Assembly: GCA_947646735.1 (NCBI GenBank)
Contig: CANTFK010000752.1
Span: 303,671-367,670 of the forward strand
Source: Peronospora farinosa
Taxonomy: Eukaryota > Oomycota > Peronosporomycetes > Peronosporales > Peronosporaceae
DNA length: 64,000 nucleotides
Reading direction: 5' to 3'
Every line of letters starts with the position of its first letter. Within the stretch, counting starts at the first letter, position 1. The notes beneath the pieces were generated by a model, which ran no database searches, was not told the origin of the DNA, and saw nothing but the letters and a program-made list of their open reading frames with translations. Positions 1 through 64,000 of the stretch are shown here, one piece after another. A program made the translations under genes and the position numbers.

Positions 1-244
1 TATGCAGACCTTGCTATTGGACGACGTATCGTCTAAACATCTGTGTATGATGTACTTAATACAGCGTTAGTGATTTATCGAATCCCAATCGATAAGATAC
101 GGTATTACCGAACACCGTATCTTAACGCTCATACTTAATACCTCTCTAAAAGAGAAGTATAATAATGCATTATATGCAATACAAAGGGGAGTTTAACCGT
201 AAACTCTCGGAAAGACGCTACAACCGTCGTGTAACCCCGTTACA
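1..244. repeat. Ty3/gypsy LTR, terminal part
   Basis: The segment ends in the gypsy-type LTR terminus CCCGTTACA at 236-244. It resembles the 3' half of the LTR at 62348-62937: both contain a tgtacttag/tgtacttaat stretch, a TTATATGCAATA motif and a closing CAACCGTC-tGTAA-CCCGTTACA block. It is cut by the window edge, so its full length is not visible. Confidence 0.6.
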
Positions 245-1125
245 GTCTAACTGCGGTTTTTCTGACAATTTCAATACCTTCTACTAATATTTCAGCATGT
301 CCTCCATGCTAAATCGTAGATTACGCAATCATCCATTGTATATAGATATTCGCGTATCTTCCATTTCGACAACACGGTCATCAACATCGCGAATCGTGAT
401 CACGCAGATCGCGTTTAAATAGGCCTTGGATCGTAATTATATTTATTCGGTAGCAAACTGCGAGCAAATCCACCATTCACCTTTGCCCAGTCTGTAACGG
501 GGTGAGCCCGTTACATGATATTGACACTTATATGAAGTGTCATAAAATATTATAACTAATAATATTTTGACAATATTACCTTTTCCTATAATATTGTTCC
601 TAGATCTCCTTGAAGTTGGAGATGCCCTCTTATTGGTTGATATGGGCCATCATATCAACCAACGCGCTGACCAATGATCGATGGACGCGCGCAATGAGTG
701 GAGGGCACGTTGTCAACATACATAGTTGTAGTTTAATATAGTTAACATAGGTTATAACAGATTAGTTTTATTAAGATAGTTAACTATAGTAAATACAGTT
801 TTTCTTTTCCTCTACTTCTAAGCGTATCGTTTAGAAGTAAAGCTTCCTCTGCCTCTTGTGTAAGAGAGGTAATTGAGGCACCTGCTTTCACTGTAATCAG
901 TGAAAGTAGACTATACTGTAATCAGTATAGTCGGAGGGTGTCCCATTATACAGTCTATTTATAACGAAAATTCTTGAAAAAAGAAGTCCTCTGCAGGATC
1001 GCGATCCGACCACTTCAGACTTGACCGGACTACGCGGACGCATTTCTCGATATTAATAACGGTCATTTGCCACACTACCCATTTTGAGCTTAAGTGTTTT
1101 GGTAAGTGACTCAATAGTGGGCAGA
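245..1125. other. Repeat debris, no gene seen
   Basis: AT-rich sequence without a credible coding region. At 493-515 two gypsy LTR tips face each other (TGTAACGGG, five bases, CCCGTTACA), as if an LTR had been deleted down to its ends. Short direct and inverted motifs (ACTGTAATCAGT near 890-930, GACACTTATA/TGAAGTGTC near 526-541) suggest further LTR remnants. I could not assign element boundaries. Confidence 0.4.
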
Positions 1126-1210
1126 GATCCGACCATTATGAAAAAGGGATTCGACCGTTATGGGAAAGGGATCCGACCGTTATGGGAAGGGGATCCGACC
1201 ATTGGCGTGA
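1126..1210. repeat. 22-bp tandem repeat, about 4 copies
   Basis: The unit GATCCGACCNTTATGGGAAAGG recurs at 1126, 1148, 1170 and 1192, giving a strict 22-bp period. The middle copies are nearly identical and the last is truncated. It lies in non-coding retroelement debris. Such arrays are common inside oomycete LTRs and untranslated leaders, and no function is implied. Confidence 0.8.
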
Positions 1211-1302
1211 AAAATCTTGATAACTCGGCTCCGGAGTTATCGAACAAACAATAAAACGGACTTAGCCGAAGCTCTCTAATCGACTTTACCATAGTAGCGG
1301 TG

Positions 1303-1620
1303 TCACCTCAGATCTTGGCGATGCATCGCCTTTCCTTGCCCCATTAACGATCCGAACACGCCGACCACATTACCTTTTGCCGCTCCATATCTTATTATCG
1401 CTCTTGCGACGCTTTTAGGCTCTTCATGCGCTGTGCAAGCTCCGTGAAAAGACCCTAGCAGCTTGTCTTGCGTGTCCTTCGGCTCCTCCGCCGTCTTAAT
1501 CTCTTTGGTGTCGCCTTTCAGACTGTCATCCCTTTCGAGACTGTTTTTTGGCCTGTAGTCGCACTCGAACTGCGTCCGTGGCAACGGTAAAAGCTGTTGG
1601 GCTCATAACCCTTAAGCGAG
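1303..1620 (-). mobile_element. Ty1/copia-like relic: primer-binding site and start of internal region
   Basis: On the minus strand 1592-1609 reads GGTTATGAGCCCAACAGC. Its complement forms a methionine tRNA anticodon arm with loop CTCATAA. Copia-class elements often prime from an internal half of initiator tRNA-Met rather than its 3' end. Directly downstream on the minus strand is a 93-residue open frame (1303-1584) with no ATG and no recognisable domain, as expected for a truncated gag. The LTR would lie to the right (about 1613 onward), but its outer end is not defined. The assignment is an inference from the primer site. Confidence 0.4.
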
Positions 1621-1740
1621 GATATGGCTAACAAGAGTAGGTGATCATTTAGTTGGACTATCTTGTACTAATAGCTGTCCGTCGCAGACTCCTAGTGGCA
1701 TCTTTATAATGGGCGACCGAACCGGTCATCTGACCATCAG

Positions 1741-2130
1741 TTACGGTCCGATCTTACATCTTGCACAACCTTTGCAGCTAGTTTTTTTCTTCCGGAAATA
1801 CAACAATGTGCCAATGAGACAATGTACAGAGAGAATGAAGTTTAGGGCGGCATAAATATAGTTATGATTCTTTTCTTGTAATGCGTTTACAAACTTTAAG
1901 TTTACGGCAATATCGGATATAACAAAATGCCACACTGCTCGAACCTGTCGTCTAGAAGCATTAACAGCAAGCAGCACTAGCAGCAGCAGCAATAGATTTA
2001 GAAACACTAAACTAGAAACTCCAGAATTCATAAAAACCGTCGCATTTTCAATGAAAGGTTTCGGGATGGCATTCTGACCATTTGGTGTGGGCTGGTTATC
2101 AAAAGGCTGAGGGATAAATATCGCCCACAC
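1741..2130 (-). CDS. Possible small membrane protein or exon fragment
   Basis: A 129-codon open frame with two hydrophobic stretches, one leucine-rich (about residues 39-57) and one near residues 93-110, and a Cys-rich tail (SCKGCARC). The frame opens at GTG, not ATG, and the first internal ATG would remove 33 residues, so it may be a downstream exon of an undetected gene or chance. No family is recognised. It lies between copia debris and a repeat-rich intergenic stretch. Confidence 0.2.
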   Translation of the reverse strand: MWAIFIPQPFDNQPTPNGQNAIPKPFIENATVFMNSGVSSLVFLNLLLLLLVLLAVNASRRQVRAVWHFVISDIAVNLKFVNALQEKNHNYIYAALNFILSVHCLIGTLLYFRKKKTSCKGCARCKIGP

Positions 2131-3128
2131 TTATTGGTACCCTTCTACAGCAAGGAAAATGAAGACAACTGCAGCATAAAAATCCAATGAAAAATAAATT
2201 TCCATTCGACGACAACAATAGCGAAAGAAAAAGTTGAAAAAAATGCGATTCATAATCAACCCAGAGGCATCTTTTGCACGACTTGTAGCTGACGATGCAA
2301 GGTGTTATCGGGTGTCGGCCACCCCATCGTCACTTTCGTGAAGATAAAAGATTTCGCACAGGAAGTTCTTGCTTCGCGCATTCAAGATATGAATTATCAC
2401 CAAAGTGATGTGCTAGACAAAGACGATGAAACCAGAACTACCTAGAGATGTTCAGCTCGCTCTAAATAAGCTGCTGAAGTCCAAGTATCTTCATGAACAC
2501 GTCACTTTGTTATGGTGATGCAGACGTATTTGCTCCAAAAGATTGAGCTAATCTGTACCGACTGAGGCAATCACAACATACGCGAGCCAAATTGCTGTCG
2601 CTTCAATCATGAACTGCCACCTTTCGGTACTGTAGCTGTACGAGAATCCATGTGCATTAGAAGCCATTGAAGCACAAGAGTAGGTCTTCTTATCAAAAGT
2701 CACTTCGTGTTGGATAGTTGCTGCATCGCGCGCATAACGGGCAGCACATAATCATACGTAGCTCCATAATTTGGCTGGAATGCTCGTCCGACATCGTTTC
2801 CTAAGACAAAAAATTTGCTCTGCTGCTTAGGGACAGGATGCAATGGCAATTAGCCCGAAATTTGTGTATGCGCTTTGCAGATATCGTGGCAGGATGTATA
2901 GTCTACTCTATTTCCTGATGCCCAGACATAAAGGAAAAATTGATCTAGTTGCACAAGATTCGGCCTTTATACAAACCACAGACCTCCCTCAAGTCGAGGG
3001 GATGCCAAATTCTGGTGGCTAGATGACTTGTTGTGGTCGGTGTCTACCTCTGCGTCGCAGTCCGTCTGCACAGACAACGATTTAAATCATGAGCTCAAGC
3101 GAGCCAACGCAGTAAATTTAAGCAGACT
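2131..3128. other. Decayed intergenic DNA with a possible copia RT relic
   Basis: No intact gene is seen. On the minus strand around 2700-2830 a short frame reads NYGATYDYVLPVMRAM, reminiscent of the region following the copia reverse transcriptase start (ygxdYxxxfaPVvr). It is followed by a stop, and a second open stretch lies at about 2560-2745. This is weak evidence for a degraded Ty1/copia pol. The rest is featureless. Confidence 0.25.
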
Positions 3129-4520
3129 TCATGTGCCAGAGGTATATGCACGTACGGTTTTTGAAGTACACTGAGACGACCCCAACAAAGTCGACTGGAA
3201 AACCTTGTGAGAAGTGTTTGAAGTCGTGTTTTCCAGTGTAGAATCCTGTGCAGCATCCTGGCACGACATGGTGACGTCCGCGGCGACCATGGCTGCCAAC
3301 TCGAGCAGTTCTCTTTTGGACTCTTCAATGCCTAGCTGCAGTGCCCGTAGTTCCTCGCGTTTAACAGCTCGGTTAGGTGGTAGAGATGACCAAATCGTCG
3401 AGTCACTGGTACAAATTGTTCTCCTCGTTTGTTGGTATCGACGCACAGCAGCAACAACGAGAAGAAGATAGCGCTCAATATCCCGCATCAGCACTAAATT
3501 GTCTCGACCCGTGGACACGAACCCTGGGATTCCGATCCGACCAACAACATCAATCCGATCTGGAATCATCCGTTGCTCTCCATTCGAAATCATCGCTTCA
3601 ATTATCGACGACAGATCGTCTTGCAAGGCACGTATACTGTTCATCAATTCATTTATTTCCTCTATCATCTCAGCAGCATCTATAACGTGTGGACCAATCT
3701 CTTGGGTTAATCGAGTACTTTTCTTCTTCTTTTCCATACAACTTTTTCGTGCTCGTTGATTACGAGATACTACAGCAGTCGCTCGCAGTAAATGCACATC
3801 AATATCTTGTAGTAATTGTGCTCTCCATCCTCGTGCGTTTAATGAATTCTGATATGTAATAAATTCCTTTTGCTGTCCAATTCCCGCATGTAAAGCTAGT
3901 TCAGCGTTAGTTCGTCTACAGATTCGAATCGGATCCGTTGGCTCATCTTCTACTTTATCCTCTGCACTTGTGTCACTTTTCTCTTCTTTTTTTCGTCCTT
4001 TTTTCAAATGTAAAGACGTATTCGTCACATTATCAACTGATTTACTTCTTGCCGTTGACAGTTTTTTACGTCGTTTCCATTTTCGTCGATCCGACGATTC
4101 GAAATGTAATTTGTGACTATTAACGTCACTTTCGTCATCAGCTTCGATGGACGATGCAATTGTTTCGTTACATCGGGATGTTTTCATGTCTGAGTCGCCT
4201 GATAATTCTTCGTCTGGTAGCAAGTATTGTAATCCTCCCTCTTGAAGAATAAAAGCGTACAGTTCACCCTCCCCTACGAAATATTCTTTATTTTGAAGTG
4301 GTTCATATCCTTGTGTTGTTTTTTGTATGACCCCTGGAATGTAATATAATTTCTGCTGCTGTAATCCATGCGGTTCGACGATGTCCCATCCCCGCGATTT
4401 AATAATTTTTACCACTTCCTTCCCACTGAGACCAATTCGTGCCAATAGTTCACGAGGTGAACGCATTTCCAGGGACATGGCTACACCTCCATGACAATTA
4501 CGTCGGAATTGAGACGTCAT
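3129..4520 (-). CDS. Oomycete protein of unknown function, 463 aa
   Basis: A single-exon frame starting at ATG 4520. I do not recognise a named family. Residues about 20-105 look like a compact conserved module (ELLARIGLSGKEVVKIIKSR, then KLYYIPGV and a GEGELYAFILQEGG turn). It is followed by a charged, basic low-complexity linker with a probable nuclear signal (RRKWKRRKK) and a long helical C-terminal half with coiled-coil character (EEINELMNSIRALQDDL; REELRALQLGIEESKRELLE). It is divergently arranged with recA, with only 114 bp between the two start codons, so the two probably share a promoter. A chromatin or DNA-associated role is possible but unsupported. Confidence 0.6.
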   Translation of the reverse strand: MTSQFRRNCHGGVAMSLEMRSPRELLARIGLSGKEVVKIIKSRGWDIVEPHGLQQQKLYYIPGVIQKTTQGYEPLQNKEYFVGEGELYAFILQEGGLQYLLPDEELSGDSDMKTSRCNETIASSIEADDESDVNSHKLHFESSDRRKWKRRKKLSTARSKSVDNVTNTSLHLKKGRKKEEKSDTSAEDKVEDEPTDPIRICRRTNAELALHAGIGQQKEFITYQNSLNARGWRAQLLQDIDVHLLRATAVVSRNQRARKSCMEKKKKSTRLTQEIGPHVIDAAEMIEEINELMNSIRALQDDLSSIIEAMISNGEQRMIPDRIDVVGRIGIPGFVSTGRDNLVLMRDIERYLLLVVAAVRRYQQTRRTICTSDSTIWSSLPPNRAVKREELRALQLGIEESKRELLELAAMVAADVTMSCQDAAQDSTLENTTSNTSHKVFQSTLLGSSQCTSKTVRAYTSGT

Positions 4521-4634
4521 CCTTTCAAACGTAATAATTTGGGCAATTTCTAGTTAGTGACAGAACAAAGAATTGGGTACATTAAGCATTTCAGTTTAGT
4601 GACATCGCGACGACTTTTACTACCCGTCAATAAT
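4521..4634. promoter_or_regulatory. Shared divergent promoter, unknown gene / recA
   Basis: Only 114 bp separate the ATG of the minus-strand gene (4520) and the recA ATG (4635). Both must be driven from this interval or from within the neighbouring gene. No TATA box is evident. The location is directly visible and the regulatory role is inferred. Confidence 0.5.
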
Positions 4635-6267
4635 ATGCTGCGACGTAACTCGCGTCTTTTCGCGCTAAAAGAGCGTCTTACACCGGCGACAGCGGCTCTT
4701 TCTTCACCTTATTTGTCGTGTGTGCGCTTTAAGCGCTCATCTGCAAAATCTGGTTACGTAAGCGTTGCTAGTGGCTCCGGTATGACCTCTATAAGGTGAT
4801 GTCAATAATAAGTGTCAAAATATTATTGACAATTGGTTTTGAACAGATCGCAGCACAGCGCTGACGATGGCGATCCGTCAAATTGAAAGCAGCTTTGGAA
4901 AAGGCGCTGTCATGCAATTGGGATCAACGTACGGAGTTTCTGTCAAAAGTTACAAGCACTTACGACAAAAGTTGATACATTTTTTATGATTGGGTGGTTG
5001 CTATAAATTTACTACTGTAGGAAGATTGCAGAGCGCGTGGAAGTAATTTCATCTGGATCCTTGTCTTTAGATTTGGCTTTGGGAGTAGGAGGCATTCCAA
5101 GAGGGTCGGTGACTGCTGCAACGTGGTGAAAGATGGACTACAATTTTGACATTTTGATGATTTTTTGGTAGACGTGTCGTGGAGATTTACGGCCCTGAGA
5201 GCTCAGGAAAGACGACATTAGCACTGAGTTGTATTGCTCAAGCTCAAAAAACAGAAAATGGAGTTTGTGCCTTTATCGACGCAGAGCATGCAATTGATGC
5301 CCATTACGCGAAAGCTTTGGGTGTTGATATTGATGCTTTATACGTCTCCCAGCCGGACTCTGGTGAAGAAGCGCTGGAGATTGCTGATACACTTATTCGA
5401 TCTGGAGCAGTGGATCTTGTTGTGCTTGACAGTGTTGCGGCACTTGTGCCACGAGCGGAGCTGGAGGGTGAGATGGGAGATCAACAAATTGCTTTGCAAG
5501 CACGGCTCATGAGTCAAGCTCTACGAAAGCTGACTGGATCACTTTCTAAATCCAACTGCACTATTATTTTCCTGAACCAGATTCGACAGAAAGTAGGCAT
5601 TATCTTTGGATCTCCTGAGGTGACGTCGGGTGGCACGGCGTTGCGCTACTACGCGTCAGTGCGGCTGGATATCCGCCGCAAGACGGCAATCAAGGAAGGT
5701 GACCAGGTGGTCGGTAATGAGACGGTGGTTAAGGTGGCCAAGAACAAGCTGGCGTCGCCTTTCAAGGTTGCAAACTTTGACATGATGTTCGGGCACGGTA
5801 TCGATCGCCAGTCGGAGCTGGTATGGACAGGTTTATGTTTCTTGGTTAATGTGAATGCTACTAGACGGCTTACACTCGTTGATTGTACAGCTTGAGTTGG
5901 GTGTCCAGCATGGCCTGTTGAAGCGCTCGGGCGCGTGGTATAGTCTCGCTGGGAGCGATGGTAAGACTTGGCGACTGTTTTGGACCTCAATTTTTTGCTG
6001 CTGCTAACATTGTACATTGCACTCGGCCTTGCAGAACCAATTGCTCAAGGAAAGGCGAAGGCCAAGGTTTTTCTACAGGAACATCCTAAAATTGCGAATG
6101 ACCTCGAAGCAAAGTTGCGTCAGATGCTTTTCCAGTCTGTCGGGGTTGAGGAAAAAGCTGGCGTGGATTCTGACACCGAAGTGGCTGACAAGGATGAGTC
6201 AAATGCTACCTCAACCGAAGGTGTTGACAGTGACATTAACAATGAAGATGAGAAGATCACCATGTGA
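4635..6267 (+). CDS. recA: Bacterial-type RecA recombinase, nuclear-encoded and probably mitochondrial
   Basis: Exons 4635-4795, 4854-4928, 5021-5104, 5172-5820, 5891-5960 and 6035-6267 join in phase to 1272 nt (423 aa); every intron is GT-AG and 58-92 bp long. The N-terminal ~45 residues are rich in Arg/Ser/Ala with few acids, like a mitochondrial presequence. The RecA core follows: Walker [10 protein letters not shown], the Walker B strand [10 protein letters not shown], and loop L2 with [20 protein letters not shown]. The C-terminal domain runs from [11 protein letters not shown] to [13 protein letters not shown]. This is the eubacterial family, not eukaryotic Rad51, so it should act in strand exchange on organelle DNA. 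The tail after residue ~390 is acidic and variable. It is convergent with the downstream fusion gene. Confidence 0.93.
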
Positions 6268-6551
6268 AAGTATGCTTGATGAAGTGCCTTTGTGAACGCC
6301 TTTAGCTATCTACGTAATTTACGCCGTGGCTCTCTATTTGCAACATTTTTGAAACCCACTCGATGCCCATGAAGTGCTCGCTTGTATTTCTGCCTTTCTT
6401 ACGTTGTTTTGTTTCCTCGCTGTCTGAAGATTAGCAAGCAATATATTGCTGTCTGGACATTCCTGAGATGCCAGTAAAGTAAGTGTCCACTCACCTATGA
6501 CCAGGCGACCGAAGCTCTAAATATGTAGCCCACAAATACAGACTAAACGAA
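6268..6551. other. Convergent intergenic spacer
   Basis: 284 bp between the recA stop (plus) and the stop of the fusion gene (minus). It should hold both 3' ends. No further gene, repeat or structured element is seen. Confidence 0.5.
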
Positions 6552-9500
6552 CTAAAATGCCATGCTAAACGAAGTTGGCGGAAGTGCATTCGCCACCTGG
6601 CACCGCTCAGCCTTCGAGTAGCGCTTCTTAATCACCGCCAAATTGTTTGACGGTGAATTAGAGTACAGCGTCTGAAGCTCCCTCATACACTCTTTCAAGT
6701 CTGACCAGCTGTACTGACAAGCATCTACCAGCTCCTTGGTCTAAAAGTAAAACCATGACACATTAGCACAACGCAAAGCAAGTCAGACGCATCAAGCAGC
6801 TTACCATTGGAAACCCATCCATTGTGTACATTGCCATCGAGAGGCAGCATGCAGCGACTACCGACGGCAAATACTTCAAGAACTGATACTCTTGCAGCGC
6901 CAGCTCGAGCAAGTAGTGTGCCAGCATAGTTGTCTTTTTCTGAACAGGCGGAATCATGCGCTCGTAAATATTCAGGAAATCCAAGGCTACACACAACACA
7001 AGAATATGCACACAGGTTAGTGTAGAACAACCCACCAAGTCAACGATCCCGAAAACCTACCAGTGGGTACCGAGAGTGTAAAGTTAAGAGTGTTCAGCAG
7101 TTTTTCTTCCATTTCCAACACCTCCACGGACGTGTACACGTTGTCAGCACACATAGCGAGATCTTCCACACCAATATACGATACATCCTCGCACTTGGAT
7201 GCAACGTGCAAACAAGTTGCTCCAAGCAGTTGGAACTGCGTCTTTTTCACCATAACGATGTCCAAATACCGGTCGGTGTAATTAACCGCCAAAAACGCAG
7301 TTCTCAGGCACATCTCAAACACGTCCACGACTAAAGTGTACAAACGTAAAGTTAAACGTATCAGCCGCCTTTTACACGCACATGGCGACGCAATAAGAGC
7401 ATACCTTCAATCAACCAATCGACAAGCATCGACCGATGCGCTGGTCGAAGGGTTTTCTGCCGGCTACATGGCAAAACCATCGACATTGAAGCAAATATTA
7501 GTACTTTTACACATCATAATCTCGTTACTCCATCTTCTGTCACGTACCTCAAGTATTTAATTTCCTTCCACGACTCCAGTTCTGTTTGACGCAAGTACGC
7601 GTGGAACAACGCCACATGCTCTGGCGTAGGGCCAACTCGTGCTCGACTCATTGTGTAGCACATCTGGTCCATTGGAATTTTTGGTGTGAGCGATGAGAAG
7701 CCAGGAGCCTCGTTTGAGAAATACGGGTGGCGAAGCGCGTCTTCGGCTGAAATTCGCTGGTCGGGATTGTATACGAGGAGCTTCGTCAGCAAGTCGATGC
7801 CAAGATTCGAGATTCTTGGGAACAGACGATTTAAGGGTCGGCGCTTCCAATGCGGAAACTCGAAGTGGTAATTTGGCAAGGACGAGAACCCTGGCCACGT
7901 CTCCGACGTTGGTGTCGACAACTTGCTAAATATTTGGAATAGCTGGTCAATCTCAGATATGCCTGTAAAAAGCGGTTTGCCCTGGGCCATCTCAGCGAAG
8001 ATGCAGCCAATAGACCAAATGTCAACAGCCGAAGAGTAGCCGCGCACTCCCATCAAGATTTCTGGGGGGCGGTACCACAATGTAACTACTTCCATCGTGT
8101 AAGTTCGGCGTGGAATTCCGGTCGCCCGGACCAGCGCAAAGTCAGAGATCTGCAGTATTGCGTCACCTAGATGCAAGAGACACATTTTTAGTGCGTTAGT
8201 GTACGCACATAAAAATATGTGAAGTCATTATGACATCTTACTAAGATTTGCGGTATCAGATGTCTTGATTAACAAATGCTTTGGTTTGAGATTACGATGT
8301 AGGACTCCACGGCGGTGGCAGTATGCGATCGCATCTAGAAGTTGGTGGAGAAGCTTGCGAATCTGTCGAGAAAACATAGCAAGATAAGAAAACCTGCGTG
8401 CTTCATAAAAAGGTGACAAAAGGCGACAAAGCCGCGTTTTACTCACCACACTTTCTGGCAACACACGGCCACCGGTAGGGTCTCCCGTTGGGTTAATAAC
8501 TTCATGTAAAGTTTTGTCCACGTAAGGGAAAAACACATGAAGCTCGTCTTTAGCAAGGCTGATGAGTTCAAGGGACGCAATGTGATCGTGCTTGATACCC
8601 TTCAGAACAGCTAACTCTCTGAGCATGTAATACGGTACCCCTTCTCCCTATCATCGTACGGACAAAGCACAATAGCGAATTGTCAGTGCTTCTGTCATAT
8701 TAATATTCGTCGTTACAAACACATTTACCTTGGGAAACACTCTCGCCTTTTTTATCGCCAAGATCTTGCCTGTGGAGCGCTGACAGCATTTAATACAGGT
8801 TCCCTCGGTCCCCTTGTTCTTAATCCCCAGATTCTTAAAATTAATCCAGTTCACCGATCCTTCAGGTGTTACACTCGGAAGTGACCGATACAACGATCGT
8901 CGGCTTGTCAGCTCTTTCCACTTCTTCGACACCTGTGCCATACTTTGCAAGTCTTTTGCAGTGACCAGGAAGGAGAACACGTGTAAAATGATGTCAATAG
9001 GCTGCAGGTCAAAGTGCTCCGATGGTGTTAGCACCGGTTCGACCTCGTTCATTCTGACTTCAAGCGGTCTGTTGCCTTCCCAATCGTCCTCGTCATTCGC
9101 CGCTGGTGATGCGATCAAAATTTCACGACGCACCGCTTTGCTAGCACGATGCTCCACCGCGCGTTCGGAGGGATCGATCGAAAATCCCTCTTCTCCTACT
9201 TCTTGACTATGAATATGTTCTCTCGCGTAAGCCACGAAATCCGTCGTCTCAGCCTCTATACTTTCGTCTGCTCGTTTTCTCTTACCAACTGGTAATACAT
9301 CAAGTAAAAACAACACACACACATATACAATACAACCATCAGTTTCCAGCTAACTTTACTACGAGAAATGACCAATGCACCATACCAAAAGAAGCAGCAA
9401 CAAAACTACTCTCCGTCTTGACAAAAGACACAGCATACGATTGTTTCTGTTCTTGTGTGATAACAGGTCGTAAATCTTCTTTATGCTGATAGTTCAAGCT

Positions 9501-9893
9501 ATGAACTTTGCACTCTTCCTCCACCACAGCAATATCAGCAACAGCAGCATGACTCGCCATCTTTTTCTCTTCCTTGACACGATTCATAGACGTTTCAGCA
9601 ATGCACTGGGACAAATTCAGCGGCTTTGAGTCCAAAGAACCGGTCTTAGCAACGAGCTGCGAGCGTGGTGTCCCTCCCAGTGCAGCCAGAATGGGATTCT
9701 CAGCCCCAGTTGCACACAGCAGCAATGGAAAACTGTCTCTCTTCTTCTCCGACTCTTTTTTAATCGATATCCCGTCTTCAAGTGGTAATAAACTTCCTTG
9801 GTTTTCTCTTTCTGTACTTGTTGCTCGACGTTTTTTCAATGGCGTGGAGTTTGAAGAATAAGAGATACGACTAGTGGACGACGAAGTGTCCAT
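6552..9893 (-). CDS. F-box / CDK-like pseudokinase / cyclin fusion protein, 902 aa
   Basis: Nine exons on the minus strand (9386-9893, 8729-9288, 8447-8647, 8242-8362, 7548-8166, 7405-7463, 7061-7330, 6805-6986, 6552-6740) sum to 2709 nt, exactly 903 codons, with all introns GT-AG and in phase. Residues 1-255 are charged and basic with KKRR-type signals. Residues ~262-305 form an F-box. A CDK fold spans ~317-630: Lys349 (LAIKK), helix C GVPYYMLRE in place of GVPSTAIRE with Glu367, and a T-loop RTYTMEVVTLWYRPPE. Residues ~672-902 are an A/B-type cyclin (HRSMLVDWLIEV to the C-terminal TKELVDACQ fold). Catalytic residues are missing: HRD is HRN (445-447), the Asn is His452, DFG is DFA (472-474), and the first loop Gly is Asn. 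It is therefore likely a pseudokinase tied to its own cyclin and to SCF. The in-frame joining intron (7464-7547) contains a TACTAAT branch point. Confidence 0.88.
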
Positions 9894-10753
9894 TCACTTC
9901 CCGTTGTTTTGAAATGGTCTGTTGAATTTTATTCAAAACAAATGTATAAATTTATAGAGAATATCAGATTATAAAAATATTAAAATTTAAAATTTAATAA
10001 TATTAAAATATAAAAATCATAAAAAAACAGAGAGCGGGCGGGCGTGTCACGTACCAATTACAATAAACAGCAAGCAGCCGCTACAACTCGAGCTTGAATC
10101 AAAATATCAAGCGTCAAAGACTCTACGATGAAGGCAGGACGGGAGATCTTACCGTCTTCTTTCTTTTGGTTTTTGTATGCGTCTTCTTAAGAGTGCGCAC
10201 TTTTCCGTCGTTTTTTATTTTCTTGTGAGCGAGCGGACAGGAAGTGGAGACCATCACTCTGACGGTTTTACTGCTCGATGATTGGTGGTATTTAGTGAGA
10301 GTGTGTCGTAATTGGCTGGCCTTACCATATGTTGTCAAATTGTGGTAATTGAGAAACAAAGATTGCAAATAGTATCGAAATAAATGCTACGAGTGCCAAA
10401 TTAGCATTTATTTTACCGTCAGCAAAAAGACACATTTTTTTTAGTCATGACGGTTGAAAATAGGTCATTTTTCGTTAATTCGACAAAAAAATACTTTATA
10501 TTCATATGCAAAACTGACTATTGGTACAAGATCCGTATATAATTTTAGAAACAACAAAATTCTGACAATTAACAAAATGCTCGTATTTTGTAAATTTTCA
10601 GAATTTTGTTGTTTCTATATCTACAAAGTCATTTCTCTTGGTAGCCATCTCATGTCTACCACACGAATCTTCCGTCACATACGTGGCATAACTTCATAAT
10701 TCAAATTGGTCTTAAAGTAGCAAGTGAGTTTTCTTGTATCACATTTCACAGGG
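9894..10753. promoter_or_regulatory. Divergent intergenic region between fusion gene and SND1
   Basis: 860 bp separating two divergently transcribed genes. The part nearest the fusion gene (about 9920-10025) is extremely AT-rich. A perfect 18-bp inverted repeat lies at 10547-10564 / 10599-10616, about 140-210 bp before the SND1 start. Open frames of about 80 codons here look like chance. Promoters of both genes must lie here, but individual sites cannot be assigned. Confidence 0.5.
10547..10616. repeat. Perfect 18-bp inverted repeat (hairpin)
   Basis: The left arm AGAAACAACAAAATTCTG at 10547-10564 and its exact reverse complement at 10599-10616 flank a 34-nt loop. The loop holds a second small complementarity (CAAAAT...ATTTTG). 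It lies upstream of SND1 and could be a short MITE, a 5' UTR hairpin or a cruciform. Only the symmetry itself is observed. Confidence 0.85.
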
Positions 10754-13555
10754 ATGGCTTCAGGTCACGCTACTGTCAAGGCTGTTCTATCAGGCGATAC
10801 ACTTGTGCTTATGGGTACAGCTACGAATGGTCCTCCACCCGAATTAATGCTTACGCTTTCATCATTACAAGCCCCACGTCTTGCACGTTCTCCTGAACAA
10901 ATTAATGAACCATATGCTTGGGCCAGTCGGGAACATTTACGCAAATTATGTGTGGGAAAAGTCGTTCGATTTCAAGTTGAGTACCGTATCTCGAGTATTA
11001 GTCGTGATTTTGGCTCTGTATGGCTGCCAATAAACAGTCGAGGCGTTGAAGAGAATCTGTGTGTGATTCAAGCACGAACAGGTTACGCGAAGGTAAAAAC
11101 GCTCGACCAATCACGTGATGGTGTATGTGGAGATTATGATAAAATGGTGCAGCAAGAACAAGTGGCCATGGACGAGAAAAAAGGCATGTATGCCGATGCG
11201 GACATAGAGTCGAATGCGACTGTTCAGTGGCTTGGGGCTGATGGAGCGACATTATTGGAACAATACAAGGGAAAATTAGTTCAAGCTGTTGTCGAGTCAG
11301 TGAGAGATGGAGCATCTCTTCGAGTGATCTTAAAGCCTTCGTTGCAATTAGTCAATTTTGGACTGGCTGGAGTGCAATGTCCACGAGTTAATCAGCCAGG
11401 GAATGCTGCTGCTGCTGCTACTGCAGAAGGAGGAAAAGCTAATGCTGTGAATGCGACGTCGTCGTCGACTCTGACGGGTCCAGCACCTCATGCGCGAGAA
11501 GCTAAGCATTTCACCGAGGTGCGACTGCTCCATCGTGACGTGGAGCTCAAGCTAGAGGGTGTGGACAAGTATGGCAATTTGTTTGGCAGTGTGGTGCACC
11601 CATCGGGTAACAATATCAGTGTGGAACTGCTAAAGAACGGACTAGGTTGGATGGCAGACTGGAGCTCGTCGTTCACGAGTGCTTCAGCACGTGCTGCAAT
11701 GCGCGCAGCGGAGAAGGAGGCAAAGCATACAAAATTGCGTGTGTGGCGGGAATATGAGGCACCCGTGCTGCATTCTCCCAAGCATCTGACCGGTACGGTG
11801 GTGGAAGTCATTAGCGGTGACTGCCTCGTTGTCTATGTTCCTGATGCAGCGACTCCAGCTGAGCAGGAAAAGCGTATTTATCTGAGCTCGCTACGTGCAC
11901 CACGTCTTGGAAATGCTCGTCGCGGTGAATCGGGTGCGCCGTATGCTGCGGAGGCTAAAGAGTTTCTGCGCCACCGTGCCATTGCAAAAACCGTGCACGT
12001 TGAGGTCGAGTATGAAAAACCCAGCGCTTCTGGCCAGGGTGATGCAATGTTGTTTGCTTCGGTATTCCTCGAGCCGTCTTCAAACGCGATGAAGAAGAAT
12101 CCACAAGCAAAGGGTGCAAACCTTGCTATCGATATCGTTACCGCTGGTCTGGCTGAGGTGGTGCGTCACCGCCCCGAAGAGGAGAAAAGCGAATACTATG
12201 ACGATCTCGTAACGGCAGAGACAAAGGCTCAGACACAGAAGAAGAATTTGCACTCCTCAAAGGAGCCTCCTACTACCGAACGTCGTGTAACCGACCTGTG
12301 TTTCGATTCTACGAAAGCCAAGCAGTTTTTACCTTTCCTAAAGCGTGAACGATCGACTCGTGCTGTGGTAGAGCACGTCTACTCGGCCACACGCCTGAAG
12401 CTTTTTGTCCCCAAGGAAAACTGTCTCATAAATTTCGTAGTTGCCGGTATCAAGTGCCCGCAGCCTGCCCGTCACGGAGCAATGGGTGTGATTGTGGCAC
12501 CAGCAGAGCCTTTCGGCGAAGAGGCGAAGCTGTTCACGAAACGCGGCGTCATGCAACGTGAGGTGATGGTGGAATTTGAGGATATGGATCGCGGTGGCAA
12601 CGCTTTCGGTCCTTTGTTCGTGGTTCCGGATGGCGGTGGTAAACCTCTGTCTGATGAGGAGCACAACTTCGGCGTGCGTCTGCTAGAGGAGGGTCTTGCC
12701 TGGGTGGATTCTTTCAGTGTCGAGCGCACTGCAATGGGCAATGTGCTTCAGCGTGCAGAGGAGCGTGCGAAAGTGCAGAAGAAGAAGTATTGGGCCTTGT
12801 ACGACGCTCAAGCTGTGGCCAAGGCTGCCCAGACAAAGCAGGTGAAGACGAAGGACGACGTGATCCCGCGTGTGAAGCTTTCGGAGATCATCAGTGGCAC
12901 CCATTTTTACATTCAAAATGTGGGCGACCGCAACTGCGCCGCTGTGGAGGAGAAAATGAAAGCATTTACGCGTATGCACGGATTGTCTGGTAAGGCCTTC
13001 GAGGTGCGCCGTAACACTGTGTGTGCTGCGCTCTTTGATGATGCTAATGGTCCCACCTGGAACCGAGCTAAGGTTGAGTATGTTCACCCGGACGGATCTG
13101 CCCGTGTTCGCTTCCTTGACTACGGTAACGAGACGACTGTGACGGCCAATGGTCTGCGTCCACTCGACGCTGACGTGCTGCAGTTCCCTCCTCAGGCGAA
13201 GGAAGCAACGTTCGCCTGGATCAAGCCGTTGGCGGCGACGGAGGAGTTTGGAGCTGATGCTGCCATGCGTCTCGGCGAAGTTGCTTGGGGAAAGACTCTT
13301 TCCTGCCGTATTCACAGCATCGAGGACCACGGTTGCATGCAAGTGTCCCTTTACCTACCGGGTGGCAAGAGCGTCTCGGAAAGTTTAGTAGAAGCTGGTC
13401 TGCTGCGCATCGACCGCAAGGCACTCCGCGATGTCTTGTTGTACCAGAAGCCTGTTGTTGACGGCCTGCTTAACGCACAGGAATCCGCTAAGAAGCAGCG
13501 TCTTTGCCTGTGGCAGTACGGCGATATCGAGTCCGACGACGAGCATGGTTTGTAG
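10754..13555 (+). CDS. SND1: Staphylococcal nuclease / Tudor domain protein (Tudor-SN, p100)
   Basis: A single-exon frame of 933 aa from ATG 10754. The same frame is open 30 nt further up but has no upstream ATG. Four tandem SN-like OB folds are visible, each opening with a recognisable beta-barrel strand: SGDTLVLMG near residue 14, VESVRDGASLRVILKPSLQL near 180, EVISGDCLVVYVPD near 355, and EHVYSATRLKLFVP near 540. A Tudor domain follows around residues 720-800 (WNRAKVEYVHPDGSARVRFLDYGNE, the aromatic-cage core), then a split fifth SN fold at the C-terminus. This architecture and length match eukaryotic SND1, which binds RNA and acts in splicing, mRNA stability, stress granules and small-RNA pathways. 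An Ala-rich GCT-repeat tract near residues 218-226 is a local oddity. Confidence 0.96.
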   Translation: MASGHATVKAVLSGDTLVLMGTATNGPPPELMLTLSSLQAPRLARSPEQINEPYAWASREHLRKLCVGKVVRFQVEYRISSISRDFGSVWLPINSRGVEENLCVIQARTGYAKVKTLDQSRDGVCGDYDKMVQQEQVAMDEKKGMYADADIESNATVQWLGADGATLLEQYKGKLVQAVVESVRDGASLRVILKPSLQLVNFGLAGVQCPRVNQPGNAAAAATAEGGKANAVNATSSSTLTGPAPHAREAKHFTEVRLLHRDVELKLEGVDKYGNLFGSVVHPSGNNISVELLKNGLGWMADWSSSFTSASARAAMRAAEKEAKHTKLRVWREYEAPVLHSPKHLTGTVVEVISGDCLVVYVPDAATPAEQEKRIYLSSLRAPRLGNARRGESGAPYAAEAKEFLRHRAIAKTVHVEVEYEKPSASGQGDAMLFASVFLEPSSNAMKKNPQAKGANLAIDIVTAGLAEVVRHRPEEEKSEYYDDLVTAETKAQTQKKNLHSSKEPPTTERRVTDLCFDSTKAKQFLPFLKRERSTRAVVEHVYSATRLKLFVPKENCLINFVVAGIKCPQPARHGAMGVIVAPAEPFGEEAKLFTKRGVMQREVMVEFEDMDRGGNAFGPLFVVPDGGGKPLSDEEHNFGVRLLEEGLAWVDSFSVERTAMGNVLQRAEERAKVQKKKYWALYDAQAVAKAAQTKQVKTKDDVIPRVKLSEIISGTHFYIQNVGDRNCAAVEEKMKAFTRMHGLSGKAFEVRRNTVCAALFDDANGPTWNRAKVEYVHPDGSARVRFLDYGNETTVTANGLRPLDADVLQFPPQAKEATFAWIKPLAATEEFGADAAMRLGEVAWGKTLSCRIHSIEDHGCMQVSLYLPGGKSVSESLVEAGLLRIDRKALRDVLLYQKPVVDGLLNAQESAKKQRLCLWQYGDIESDDEHGL

Positions 13556-13692
13556 GATGCACTCTGGTGAAACAGACCTGACCGATAGCACCTCAAGATC
13601 AAACGTAAAATGTAAGCATCTAACGAAATGAGTGACCGAAACTGAGGATCCAAATTATTATTCTTCGGCGTGGATAGCACGCACATCTGAGC

Positions 13693-15679
13693 TTATTCAA
13701 GGGCAGGCATATCATCAAACTCCTCGGCCTCCGCTTTTAACTTCTCCTGCTTCTCGAGCTCTTTATTCTTGGCCTCCAAACGATCAAAGATTTTTTCCTT
13801 GTACAACTTCTTCTCCTCCTCTTTATACTTGGCCGCATACTTGTTTAACAACATCTACGCGGAGGAGACACAAACAAATCAGAAGATAACATCCAAAACT
13901 TTCGATTCAAAGCAGTGCGTACGTGACTTCGCTTGAGTTCAGCTAGTGCGTGCACCAATTTACGATCGTTGGAGTCGCCAATGAGCTTCTTTGCGTTGTC
14001 GAAGCTTTTTTCTGCCTCTGACGCATACTCGAAACCCTTGTCAACAATCCAAAACTCGCCTTTCTTTTCCTTCTCCAACTCGCCCTTTAGTTTTTCTGTA
14101 AACACAAGGCCCCGACGGAAATGACCCTTGCTGTTGCTCGAATCAAGAAGTATAGCCTATCCAAATACAAACTCATTAAAAAGCGGCCTTGGATACTTGC
14201 TTGAAGCAAACACCTACCTGGTCGCAATCCCAGAGCGCATCGTCAATCTTTGCCAGCTTGATCTTACACAGTGCTCGGTTAAGGTAAAGCACCAGTTTTA
14301 CTTTGTTGACCTTGTCCTTGTCTTCTTGTGACACAAAGTTCTCCCACTCTTCCTTTGCGTAAAATATGTGGACAAAACCCTTCGACCAATAAATAAACGT
14401 AAGTATACCTGGCAAAGCTATCGGAAATAAAAGTCTAGCAAACATACCGAGTCGTAACATTGTTGTGCCTGATCGTAATCTTGATTAGCGATGAGAGCAT
14501 TACCTTTCTCCTTCTGTTCCAATGCGCTTTCAATGCGTGCATCTGGAATCGCAGTGTAGCCAAGGAAGCAGATAAAATTTTGCTATTTCTCTCAAAAGAA
14601 ACTCCTTAACATACGTACCAACCGTAGGTGGAGGGTTCTCCTCCAGCAATTTCTGATCCTCTTCGTTCTGTTTCTTGCGGGATTCTGCGAGTTCTGCTTG
14701 GGTAGGAAAGCGAGGCAGGGGATCCTGTTCAATATAGAAAAAACCAGCACGACACCACCTATCAGCATCACGTCGTAAAAAGCATCAGAACAGGGGCACA
14801 CACGCACCTTGAAACTTATCAGCTCAATTTCAAAATCAAGAGTCTCATCAGGTTCTACTTTCGGTGCAAACCCCTTCTGGCCGTATCCATACTCGGGAGC
14901 AATGATAAAACGTGCCACCTCACCCACAATCATTGTGGCCACACCAATATCCCATCCCTTGATCACTTTTTCTGTAATTCATTTTTATCCAAAAACCATG
15001 TGAGCCCCTATCACTCTTTTCTCTCCAACAAATACATCCCATCTCACCTCGACCCAACTGAAACTCAAACGGATCATCCGTTCCGCCCACATGTTTCCCA
15101 TCCAACATATCACGTCTACAACACAAAAGTTGTAAAATTAGCAACTTTTGTTAGTAAAAATTTCAAAATAAGTAAATCTTTCTCAAAAATACGTCGTGTC
15201 AAAAATAGATCCATCCATTAATCGCCCCACATAATGTACTGTCAAAAATAACCAGCAATCATGCCACAAAGTGTCAGCATAATCACGTTATAATCTCATC
15301 TACAATTTCGTACCAATAGTTGGACAGCCTTCTTCCAATTTCTGAATCATGCTTTCTCCTTGGCGAATAATCTCTCATGCACATTAAATTTACACAAAAA
15401 GACGTGGTATCAAAATATAAAAAACCCAATTTGAACAATTCAAATCCCTAAATTTTCAAAAAAATTTACCTTTTTAAGCACACCACCGTCCGCACCAGGT
15501 GAAATGTCCACAAACCCTTCGTCTCGGCAAAACCTGTTGCTGTCCGGGTCAAAGAAAAGTTTTGTAACACGAGCACAGTGTGTACAGATCTTCTGTGGGT
15601 TCGTCACAACCCCCAAACCAAAGCCGCCACACTCGACGCAGCGGGGAAAGTCGGCGCACAAGTCATGAAGCTCTGCCAT
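13693..15679 (-). CDS. FKBP-type peptidyl-prolyl isomerase with TPR domain and N-terminal Cys4 module
   Basis: Ten exons (15470-15679, 15314-15371, 15193-15238, 15048-15115, 14808-14971, 14619-14724, 14448-14542, 14218-14379, 13923-14156, 13693-13854) total 1305 nt, or 434 aa, all in phase. Residues 1-50 hold two CxxC pairs (CVEC and CTHC) spaced like a zinc ribbon. One FKBP domain follows at ~55-160: VHYVGRLMDGSIFDTT, FQLGREKVIKGWDIGVATM, and APEYGYGQKGFAPKVEPDETLDFEIELISF. A TPR domain occupies ~195-380, with KGNALIANQDYDQAQQCYDS and LYLNRALCKIKLAKIDDALWDCDQ. The charged C-terminal coil ends in EEFDDMPALE. FKBP-TPR immunophilins are Hsp90 co-chaperones. The zinc-ribbon-like front end is not part of the usual family. 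The gene is convergent with SND1 across only 137 bp. Confidence 0.93.
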
Positions 15680-16154
15680 TATTATGTAAATTAATGGGTA
15701 TTTCAACCTTATGTACACTTTAGGTCAGATTAGTGTGGTGTACACACATGCAGGATACATTGAAGCTATACTACGGCTACGGTATCGCAAACTAATGTCT
15801 CCCAGTCATATTAACACTGGCGGAGCAAGTGCATCATCCCGATTGTAATGAGAGTGCATCTCGTACAGGAACTTCTGTTTTTGTTTTGACTGGTGCTGGA
15901 AATTCGATGCGTATGTGAAACATCAAGCGGCACCTGTCAACGAACAGCACTTGCTCCCATATGTTATGATAGACAGGGGTATCATCAGAGTGAAGTCTCT
16001 AACACCATGTCAATATCTTTGTAGCCTAGCCGCGTGTCCTTGTTAATGCCCACAACCGGTTAATAGAAAAGGCTCTTCTTCACCGTGTGAAGTTTCCAAT
16101 TGGAGACTCTATTCGTCGGTCTATCATGTTTGCAGCTCAAGTAGAGCTTAGGAC
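15680..16154. other. Intergenic spacer upstream of FKBP, downstream of midasin
   Basis: 475 bp. It should contain the FKBP promoter and the midasin 3' end, which are transcribed in the same direction. No coding region, repeat or structure is apparent. Confidence 0.4.
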
Positions 16155-19100
16155 TCAGTTCTTGGCTTGTAACATCTCAAACCATTGACGGAGTGAGTCG
16201 GACAGGATTTCCGGTAGCATCGCCGACATAGGCAGCAGCACATAATACGGGAAGGGATAGTTCTCCAGATACGGCACCATGCGCACCTTGCCTTTGTCGA
16301 ACGTGACACTCTGCGTATCCAGAATAGATGTCTGCTGCTGATTGCTCCGACTCTCGGCTGCGCCTTGATCTACAATGAGCAAGACGATGAGCTGCTGGCG
16401 CTCGAGAGCCATCTCGATCAGTTTACGGATACGCACACGGCCATCCGAGTCGAAGCGGCCATCCGAGATTAAAAACACGATCTGCGTGAACTCAACTGCG
16501 CTGCTGGCAGCTAAAGATGACTGTTTAGCCGTCTCGAGCACCTGCAAGATTGTGTCTAACGTCTGCACCATGTTGGTCTTCTTCTGCTGAAAGCCGAAAC
16601 GGCCGATGAGACGACTGCCAGCATCATCCGTGAAAGGCATGTCAAAAGCGTGCAGCAGCTCTAAATCCTGACCAAACTTGACAACAGATAGCTCGCCGAC
16701 CTCAAGCTGCGTCATGCCCTTGCACAGCGTGGCAAGCGCCTCCAGAGCTAAGCGACCAGCATGGTTGTCCGCCATGGACTCGGAGTCGTCGATCGCCAGC
16801 ATTACCTGGTACTGACGCTTAGACGGTCGTGTACGTCGTAGCCAGATCTTGTCCTTGCGGAACTGACTCGCAATGTATGGGATTACTTTGCGCATGTTGA
16901 TGCGCTTACCCGTACGGAAGTCGCCCTCCAGCTTAGCACGAAGAATAGGCTCCAGGACTAACCGGAGCTGCTCGCACAAACGCTGCGACGCGCCAGCAGT
17001 CAATGCAGTATACTTGGCCCACAACTCCGCACCGCGTTCCTGCTCCGACTGCGACGACCACTTAGCGATGAACGAGTCCAGCTCATCACGCAACCTAGCA
17101 GCCTCATCTGGAGACAGCAAGGTCACCGCGCTAGCCTCCGTCTCATCGCCTTCTTGTTGGTCATTCGTAGTGCTGGTCAAGTCTAAGTCTCGCAATCTCG
17201 ATGGAAGCGCGTGCTCCTCTTCCTCGTTCAGAAGCTTGTGGTCTCCATCGTCGGTGGAACTCTCCGGCTGCACCTCTTGTGCATCCAGTCTCTCCTGCTT
17301 TGTCGCGTTATCATTGGCTGCATCCAAGTCAGGCTTGGGCTCCTGCTTTACAGGCTTAGGCGTACTCGTTCTCTCGTGCTCATCGATTGCTTCTTTCATC
17401 TTCTCTTCGTCAGATTCTAAAGCCACCGCTTCAGCACTAGGGTTCATCTCCTCTTTCTCGACAGCATCGTTCTTCTCCTCTTCAGATCGGGGCTGATTCA
17501 TTATTTGGTTCTCATCGGCAGCAGCCAGTGCGTGTTCTACGTCCACCATTTCCTCGTCATCATCAACAAACTCCGCTGCTGTCATTTCATTTGCCTTCTC
17601 CTGCTTCGGGGAGCGGTTGTCATTTGCCTCCTTCTCCTCCTCTGTGCGATCAACCATCTCCACACGCTTTTTCCAGTGCTCCTGCACCTCCTGGGCATTC
17701 CGGTAAGGATTCGGCTCACGACGGTCGCGACGAGTCTTGCGAGGAATTTCTTGATGCAGGTTTTTATCGACCTGCGACTGTGGCTTCCATTCCTGCTTAG
17801 AATCCTGAAGATTATTGCTGGACTGTTTTTGAGCACGGCTACAGCTGCTGTCGTCGTTACTCTGTTCCTGTTCCGGCGCATTGGTGTCTTCCATTTTCTG
17901 GTCCTCTGCCTCCCGCTCCTCCGCTTCTAGTTCATCCTGGCCATTTTTCGATTGAGTACCAGCAACACTGGAAGCTGCTTGTTCTTCCTCAGCACTATCA
18001 GGAGCATCAGGCAGTTCTTCTGCATCTTCATTGATTTCCTCCTCAGTAGCGTCTAGGTCATCTTCAAGACCGCCGCCTCCTAGCTGAACCGCATTGTCTA
18101 GCTGCTCATCTTCCTTATCTCCTTCGGCGTCCTCGTCTTCCTCATCACCACCGATTTCTTCTCCATTTGCACCATCGTCAGCCATTTCGTCCATCTTTTC
18201 ATCATCAGGTTCGCACCCGTCGGCGTCACCACTGTCGTCGCCCTCTTCATCGTCATTGTCAATTTGCATATCTTCCGGAAAATTGTCCTCATGCTCCTCC
18301 ATTGCTTCTTCCTCTCCATGGCCATCCTCTTGCTCTGTTGGGTCGACATCGTGATGGTCTTCGTATTTGTCCTCAAAGTCGTCGTTGACCTGATTTTCCA
18401 TCTTCTCGTCTTCGCCATCATCGCCATCAACATCATCATGATTAGCACCCTTATCATCCGACTCATCAAGCGGCGGCTTCTGCTTGTCCTCTTCCTTCGT
18501 GTTTGAGTCGTCCTTACTTTCCTCGTCACCTTCCTTGCCGCGCACTTCGTCTTCTAGTGCTTCGCCTTTCACCTTTGAGTCTTCTTCAAACTTCTCCTTC
18601 TCCTTGTCAATGTTATCTTCATCGTCGTCCGAGTCCTCACCCCACATCTTTTCGTCCACTACATTCTCATCGTCTTGGTCAAACTCGCCCATTTCACGGT
18701 CAAGTTCTTCTTCGTCTTCATTATCGTCCTGGTCTTCCTCTATTTCGTCTTCAGGGACGTCCTGCATTGCACCTTCAAAGTCATTTTGCATTTCTAGGCC
18801 CGTATCTTCAGGTTGCTCGTCAGCTGATGGTTTTGGTTCCTCCTGCTGTTCTCCCTTTAAACCCAAAAGTTGCTCTTCGTCCTCGATTTCGTGACTTACG
18901 TCCTTCTTTCCTTCACCCTCGCCCATGCCAGTTCCTTCCACATCGTCCTGGAACTGCATCTTTCCAGAGCCTCCGTCACCCTCTTCATCGTTCTTCCCCT
19001 CGTTCGTTCGGCAAAAGCCGTGCTGGAACAGGTTCCGAAAGATTCGTATGAGAACGTACTCGAGTTTCATCACACTCTTGTGTGCCACTAGGAAGTCGAC

Positions 19101-22100
19101 AAGCAGTTGTCGGCTAATACCACGCACATCGACCAGGGCCGGCTCAAAGCGTTCCAGAAGCGTTAGTGATGTAGTAAACACCCGCTTCCACTCCTCCGAC
19201 GAAAAGCTAACAAGCTGATCGTACTGATGCTGCAACAAGTCCAGTAGATTGGCAAGCAGCGATGCGATGAGACTTACGCGCGAGTCCTTCACCATCATAG
19301 ACAACGTGGCTAGCTGACTTTGAAGTGACTGCGCCTCGTTTTCTGCGTCCTGTTCAGCATTTTGAGTGGGCGTTGATTCCGTTTCTTTCGATATCTTCGT
19401 CAGATCTTGAATTGACACCAGCACAGTCTCAACAAGCTTGTCGTACTTTTCACTAAATGTTGCCATCGATTGCGCGCTTTCACGCTCGTATACTTGACGG
19501 TTAGCACTTGACAAGAGCGAGCTAGCACTACTTCCACTTAGTGTCTGCTTAAACTTGCTATCAACGCGAATGATGCCAGCGTACTCAACGAGAAACTCAT
19601 CAAAGCAAGTCGGTATCGTCACGGTCCCAAATGTTGATTCAATGTTTGCCAGAAACGACTGAATCGCGCTAAAGTGGGCACTATTAGCCTTCAGCACAGC
19701 AGTTGCCACAGGTATTGGCGAGACATTTGATGACGAATGAACTCGCGAAATGACTGGGGACACACCATATACACGTTTTGATGGTTGGGCAAAGGCCATA
19801 ATAGCGGCATCACCACCTGCATCTTCGCTAGCGTTCACGACACGGTAGGGAATTGCAGGCACACCAAGCGACTGCGTCAGCCCAGCACTTTCAACAAGCG
19901 ACTCCTGGATGGCATTGCATCGCTCAATAATACGCTGGAATTGAAGACAAGCTTCCGTCACTACCAATGCGGTCTCCGACGACTGCTGTAGGATCTCTAC
20001 CACATATGTTTCAAGCTCACGCAGACAGGGGCGCAACGCAACGACGGATTCAAGCTGAAACGCTTGCCACTCACTAGCAATTTTGGGGTCAACAGCAGTA
20101 TCACCACAAACGAGATAGTTTGTTTTGAACTCCTTCATCAACTTAAGCGACGTCAATCCGTCAACAAGCTTCTCATGACTGAGTGAAGCGGCGTGAAGGA
20201 TCTGTCGCTGCTGTAGCATTGTATAAAGCATATTCTCCGCGTAACCACTCATGCGCTCGATTTCGCTTGAAGAAAGATCATGCGAAAAGTTTGTCACTGA
20301 GCTGTACCGCAACGATGCCAGCTGGCCTAGAAATCGGTAATAATATCCGTCAGCTCGCTGCCATAGCCACATCGGTGAATTCTTCGTCAAAGCTTCTTCC
20401 GACAATTCACCTGGCTGCACGAAGCCGGGCTGTTTGCGCTTCGTTTTGCCTCGCTTGGTCTTGCCTTTCTGTCCGCCACACGCAGTCGGGAAGCTCACGG
20501 GATCCGCCGCATAATCAAATTGGTCAACATTTAGACAGTTCTCTACATCAGGCACGTCTAACTCAAACAACCGCTGAATGTGTTGCTGCTCAGCTGGCAA
20601 CTGCAGTCGGTGGTATGCCATACCCTGGGTCTTCAGCTCCCTTAGTAGATCAATTAATGCTTTCTTCTTTGCACCCTTCGGCAGCCCCGTTGCCTTCTGG
20701 AGTTTAAACATCCGGTAGAAAATAGTTTCACAAAGATCCTCACACAAGGCGCGCACCTGCTGGCGGCGCTCCACCTGATTCTGCGATAAGATGTGCTCCA
20801 GGGTATACTGCGCAATTCGCTTTGAGAGCGTTGAAAGTTTCTTTGCATACGTAGACATTGGAAGCGACAAACCATCTTCGCTTGATACGATATAAGGTGA
20901 GCTTGTATACATTAATCGCAACACGGGTGGCCTCTCGAAATCCTGTGGTTCCTCCTCCACCAGCACCTTGGTCTTAGATTTTCGCACCCTCGGTAGTCTC
21001 TCCACTTAAAAAAGCCTCCTTAGCATCCTGATCCTTTTCCTGCTGAACATCCATTGGGACCACAACATCGTCGCTAAGACCTGCAAGCTCTGTCTTTGTT
21101 GAGCGAATTCCAACAAAACCGCATTCCTTCGTAATCCCACTGTCCGTTGAAGCATCAATAACGGATTGCATGGACGCATTCAGCACAGAATCGTAATCAC
21201 GTACAAACTTCATTAGTTTGCGGTGCGACTTTTCCGCAGATTCTGCAAGCGAGTAATACGTTTGTTCATCCCACCGGCAGATTTTGACAAACTCCACCAA
21301 TTTACGCTGAATCGGCGCCTTAAGACCACTCCACTGACGCTCCAAGTATCCCAAATGTTGCCCGTAGTACCGGTACAAATGGTACAGCATATTTGCCAGC
21401 GCATGTTTCAAAGGCATTGTATCAAAGTTGGTCGATTTTCTCTGGCGCTCGGAGGGGCTCCAAAGCTCCATGAACAGCTGTGAGCAGAACGAATACACCA
21501 CACGTAGGCGAGTTTCGTATTGGCCGATAGGACATGAACGAATATAAGCATCCAATGTTTCGAATAATCGGGTCATGAACTCACGCTGCCTAGCTTGGCT
21601 CTCTCGTGCGGCAGCGCTCAGTGCCGAGATGCCAACTTTACAGTTGACCAGTGTAAAAACCCACAGCGACAGGCGGTTCAGGTGAAGCCACTGCACATTT
21701 TGTGGATTCCTTCTGCTAGTATCAATATCACGCAAGATGTCAGCGTCCGATTCAAACTGAGCCGTAAGCAGAGAGTACATGCTAATCCACGTCTTCTGTG
21801 CCATGAAACGGTGCTGTTTTTCCTTCACATAAAGTAGATGGGGCCACGAGTACAGCTCCAGCTTTCGCCACCGCGTGACCAAGGCTGACAGAGCGCTTAG
21901 TTCATCACTTATCGAGTAAGCCCGTGCCGCATACATCTCCCACTCCTGAGCCTTACGAAGCAATAGTTCTACCCCAGTGAGCGTGCGAACCAGCGGAGAG
22001 CTGATCTCGAAGTTGCGGATACGATCGGCAACGAGCACAATTTGCTGTAGAATAGCATGATCGGGCCATTGAGCCAAAAGTGACTGAACCTTGACCATCA

Positions 22101-25100
22101 AGCGCTGCAACGGTTCTGCGACAAGAACGACTTCCTTGACCAGTGGGTCACGATGGAAGTCGATACCTCGAATGTAGTCACTGTTTATTGCATGAATCGA
22201 CGGCACAACATTCTTTTTCGATCCAACGGTACTACCAAGGCGAGTTTGAACAAGCGAGGCAGCCAAGACTCCTGATGATGCCACGGCATTCTCAATGGCG
22301 GTAGAAGCCATCGCGTTCAATGACTTGCGCAGCTTAAGCGCTAGCGAAAACGCCCTCGAAAATGCGTCCACAATTTCACTCTTGGTGATTGTGATTTCAG
22401 AGTTCGCGGTCTCTGCGTACAGCTTCACGTGCGTTTCACACAACCGCTGCATGATGGTGTCCGTGATCAGCAAATCCATTTCTGCCGGTGCCGACAGACC
22501 CAATTTCTCAGCAGCTACTGCTGCTTGATCTGGGCTCAAAAATGCTTGAAAATCATGGCTGTAATCTGGGAACTGCTCGCGATACTCTTTCTCCTGCAGC
22601 TCTTCCTCTGTTTCCACATCCAACTGACGGACCTTATACTTAAACAATTCTTCTTCCTCTTTCCGTTTCTGCTCCTCGCGTTCTTTCTGTTCCAGCCACT
22701 TCGCCAGGAACAGATCAAACAGCGTCTTGCTGCTATCAAGGGCAGTCTCGACCGCCGTTAAGTATAGCGCGCGATTCTTACGTGCAGTTGTCAGAGTGTC
22801 ACAAAAAGAAGCTCCATTTTTGACAATGCCACGTCCAGCAAAGCCACTTCAACCTTGCGTTTGTTGGTTACATTCGCACCGAACAGAATTGACGTGGCAG
22901 ATGTCCCCACAATTTGCAGCATCAACTGAATTCCGCGCCAAGATTGACCCGCCGTTTTAACGGTCAAGGTAGAAGGGAACTGCACGAGAGAGAGAGCTAA
23001 AGCCTCTTTCTGCTGCTTTTTGAGCGAGGCATCCTTAAGGCTCTCATATAATGACCATGTTACGAGTGCAATACCTTCCTTTACGCAGTAAATAGCAGCT
23101 GCAACAGGTTCCAATATATCGCGAAAGCACTCACCAAACTTTTTCGACATTTGAGCAAGGAAGCTTTCTGATGTTTGTTGGAGCATATTAAGTTCACGCA
23201 AGAGCTCGCGTTTCCGCTGTTGCGAGGACTTTGGTGATCGAGCGGTGGAAAGCAATGCCAGCATTTTCTCAGCTGACATCATCGTAGCGTTAAAGCGCAG
23301 CAGATCACGGAAGAGCTCACCAAATACAGAGGCTGCCACAGGTTGCACTCTGAAGTCCTCCGAGTCCATCATTGCAGCATCACTGCGCAGCTTGATCGGA
23401 TGATATCGCTTGATAGCACGAGTAGAAACTTCCATTATCTGGGTCGACAATTCACGCAACAAGCGAGTATCATTTTCAGCAAAATACGATGACGCCGGCG
23501 AAGGATTAAGTCGGCGAATCGAAGAGCTTACAGCATCCTGCATTGTGAGCATTGCCAAGCGGTTAAGCAAATTTTCCTTCTTGACCAACGGCTTCGTAAC
23601 AGGATCCACTGGTGAGGACGGGAGAAGTAGCGCGAATCGCCACAAACCCAAAAGCATCATGCTCTCCCCAATCACACTTGAGCAGCGTCCACTATGTTGC
23701 CCTTTGTCTTTCATACTCATAGTCGTCACCAACGGAACTACGAGTACATCAACTAGCGTCACAAACGTGTTATCCTCGGAAGTTCGCAAAGCATGCAGCA
23801 ATTTGGTTTGAGCGCTGGCATCAAAAGTTTGCGCACTATCCGCAAACTGAAGCAGAAGAGAACAAATTTCCTTCCACTGAACAGACACGGAATCCTTTGG
23901 GAATGTCGACTCGAAAGCTAACACCGTCGCTACAAACAGTTCTCTTACAAACGAGCTGCTTGTGATTGACATCATGTCTCCTGACTGGGCCGGCTTGGTT
24001 TCAAAATGGGTCTTGATTTTCTCGAGCCTTGCAGCACGCACTTGCGCCTCGCTAGTAGGGCACATTGACTCTTCTAAATTTAACTCTGCAATGTTTTTCA
24101 GCACAACTGCGCTTTGGACGGCCTGAAACAAACGTGGGTAGCCTGCAATAACCTGAGCGTGATCGGCAACGTCCGAATTCACGGCGGGCAGGCTTTTGTG
24201 TGCATTGCGTAATTTCTTTCGAGTATCAAAAATCTCCAGCGAAATAAGGTCCACTTCGTTGAAGCTATTACAGCGCAAGAACTGGTGGAATTTAGACAGC
24301 ACGCTGTTCAGGTGCGACTGAACCACGAAAACAAACCGCTCAAGCTCGGCAGTGAGGTCACCTTGCACCTCGCTAGAAATTTCCCGAGAAAAGAGTTTGT
24401 GCCCGCACCAAACGATGTCTTGATACGCATAGAAATTAGCAGGATCGCGAAGCCCCAGTCGTAGTAGTTCCTCAATGATGACTTCCAGTGACTTCAGGAC
24501 ATTCGAAATGTCCCTGACTATCTCAATGCATCTCGTTTGAGACATGTTGTTCTTGCGCAGGCGATACATATTTAGCACGTGTACCAGCCCCGTAATACTC
24601 TGAAGTTCTTGGCGGGCAAGAGCATGCTCGAACATCGGACTCAATTGGAAGGTCACTATACGGTCCATGAAAGGTGCACTATCCCTCATGTTAAATAGCA
24701 GGATCGGCGCATCCTTGCCAATACGCCTATCTTCTACGCTTAGCAAATCCACGTGACTGTCAGCCCTTTCCTCTGCTTCACTCAAATACAACGTCTTCTT
24801 TGAAATTAACTCCGTCATCTTCAGCTGTTTGTTCTGCAGATTTTTCTGGAGTACACTAGGCAGCTTCAACAATTCTTCCGCCATCAGCGCATGTGGCTGC
24901 TTTGCTGTAGAGGCACGTCCACATTTTCCTTGTGTTTGCTCTTGTGCTAGGTACGAGAATGCACATAGCGCATGCAAGAACTCCTTCCGAGAATCAATAT
25001 CCACGTAAAATAGTGGCGACACATTCAGTCTTCCGCTTTCCATCGCAGCTTCCATTGAGGCAACGCCACCAAACAAAAGCGCAAGCACGTCGACCCTACC

Positions 25101-28100
25101 GTCCACAGGTCCACCTGATGCACCCACGGAAAGAGCAGAAAAACACGTCGAGTTGACTTGCATGAACACCTTGGAAAGCCTTAAAAGCAGGTATTCAGCT
25201 TTCCACAGGTCGACACTGCTCGGAAGTAACGAGTAGCCTCCCTTCTTCCAAAGCACGTCTTTCCTGGATCTGCAGCCGATGTTCTTTTCGATTGCTGCTT
25301 GCATACGCTGGGACATCTCCCGCAAGCCACCCCAATGCGAGCTCCACGTAAACGCGCCAGCTGGATGCTGTTCGATCAGCTTTCCAAGTCGCAGTAGTGC
25401 CTTCTTCAGCCACTGCCAATGGATGAGAAAGTGGGTCCACTCAAAAACCTTCACTCGCAATTGAATCGAAAACTCAAATCGGTCCCGGAAAACAGCTTTA
25501 ACAGCTTCGAAAAACAACGGATTCATGATAATCGGAGTCGAAAAATCTCGAACCAACTCTGCAAGGAAAGCATCGAAAGCAACCAAAAGCGGATAAACCA
25601 AGAACGTCGGCTCATTCTCCACGTTGGAACGATCAGCGTGATATGTGTGCACAGCATACGACTGCTGTAGCACTGACAATTTGTCCAGATTGGTCTTAAG
25701 ACAGCGGAGGCTGCTCTTATTACGTTTGCGCTTGCTGTCCTTTGACGAAGCAGTGAAAAGCGCATCAACTTGATGATACTGTTCCTCCTCGCAGAACCTT
25801 AACCATTCAATGCCATCCAGTAGCTCAAGATGGCGTTGAGCGAGTAGCACAGACTTCCAAGCGTTGTCAAGGTCGGGCTTTCTGGACGGGGTCCTTGCTA
25901 TAGATTCAGCAACAAGTGACTGCAAGTTTAAGAAAGCCGCATGGCTGGCTGAAAAATACATTGGCAAGGAAGGCAAGCGCATTGAACATTCCAGCAAATT
26001 TGTCAATTGCCGCAACGTTTCATCAACTTTTTGAAAAATGGTGGTGTTTAACTCAGTCTTCGTCATCGATCGAAGGAAGCGGGCAAGCAACTCAACCGAG
26101 CGTAACGTGTTTGTATTTCCACTTGCTCCACGAGCAATTTTCTCCAAAGCGAAAAAGAGGCGGTCCGCTGTCAATGACCAGTGAGTACTTATATTGTCGC
26201 ATGTACTTGTTACTTTCACAATACGACGTAGTGCGAAAGGGGCAAGCGTCACTGCTAAAGACGTGTTTGCATTCTCTAGCCCAAAGAACGACTTCGACGA
26301 TAGGTGATCATTGGCTACCTCTAGAGCCCTCTGCGTGTAAGTCGTCTTTTGGTGATTGATCCGCGATACAATATACTCCAGCCAAGCATTCAAATTGCTA
26401 TCTCCACCGGAAACTGGAGTATCTTTACAGGTAGCAGCGCTAACCTGGGGAGACAACCAGCTTAGTTGCAGGTCACTCGCGCTCTGCTGTGAGGACAAAA
26501 TGAGGTATTCAAGATACGCAATATCTCGATGCAGCACAAAGCTGTCGCTCTGCTGACACATCACCAATGTAGAAGGTGCGGCAATCGTTGAAAGCGCACG
26601 CTGACCTTGGTCGTTTTGCTGGGAAGTTTGTAATGCGTCAAGAAACAGCTCTAACATCTCTTGGCTCAAATCAAGCTGGGCTGGCAACCCGTCACCATAT
26701 ACACGTTGGAAAGACTCGGTGATGGCGTAAAGGGGTTCAACTCCTCGTGAAAGCTCAGCGAAAGCCAACAAAGACCAGTGTTCTAGGTACCGACGGTTAA
26801 TGCGACCATATTTCGTGGCCACCAGATGCTCTCCGAGTTTGTTGACAACGCGCTCATGGGCAATTTGGAAAGCTCGAGAGAGAGCAAACCCTGGAACTCC
26901 ACACGCCAGCGCGATCTTAATAAGATCTAGACGCGATGCCTCCTCCTCATAAAGTGCAATTTCCACGCACCGGTTTCGCATCGCACGAGAAACCTCACCA
27001 TATTGAGAATCCATAGCCAAAAACACTCGGAAATTCTTGTGGGGCTTAATGACACGAAGTCTACCGTTGATGATACCGCATTCGTTAATAAGCATCTCAC
27101 CATCAGTCTCCATCAACGAGTTCAATCGGTCCAACACAGATGAGCTGCAAAAATTGACGTTATCCAGTAGCACCCACTGACCCTTCTCCATGGCCTGAAT
27201 GAGAGTTCCGTCTACCCACTCAAAGCAGCTTGCAATTGAGGTCGATTTACTGATTTGCACGACGTTGTTAATGTCATTCATAAAGCCCGCAAGCATCAAT
27301 AGCATCTCCCCATTTGTGGCGTCAGACTTCTGAAGCAAACTAACGACATCCTTCATCAAATCGACAACTACCTCATCTAGATGTCCCTTTGGTAACTTTT
27401 TCGTTTTAACCTTTTTTCCATTCGAAATCCGCAGCGATGCATTTTCGCTGTAATACTTTTCTCGCGTGATGAGTGTCCACCAAGTACTGCAGAGACGGTC
27501 AGCCTTCTTTTGGATCGTTGCTCTCTTCTTCTGAGAAATCCCGCTAGTCGCGGATGCAAGCATCAGCTGCTGAAGCACTTTCTCGTAGACAATTTGAATT
27601 TTCTGCTTGATGTCACGCAGTTTTCGTCCAACATCTACTTGCTCAAAACAACCGAGCAGCTCCGTAGCGTCCGTTCCGGCACTCATACCGAGTTCGTGCA
27701 ACGTATTTCCACTCAAAGCAGCTAACAGACGAACCGAGGATGTTTTTCCGCTGGCAGGTGAGCCTATGAGAAGAGCCGGCCATGACATATTCACGCAATG
27801 CACCAGCGCCTCCATTGGTCTCAGCAAGAAGTTGAATATTGGCGGCGCAACATGACCAACGTGTCCATCTTGTCGCCGCTCAAGCAATGCACTTCCAATC
27901 TCTACAAAATCTGCAGATATGCGAAGTGAAACCTCACTCAAATCCATTGGCTTTACGCCAAAAAAATCTTCAAAGCGGCGAGAGATTAGCTGGCGATCGC
28001 GAGCAGAACGCATACGTTCCACATAGATAAAGTTTACGTAGTAGCTTAACGCCTGAAGCTGGCTATCAGGACTGTTCGTTAGTTGTGGCCGTTGCTTAAG

Positions 28101-31100
28101 CAAGTCACAGAAACGAAACACGTCGCGCAAGTTGAACTCCCACGGTGCACCAAGACGCCCATACTTACAGTTCACCATGGTGTCCTCATGCACCGCTTCA
28201 TTAAAGCCGATAATCCGTTCTAGCAAAGTCTGTCCATTTGACGATATATTGCTTAAGCCCATTTCTGAGACGGCGCAGTCCAGCGTAGGATACATGGAGC
28301 TCGTGATGTGGATCAGATCTTGCTCGTGCAGAGTCTCAACAAAAACTCGAGTAAATCGGTTCAAGAATGACTTTGGGAGGCCCTTGCGGCCTCCGCCCTG
28401 TCGAAGCGGGTTCTGCGCAGCAAAAACTCGGAAAGAGAGCGGACACTTATACTCGCGGTCGAGCTCGGGAATGTAGACGCTACCTCGGTGGTCCAGGCAT
28501 GAGTTCAAACCCTCCAGAACAGACTGTGATGCCAAATTAAGCTCGTCAAGTAGAACCCAGTCACCTGCTTTTAAAGCACGCAAGAACACACCGTCGCACC
28601 ACTCGAACAAGTCGCTTGAGTTTCCTCCCTCAGTTTGGCCGCTATTCTCATCACCAGAGGCAGCAGGTAGATCCGATCCGAACAGATCAGAAATGTCAGT
28701 CTGTTCGGACAAGTTGATACGCACAAGACGGTGACCTGAAGCTGCCGCTAATGCACTGATCAAACTGGTCTTGCCGACACCTGGAGAACCTTCCAAAATG
28801 ATGGGGCGGCTGACCTGCATGGCACGCAAGACGCGATACAAGTTTGACATCGTTGTTGGAGCCTTTAAAGAAAAAGACGACTTCCGCAAAGGATTAGGTC
28901 CGCGAGAGATAAGAAAAGGGCTAATACCAAACCTCTCTTCAGTGGTCCCCGCAGTAGCATTCCAATTCAGCTGGTCAATGCTGCTTTCACCAGATAGCGT
29001 CGTGACGTTCAGCGAGTCAATGACTTTTTCCTTAACAACTAGATCATCGTCTGGCACTAGCGCTATCAAGTAGTCGTATGCCTTTTCTCTCGCCTTCAGA
29101 GCCGATTGTAATGCTTTATCAGAGCCAAGACCAAGACCATCTAGTATCGACAGTGCAGCACCCTGCACAAACGCCATCCATGCCATTTGCTTAGATGATG
29201 AGTCAGATTCTCGCTTTTTCACGACAGAAATGATGAAATTAATCCAGCTGAGGATGTCGCGCAAAGTCACAGCTCCACATCCACAAACACCTTCATTCGC
29301 CTCGTTAAATGTCGTAACGAAACTTAAGATTGGATTGCATAGCGCAGCCAAGTCATCAATTTGCTTTAAAGGCGTGGCGACAGGTCGCGGAATACCCGCT
29401 CCGGACCAAACCAACCTGTCATGAATGACAGTAGCGATATCATCTATGTCCGAAATGGTTGGTACCCAAATCTCCGTAAAACGATTACGCAAAGCAGGAG
29501 ACAGCTCACGCTTACCAAAGTCGCCACCAGGGTTCATCGTCGCCATCACACGCCACTTCGGGTGAGCTACTATCTCTTCTACTTCGTCACCACCTTTCTC
29601 AGCTAGCAGTAAGGTTCGTGACGGTTCCAGGACACTGTTTAGACGCTCCAAAACGGCATCTTCAGCAAGATTAACCTCATCGATTAAGAAAAAATCGCCG
29701 TTCTTCATGGACTCCACCAAAGGACCATCAGCCCACTCAAAAATAGATTGAAATCGCCGTTTTAATACGTCAATCTGTTCCACAAGTTCTTTCTGCTGCG
29801 TTGAGTCACCATCCAGAACGCTAACTCGTGTCTCCTTGTATTTCGTCAGCATTGCACTTACACCTAAGGCCTTGGCATCCGTTCGACGCTGCTCGATTAC
29901 CTGCTCATCAATGCATCCGTCATCAAGCACAAAATATCTAATGAGGGCCTCTTCCAACTCCTGAACGGTCTTTTCCTTTCCACGAACAGGCCGCAAGCAA
30001 CCCAGAAAATCCGAGGTCTCAGTGTGCTGATGACAATTTAGGATATGGAGCGGCTGAGCGAAAAGGAGCGAGTACAACTGGCAAACGGTAGTCTTGCCAC
30101 AGCCAGTTTCTCCAACCAGGAGAACAGGCTCTTCGTTTTGTAAACAACGCCCAACAAGCGCAAACAGTCTCCGGAGCGACTTTGTTACACTTATCTTATC
30201 TAACCCTGCCGCATTGCCGGTCGACTTGCGCTCGTCGTTGCTAGCCTTTCCGAAAGCAGCTTCCTCAATAGCGTGATCTACCATCGCTTGAACACGCTCG
30301 AACTGTTCCTTAGTACCCCATACTGTCTCCTGCTCAATCTCACCATTCTGGTTCAACAGATTGGACTCACGAGGCTTGCCACTGTAATACAGAGCGTTCA
30401 AATCAATTTTGGCATTGCAATTCTTCTCCAAAATTTGCTTGACCACTTGCTTCTCATCATCCTTTCGCAACCGCTCGGCCAGCAAACAGTATCCTTCCTC
30501 AGCTAGAGCCTGCTTAGTTGCTGGTCGACGTTCAGCCCACCTAAGCAAATCACGAGTAGTAATAAATCCTGACTTTCCGGCGAAAACTGACGATTGTTGC
30601 CGAACAAGCTGCAGCTGCCGCATAATGTCAATCAAAATTCCACAATACGACGCAGGCAGTGAACTGCGCTCCTGCAAAATTGTCTGAAGCTCACTGGGTG
30701 CAACTTCATCCACCTGAATCTCCAAAAAACGATTGCGGAATGCACGTGACAGCACTTTACGTCCACCGTAAAGCCCTGGAGGGTTTTGGGTTGCAAACAA
30801 CATAAATTTCGGATGAGGTTTAAAGGTTTCCTGGGTTTCTGGCAGAAACAGCTCACGATTGTCATCCAGCAGTCGATTAAGAGCCTCCAAAACATCTGAA
30901 GGAGCCAAATTCAACTCATCCAATATAATCCACCACCCCTTGCGAATGGCCTCAACTAAAACACCTTTCTTGAACGCAAGCTTGCCATTGGAGTCCGATA
31001 CGTAACTTCCCAGATACTCTTGAATGTCCGTGTGCTCGTGATTGTTAATTCGCACGCACTTTTGACCGACGCGAGCTGCCAAATACTTGATCAAAGATGT

Positions 31101-34100
31101 TTTACCAACAGATGTTGGTCCCTGCAACAGCACAGGATACTTGCCGATTAATGCTGCCCGTGTCACATGGCGCAAATTTTCTTCCACTGACTTTGTAAGC
31201 ACAAACTTTCGTCGGGTAGTCACTGGATCCGGCAACGAGTCGTCTCGTGGAGGCTGGAAATCACCTTTTTGAACCCAGTAGGAGCTCACCAAGACATATT
31301 CAGAAGTCTTCTTCGAGCGTCCAGGGCATGGCGGGGAGCGGGTAAGCTCTTTTGACTTAAGAGTTTTCGCAAACGTATTCTTAATGAGTTTCTCAAGGTA
31401 CTGGCGCGAGTCAATTTCAAGCTGAGTAGAGAAACTTGAGCAAAAACCTTCAAACATTGCTCGGGATGTGCCATAGCCTCGCTGAATTAAAATTCGTGTT
31501 ATATGCAACGCCTGGCTTAGTGTACGAAGAGAGTAGCGGGGTTTGTGACATGCGCCATCACTTAATCGCAGATCAGCTTGCCTTCTTGCCTCTAGATAAA
31601 ACTCGACCGTTTCGGGAACCAACGCCCCCGGAATTTCCTTAAAATGATGGTGAACCACCATTTGCAAATCTGATGGGTTGACACACTCGTCAACATAAAT
31701 TTCAGTAAAACGATTGCGAAGGGAAGGCGGTAAGTCCTTTTTGCCCACGTCCGTTGACGGATTCATAGCACCAAAAAGACGAAAATTTGGATGCGGGCGT
31801 ATTATTTCAACATCTCCTCGCTCTGTGAGAGAAAATGCGCTTGTTTCATGCTCCAATAACGTACTTATTCGCTCCAGTGTGTCAGAAGATGCAAGATTAA
31901 TTTCATCGAGCAGCACCCAATGACCCTCACGCAGTGCCTTCACTAGAACACCCTCTACGAATGAAAAAACAAAGTGCGATTCAGCTTGCTCTTGTTGCCG
32001 TTCAAATCGCACCAATTCCGCCTCGAATGTGTCCCACTGGCTCACCAAAATGCTCGACGACGCGCCAGGTGTGGACATTTTGTTACTATCTGTACCTTCC
32101 AGTTCGTCTCGAATCGCTTCGCATTTGCTGTTGTTGTGAAGTTTAAAGGCAGCCATCTGAACGGCTTTCCGCATGCCCTTTACTAGTTTAATCCAGTTCT
32201 TGTGCTCTAATGCAGTTCGAACCACGTTCAAAAATCCAGCGTTGCTCTTCTGCGAAAATGTACTAGTAAAAAGATCTACAAAGGTCATGTACAATGGGCG
32301 AGCGAGCAAGTGAATCTCCACAGGTTTAAACCCTCCAACAAGATCGGAGCCATCACTCTGGATATTCAAGTTTTGTACCACAAGGCGCTGTCCCATTGCT
32401 TCCGCCATGTGCTGAATTATCGTGGTTTTACCGCAACCTGTCTCACCAATAAGTAGTGCTGGCTCACAGGTCGCTACAATGGCTGCCATCTTCTCCAATA
32501 TACGTAGTACGTGGCCAGTCATCACCACAGAGCTACTAGCTGGCTTGTCGCCTTGCTCAAGCTGCGCTTGCTGTGATAATGTTGGCAGATGCACACGGCC
32601 AAACTCCACTTCGTGTGTGCTGAATGCAACATGAGGCTTGTGTTGCTCAAGGTAATATTTAATCTTCTCGGGCTGCACTTCCCAAATGGCTGCTACCGCG
32701 CAAGCCGAATGCAAGCGCGTCTTCGAATCCCGAATACCTGCACAGAACACGTCTAGTGCTTCCACCACAATACGCATGCGCTCATCCTCGGTAATGTATT
32801 CGTGATTGGACCATGAGCTATCGCTAGCAGCTCCAGCAGCAGAGTAGCAAAAGCGATATATTCTTTTGCACCACTTCAGCAAGTCACGCAAGCAAAAATC
32901 ACGGCCGTAATTACGCCGTGTCTCTTTCCATAATTGCGCAGGACCACACGTCTCCTCGCTTGTATTACCGGACACAGCATTGTACGTGGTCATGATGCTC
33001 GACACAACATGCCGCGGGATCCTCACGAAACGGGTCAGCATAATTTGCTCGATTTCGCTATTTGCAAGAGGCGCGACATCAACACTCGTCCAAAGAGACT
33101 CCTGAAATCCCTTTGGCATTTGATACCGGTTTGTTGTCGTTCCAAAAATCTGGAAATTCGAGGTTGCCACTAGCAATTCGCCGCGGCCAGGAAGCACCAT
33201 TTCACGCATTTCAAGAAGCGGCATTAGCGCCGCAAGCACCTCGAATGGTGCCCGATCGATATCCTCGATAAGTACCCACCGCCCTGCAAGTACAGCAGTT
33301 GTCAGCGCACCAGGTTGCCATGTGAATTCGCCTGGGACGTCTGTGCACACATACGATCCAAGCAGCGTCTTGCTATCAATTTGGTCGTCTAAATGCAGTT
33401 CGACCATGTCATCGTTGCCAGAAAGTCGAGCGAGCTCACGAATCGTAGCTGTCTTACCGCATCCGCCAGGACCTGCCACCAGAATCGGTTGTTTCAACCC
33501 AAGTGCAATAGCAAGTGATCGTAAGTTCCGCTTCGTCGACGGTGTAGGAACCATCGCTTCAATGGTCACTGAATTTTGTGCTAATCCGAGTCGTTCCTGG
33601 CGGAGCTTGCTTGTCGTAACAACTACACCAAAGATATTCTCTAGCGATTCATGGAAAGCCAGTGCTTGTGATTTTACACCATCATTATCACTTCGATGCT
33701 GATATACATTCACTTCAATTACATCTTCCTGTCGTTTCAAGTCCTCACAGTGCAACTCTAGTTCAATCTGTCGTACCACAGGACTACTGCAACTTACTGC
33801 AGCTTCCTCACCAACGTTCAATTCACGAAGAAAATGATTTCTCTGTCGATTTCCCATCTTCAATATCGACGCCGTGGCACGTGCCGCATACCAACGGACG
33901 TATATATCGTCATGGAAACTAAGCGGGAAAAACGGCGTCCAGTTCCAGAGTAACGTGAGCTCAGTAGGTCTTACTCGTAGCAGCAGAAAAGCTGTCTTGG
34001 CGATACGTCGCAGTCTCGTTACAGTCTCGTTGCTTTGTTGCTTTCGAGGTGCGACAATGTCTGCGAACGTAAAGAAACACTGCGCTGCTTGAAAATATTC

Positions 34101-34553
34101 TTGAGCTAAGGTGCTTGTTGGAGGCAAATAGTGCAACAACTCGGCTAACGTTGCAGCAAGGAGTTCACTCTTCTTCATACTATCGGAACACTCACAATAC
34201 TTATGTTGCTCTTGCTGTTCGTAGAGCACGAGGACCGGGTCAATGAGTCGCACCATCAAGTCCAGTAGAAAGGGACGAAGATACTTCACTATCAGCACAC
34301 GAAACTCATCGTGGACGAGGCACGACGCCAGTGCTTGTAGTTGCAGATGAATGTCATGCTCTTCAACTGTAGGTTCAACCTTCGTCAACAGATGACCAGC
34401 AGGATGAGACTTGAGCGCGTCACTGTTAGTAGTAGTTAGAAGCTGCTGCAGCCCCGAGTGTAGACGACCAACGCTCACTATGTCGTTGTCGCTGTCCTTC
34501 GGAAGAGCAGCAACGTCTTCGCGTCGTACGTCAAGTAGGTCCACGCCAGCCAT
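16155..34553 (-). CDS. MDN1: Midasin, giant AAA+ ATPase of 60S ribosome assembly
   Basis: About 6,130 codons in three overlapping frames on the minus strand: 34553 to 22791, about 22800 to 20974, and about 21005 to 16155. The first ATG is 34553; the frame is open 66 nt further up without ATG. Six AAA+ modules are visible through Walker A motifs: GPGGCGKT (~33450), GETGCGKT (~32430), GPTSVGKT (~31105), GETGCGKT (~30100), GSPGVGKT (~28775) and GSPASGKT (~27755). The sixth has LLDNVN instead of LLDEVN in Walker B. A long helical linker follows, then an Asp/Glu-rich tail (about 17200-18950) and a C-terminal MIDAS domain with DDSESM (~16775). Midasin removes assembly factors (Rsa4/Ytm1) from pre-60S particles in the nucleolus and nucleoplasm. 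It is longer than the yeast (~4,900) and human (~5,600) proteins. The two frame changes have no convincing intron and may be indels. Confidence 0.94.
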
Positions 34554-34974
34554 TTCAATGCCTCTCAGTGCGGAATTAATAAAGAGTGAAGGTCCTTTTG
34601 TCTCCTGACAGCCAACCAAAAGTTTTAGGAAAGTGCGACATGAACAATTTCTAAAACTTAGAAATATGATTTCATTTTTTTGGTTCGAATTTTTAGGTCT
34701 TGGTTTTTCAGCATTAGAGTAGTTACTTTGGCAGATGAAAGTACAACTATGTCTTGGTCAATTCAAAGCAGCTCGGCACCACGTAAAAGCATGCCTTGAG
34801 ACTTCCCGCACGAAATGAACAATCTGTGATGTAAGTGCCGTTGGGGGGCTGTCTGGGGGGGGGGGGGGGGCTTCTCGTGTGCAGTGAGCATTAGTTAGGA
34901 GATTCAAGACTGACTTATACTTAATAGGAAATAGGTAAATATTCATCCGGTCTTTACATAATTAATTAATCAGT
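34554..34974. promoter_or_regulatory. Upstream region of midasin, with a 16-G run
   Basis: 421 bp between the midasin ATG and the first LTR. It must contain the midasin promoter. An uninterrupted run of 16 G lies at 34855-34870, preceded by GGGGGG at 34843-34848. The run may be a G-quadruplex or a length-variable homopolymer. No gene is seen. Confidence 0.4.
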
Positions 34975-35296
34975 AGTTAAGAGTCGCGTTCCTTTAGAAG
35001 CGCATCCTTACATGCGAGCTTAAACCTATTAAGCTCGCTGTTGACGTCCGTACCATGACGTCTTTTCCCAACTGGGCTTCATCCTTGTTGAATGTGAATT
35101 TATCCATGGATATCACATTCACGAGGGTGGGTCACACTGATGTGCCGCACCTAAGTGGCAGGTCTAAGGTACCACGTACCCTATCAAGCCTCCCCGTTAA
35201 GTATCATATACTTAACGAACTCGTGTACCAATTGGCCCGTTACATCTCCCCTTCTTTACGACGATTTTACATTTTGTAAAACATCGCAAAGTAGAG

Positions 35297-35971
35297 ATGC
35301 TACCGAAACGTGGTAAGGCTAATGGTTCCCCTGCAAAGTTGCCCATGCAGACCAGCACAAAGCGTACGCGCCGCGATAACTCGCAGCCGTCACTAAGTAT
35401 CTCTGTGGCAACGCCGACATCTAATGTCAGCAGAGAACGACGATCAGCAAGAATTATGCGGAGCGAACAAAGCCATTGTCTGACCTTTTTCTAAAAGGAT
35501 GCAAAATGGACATGGTCAAAGGAGCAAGTAGATGCGTTCACTTCAGTGAAGCAATCTCTTGTTGAGACACCGGTCTTGGCATTGCCAGACGCGGGTAAGC
35601 CCTTTAGCGTCGTCTGCGATGCAAGCAAAGTTGCAATCGGCAGCACGATCATGCAAAGGGATGACAGCGGCATTGACCGTGTCATATCGTATTAGTCTCG
35701 GCTTTTATAAGCTGCAGAGCTGAATTACCCTGTGCATGACAAGGAGCTACTTTCATGTAAGTATGCCCTTGTAAAGTTTCGGGTGCAACTGCTGGGCACC
35801 GAAACTTTTGTGTTTTATACGGATCACGCATCACTGCAAACCGCTACCGCACCTCTCGCGTAGGATAGCGAGATGGCTAACATTCTTCTCTGAATTTAAT
35901 TTCTAAGTTGAATATAAGCCGGGTAAGTCGATGTCTTGATTGACGCGTTATCGCGCAGACCAGACTTCGAG
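35297..35971 (+). pseudogene. Relic gag start fused to RT/RNase H fragment (old element)
   Basis: 35297-35494 is a 65-codon basic frame. From about 35500 the sequence reads as the RT thumb and RNase H of Ty3/gypsy pol: AFTSVKQSLVETPVLALPD, FSVVCDAS, YPVHDKELL, YALVKFRVQLLGTETF, and YTDHASL. It carries several in-frame stops (for example at about 35692) and a frameshift. It ends at the 5-bp target site of the younger element. It cannot make a functional protein. Confidence 0.85.
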
Positions 35972-36313
35972 TGTAACGGGGCTAGAACGTACCGTCACTA
36001 GCTTACACGTGCGCTCGAGGAAGACTTAAGCCCAAGTAGTAGGTATTAAGTAAAATTAACTCTGATTTTTATTTTGGTTTTAATTCGTACTAATTACGAA
36101 GATTTTAGTCGTAATAAATACGACAGTGTTCCCGCCTTTCGGGAACCACACAATTTCAGGTTGATTTATCATTGGTCCATACTGGGGACTATAGGCCCAA
36201 TAATAAACCAATAATAAATTACCACGCTGTGCCCGCTATTCGGGCCCAGCACCTGCCTACATATGTAATTGTTTAGTTGTGTTAATACTATGTGTGTAAT
36301 GTAGCCCATTACA
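35972..36313 (-). repeat. 3' LTR of young gypsy element
   Basis: 342 bp, TGTAACGGGG at the left edge and CCCATTACA at the right edge, 99.4% identical to 43466-43807. The adjoining five bases TCGAG are duplicated at the other end of the element. An internal hairpin-like CCCGCCTTTCGGG and GCCCGCTATTCGGGC occur. Confidence 0.97.
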
Positions 36314-36326
36314 TCACCCCCTTCTC
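36314..36326 (-). other. Polypurine tract of young element
   Basis: On the minus strand the bases before the 3' LTR read GAGAAGGGGGTGA, a purine-rich run at the position where plus-strand DNA synthesis of LTR retrotransposons starts. Confidence 0.7.
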
Positions 36327-37539
36327 ATGACAGCACTCACCAACCGTGAGTGCTCAACTGTCGAAAACCCTCCGCTCACAAACGAACAAGCAATGTCCGG
36401 AGACCCAACACCCAATCCAGCAGAACTCCCAAGATACATCAGCGGGAATGCATCAACCAGCATCATGGCGCGGCAGCTCATACCTTGGTCGCTGTACGAC
36501 TTGTCCGGAGCTCACGCTCCGGACTCGCTGGACATGATGCAAGACTACTTCCGCTGATTTCAAAAACTGCGCGGGAAAAGTCTTGATGGAATCGAGCATG
36601 AAGCTCTACAACGTTCTTGGTGTACCTTCATCCAACGTTGGAATCGGATGCTCGAGGATGGTAGCAGCTTCCAATTATGGCTCGCCAATCGAGAGGAGCT
36701 TCGCGCCGATCACTCCATCGGCGCGCTACGCGAAAGAGTGTGTGAGGATGCTTGGAATGAGGACCGTCTATGCTTCGTCCATGTCAATGAAGGATGCCAA
36801 TCTTGTGACTCGACTCCACGCCCAACTCATGACGAATGGCGACGACACATCGCTGAGTGATCGCGAACGAAGTTGGATTGCAAAGTATGAGCGAAGTCTG
36901 AGCGAACGGAGAAGCGCAGTTATTCGCGGTGCGCCTCGCTGGCAGCACCACTCGCGACAGCGGAGTCAATCTACGCGGGATCATCAGCGCAGGGCAGCGA
37001 CACGTTCGCTTGCCCGTCCTGCTTCGCGATCCTCGCCTCGCAATCGTGATATGTATTCACCGCGACGTTCTCGTTCACGGCGTCGTTCTCATTCGCGACA
37101 TCGTTCTCGTTCACGGCATCGTTCTCGTTCGCGACATCGTTCTCGTTCGCGTCATCGTTCCCGCTCCCGACGACGTGGATCTCCTTACCGCTCTCGTTTG
37201 TCACGAGAGCGTTCGCGTGCTCGCCCGCCTTGGAATAGTCCGACTTCGTGGCTTCTTACGACAGAACCACATCTGGAACGTCACGAAGAAGCGAGGAACG
37301 TGGTTCCATGTATCCTGCTCGGGAGGGAATCCAAGCCAACGTACTCGGTACCTGCGCACGGATGGAACCGCACGCTTCTCATGAGCCGACTGCAGTGCTG
37401 GTTGTGGAGGGTCCTGGTGACCCACAATGTGGTCTACAATCCAGCGCACCTGTCCCTCCGCATCAACAAGCGGAGGAGGGCCCTCGCGATGGTAGTGCTG
37501 GCGTCCTGGGTGCTCAGGACGATGTTGATCAGGCCGTGA
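36327..37539 (+). pseudogene. Antisense RS-rich reading frame inside the young element (broken)
   Basis: On the strand opposite to gag-pol, a frame begins at ATG 36327, right after the LTR/polypurine tract. It runs with one TGA (36555-36557) to 36860 and then continues one frame over (36586-37539). The first part is non-repetitive (about 178 codons, with WNRMLEDGSSFQLWLANREE). The second has an Arg/Ser domain with five to six 18-bp repeats at 37066-37173 coding RSRSRH. It overlaps the 3' end of pol by about 340 bp. No family is recognised. RS domains are typical of splicing and RNA-binding proteins. Antisense frames between pol and the 3' LTR are known in some plant gypsy lineages. It could also be a captured or nested fragment. 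Confidence 0.45.
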
Positions 37540-38322
37540 ACATAGCTGCTGATGCTCGTCTGGAGGCTGAGGCTGCCAGTGAACGTGCTGCCCAGGCGGA
37601 GAAGACTTCGAGTGAGACCCGGCAGTCGAACCGTGAACTGCTCGAACGGACAAGGGTTCTGGAGCGCCAGGTGCTTGGTCAGGTTCAGACGGGATCGAGG
37701 CCCCGCCCCATGTCATCGGCGCGTCGAGCACGACGGGAAGGCCGTTCGACTTACGAACCCCTGAAGCCGGCGTCGGAGCCAAACCGTGAAGCGTAGCCGG
37801 ACGATATTCCTTCAGCCGCCCGACATAGAATGTCGGGTGGAGTCGCAGTGAAGAGGGGACGTCGAGTGTATAAGCGTCGCCAATTGCCTTTAGAACCTTG
37901 AATGGACCGATAAAGCGTGGCGCGAGTTTACTCGCGCCCAGATTAGTGACCGCTGAGTCCCGTAAACTTTCCGTAGATAATAATACACGGTCACCTTTCT
38001 CAAACTTGCTCATGTTCTTTCTGCCATGTTTGTCAGCGTTCTCCTTCTGTTGATCTACCGCAGATTGTAGTGCGTCGCGTCCAAACCGGGTGATGGCTTG
38101 ACGTTGGAGTATAAATTCCGACACAGCCATGTCATCAATTGGTCGCGCCGACTCAATCGGCGCGTAGTTGGCAGTAGGTGAACGCTTACCCGAAGACGGG
38201 TCAATAAGTGTCTGCGCAGTCCATCGTGCTAATGGGGACGCCACGTCTGATGGCGTCAAAGTGGCCGTCTTTGCCTTGGATCGGGTACTGCATTCGCGCT
38301 CAAAATACCGTGAGCTGCACAC
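37201..38322 (-). pseudogene. Integrase C-terminus and chromodomain (young element)
   Basis: The frame continues the integrase C-terminal domain, with FKVLKAIGDAYTLDVPSSL and HPTFYVGRLKEYRPA (GPY/F-like region). After a Pro/His/Gln-rich linker comes a chromodomain: VRWIVDHIVGH, then RRYRVRWLGFPPEQDTWNHV, the usual YLVRWKGYPPEHDTWEP core. Chromodomains steer integration to particular chromatin. It is out of frame with the upstream integrase. The break lies near a run of eight C at 38345-38352 (plus strand). Confidence 0.85.
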
Positions 38323-38353
38323 GATTCTTGTTTATCATCTTTATCCCCCCCCA

Positions 38354-39160
38354 GAGTGGAGCCACTAGGTGTTGTGGGTAGCCCCACGGCCAAGACAGTA
38401 GGAACACGAGGGTGACGAGCCGAGCTGAATTCACAAAAAATGGCGTCAATTCTGTTGACGCGTGTACGGCATTGTTGAGTGCGAACTCAGCGAGTGGTAA
38501 AAATGCACTCCAACTTGTAAATGACGTAGCATAACTCCAAAGAACATCTTCGAGGACCCGGTTCACGCGCTCGGTCTGCCCATCCGTTTCCGGATGGGCT
38601 GCAGTCGACATCAGCAGTTTTGTCCCGAGGAGCTCGAAAAGTGACGTCCAAAATGCGGACGTAAATCGCGGGTCACGGTCCGAAACAATGTTTTCTGGAA
38701 GGCCATGATGACGGAACACCGCGTCGATGAAGTGCGCCGCGGTGTCTGCCGCGGTGACCTTAGCGTGAACAGGCACGAGATGTGTCATCTTGCTGAATCT
38801 GTCAACAAAAACCATGATGCCCGTTCGAGCTTGGCTATCGGGCGCAAGCCCGAAGATAAAGTCCATCGAAACTGATCTCCAGGCCTCTGCTTCAATTGGC
38901 AACGATCGCAAGGGAGCCTGTGACGATGGAGATGGCTTCACACGCTGGCATATTTCGCACGTTCGGATCCAGTTGCGTACCCACTTATACATGTGGGGCC
39001 AGAAGAAGTCTCGAGACACAGCCGCGAAAGTCTTTTCGCGGCCTAAATGGCCGCCAGCAGGAGCATCGTGATACTCGTGAATGATTCTTGCACGCAAATC
39101 CATGTCATTGGCAATCACCGTGCGAGGAGAATCGAATTGGTCGATGCTATACAGAAGCAA
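38354..39160 (-). pseudogene. Integrase (zinc-binding and DDE domains) of young element
   Basis: The HHCC zinc domain is complete: H-HEYHDAPAGGHLGREKTF with CEICQRVK downstream. The DDE core shows SMDFIFGLAPDSQ (first Asp), a second Asp in ENIVSDRDPRFTS, and Glu in HPETDGQTERVNRVLEDVLW. Downstream of LTPFFVNSARLVTLVF the expected conserved continuation is lost and the frame ends, so it is a broken part of one pol polyprotein. It would insert the DNA copy into the genome. Confidence 0.88.
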
Positions 39161-39385
39161 ATCGCCATCTAAACTGTATCGATGAATATGGTCGCGCTTG
39201 GTACGGGATAATGCTCCCAGTGCAGCATCGCTGGGAGCACGCAGATACTCGATAATGTCTGCATAATCTGAGTCACCCTTGTACGCTGCGACGATCTCAT
39301 CAAATAAACACGGCTCGGGTTAAGTTCAGCGACACACACATTGCACATCGGTCATCATCGTCCTCGTCATCAGTAGCCTGGCGAC

Positions 39386-39874
39386 TCAGAGCAGTCCGAG
39401 GATCGTAGTCGGGACGTCGTGACAAGGCGTCAGTGAGAATATTGGTCTTGCCTGGCTGTAATGCACGACGAAGTTGTACTCAGAGAAGAATGAGAGCCAT
39501 CGTGCCATCCGTTGGGACAGGTGTGGGCTCTTCATCGCTGTGCGCAGCGATGCATGATCGGTGTACAAAGCAAATGTACGTTCACCAAGGAGATGCACGC
39601 GAAACTTGATGAGTGCATAGCGCATCGCTAATAACTCCTTGTCGTGAAATGGATAGTTCTTCTCAGCTGACTTCATCTGTCGCGACTGGTAACTCACGAC
39701 TCGTTCACGGCCCTCATCGTCAAATTGCATGAGGGCACAACCGATTGCAAAATCACTGGCGTCGCAAACCACGTGGAACTGCTTGGAATCGTCTGGTAGG
39801 ACCAGCACTGGCGATGACGCCAGGCTCTTCTTCACTGCTTCAAGGCTGCTTGGTGCTCGGGACGCCACAACCAC
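39386..39874 (-). pseudogene. RNase H segment of young element pol
   Basis: It reads VLPDDSKQFHVVCDASDFAI (first catalytic Asp), RERVVSYQSRQMKSAEKNYP, HDKELLAMRYALIKFR, YTDHASLRTA, and RMARWLSFFSEYNF. It is shifted one frame relative to the upstream RT (overlap 39832-39874) and shifts again at about 39460, where the true continuation NILTDALSRRPDYD lies in another frame. These are single-base frame breaks. Confidence 0.88.
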
Positions 39875-42411
39875 GTGGCGTCTTTCTTCAAGAGTGACGA
39901 CAAAGGCTGGATAGAACCAGCATAATCCTTCGTATACTTGTGCAAATAATTAGCCAAGCCGAGCCACTGGCGCAACTCCGTAGGGTTCTTGGGCGTGGGC
40001 CAAGAACATATGGACGACACCTTCTCTGGATCATCTCGAACTCCCGATTTACTCACATAGCAACCTAACAACGGAATCTCCGGTGCACAAAAGACACACT
40101 TCTTGAGATTCGCGTACAACTTGTTGTCCCGCATAACTTGGAACACCTGCTTCAGGTGTTGAAGGTGAACTTGGACATCGTTGAGGTTGCCCTCGGCGCG
40201 ACTATGGACGAAGATATCGTCAAAATAACTTGGGGCAAAGTTCCGAAGAGGTCTCAACACTTGAGACACCATGCGATTGAAAGTGTCCGGAGCGTTCTTC
40301 AACCCTTGTGGCATAACCAGCCACTCCCATAACATGCCACTCGGGGTGCTCACCGCGGTGAGTGGGATATCGCTCGGGCGCATCAAAATCTGGTAAAATA
40401 CATCGGTCAAGTCGATGGCACTGAAGATGACACTTCCTGACATGAAATTCAGCACCATGTCCTTCCTGGGAATTGGCGTTTGCGCAGGAATAGTGGCATC
40501 ATTCAACTTATTGAACGCGTGCACTATCCGCCAGCCTCCCGTAGCCTTCTTCACGCAGAAGGTTGGACTCGAATGTGGTGAGATACTCTCCCGCACATGA
40601 CCCGCTTTGCGGCGGCCTTCGAAGGATGCGTCAATAGCTTCGACTTGATCTCGAGGCAACGGCCACTGCCGTGTCACACAATACTTCGACCCTGGCACGA
40701 GATCAATCTCGTGCCGAACACCACGGTCCGCAGGAAGTTCAGCCGGGATCTTGTCCGGGGACACGTCTGCATACTCACGATCAATGTCGTAGACGGGGTT
40801 ACCAGACTCTCGCAGGGCCTCCCATGACTGTGATGCAAACCTTTCTTCACGCGCAGACTTCGGCTCAGCGCTTCGAGGACGCGCCATATGCTCCTCGTTT
40901 GCCACGGTAACCACCTCGTTGGTGATTAGACACACTTGTTCCACAGTGCCTCCCTTAAGGTCACGTAGGAAATGCTTCCAGGAAATCCCTGGAAGACTTG
41001 CAATGGAAGACGCATGACGAGGAGGACTCTCGACCTCGATATATTGGCGCCTTTGTGGACTCCCTTCCACGTACACGATAGCGTGGACACATTCCAACGC
41101 TAAATTCTCGGTGCTGGTGTCCCCATCGTGCTTCGAGTCACTACTCGAAGCTGGCGAACCGCATTCAGGTGATAAACCATCACCCCCCTTAAGGCACTGG
41201 ATGTCTTCATCCAAGATGCCGGAAACACTGGACGGGAGTACCCCAAACTCGACCGTCGACACTTGATGCGGGAGTTCCTGCTCGGCCGCCGTAAACCCGT
41301 GTGGGAGCCCCTGCTCAACCACAGTATGCCCATGTGGGAACCTCGGTTCGACCACAGTGGGTGATGATGGGAACCCCGGTTCGACCATCATGCTCTCGCG
41401 TGGGGACTCCTGTCCGTCCACGTTGTACTCGTGTGGGAGCCCCTGCCCGACCACAATATGCCCATGTGGGAACCTCGGTTCGACCACAGTGGGTGATGAT
41501 GGGAACCCCGGTTCGACCATCATGCTCTCGCGTGGGGACTCCTGTCCGTCCACGTCACACTCGCTGGCGAGCTCTTGCTCGTCGTCACAATGCCTTTGTG
41601 GGAGCCCCTGCTCGACCACAATAGGTGCAGATGGGAACCCAGGTTCAACCACTGCATTCTCGTGCGGGAACCCCTGTTCAACCGCATTAATAACGCGCGG
41701 GAACCCCTGTTCGACCGCGTCGTCCTCGTCGTCCTCTTCGCTCTGTAGCGAGGAGTCACTGTCACTTGTGTCTCGAAGAACAGCACAAGCAGTGCAGAGA
41801 GAGCCATCGCTCGCTCTGTGCACCGCCAACGTCGTGTAATCACGATCCACGACTGTGACGTTCGACCAGTCACCTAGAAATACCAAGAGATGGGTAAACA
41901 CTTCACTGACATCGAACTTGCGTCGACGTCTCACTGATCTGGCTAACCAGTCGATCTGGGGCTTATAACGTGCCAACCATGGCATGCCCAGTATGCAATC
42001 GAATGCATAATTCATTGCGATCATCAAGAAATCATCATTACTACGAAAGCCATCAAACGTATACGGCAACGACACTTCGCGCCGCGATACGCGGTGTGGT
42101 TTCCCGTCAGCCAACTTGACGACGACTTGGCCAGGTCCCTCACGGACCTGAATGCTAAGAGGCAGCATCGACAAACAAGATTCACGAAAGAAATTGTTTG
42201 TTGCTCCTGAGTCCAGGAGTGCTCGCAGAGGTCGCCGGACGCCGGCGACATGTAAACTGACAATAATCAGACGTGAATCACCACTCGTAGTGGTGGCATT
42301 TAACCGTGAGCGTAGCGCAGGAGGACTGGAAGGTTGGGCTGCCACCGGGGGACCCGGACCTCCGTTCCAACCAGTAGGGCGCCCTGCACCTACTGGTCTC
42401 GACCGTTTTTT
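39832..42411 (-). CDS. Pol N-terminal part: aspartic protease, repeat linker, reverse transcriptase
   Basis: This is the pol frame of the young element, entered by -1 frameshifting at 42405-42411. It has no ATG, and counting below starts at 42345. Retropepsin: LLDSGATN (about 44-51) and [17 protein letters not shown]. Then an acidic stretch ([15 protein letters not shown]) and about 15 tandem 11-residue repeats (residues 211-371). [41 protein letters not shown], and catalytic [11 protein letters not shown] (YFDD at 707-710). It ends at [21 protein letters not shown], with RNase H lost by a frame break. The protein would process Gag-Pol and copy the RNA. The repeat block between PR and RT is unusual. 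Confidence 0.92.
41233..41715 (-). repeat. 33-bp (11-aa) tandem repeat array within pol
   Basis: About 15 units of consensus VVEPGFPxxxx / VEQGLPHxxxx, strictly 33 bp each. There is a higher-order period of 132 bp (four units): positions 41325 and 41457 begin near-identical copies. Reading frame is preserved throughout. The array separates protease from RT. The opposite strand also stays open here, which makes shadow frames. Confidence 0.95.
42370..42411 (-). promoter_or_regulatory. Programmed -1 ribosomal frameshift signal, gag-pol
   Basis: On the minus strand the gag frame reads CCA AAA AAC, that is the canonical slippery heptamer A AAA AAC (42405-42411) in the correct phase. A 7-nt spacer (42398-42404) is followed by a 9-bp stem ACCAGTAGG / CCTACTGGT (42389-42397 with 42370-42378) and a 10-nt loop. 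The gag stop TAG falls inside the stem. Slipping back one base enters exactly the pol frame. All parts are seen directly; the frameshifting activity is inferred. Confidence 0.85.
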
Positions 42412-43439
42412 GGACGTGCGGCCGGTACAGCACCCTCATGATGGGCGTCCACTACTTGCACCGATATTGGAGCTGGCGCACGGCACTCTGCCGCGCGATG
42501 ACCTGGCTTGCGACAACGAAAGCAAACCATTTGACGCCCGGTGCGAGCGTCACCTTTATGATGAAAGACACGTCGCCGGTCACCCGACGACTCAATAACG
42601 TTGATCTCCATAGGTTCTGGACCAGAAGGCCGGGGAACGCTGACGACCGAGGGTTTGGCATATGCCTTTGTGACCCTAAAGTCCTCACGGAGTGCGATGG
42701 CAAATGCCTCCTCCAATGCGGCAGGCTCGGCGCGCTCCAGCGATAAACGGGTCTGCCCCTCACGCATACCATCCACAAAGACATTCACCTGCGTGTACAT
42801 GTCCATGGGGTGCGTGATAATACACGACGCCAGATGCCTAGCCATCTGTACGTAGTCGCGCATCGCCATTTTACCCTGTCGCATCGACAGGAATCTTGAT
42901 CGCACCAGTTTCTCCTCATGTGGTGGCTCGAAAGCAAGACGAAGATCGTCCTGGATGGTATCCAAGGTGGGAAATGCGTGCTCGTCCACAACGAGCTTAC
43001 CAAGGGCCCACTCCTTGGCCTTCCCGGTGAGGCGGGAAAGAAGAAAGTTGACCTTCGCCTGTGGAGCCTCAAGAAGTCTCGAGGCGATGGCGATATCAAC
43101 TTCTCGGAACCACCGATTCAGCGACAACCGGTCCTTACCTTCTCCAGAGTAGGAGGAGGTTTCCATCTTCACGGCCTCATTACGTGAAGGGCGCGAGGGA
43201 GTTAAGCCTCGCCGGTTGGATTCGGCGAGCTCGCGTGCCATAAACTCATGTATGGCGAGACGTTGCGCGTCAAGGGTCGCTGATCTCATCAACGACGCGA
43301 CGAATGCCTCTCCCGATATCGCCACGAGGCGATTAAGGGCATCCCACTCAACACCAGTAAGATGGGGGAAGGTCGCGTGCTCCAGAAATAAATTTGGAGC
43401 GTCAAAGTACGACGATTCGCTCATCCCAAACTCGGGCAT
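42390..43439 (-). CDS. Gag of young gypsy element
   Basis: 349 codons from ATG 43439. The central capsid-like region matches retrotransposon gag: [39 protein letters not shown], and [24 protein letters not shown] single CCHC zinc knuckle [14 protein letters not shown] lies near the C-terminus (CX2CX4HX4C). It forms the virus-like particle and binds the element RNA. It is intact, and ends at a TAG within the frameshift stem so that pol is made as a Gag-Pol fusion. Confidence 0.93.
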
Positions 43440-43445
43440 AGGAAG

Positions 43446-43463
43446 GACTACAAAGTGCTACCA
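43446..43463 (-). other. tRNA primer-binding site of young element
   Basis: Two bases inside the 5' LTR the minus strand reads TGGTAGCACTTTGTAGTC. TGGTAGCA is complementary to the 3' end (TGCTACCA) of initiator-type methionine tRNAs in several eukaryotes. The second gypsy element has the almost identical TGGTAGCACTTGTAGTC at the same place. The identity of the tRNA in this organism is inferred. Confidence 0.65.
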
Positions 43464-43465
43464 GG

Positions 43466-43807
43466 TGTAACGGGGCTAGAACGTACCGTCACTAGCTTAC
43501 ACGTGCGCTCGAGGAAGACTCAAGCCCAAGTAGTAGGTATTAAGTAAAATTAACTCTGATTTTTATTTTGGTTTTAATTCGTACTAATTACGAAGATTTT
43601 AGTCGTAATAAATACGACAGTGTTCCCGCCTTTCGGGAACCACACAATTTCAGGTTGATTTATCATTGGTCCATACTGGGGACTATAGGCCCAATAATAA
43701 ACCAATAATAAATTACCACGCTGTGCCCGCTATTCGGGCCCAGCACCTGCCTACATATGTAATTGTTTATTTGTGTTAATACTATGTGTGTAATGTAGCC
43801 CATTACA
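43466..43807 (-). repeat. 5' LTR of young gypsy element
   Basis: 342 bp, partner of 35972-36313 with two mismatches. The promoter and start of the element transcript should lie here, reading leftward. The following bases TCGAG are the right copy of the target duplication. Confidence 0.97.
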
Positions 43808-44440
43808 TCGAGGAAAGACACCAGGAAAGTTTGTCTCGTGCGAAAGCACAAGTTGAGTCGTCAACATTGGCAGCCATGAAGGTCTACCATGTGACGAGCT
43901 CAATGGCCTCCGATATAAAGAAGTGTTACAGTCAGGACGAACATTGTCGCCTGCTGTTGGGTCATTTTGGTGGACGAAAGGTTACGCTTCCGTCGCACCT
44001 CAAAGCGAAACTAAATCGCTTTAGTTACAGTGATGGCCTGTTATGGCATCAACTGTCACCCTGTGATCCCTTGAGAATCTATGTCCCTCATGACACGGAT
44101 CTCAAGCTGATGATACTTCACGAGTGCCATGATGCTCCATCTAGTGGGCATCTGGGCCGTGAAACGACATTCTCACGAGTGTCAGAGAAATTTTGGTGGC
44201 CCCCACCTATATCGGTGGGTGGCCAACTATATTCGCTCTTGCGAAGAGTGTCAGCGCATAAAGCCTGCACCTTCGAACAGTGCGCCACTAAACCCACTGC
44301 CGATTCCAACTGAATGTTGGAAGTCGGTCAGTTTGAACTTCATGTTTGGCTTACCGTCTGACCATAAGTTGATATACTATTGGCATAGTATTTGCGCACA
44401 ATGTCCATCGAAACGACAGGTACACGCCCTAGTCTATATG
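43808..44440 (+). pseudogene. Integrase relic of the old element
   Basis: Reads KVYHVTSSMASDIKKCYSQ, then a zinc domain HECHDAPSSGHLGRETTF...FWWP. After a frame break at about 44205 it continues RSCEECQRIKPAPS and ends near SLNFMFGLPSDH. The first catalytic Asp position reads Asn here and the rest of the core is missing. It is the downstream half of the gene interrupted at 35971. Confidence 0.85.
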
Positions 44441-44743
44441 GAATAGATTTCACCAAATATCAATCAAAGATGATTGATATACTGTAATGAATAAATGCCA
44501 TCTCTGTAGATGCGCATCCATTACGCGCGAGCATGAATTTTTATGTAGCTCACTTAATGACGCCTAGTCCAGCTAGGCGTCGTCCCCATCGATGTGGATA
44601 CACCTACGTACACAAGGGTGTGTCACATGGTGTGTCTCCCCAAGCGACATGTCTTTAGGTATTTATGTACCTTTCTAGACCTGCTCGCTAGGTTTTCAAT
44701 ACTAAACGGGCGCGTGTTACATATGCACATTTAGCCCATTACA

Positions 44744-44919
44744 AAAGGAACTAAAGCTCTCTAGCCACTTGATTAGTTTTCCTCAAAACTAAGTGTCTCA
44801 TAGCCGTTCTTGTTTAGAATCTAGCAACTAGGAGTCTGTTAGCCTGTAAGAAACGTAGTCTTCTGACTAAAAGAGCTACATAGCTCCCTTCCCCCCTTCG
44901 AAGTCTAAGAATCGAATGT
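44744..44919. other. Spacer between old LTR and inverted repeat
   Basis: 176 bp with no gene. It has short repeats of the CTAGCAACTAGGAG type. A run CCCTTCCCCCCTTC lies at 44886-44899, which may be a leftover polypurine/polypyrimidine tract. Confidence 0.3.
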
Positions 44920-45245
44920 CCACGGTGTTCCTGCACAATGTGATAGTTCCAACGTCATGAGGCATTGCACTCAGACCGTTGTCCCTAATCCATTTATCTT
45001 ACCTGGAGACTGATGCAGCTTCACGTTAATTCAGCGATACACTTGCAGAGCTTCAGGCTGAATACCGTGAAGCTATATTAGTGAGCATAGACATTATCAT
45101 GGTATTCTGAAACGTATTGAAGCTTAACACTAAAGGACCTCATTGTTATTTCTTAAAGACGCACGTTGCATGTGTACTAAACAATAAAACGAAACGAGGT
45201 ATTAATGATTAGGCCTACTGGAAGAGATACCGAGCCTTCTTTTAC
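44920..45245 (+). repeat. Long inverted repeat, left arm
   Basis: Reverse complement of 46093-46422. Positions 44994-45229 (236 bp) match the right arm without a mismatch. The outer ~75 bp carry about ten differences, and the inner edge trails off after GAGCCT. No transposase is associated. The element could be a foldback or MITE-like transposon. Confidence 0.9.
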
Positions 45246-45511
45246 TTAAGCTTTTTGCCGGGATGGCGGCGTACATCGTGGCGGCTTGGCTGGCGGCGAG
45301 GGGTGAGAGAAGGCGTGACCCCAACCCGACCAGGATACGATCGATCCAGGAAGCATGAAGCAGATGGCGCGAGCACATCGCAAAAAGTGATCATGAGCTC
45401 GACATGTGATAGGAAGATTTTCAACTTCCATAGCTCACAGCGCCACACAATCTCGAATAGACGCACGAGAAGGCAGGCACATCACAAAGAGATTTACCTT
45501 GACATAGCATC
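45246..45511. promoter_or_regulatory. Leader region of the candidate effector
   Basis: 266 bp between the left arm and the effector ATG, unique within the window. It should hold the promoter unless transcription begins within the repeat arm. No motif is assigned. Confidence 0.3.
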
Positions 45512-45964
45512 ATGCCAACAGGCTTTTTTCCTATTATGTTCGTGATCGCCATCGTGGCAAGCAAGATCCAATCCGATGTCGCCGAGACGAACCCAAGTGG
45601 TCGTTTGCATGTCAAGGATGACGACACAGCCAGTCACCTTAGAAGTGCAGACGCGCTAGACAATTCGATCGGGATCAAAGAGAATGAGAGAGGCTTCTTT
45701 GCGCGTTTTAGACCAAAAACAACAGTTTCTCCCGTCCGCGATGAAGCTGTTATGAAGGAGGTAAATACATTCATGGCCGAAGGTAAAGCTTCGACCAAGC
45801 TTAAAAAGGAAAACGTGAGGGCGATTGCGACGTACGCGACGAGAAGCAGTAGCAATTGGGGCAGAGCAACTAATATCGTCTATAATTTGTACGGCATTTC
45901 GATGGTGGCATTTTTCTTCATTGCCATTCTTTTCTTCGGGTGGCGCTCCTCATTTACGGTCTAA
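45512..45964 (+). CDS. Candidate secreted RXLR-like effector with C-terminal membrane segment
   Basis: 150 codons from ATG 45512, no intron. Residues 1-24 look like a secretion signal (hydrophobic FFPIMFVIAIVA). The RXLR zone then has a degenerate SHLR at 41-44 and an acidic-Arg ENER at 57-60, close to the RXLR...EER arrangement of Peronosporales effectors; RLHV at 31-34 is another near-match. The C-terminal half is charged, and residues 127-144 form a transmembrane helix (MVAFFFIAILFFGW). Small size, signal, motif spacing and repeat-rich location fit a host-directed effector, perhaps held in a membrane. I cannot name a known homologue. It sits alone in the 882-bp loop of a long inverted repeat. 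Confidence 0.55.
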   Translation: MPTGFFPIMFVIAIVASKIQSDVAETNPSGRLHVKDDDTASHLRSADALDNSIGIKENERGFFARFRPKTTVSPVRDEAVMKEVNTFMAEGKASTKLKKENVRAIATYATRSSSNWGRATNIVYNLYGISMVAFFFIAILFFGWRSSFTV

Positions 45965-46092
45965 AATGGAGCTTCATGTTAATACTCCAAGACCTGCTTC
46001 GTTCGGTGGCAAATTTCGTAAATCTGTCTCTATTCTTGTTATCGAGTCATAAGATCAACGGTGTTGAGACTAGTCATCAACAGAAGAAGGTA

Positions 46093-46422
46093 AAGTGAAA
46101 AGCAGGCTCGTTATCTCTTCCAGTAGGCCTAATCATTAATACCTCGTTTCGTTTTATTGTTTAGTACACATGCAACGTGCGTCTTTAAGAAATAACAATG
46201 AGGTCCTTTAGTGTTAAGCTTCAATACGTTTCAGAATACCATGATAATGTCTATGCTCACTAATATAGCTTCACGGTATTCAGCCTGAAGCTCTGCAAGT
46301 GTATCGCTGAATTAACGTGAAGCTGCATCAGTCTCCAGGTAAGATAATTGAATTGGGGACAACGGTCTGAGTGCAATGCCTCATGACGTTGAACCAATCA
46401 CATTGTGCAGGAACACCATGGA
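46093..46422 (-). repeat. Long inverted repeat, right arm
   Basis: Inverted partner of 44920-45245; 46112-46347 is perfectly complementary to 44994-45229. Together the arms would fold into a long hairpin if the whole locus were transcribed. No convincing target-site duplication was found at the outer ends. Confidence 0.9.
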
Positions 46423-47149
46423 GCCATTTGTGAGAGAGACTGATTGCCGGATATCGTTAAGACAATCTCGAGGTGTTTCGTACGAAGGCTAATTGACCAT
46501 CTTAAGCAGATACTCAAAAATACAGGCCGCATGAATGCAAAGACCTCGAGCTAAGCACTGTAGTAAAGGCGTATGCTAGTATACTCGACACACGACTTTA
46601 GAAGCATGCCAAACACGAAAATGAACTGATCGATGGCGATGATGGGACAAGCAGTACCAAAGATAAAGTGCACATGACTGGACGCGCAGCAGTGTGATTG
46701 AATGCTGCTTAAATGATTTTTTTCTTCTGCAGTGACGTGTACGTTTGTGAGCTTTGTAATCGTCAAGACAACCGTTTACTCGTGTTTGCTACTGCATTCA
46801 TCTTTTCTGAAGAAGTGTTTCGGTGCGTGGTTCTCGTGTACTATATTTATTGCAAAGAAAACATGCTGGCGGTCAGATCTTTTTTTGCTTAGCTCGACAC
46901 AGGCACTTTGTTGAATAGTAGAATTTTCGCTTCACTCTGCAAGGTGGAAACAATAGTCGGCAACATCACGATGATACGCCACACGCAGATAAATTCTCGT
47001 TGTTATTATAAGTAGACCTCCATTTGTCTTCTTACGAAAAGGTTGGATAGGCATTCAGCGCACAATTTCCCCCTGGTAGTCAGATTTCTCTGACGAGCAG
47101 CTGACGCTCGTTTAGTATGCTTCATCTACTCTCGTGTTGTCGTGTTTTG
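46423..47149. other. Intergenic region, no gene seen
   Basis: 727 bp between the inverted repeat and the 3' end of the alpha-glucosidase gene. Short open frames (for example 46551-46766 minus) lack homology signals or conserved features. Confidence 0.4.
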
Positions 47150-50100
47150 TCATATAGTTTCATATCCCTGGCGACGACGGCGCAACAGGAACACCAAGAT
47201 AATTGCAGCCAGAAAAGCGGCACCCACGACGATACCCACAATACCCGTGATAGAGAATTTGGACTTCTTCTTTCGAGACGTCGAGCCATTGCCCTCTTCA
47301 GTTCCGCCATTCTCATTGTCTGTGCTTCCAGACTTTCCCGAAGTGTTAGCGTCTACCGGCTTTCCATTCTTTCCTGCTTCAGGTGCTGCGGCTGGTTGGG
47401 CAACCACCTTCACATGAAATTCTTGACCAATAAACATGTTAAGACGAGAGAGAACCAGCATGTCTGACTGCGCGAAGTAGTCAGCTTTAATTGAGTGTTG
47501 ACGCGAAGATCCTCCTCTAGGTGACACAAGTGTTGCATCCATTGTCGAATTTGCTGCAAAGCCATCCCCGTGCACACCATACACGCGAACTTCTCCGAGG
47601 TCTGCATGCATCTCTGGTCCAGCGTATCCGTGAAACTTTACGGAGCACGAGAACTCAATTGTATCGCTTGAATTTTGATACACCTTAAAGCCCACCAGTG
47701 AGTACCGGTGATCTTCCATTGCCAGTAACGAGTCACCATCGTCAATATATAGCTCTCCAACTGCCGATGCGCGTTCCTGTGATTTATCCAGCGCTGCTAA
47801 AAGCGTGAAAGCTCCACGTCGAGAAAGAGCTGTTGTAGTAAGCGATTGTTGCGTCGGGACAATGTAACCTCCGCGAAGGTGTACCTGTAGCTTGGGCAAC
47901 GGAGTCAACAAGCTAACACGTCGGTTATCACCAGCTGCGGGATCCAACGCCAGCTTACCACTATGCGCATCGTACCAGTGAGCAGCAGGAAAATACACCT
48001 CCGTAGAAATAGCGCCTTCATGTACGACGGGCGATATCATCAGGGCCGGACCAAGCAAATACTGATGCTCGATATCTCGAGCGCTCTTGTCACCTGGAAA
48101 CTCAAACGAGAGCAGTCGAGCCACGGGATTGCCCGAACGGTGTGCCTCATAGAAAAGAGTGTACATATATGGCAGGTACCGATAGCGCCTCAGCAGAGTT
48201 GACCGCAAAATGTTAAGGGCGTCTGCGTCGTAGTCAATGGGTGTTTGTTTTGCTCCATCATTCTCTGCATGGTTTCGTAGCAGTGGCAGGAATGAAGCAG
48301 CTTGATGCCAGCGTACGCAAAGCTCTCTCGATGATCGCCCTTTGGAGCCGCACACGTTTGGTCCTGTCAGCGGGATTCCCAACAGATTCATCTGTAGCGT
48401 ACCAGATATTGACAAGCGCAGTTGTTCCCACGAAGCTTCCGCATTATCGCCCAGCCAGTGGCCAGTATACCGACCACTTCCAGAGAAAGTTGAGCGAGAA
48501 AGCAGGACACTGCGTTTTTTGACAATGGAGTCGAGGGCGTGTCGCGTAGCGCGAGCGTGTTCATGGCCGTACAGAGAATGGAGATTGTAATGGAGTGATG
48601 AATGGTGAAGTGCTGCCATAGGAAGCGTACCCGAGTTTAAATTGCCATGTCCCCCCTTGCTGGGATCGTTCTGCCCTGGTGCGAATGGTTGACGATACGG
48701 ATCAAATGGAAAGTTCACGTCGTTTGTGCGAATGAACCCGCCATCAGCTCCAGTTGCAAACTCTTCCATTTGAATGCCTCCAGGCGACGTTGCTCTGGTC
48801 TGTAAATGTCGTCCACTGCAAACGTGGACGCAAACGTCATCCTCCGCAGCCAGAGTGCAGTCACAGGCGCTGCTGGGCTCATTACTGTCAAGCCACAATC
48901 CGTCAAATGGCACAACATACTTATGGAACATAGCCAACTGCTCATGCCAATAGCGCGAGGCTTCTGGGTGGAAAAAATCGATAAAGACTGCCCAGCCAGA
49001 TCGCAAAGCTTTCTGCGCATAGCGCTCGCCGTTGACTCCTTTTATAAACACATCCAGCTCTTCGCCCCGCACAATTGGATCCCATTCCTTTCTATCCTTC
49101 TCATTGCTACTGCGGTCACCTCGATCATCATCGCTGTGGCTGTCATGGTTGTATATTTCACCTTTGTCGCTACCGCTTCTATCAGTTGTGTCGCTTCCCA
49201 AAGCATCGATGTAATCGTCCTTGTCGCTATTTTTTTCGTACCCGGCATCATCGCTGTCGTTCCTTTGGTCATGGGTATGTAGTGCAAGAATTGTTTGCCT
49301 TGGGTTTGTCCTAGCACTATATTTCGCCATATCCTTATCATACCCAGTCATGGACGCATTTGTCAACGTAATGGCCGGAACTTGGACACATACAAAATAC
49401 TGGCTGTGAAAGTGCAGGTCGTCAATGAACGCATTCATATCTCGGTGTGGAAACTTTTTTTCGTTCAAAGACAGCGCGCGTTCATCGTCTATCATGTACT
49501 CATAATCTTGCCAATATGCATCCATGGGAACACCAGCTATGCGGAGCTGCGTGACAAGCCTCATCGCATCGTCAATCGACGTTGTTTCTCCGTGCTGGCC
49601 CACATGATAACCCAAGGCCCAGTAAGGAGGCATAGCTGGACGACCGACAATATCCGTGTACTGCTCAATCACGTTTTGTGGGGTCGGACCAGAGAAGACA
49701 AAAACATCGAAAATGCCACCCGTAAGTCGATACGTTAGAGCATCGCTACGCGCCACAACCTCCATCGCGTTCGAGGACAGAACGAATATACCGTGGGCGT
49801 TACCTAAGTTACTTCCTTTCAGCTGCATTACGAAGGGATGAACGCCGTACAAATTGTCCCCACCACTGCGAGTATGCACAGGAGCGGACACGTTTGGTGC
49901 CCGTGCAAACATCGGATAGAGGTCTCCTTTATCATCTGCATGAAGGCGTGCATTGCCCAATCGTTCACCAAGGCCGTACAAAACAGGCTCATCATCGTCT
50001 TCGTCAGCTGTCAACTGGGTCGATATCTCGAGGAACTGGTTTTCAAATACTAAGCCACTAAAAGTAACATCGTCTTCCGGAGGCGTTGAATTAAATAGCA

Positions 50101-50818
50101 CCTCCCCAGAGTGTCGACGTGTGACCGCAACTCCAAACGGCCATGGTGTAAAGTGAACATCAAAGTCACTACTCTCTTCCGTATCACTTTTGTCGTTTTG
50201 ACGTCGGACAGGAAGGTCTGGTACCTCATACCGTGGAAAAGCGGGGTCAGTGATACGGATGCGCACTTGACTTTCCGACTCGCGAATGACATTCAGCTCA
50301 AGCAAAGGCACATCGTTCCCAAAAGGTCCACGGTCCCCATGTCGCAACACAAGTGTTCCACGCCATCCATTGCTTGTCTTGTCCAATGTTAATAATTCGT
50401 ATCCATCCGTCATCGGCTGAAAACACTCTCCATCTCTAAAACAGCAGCCGACTAATTGACAAGTGTCGGCGTCTTCCAGTACCTTCAAAGATGCAAATCT
50501 CGGGTTTCGACATGCCAAACGCGATGCTTTAGCAACATTTGAACATTTTGCATCGATAGGCGAATTTTCTTCTGCAAAAGCACATGGGACACCATCATTC
50601 TCGAGACTCTTCCAGCAACAGCCTTGAGCCAGACACAACTCTTCCGTTGGCCCTGGAAAGTTAGGACTTGGTGGGTAACAGTCCACACGCTGCGTCGTTT
50701 CCTTCATACACTTGACAGCAGTGGCAGCAGCTGCAGCAGAAACCAAGTCCACTACATTGGTATGGGCACTACCGCAGCCGATCCAGGCCGAAACAACTGC
50801 AAGTTGAAGTAAGACCAT
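47150..50818 (-). CDS. GH31 alpha-glucosidase, membrane-anchored, with two trefoil domains
   Basis: 1222 aa from ATG 50818, chosen because it begins a signal peptide (VLLQLAVVSAWIGCGSA); an in-frame ATG at 50983 would place 55 charged residues in front. Two P-type trefoil modules follow (CYPPSP...LCLAQGCCWKS, then CRNP...TCQLVGCCF). The GH31 barrel includes GLGERLGNARLH, YWALGYHVGQHG, the nucleophile region DGLWLDSNEPSSACD and the acid/base region GHWLGDNAEASWEQL. An acidic low-complexity insert (about residues 535-605, DSDDAGYEKNSDKDD) interrupts the domain. The C-terminus has a Ser/Gly linker, a transmembrane helix (SITGIVGIVVGAAFLAAIIL) and a short RRRRQGYETI tail. It should release glucose from alpha-glucans at a membrane surface, lysosomal/vacuolar or extracellular. 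Intronless; divergent from WDR91. Confidence 0.94.
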   Translation of the reverse strand: MVLLQLAVVSAWIGCGSAHTNVVDLVSAAAAATAVKCMKETTQRVDCYPPSPNFPGPTEELCLAQGCCWKSLENDGVPCAFAEENSPIDAKCSNVAKASRLACRNPRFASLKVLEDADTCQLVGCCFRDGECFQPMTDGYELLTLDKTSNGWRGTLVLRHGDRGPFGNDVPLLELNVIRESESQVRIRITDPAFPRYEVPDLPVRRQNDKSDTEESSDFDVHFTPWPFGVAVTRRHSGEVLFNSTPPEDDVTFSGLVFENQFLEISTQLTADEDDDEPVLYGLGERLGNARLHADDKGDLYPMFARAPNVSAPVHTRSGGDNLYGVHPFVMQLKGSNLGNAHGIFVLSSNAMEVVARSDALTYRLTGGIFDVFVFSGPTPQNVIEQYTDIVGRPAMPPYWALGYHVGQHGETTSIDDAMRLVTQLRIAGVPMDAYWQDYEYMIDDERALSLNEKKFPHRDMNAFIDDLHFHSQYFVCVQVPAITLTNASMTGYDKDMAKYSARTNPRQTILALHTHDQRNDSDDAGYEKNSDKDDYIDALGSDTTDRSGSDKGEIYNHDSHSDDDRGDRSSNEKDRKEWDPIVRGEELDVFIKGVNGERYAQKALRSGWAVFIDFFHPEASRYWHEQLAMFHKYVVPFDGLWLDSNEPSSACDCTLAAEDDVCVHVCSGRHLQTRATSPGGIQMEEFATGADGGFIRTNDVNFPFDPYRQPFAPGQNDPSKGGHGNLNSGTLPMAALHHSSLHYNLHSLYGHEHARATRHALDSIVKKRSVLLSRSTFSGSGRYTGHWLGDNAEASWEQLRLSISGTLQMNLLGIPLTGPNVCGSKGRSSRELCVRWHQAASFLPLLRNHAENDGAKQTPIDYDADALNILRSTLLRRYRYLPYMYTLFYEAHRSGNPVARLLSFEFPGDKSARDIEHQYLLGPALMISPVVHEGAISTEVYFPAAHWYDAHSGKLALDPAAGDNRRVSLLTPLPKLQVHLRGGYIVPTQQSLTTTALSRRGAFTLLAALDKSQERASAVGELYIDDGDSLLAMEDHRYSLVGFKVYQNSSDTIEFSCSVKFHGYAGPEMHADLGEVRVYGVHGDGFAANSTMDATLVSPRGGSSRQHSIKADYFAQSDMLVLSRLNMFIGQEFHVKVVAQPAAAPEAGKNGKPVDANTSGKSGSTDNENGGTEEGNGSTSRKKKSKFSITGIVGIVVGAAFLAAIILVFLLRRRRQGYETI

Positions 50819-51135
50819 CACTCTTGCTCGCACCTTTTTTTTCAGAGACGTCCGCTCTCGAAGCTGCAAATTGCGTTGTGTTCCTACAAAGGTCCTATTT
50901 CTCTCATGTTTTTCTTCTTCTCTTTGGGTGCAAACGAAGTTGATGGTGCATCGCCATGCGCCGGGTCGCACCCTTTTTCTCATTCTTCACCTTTTACTTC
51001 AAGTGTCAACTGGCACATGCCTGTTCACCGTGAAAACACATATATCATGTGGTACACTTAATTGTTTAAAGTTTTGGCTGTTTTTATTTTAATTTAGAAA
51101 TAAAAGACAAATTGGTGTGCACAACGTAACGAAGT
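50819..51135. promoter_or_regulatory. Shared divergent promoter, GH31 / WDR91
   Basis: 317 bp between the two start codons (less if the upstream GH31 ATG at 50983 is used). It contains both promoters. No individual element is identifiable. Confidence 0.5.
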
Positions 51136-53819
51136 ATGAACCCGTCGAGTCTCCTGCCGCACGTGGACGAGCTCGTGATGGAGTATCTGTTGTTTCGAGG
51201 CTTTACTAAGGTACAAGAATCTCTCTCTTGTTCTCTCTCTACAGCTCTGTATTAATTAACATTCCGTGAAAACGTACGTATTCGTTTAGAGCTTTCAAGT
51301 GTTTAGTGCCGAGCGCAAACGTGATCGTACACGAGGCTTTGACGTGGAACAAATTGTTTCTCAGCTGCTAATTGCAATACAAACGTACGTTATAGTTGTT
51401 TTTGGGATGGTCACCTCTAATAATTAATATATCTTATTGTCACTAAACGTCTGTAATTTGTGTGTGTACTTTGCTTAGTTATCAGATCGAATCAGTATTA
51501 GAGACGTGGAAATTTTTAACTGCACGTTTTTTTAATCATTTGGACGCATCCTACGCTTCGGTATGAAATTGGTAGAGGTAGTTTATATGAGGTGAAAGGA
51601 ACGACTTGTAACACATTGTATTGTATCCTTATTTTTTGTTGATTTATAATCAGACATTGCAGCAATTGGAGACATCATTGCTGAGACTTTACGTGGTCAA
51701 TGCTGTCAAATCTGGACATCGAGAGAAAGTGGTCGAATTCTTTCAGCTGTACGCGGACAACTTGAACGCTTCTGTGGCAGCTACAGGAGGTGGAGGCTCG
51801 GACTCGTGGAGTCGCTGGTTCATTTTGCCATATATCGAGCACCCAGAGAGCGACCCGTACTTTGAATTGTTCTTTGGCCAGTCGTGGTTGATAGCCTTCG
51901 TGACGTCGTTCCGCAATTTTTTATCGCTCGTTTTCCGAAATTTGCCACTGCCAAAATTGCTGGCTTTTCAGCTGGCTAGATTGGAAGAGCCGACGCTAAA
52001 ATTGCGCCTTAAGGTAAGCCATTCAGAAGCTGCAAGACTTCGGCTATACAACAGCGAAGCGATGGCCAAGATAAAAAAACTAGAGGAAGCTGGGCGACAA
52101 TTGCATTCAATTCTTCGCAAGATGGTGCAGCACAGTATGATGGAACACTTTTCGCCGTCTGGCTATGTGGATATGACGAGTGATAGGAATAAAAGCAGGA
52201 GTCGCAGCCGCAGCTATGGCGCAGCAGCAACGAGTATAGGACTCTCGCAGAAGCAGTTGAAAGACATGTGGGAGCTGTTTGGTGTCATTAACGAGGACGG
52301 TCCTCATGTAGATTTTGAGCCCGTTGATTCACGCGACATCCCACGTGTTGCAGAGGTGTACCTGCCTGCTGATGAGCTGAGTGATGAAGAGATTCCCGGT
52401 CGAGATGACGAAAAGGGCGAAAAAATCGCGGACGCGCCAAGACATGAAACTGGAGCTGATAGCGACCTAATGACACCCATGTTTTCTCCAATTGCCACGT
52501 CTTCGAGTCCTTTGGCTGAAAACTTACACAACGACCAGCCACCGCCGCAGTGGTCTAGTGACGCATCTGAAAAACTGAACGACAACATTCGGGCATCGTT
52601 AATCCGCGAATTTAACATGCTTAACGATTGGAAACCAACGAAGTCAATGATGACTGCGAGGAGCCGTTTCTCCTCAGACGGCCAGTTTCTTGCTATCGCA
52701 AAGCTTGGCAATACCCACATTGACATTTGGAATGCAGATCCAGCAGCCCTTTCTCTGATCTCTACGATTGAGCTACCGGCAAGACTGACTAGTCTGAGTT
52801 GGTTGGGTCCGAGCTCAAACAAACAGGTACAACACGAATGACGGAGATTTTACTGATTTTACTGAATTTCTGCAGTTTCTTACCATTGTATTTTGTTTGT
52901 GGGTAGCTCCTGGCGTGTACTGTGGAAGGAGGCGAGATGATGTTGTGGGATACTGACGGACAGGAAGTTATTGCGTGTCCGTCAAACGAGAAAGACTTGC
53001 AAACTCAACAGCTTATGTGTGCTCGAGAGGCACCCATTGCTGCGTGTCTGCTCACAAGTCGTGATATAGACGACAATTCCATACAACAAATCCTTGTTTT
53101 GCATGGAGGTATGGAGGAGCCCATGCAAGATTACTTTTCTATGGAAGGAAAGCAACTTACGTGCTTAGCTTGGAACAATTCGGGGAATGTACTGATTACT
53201 GGAAGTATAACGGGGAACATTGAGTTTATAGACGTGATCCGCCCAGAGCGGATACACCGGTGCAATCTGGATTCCTGCAGGGGCTCCGCACGCACTAAAG
53301 ATGGTAATTTATCAGCCATCTGCCTGTCCCCTGATGGAACGTCGATGTTGAGTGTTACGGGCAGTGTTGTGATGGAATGGTATGTCACGCCAATTATGAT
53401 TGCTGTCGCCTCTCACAGTGATGCGTCTAGCGATGTTAGAGGAAGCGTAATCGATGTGAAGCCGACACTGGAGTGTACGTACGAAATGGACAAGCCATTA
53501 GTCTTCCGCGAAGCTGAGGTAGACACGTCGATACGTTTTGTTGGGACGGGTGATTATTTTGTGGTTGCTGATTCTGCTGCTCTATTCATCTTTAAAGTAC
53601 GAAACTGGCGATAAGTTGTTTGACGCCGATTGCCATAAAATTGACTACGCTAACATATTGTGCTTGTGTGAAATACAGCGTGGCGAGGAACGCGCTATCT
53701 TGACTTTTTTACCAAATCAAGCTACTATTGCGGATTTAGACTGTCACCCAAACCTACCTATGAGTTGCTCTGCTAGCCAGGAAGGTACCATTTCACTGTG
53801 GAACATGAAGGAAACTTGA
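51136..53819 (+). CDS. WDR91: WDR91-like endosomal WD40 protein, 751 aa
   Basis: Exons 51136-51210, 51290-51384, 51479-51560, 51654-52826, 52907-53596 and 53679-53819 sum to 2256 nt in phase; all introns are GT-AG. The N-terminus is a LisH-like module (VDELVMEYLLFRGFTKSFQVF) followed by the family-specific helical region: WSRWFILPYIEHPESDPYFELFF, FRNFLSLVFRNLPLPKLL. A coiled coil (about 155-190) and an acidic disordered linker lead to WD40 blades from about residue 415: FSSDGQFLAIAKLGNTHIDIWN, GGEMMLWDTDG, LAWNNSGNVLITGSITGNIEF, ending in ASQEGTISLWNMKET. The length equals human WDR91 (~747 aa). In animals WDR91 is a Rab7 effector that lowers PI3P production during early-to-late endosome conversion. 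The same role here is inferred. Confidence 0.92.
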
Positions 53820-55007
53820 GGTATGCCGCCTAAAAATGAAGATTTTGATACCGGCTCATGTTGAAACACGGTTAACAAACTGGTTAAGTTTGGAGCTGCT
53901 ACATTCAGAAGGTCCACACGAAGAAGAAGGTCCACACGACGAAGACAAACTTGGCGTCTGGCAGTTGTCTGTGCTACGAGCGCGACGTGATTCGTCGCGC
54001 TTGCACCAACCCGTATAAAGCTTTTATGCCAGAACTGGACTGGGATGCTACTGCAATGGTTAACATGCCAAGAACAGTTTCGTCACCTCGTTAACCAGCC
54101 AGCGCAAATTTCCGAGCATAGTTCTGCTCATATGCATACGCTTTGTACCAGTGACTGCTATTATTGAACAAGAAGTTAACGTGGAAGAAAAATCTGGCTT
54201 AGTGCCAGTGATTTCCGGGTAGCACAGTTATGCCGAGATACGACACGAAAAAAAGCTGGCATGTGGAAATCTACATATATATACTTTTATGTGGCGCAGT
54301 TGGTTTATTATCATGTCGGCACGATCTTCTATTTGTGGCGACCACCTCGTGTTTTCATCTATCATGACGCAATAATCTCCTCCACGCTTTCTTGTTCCGC
54401 CGGCTTGATACTTCGGTGGGGCACACCTCCAATGACACGTGATTGGATCCGTTGACCAAGTCAAAAATGCGCACACTTGACGGCCATCATGACGTAATTT
54501 CTGGCCTTTCACGCGGGGTCGACTTGCTCTGCCTATCGGATCGAACGTTGCGGGTCACAAGTTGGTCAGACTTGCTCGTGCGCACCGAAAAATATCTGAC
54601 CTGGTGCTTAAGTTACATAAACGATTAATACTTGGATCTCAACGGAGCTATCATGATCTGGAGGGAGTCTCTTTGTGACACCGTGGGTTTGCGCTTAGCG
54701 AAGTAGTCGACGACTTGGAGGCAGCTCGTGAAGGGTACGAACTGACCTTGGTGCAGGGGATTCGAAATTCTGTCGACGACCCAACACCCTGGGGATGTTC
54801 TGCGGACCGCTTCCCTTTCGGGTCGCACGCTGCTCAAAGCGCGCGCTGCGAGGAGAATACCTTCAAGGTAGAGGGGCCAGATCGTTGGCTCTGCGAGGGC
54901 TCCGTTCCTTTGTCGCACTGGACTCTGCCGTTGTGAAGTGAGAGTAAGATAGCATGCTACATTCTTGTATGATTTTGCATCTACATCGCTAAGATGCGTC
55001 AATTCAT
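53820..55007. other. Intergenic region, decayed
   Basis: 1188 bp with only short open frames. The plus-strand stretch 54715-54936 (73 codons) has an ordered look (GYELTLVQGIRNSVDDPTPWG) but no recognisable family, and may be an old transposon or gene fragment. The rest holds nothing I can support. Confidence 0.35.
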
Positions 55008-55892
55008 TCAATAAGGATACGCTTTTTTTAGGTTGTTATAAAAGTTGGAATCGCGAAGGGGCATGTTCGCATTGCCCCAGTTCACTGAATTTAAGGCACA
55101 ACGAGCGTTCTCTGGTAGCTGATGCCATAAGATCAGATCCTGAAAGCTACCTTCCTCAGAGGTGGATTGGAGTGCGTGGTTCATCGGCCATTTGCTTAGA
55201 TATTCGATTTTTACATTCGTATTATTCACCGTGGAGGCATCAGGAGGACAGTGCTTCGAGAATCCGTCGTGAGCCGACGGCGTCACAGCCCCGATCTCAA
55301 AGCAATTGTTGTCAAGATTAAATTCTAGCCACAGGATAACATGCTCCCAGTCGTGACGGTGACCAAAATACGGCGCCGGAGAGTCTTTTGGGAAGTACCA
55401 TGCGTACACGATGACCCAGTGCTTCCGGTACAAAGTTGAGCGTCCGTAAACTTGAGACCCCCATTGAGATCCCTTGCAGTTCCCGTCAGAAGACCCGGTA
55501 GTCTTAAGACCAGCGCTAGTCTCACCTTCTGCGTTCACCGCGGGGTACGGGTGACATCCGTTGCTAACTCTGAGCATTGGTTTAAATCTGACGGCAATCA
55601 TTTCAGAAATAGTCACGGGTTTAGGCTGTGGAAGTGGTTTTATTTTGTTGTGACCGATCACCTGCTTGGTATGATTGCATTCAATTGTCGGTGCAGGAGT
55701 CGGTGCAGGAGTCGGTGCAGGTGGCGAAATTCCATTCTTGGAATTTGAGTCGGATACTTTTTCATCGTCCTGTTCGTTGAGTTTTTCCATATCGTAAGTA
55801 GCAGTTTCCATGGCCGTTGCTTGGTCAATGATCGTAGCAATTACTAGAGCGACAAACAGGAAGGTGCCGATCTTCATGGTCGGAAGTTTCAC
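55008..55892 (-). CDS. NEP1-like protein (NPP1/NLP family), secreted
   Basis: 294 aa, no intron, ATG 55892; a second ATG at 55877 would give a slightly shorter signal peptide. Residues ~6-27 form a secretion signal. An acidic stretch and a Pro/Thr-rich spacer (APTPAPTPAPT, residues ~59-69) precede the NPP1 domain from about residue 85. The family's hallmark GHRHDWE heptapeptide, needed for metal binding and membrane damage in cytotoxic members, is intact. Paired Cys at the start of the domain fit type 1 NLPs. NLPs act outside the pathogen on plasma membranes of dicot plants, or as immune patterns. Downy mildew members are often non-cytotoxic, which cannot be judged here. The spacer makes it longer than typical (~240 aa) members. 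It is flanked by repeats. Confidence 0.95.
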   Translation of the reverse strand: MKLPTMKIGTFLFVALVIATIIDQATAMETATYDMEKLNEQDDEKVSDSNSKNGISPPAPTPAPTPAPTIECNHTKQVIGHNKIKPLPQPKPVTISEMIAVRFKPMLRVSNGCHPYPAVNAEGETSAGLKTTGSSDGNCKGSQWGSQVYGRSTLYRKHWVIVYAWYFPKDSPAPYFGHRHDWEHVILWLEFNLDNNCFEIGAVTPSAHDGFSKHCPPDASTVNNTNVKIEYLSKWPMNHALQSTSEEGSFQDLILWHQLPENARCALNSVNWGNANMPLRDSNFYNNLKKAYPY

Positions 55893-55998
55893 TGGTTGCT
55901 GGTCTGGTAAATAAAAGTAGAGTGGAATGGATAGAAGATAGCAAGCAACCTCTAAGAACGCGAACGGAAACTCTGTAAACAGAATTTTATGATGGGGT

Positions 55999-56055
55999 GC
56001 GTAGAATCGATTATGATGAGTGCATAGTATGCACTCACCATTATCGGTTCTACGC
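55999..56055. repeat. Near-perfect 57-bp palindrome
   Basis: Two 27-bp arms (starting GCGTAGAA at 55999, ending TTCTACGC at 56055) with three mismatches surround a 3-nt centre (AGT). It lies about 110 bp upstream of the NLP start codon on the minus strand, so it falls within the likely NLP promoter. It could be a MITE tip, a cruciform or a protein-binding dyad. Confidence 0.85.
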
Positions 56056-57205
56056 TATGCACTGCATTGTCTCGCGACCAGAGGAAAGCAGACGAGTCTA
56101 TCTAACATTTTATTGTTGTTGTTGTGGGAACAAACAGAGTGTCTATTTACCGTTATGGTTTCTGAAAAGTCCACAGCCATTCAAATACCCCACGAAATGT
56201 TTCCTGTCGGTTGCAAGGGCTGTGCAGTGCCGGCTGCCGGTCGACGATGGTTTTATAACACATGTCTGTGGCTAGGCGGAAGTAGACGCCATTGCTCACA
56301 TCCCTTTTTCTTTGATAGCGACCGCTTGGAGTTGGCGAAGAAGGACTTGTTTGACTTTCGCTACCTCTTGCTCCGTGGTCACACGTTCCTGTTTATGGAT
56401 ACACCGTTTTTGCTGATCCAGAGCGTGGTGACGCAGACAAAGCAATCTATTCACCATATTCTTTTCCAGGTCCGACCAAGAATGTCAGCTTTGTCTGGGG
56501 AACTCGCGCTTGATATCCGCCTGCACTCTCGGGAGGTAGCTCCGGTACGCAACGGGATAATGGTGCTTGTTTGTACTAAACCACTTGAGCGGATGATATA
56601 CTTTGGGCGTGTGCGTGTTGGCGCCCGTGTGTAACATCCTGGATAATGATTGTCCACGTGTACTTGGTCAGTACCTCAGGTCCGTTTCGCAGCGTTAGTT
56701 GAGCCGGTATTTGCATTACTTCTTCTTCGTGCAGATAGGGACTTGACATCAGTTGGCTCTTGCAAGTTTAGAAATCGTGTGGTAAGTATTTGACCTCGTG
56801 CTTGGGGGTCGAATACGGTAATTAGTATTAAAACTCGCCGACTTTGTAACTCAGCTAGCGTGCAAGCGTGTAGCAGTAAAGACTTCTTTGTTAGTAGCAT
56901 AATTCTCTTGTCATGCGCTATCCAAAGATTTTCATCCCATTGGCCAAGAACTTTTGTGCTCATGGGTGTACAAGTGTGTAAGAGTCGGAAGGATGACTTT
57001 ATATTATTGGAGAAGTAAATTCTGATCCGGCCGGTAGCCACGAGGTATGTCACGAGCGGCTTCAGAGACCTTTGACGGTGCTGTTGCCATAGTGTAATCT
57101 TAGTATACATAACACATAGTTCTTGCAGGACGTCTAGAAGTTTCTAAACCTAATAAGCAACGCCGGTTCTTCGTTTGAGTCTAGAGGTTGTACGGGGCTT
57201 GTCTG

Positions 57206-57315
57206 GCTATGTCACGTTGACATAGCATCAGACGGATCCCTTGTATTTTTGAGCCGGTTCACCGGTACAAAGTTACCTGATGCTGGTCATCTGATGAGCC
57301 GAATCGGCTCATCAG
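57206..57315. repeat. Cluster of short perfect hairpins
   Basis: GCTATGTCA-CGT-TGACATAGC at 57206-57226 (9-bp arms) and CTGATGAGCCGA-A-TCGGCTCATCAG at 57291-57315 (12-bp arms) lie 65 bp apart. A related CACGTTGACATGTCG recurs at about 57369. The cluster resembles the subterminal repeats of a foldback or MITE element. No gene is nearby. Confidence 0.7.
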
Positions 57316-57919
57316 GTGCTGTGCCTTGCCGTCTCTATGCACTTGAAGGTGCGCACAATTTGCACCTGTCACGTTGACATGTCGAGGATGCGGTACAGTG
57401 AATGATGCTGCCTCTATTGGCAACAACATCTCGAGGAAATTTCATTTCTTGACACCTCTGGGGTTTCGATTCTAACAGGAGTTTGGGAATATATAACGAC
57501 GATATCACAGCAGAATTCATAGTCACGTGAAGCATTAAAGAGGTGATATACGGGATACGGCTTGGGTGCCCGCTCCTCGGTCGGTTGCATTTCCTTATAG
57601 CGTCGAAAATCTTCACGTTGGCATTTAACAGGACATTCAGATTAAAGGCCTAAAAGTTCTACGAGAAGGTAGTGCAAAATTTATGTTTTGGGCTTTCGTC
57701 AATAATTCGAGAAGAGGCGCAAGAGCACTCAAGATGTCTAAATTAAACCTCCGTAAAATAATTTCCTTCAAATGTTAACTAAAAAAACTTGTCGGGACGT
57801 ATGTAATCTGAATAAAACCTCTACTATTTATTGATTAGTTTGAAAGATTAGTCCTAACCACTTCATTCTATCTATTTTTCTCTTTATATGCTCAGCGTGT
57901 GACTCAAAAGACAGGTTAT

Positions 57920-58450
57920 TCCTAAATTTTGGGCCGTCGACAAAGCGTTGAGATATCCATCACCAGGGAGGTTCCTACTCTTCACGACCTAGCCCAAGTA
58001 GTCGACCCATTCGCTGAGCGCAAATGATCACAAAAAATTGCCACAGGCAAGCCATGTTGTCGGAAACATTCATTGGATAAACGGCTGCGCTAAACCTTTA
58101 CGATTTATCGAATACGGCACATCCGCTAAGTGAGTCATTTCAATCAAACGGTTATAAAAGACCATAATTGCCATACGAATCTTTTGGTAGGCCAAACACA
58201 ACATTTATACTAATGGATCCAAACACCCAGTGGGAATAGGCAAACTAGCCAAAGGGCCGCCGGATTGGCCGAGAGTTTTACCCGTTGACACGTTTCACAC
58301 GTACGCACATATGTGCTTACCCATTTATACAGTTTAGGCAACCAATAACGTCGGCATCTAAACCATAGGTTTTTCCACAACCTAGGTGACCACCAATGGC
58401 GGTATCATGTGCCTCATAACTTATGTTCCTCATCATGAGGAAGTACCATA
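57920..58450 (-). pseudogene. Integrase relic of second gypsy element
   Basis: Fragments on the minus strand: YEAHDTAIGGHLG near 58400-58430, WLPKLYKWVSTYVRTCETCQRVK near 58280-58350 (the zinc-domain second half), and FGLPKDS with MTHLADVPYSINR further on, then RQHGLPVAIFCDH. Multiple stops and frame changes separate them. Confidence 0.7.
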
Positions 58451-58868
58451 CGCGGAAGATCCGCTACATTTGTAAAACATTCTGATCGATAGAATTTTAA
58501 TGAAGGCTTGCACCCAATTGTGCCGACAATTTATTGTCCGAGTCTTTAAACTCTTGACTGCCACGGGCATGTAGCAAAGCTACGCAATGCTCACCATTAG
58601 CGTAAGCAGCTCGAATAAGATTCGTGATCAACGACGAAAAAAATCTTACACATAAGCCAGATCATAGACAGGTCTTCGTGACAGCGCATGAGCCGAAGAG
58701 TTCGCTTGCCGGCTTATACTTTGCCTCAAATTTATATCAAGCAAAGAAAGAAATCCATCTTGCCATTGTCTGGGAAATGTGAGGCGACTGAGTCGCAGTG
58801 CGTAACGACGCATGATCGGTATAGATCACAAAAGGCTTTGAGCCCAGCAGATGAACTCTGAATTCGAC

Positions 58869-59498
58869 TCAAGCATACTTCATCGCAAGCAGCTCTTTGT
58901 CATGAACTGGATAGTTCTTTTCTGCAGCTTTCAGCTGGCGAGACTCAAAAGCGATCACACGCTCACGGCCTTCATCATCTGATTGTAACAGAGCACTGCC
59001 AATGGCAAAATCCGATGCGTCACAGACGACGCTAAACGGTCGGTCAGGGTCTGGCAAAGCCAAAATAGGAGCATGTAGAAGGCTTGCCTTCACTGCTTGA
59101 AAAGCATTTTCGTGTTCGGCATGCCAACACCATTCCACATCCTTTTTAAGGAGATTGGATAACGGCCGAGCCATATCAGCGTAATTTTCGCTATACTTGT
59201 GTAAGTAATTGGCAAGGCCAAGCCATTTACGCAAGTCCTTCTGAGATTGTGGAACAGGCCAATCGACTATGGCTTTGACTTTGGCGGGATCCGCTCGTAG
59301 TCCTCGCTTCCCAATGCAGCACCCTAGAAAGGGAATTTCTTCGGCCCCGAAGATGCATTTAGATGCATTAGCATATTGCTTATTGGTGCGCATGCACTCG
59401 ATCACAAATCGTAAGTAATCAATATGGTTCTCGGTATCTGACCGCACATGCTCGGCACGACTATGGACATAAAATGATATCGCAAACAGTTGGTGCAT
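58869..59498 (-). pseudogene. RT C-terminus and RNase H of second gypsy element
   Basis: A 209-codon frame that starts just after the RT YxDD box (FYVHSRAEHVRSDTENHIDY) and continues through [60 protein letters not shown]. The catalytic RT Asp pair itself is damaged upstream (about 59490-59560). It is the longest surviving frame of this copy. Confidence 0.88.
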
Positions 59499-59799
59499 AG
59501 CTTCGATGTAGTCGAAACAATAGCTTCACCAAACGGTTAGACGTAGCTGGAGCGTTCGACAGCCTTGGAGCAAAACCAACCACTTCCAGAGCATACCGCT
59601 TGGAGAACTACCCACGGTGAGCAAAATATCGCTAGCTCGCATAAGCAATTCGTAGTAACCACTAAGTCAAGTGCACTGTACATGGTACAACCGACCATAT
59701 TGTTCTGAAGTACACTTTTTTAGGAATTGGCGTCTATGAAAGGACAGTGGCTGCGTTGAACTTATGATAAGCATGAACGATACGCCATTTACCATTCGG

Positions 59800-61240
59800 T
59801 TACTTAACACAGAAAGTGGGTGTCGAGTGCTGGGATTTTCTCTCGCGCACCATACCCGCTACGTGCTTTGCAAGAAAGAACTCGTCAATGACGTCACACT
59901 GTTCTTTGAGTAAAGGCCACTGCCGTGTTACGCAATATATAGTTCCAGGAACCAAGTCAATCTCATGACGTACACCCATATCAGGGGTCAGAACCAACGG
60001 TGAACTATGCACACCACGTCCTGAAATTCCTTACCTAAAGGATAGTAAGGATCTGAAGGATTCGTCAGAATTGATGATCCAATACGTGCACTAAGTGCCG
60101 CCTTTGTATCTTCAAGGACTGTCTCATCGACAAGCGAGCATGAGTTCAACTCGAGGTCAGATCGAATGACCACCGTATCGGATAGAGCACCAGCCTTCAA
60201 GACTTAATGAAACTCATCCACAGACATTTCGTCTAGCTCTAAGAGAGCACTTAGTGATGGGAGGGCCTCCAGGTCAACTTCCTCATCTACATCACCTGTC
60301 ACTCCGTTGACCTGGTCACTGACAGTACCACGCGATAAAACAGACGCCTTGCGTCTCGCAGCCTCCATCTGGCGACGGGCGACGCTGACGTCTCATTGAC
60401 GAGACCGTACCTTTTAAGGTACTTGGATACACCAACATCCCCAAGGTCGATAGATTCCTTGACCTTAACCTGCTCTATGCGAGAGTTGATGTTATTACCG
60501 ACATCCAGTATATCGCTATTATAGCCAATATCACTTACTATCAAGTTCATCGACCTTGACTTGCTCTATACGAGAGTCGATCTCATTACCGACATCCAGT
60601 GTCTCAATTACTGTATGTATCACTCAACGGAGTACGTGTCGTTCCACTAGGTGTAATTGAGCTCTACTCGACACTATTATTATTGACATTGGAGTTTATC
60701 AACTCAAAAACTCCAATGTCCAGCACAACTAACTAACTCAGTTAATGGCTCGCGCCAATAGCACTTCTGTATCCTAGCGAAGGTGGGTTCATGACTCTCC
60801 AAAGCTTCGCTAGGAACATTGCGCGTTGTGCCTAAGGTTTTGGATCTCCAATCGATCCAGGGCTCATGGCGTTCCAGACAGGCCATACCGAGAATGAGAT
60901 CATATCTCGAGTCCAAATCTAGGACAAGACAGCGTTCAACGCTATTGAAGTCTAAGTACTTCACACCTAAGTTCAACGGAACTTGAGGAACGGTGACACG
61001 TACACCTGTTGCGAGGCGCACGGTTATATCACCCTCTTGCGCTATTAGCGCCTCAGCATACAGCTGACTCCTTTCAAAAGAACTACGTCGGACATAACTA
61101 CCCGACGCCCCTGAGTCAATTAAAACTGACCATGGCTTCTCAAAGCCTTATAATCGATGCCGACACAACCAACAAGCCTGGCTTGTATTCTTGTTCCATG
61201 GAAGCATTTACAGAACCACCTGGGGATAAGCTGTGTAACC
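59800..61240 (-). pseudogene. Protease and N-terminal RT remnants of second gypsy element
   Basis: 60704-61021 keeps retropepsin C-terminal features (DLDSRYDLILGMACLERHEP, IDWRSKTLG). 59800-60012 keeps the RT entry ([29 protein letters not shown]). Between them the linker is full of short Asp/Glu/Asn-rich frames. The related linker of the young element carries the 11-aa repeats, which are absent here. Confidence 0.75.
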
Positions 61241-61275
61241 TTTACCTCCTAAAGATTCCACAGAACTTAGTTCTT

Positions 61276-61305
61276 TCCCAGTAGGGCGCCCCACGCCTAC
61301 TGGGA
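61276..61305 (-). promoter_or_regulatory. Stem-loop homologous to the gag-pol frameshift stem
   Basis: On the minus strand TCCCAGTAGG and CCTACTGGGA pair around a 10-nt loop, with the gag stop TAG at the same place as in the young element. The outer pair of the 9-bp core is C-G here and A-T there, a compensatory change. The slippery heptamer position reads GGAGAAC, no longer a good slippery site. Confidence 0.7.
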
Positions 61306-61309
61306 GTTG

Positions 61310-62287
61310 ACGTTCTCCCCTTCCGTGCTCGCCTTTTGGCTAGGAGCAGGACTTCGGCTCTGCCGATTTGAGCGTTGCTTTCGCAGCGGGCAGCTAGGGA
61401 GGAGATGCCTAGTGCTTTCGCACATGTAGCATCTACGGATGTTACCATGCTGCTCAGCAGCTTGAAGCTCAGCTTCCTCAGCATGGCTGAGTTCCATGGG
61501 TTCCGCCCTGTTAGAGGCATTTGAGTTATACCATGGCAGACCATAGCGAGCAGATTTAAAATTAAATTCAGCGTTATATGCTATGCTTACTGCCTCTTCG
61601 AGAGTCGAAGGCTGGACACGAAAAACCTCTGTTCTGGCGACCGACCCCAGTACGAAGTCCTTCCATGAATATAGTTCCTCGGACTTCCTCTGCTAGAGGG
61701 TCCTTCTGCATAGCGACAATGAGAGCTCTCAACTCTTGGACATAGTCCGACAATTCTTTCTTACCCTGGCGGGTATCTAGGAAGCGGGAGCGCACAAGAT
61801 GAGCCTGATTAGGCGGTGCGAACACACAAGTTAATTGCTTTGTAAGAATTTCCTATGAGGGAGATGCCGCATTTATAGAGACATCGCTCGTTAAAGGCCA
61901 CTCTCTAGATCTTCCACCGAGCATAGAAATGGCCAAGCCAACTTGTTGCTTATCTGACACAAGCATGGCGGCATCCATTGCCATTTCAATTTCTCGGATC
62001 CAGGGGAAAATATTTTCTCCCTCGTTCCCCTCAAAGGTTTTCACGTTTTAAGTAAGTGGACGAGCCTTTGGCTCTGCATCGGGCACAGGTACCGGGATAT
62101 ACTGTGTAGACGCAGCTGACGCTGCCTGGTCGTGGGCCTGCCCGAGTAGCGTTGCCTTATAACGCATAACGGCATCAAAGCAAGTATTAAGGACCTCCGA
62201 GCCTTGGACCAAAAGGGCCTCGATATAACGCAGATAATTTATCTAGTGCGAGCCGTTGCGCCTCAGAGAGGCGATTTTGATTCTCCA
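61310..62287 (-). pseudogene. Gag relic of second gypsy element, with zinc knuckle
   Basis: It starts at ATG 62287 (MENQNRLSEAQRLALD) and soon breaks. Fragments retain IFPWIREIEMAMDAA with SMLGGRSREWPL (61853-62044), HLVRSRFLDTRQGKKELSDY (61574-61825), and a CX2C-type knuckle CYMCESTRHLLPSCPL (61297-61497). It is out of frame between fragments. Confidence 0.8.
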
Positions 62288-62329
62288 TCCTAACAAAGGG
62301 TCAGTCTTAAAGACTCAGGTGTAGGATTG

Positions 62330-62346
62330 ACTACAAGTGCTACCAA
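62330..62346 (-). other. tRNA primer-binding site of second gypsy element
   Basis: TGGTAGCACTTGTAGTC on the minus strand, two bases inside the LTR. It differs by one deletion from the site in the young element at 43446-43463. Confidence 0.6.
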
Positions 62347-62347
62347 G

Positions 62348-62937
62348 TGTAGCGGAGCTGCACAGCTCTTTAGCCAAAGGAAGACTCTTAGGCTGAAAGC
62401 CTCTTAGTTCTAGAGAACTAAATAGAGTTAAGGCTAAAAGCCACTTAGTTCTACCAAACGAATTAGGCGACTACATAGTGTACCCTTTCAACGGTAGAGG
62501 GAAGGGACTTCTAGTCTACAAGCAATAAGCTAAAGGATTCTGAAAACCAACGCATAGAGTGCAAGAACAAGCTAGAAGCTTAGAGGTTCGAGGAACCAAC
62601 GCACGAGTGCATAAGAGAAACAAGTGAATTCTCGGCTTTATCTCTACACCCAATATAAGAACTGATTTTATTTTAAGATTATTGTATTATAGTATGCCAT
62701 CGTCTATTATCTGGGTATGGAATTATATAATTTTCAGTGTATGTTGTACTTAGTACTACTCTATCCGTTATGGAACCATACCGATAGTATAAGGCATTAC
62801 TGATACCTTCTAATATTACTCCTCTATAATACTCCTATCTAAGAGATTGGTATTAAGAGTACATTATATGCAATATGGATCTTCGATCGTGATGTACTTT
62901 CGGTATGACGTTCCAACCGTCCTGTAAACCCGTTACA
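62348..62937 (-). repeat. 5' LTR of second gypsy element
   Basis: 590 bp from TGTAGCGG to CCCGTTACA. The left part is repeated at 63807-64000 and the right part resembles 1-244, so this LTR family occurs at least three times in the window. Confidence 0.8.
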
Positions 62938-63806
62938 AACAAAGTTGCGCATCTCTAGAGTTGGAGAAGATAATTATTCAAATTTAGGGGAAAACGAAAC
63001 ACACATCACTTCCATTTTTGCAATTAAAATTTTGTGCGCTATTGTTGCTTAAGGTTTACCCTAAAATCTACCTTTTCGTCATTATGACGGTAGACGCAAC
63101 CACGCATCAACAAACCAAGCTGCGAAGCTGAGGCCTAGCCATTTAGCTGAACACCGAGTTTTGCATTCAGTACAAGGCTTTCAAATATGAAAAAGCTACT
63201 ACTGCGAACAACACGTACTATTGGCCTTGTGCAGAAACAACCGTGTAGTCGGTACAACGGGTCAGGAATTGCATGTGACAAGAATTTTGGAGACGCTTCA
63301 GGACTAGTGCGCGGAAGTGCGTAGCTGTACAACATACGCTAATCAATACATGGACCCATGGAAACGATCTCGCGGCGTATGAAGTGTGGGTAAGTGTATT
63401 GAATGGCAGTGAGGCAAGTGAATTTCTCCCATCCAGGACGAGACAGAGACAACAGTTGACGTAAGCTCCAAATATTGCCAAGGAGTGAAGGAGATACTAT
63501 AACACAGGCCCGTAATGCACTGGACATGAGATCAATGGAAGTTTAGACGTCTTCAAGGCTTTCTAGCAAACGGTAGAAGCAGACGCTTCAGAGTTATCCA
63601 AGGTGGTTCAGGAACAGCTAGCCCACGACCGCATCAACGAGGAGAGGTCGCATATGCCGCCGCGTGGACACGAGTTTGGCACATCCTGAGCACCACTCAG
63701 TAGCGCTGTATCCACAAGCAGGTTGTGTAAGCAGCATAGTTTGTATAAAACCGGCTTGAGGATACAACGCAATCAAGTGACGTTCCAACAAGTAGACGTG
63801 ACCATT
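62938..63806. other. Spacer between LTR copies, no gene seen
   Basis: 869 bp of unique sequence with only short unremarkable frames. It is not flanked by a primer site on its right, so it is not the inside of a small LTR element. Confidence 0.35.
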
Positions 63807-64000
63807 TGTAGCGGAGCTACACAGCTCTTTAGCCAGAGGAAGACTTTCGGCTGGAAGCCTCTTAGTTCTAGAGAACTAAATAGAGTGAAGGCTAAAAGCC
63901 ACTTAGTTCTGAGGAACTAATTAAACGACTTAAAGTCACCCTGTTCTAAGGAACTAGGAAAGAGACTTTTAATCAATCAAGCAATATGCTTAAGGTTCAG
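63807..64000 (-). repeat. LTR copy, cut by window edge
   Basis: Begins TGTAGCGGAGCTACACAGCTC and follows 62348 onward with scattered differences, including the CTTAGTTCTAGAGAACTAA palindromic block. In the same orientation as 62348-62937. The primer-site motif is absent beside it, suggesting a solo or separate LTR. Confidence 0.75.

Follow-up and report, generated by a model that had tools for sequence, protein, structure and literature searches.

Kinase-cyclin fusions have been described in oomycetes. In P. infestans, Judelson and Ah-Fong (2010) reported cyclin domains at the C-terminal end of four CDKs and verified the fusions by RT-PCR; all four carry an Asp-to-Asn change, which the authors also noted in relatives such as those from other oomycetes, ciliates, and Theileria (PMC3019232). 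The same authors considered that the fusions were possibly inactive and that the cyclin domain may regulate protein stability (PMC3019232). A first-pass annotation of the locus studied here had proposed a new type of regulator. That novelty does not extend to the kinase-cyclin fusion or the Asp-to-Asn change, both present in the 2010 oomycete kinome survey; the F-box is a term with no occurrence in the text of that paper (PMC3019232). No paper on an F-box, a CDK, and a cyclin in one protein was found among the matches listed in the open-access literature, and the combination already appears in the database names of proteins from Achlya, Thraustotheca, and Plasmopara. Since the fusion and its likely inactivity are already known in that literature, what is added here is the F-box, a wider pattern of replaced sites, the kept docking surfaces, and an interpretation in terms of SCF. 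We consider the chances about even that the protein is a single-chain SCF substrate receptor, which would dock cargo through an inert CDK-cyclin pair.

The window analyzed is a stretch of 64,000 nucleotides of Peronospora farinosa DNA. The coding region consists of nine exons on the minus strand (9893-6552), which join to 2709 nt and encode 902 amino acids plus a stop. In transcript order and plus coordinates, the exons are 9893-9386, 9288-8729, 8647-8447, 8362-8242, 8166-7548, 7463-7405, 7330-7061, 6986-6805, and 6740-6552; exon 1 encodes a disordered N-terminal part, and exon 2 the remainder of that part, the F-box, and the start of the kinase. All eight introns are of the GT...AG type and measure 64-97 nt. 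The intron between the kinase exon and the cyclin exons (7464-7547, minus strand) reads GTACGTGA...TACTAAT...CCATGTAG, and if it is left in, the reading frame stops at 7514. The nine exons with consensus splice sites and 903 codons given in the first-pass annotation were recovered, as were the features it described in this intron, including TACTAAT. The 902-residue translation is identical, letter for letter, to a database protein (P0001; NCBI, Peronospora farinosa). Seven of the eight exon junctions are supported by the six oomycete relatives compared, each of which aligns to the 16 residues around the junction with no gap. The exception is the first junction, which follows residue 169 in an N-terminal part that is poorly conserved. 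Kinase and cyclin domains occur together in four MMETSP transcript entries (P0082, P0093, P0094, and P0096). Relatives are single proteins, not the products of two transcripts or of two genes throughout, and RT-PCR has confirmed the fusions in P. infestans (PMC3019232); on these grounds, and on the identical P. farinosa protein and the junction alignments, a gene-model artefact was rejected. The gene is real, and the domain fusion is not due to chance, because the listed relatives with kinase and cyclin span 96% to about 35% identity. Elsewhere in the window, an exon of a bacterial-type RecA (PF00154, 3.1e-107) was observed at 5161-5895 on the plus strand, and an open frame at 10751-13555 holds five SNase stretches and a Tudor domain, resembling Tudor-SN/SND1.

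All domains exceeded the curated Pfam cut-offs, and the single gene with an F-box, a CDK-like kinase, and a cyclin was borne out by the joined exons. The F-box-like match covers residues 266-306 (8879-9001, minus strand; 5.4e-11). It is followed by the CDK-like kinase domain (Pkinase, residues 328-613; 7718-8815, minus strand; 2.4e-51), split by introns 8648-8728, 8363-8446, and 8167-8241, and by the cyclin domains at residues 653-892 (6585-7600, minus strand; split by introns 7464-7547, 7331-7404, 6987-7060, and 6741-6804), which comprise Cyclin_N (653-776, 2.1e-34) and Cyclin_C (778-892, 2e-25). In the AlphaFold2 model the three domains are packed together (pTM 0.72, 645 of 902 residues at pLDDT >= 50), and the predicted partner of the cyclin is the kinase within the same chain; residues 1-253 are nearly all of low confidence. 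Residues 207-235 of this otherwise disordered N-terminal part (9092-9178, minus strand) contain a conserved motif, IDPSERAVEHRASKAVRREILIASPAAND, with an SP site. The motif around IDPSxR..EHRxxKxVRREIxIASP is kept in 11 of the 12 oomycete rows looked at, P0026 being the row without it.

The same order of kinase and cyclin was found in relatives across oomycetes and other stramenopiles. Among the best 120 of 319 matches, named oomycete relatives belong to Peronospora, Phytophthora, Pythium, Albugo, Aphanomyces, Saprolegnia, Achlya, and others, and named non-oomycete relatives to Choristocarpus, Discosporangium, Chrysoparadoxa, Tribonema, Phaeothamnion, and Hondaea. Two alignments were made from 145 fetched proteins, A1 with 46 and A2 with 75 of them; near-duplicates, gene models that were partial or odd, and kinases lacking a cyclin were left out by eye. 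By local profiles built from A2 itself, and thus with partly circular counts, kinase and cyclin occur together in 104 of the 145 proteins (90 HRN, 13 with a motif unreadable by pattern, and one HRD) and a kinase without a cyclin in 41 (18 HRN, two unreadable, and 21 HRD). The single HRD protein with both domains, P0137 (711 aa), is a different fusion, in which the CDK has intact HRD and DFG motifs, a cyclin comes after it, and Pfam gives no F-box match; it is possibly a single-chain active CDK-cyclin. No ciliate or Theileria relative was present among the matches listed (the best 120 of 319, the best 120 of 1302, and a further search, in which 66 of 70 candidates were returned, all already among the earlier matches). 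The spread into alveolates is cited from the 2010 paper and was not confirmed in these matches (PMC3019232). In IMG/VR, a scan with the family alignment (patterns HRNLKPKH and EV[VI]TLWYR) matched one stretch, with no relative confirmed, and a scan with a CDK alignment gave 30 stretches, none of them confirmed.

The kinase active site is altered throughout the family. Counts are given on A2 in CDK2 numbering, and the roles assigned to kinase residues are those we assume from knowledge of CDK2. By alignment to CDK2, residues 445-452 of the catalytic loop are HRNLKPKH where CDK2 has HRDLKPQN (8276-8299, minus strand), DFA replaces DFG (residues 472-474; 8135-8143, minus strand), and PYYMLRE stands at the place of PSTAIRE in helix C (residues 361-367; 8615-8635, minus strand). 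The catalytic Asp of HRD is Asn and CDK2 Asn132 is His in 75/75 relatives each, and both positions (N447 and H452) belong to the 18 columns that never vary across the 75 rows; the DFG Gly is Ala in 74/75 and Ser in one. The position of the inhibitory Tyr15 is Glu in 73/73. Lys33 (72/73), Glu51 (74/75), and Asp145 (75/75) are kept, as are the T-loop Thr160 (73/73), the arginines that bind the phosphate on this Thr in CDK2 (Arg50 in 75/75, Arg126 in 75/75, and Arg150 in 74/74), and the helix C segment EGVPYYMLRE. The P. farinosa genome holds one match to the altered catalytic loop (control, 0), and it also encodes separate CDKs, one with HRD and DFG (C204) and one with RDLKPQN and DFG (C266).

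Loss of both the catalytic Asp and the catalytic-loop Asn is the usual mark of a pseudokinase, and some HRN kinases, such as HER3, retain weak activity. From its sequence, the kinase domain looks dead. A working intramolecular CDK was rejected, since catalytic Asp, catalytic-loop Asn, and DFG Gly are all replaced family-wide; the intramolecular CDK-cyclin pair put forward in the first-pass annotation is therefore retained as predicted packing and not as a functioning enzyme. Replacements that are fixed at otherwise conserved sites suggest that an inert or altered site was selected for, and not that the site decayed. An altered site could also be a rebuilt one, in which HRN...KH...DFA would still bind nucleotide and catalyze something, perhaps a weak or non-standard phosphotransfer, with activation by the protein's own cyclin. 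Such an enzyme would agree with replacements that are fixed and not scattered and with the kept Lys33, Glu51, and Asp145, but the joint loss described above speaks for a pseudokinase and makes this reading improbable. The authors of the 2010 survey also judged the fusions possibly inactive (PMC3019232).

The family is coherent in a midpoint-rooted tree of 49 kinase domains, in which the 34 family rows form one group (support 100/100) apart from 11 rows labelled active and four outgroup rows; two long rows were flagged. Nine CDK-like rows cluster without the 34 family rows (support 97/85 under the midpoint root), and the family rows do not group with CDK1/2/3 kinases. The nematode protein P0125, one of the rows labelled active and one of the nine CDK-like rows, reads HRNLKPQN with DFG and lies outside the fusion family. 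Inside the family in this tree are P0072 (labelled Durusdinium) and P0091 (labelled Batrachochytrium salamandrivorans), for which contamination or transfer is possible.

The cyclin part scored nearest to the cyclin A profile (5.4e-49), followed by B1 (4.4e-41) and cyclin F (1.9e-30). As cyclins A and B1 outscore cyclin F and a kinase is present, an orthologue of cyclin F was rejected; the database name Cyclin-F on relatives is a label only. Two cyclin folds are present, and the residues of the cyclin that contact the CDK are kept (Lys266 in 74/74 and Glu295 in 68/74). These contacts, together with the ordinary CDKs in the genome, would also allow the fused cyclin to act in trans on a cellular CDK, with the dead domain and the F-box serving only to position or time the cyclin. 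We regard this as the least probable of the readings considered: in both structure models all domains are packed together and pTM is high, and conservation extends to the neighboring helix C segment EGVPYYMLRE, as expected for docking on the protein's own kinase.

Docking surfaces are retained to different degrees. HRSMLVDW (residues 679-686; 7415-7438, minus strand) aligns at the position of cyclin A MRAILVDW, in the RxL groove. Three residues of the groove, L214, W217, and Q254, are present in 37/37 rows (26 oomycete, five named ochrophyte, and six labyrinthulid-like), a grouping that is partly our own assignment, as the oomycete rows P0013 and P0026 are unlabelled and the labyrinthulid-like rows beyond P0057 (Hondaea) and P0072 were placed by the tree. 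W217 has been described as the heart of the RxL site (PMC6170502). Among the remaining 38 rows, 28 retain W217 and 19 retain Q254; because the groove is often lost there, a groove-based role may not hold family-wide. On the face that binds Cks in CDK1/2-type kinases, E208 (70/73), I209 (60/73), and P241 (75/75) are kept, and D206 is replaced in 72/73.

An F-box-like match was detected by Pfam (E <= 0.05) in 33 of the 46 A1 members, leaving 13 without one. Of the 90 HRN kinase-plus-cyclin proteins, 85 match an F-box profile, an upper figure because that profile includes the linker. Of the parts measured, the F-box varies most, with a mean entropy of 2.37 vs 1.92 for the cyclin and 1.36 for the kinase. 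A search with the single sequence gave a best PDB match of only 0.021. A profile of the F-box regions of 15 members matched 31 PDB sequences at E <= 0.01, with Skp2 as the best match: 18 are named F-box, six Skp2, four KDM2A/B, and one Cdc4, and the last two are 1fs1 (named CYCLIN A/CDK2-ASSOCIATED P19) and one unnamed expressed sequence. We take 1fs1 to be the Skp2 F-box, and Skp2, KDM2, and Cdc4 to be F-box proteins. An oomycete-only F-box profile gave weak scores for some distant members, e.g., P0056 (0.24) and P0091 (0.11). Spacing between F-box and kinase is similar in most rows, and a few, e.g., P0065 and P0067, have long insertions. The P. farinosa genome contains one match to Skp1, 11 cullin matches on four contigs, and CKS genes; from the F-box and the Skp1 and cullin genes, we infer that the protein may attach to a ubiquitin ligase.

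For the single-chain receptor, the following mechanism is proposed. The C-terminal cyclin would pack on the CDK-like domain of the same chain, like cyclin A on CDK2, and hold it in an active-like shape. The kinase domain would not phosphorylate, because it has Asn for the catalytic base (HRN for HRD), His for an Asn that binds Mg, and Ala for the Gly of DFG. What would be left over is a permanently assembled inert surface made of the RxL groove, the proline-directed substrate cleft, the T-loop phosphosite, and perhaps the Cks face. Located some 20 residues ahead of the kinase, the F-box would bind Skp1 and offer docked cargo, either substrates or regulators of CDKs, to Skp1-Cul1 to be ubiquitinated. 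Several observations weigh against this receptor: the groove losses in the 38 rows outside the core, the altered D206 on the Cks face, the variability of the F-box, its absence from the Pfam matches of 13 of 46 members and its weak profile scores in some distant ones, and the weak activity kept by some HRN kinases. An inert pair could instead act as a titrating scaffold, a regulated decoy that sequesters CDK regulators (CAK, Cks, and inhibitors) and uses its F-box mainly for its own turnover. The T-loop Thr and arginines, kept though catalysis is not expected, and the variability of the F-box are in keeping with such a decoy, as is the 2010 suggestion that the cyclin may govern protein stability (PMC3019232); the frequency of the F-box under both profiles and the RxL groove kept throughout the 37 core rows argue against it, and we hold it to be unlikely. 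The broader evolutionary form of the receptor reading is more tentative than the mechanism, and we put it at somewhat under an even chance: a whole CDK-cyclin complex would have become a ubiquitin-ligase substrate trap, with catalysis lost and its loss maintained across stramenopiles, docking kept, and an F-box attached, so that the cell-cycle kinase code would lead to destruction and not to phosphorylation.

Related arrangements are found in several known systems. Among giant viruses, the model of a Pithovirus LCPAC302 protein (A0A481Z6Z1) matches over 572 alignment columns (TMt 0.85), and moumouvirus L7RCF3 is named as a cyclin domain fused to a kinase; these rows are at most 26% identical and are compared here by model match and name. 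The BFVD list contains several giant-virus kinases whose matches are long enough to require both kinase and cyclin. The P. infestans CDKs described in 2010 have the same CDK domain followed by Cyclin_N and Cyclin_C and the same change of the catalytic Asp to Asn (PMC3019232). The 2010 account differs in being without the change of Asn132 to His, the change of DFG to DFA, the other stramenopile groups, and the kept docking surfaces (section 12, PMC3019232). If the receptor reading is true, the fixed Asp-to-Asn change, published but left unexplained in that account, becomes directly testable (PMC3019232).

In the SCF-Skp2 system with Cks1 and CDK2-cyclin A, an F-box, a CDK-cyclin, and Cks likewise meet on one substrate, p27 (PMC6170502). 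There the components are separate proteins and CDK2 is active. Recognition by Skp2 is via leucine-rich repeats. Animal cyclin F (CCNF), an SCF substrate receptor, shares with the P. farinosa protein an F-box and a cyclin in one chain. Cyclin F is not known to have a kinase domain, whereas the P. farinosa protein has one and its cyclin is nearest to cyclins A and B. The putatively inert CDK-cyclin pair ranges from oomycetes to brown-algal relatives and a thraustochytrid, and the receptor, if confirmed, would offer a single-protein model in which nothing more than CDK-type docking, with no phosphorylation, steers proteins to degradation. In animals, cyclin F connects a cyclin to SCF and does so with no kinase activity; a similar logic has apparently been reached here with a complete inert CDK-cyclin pair.
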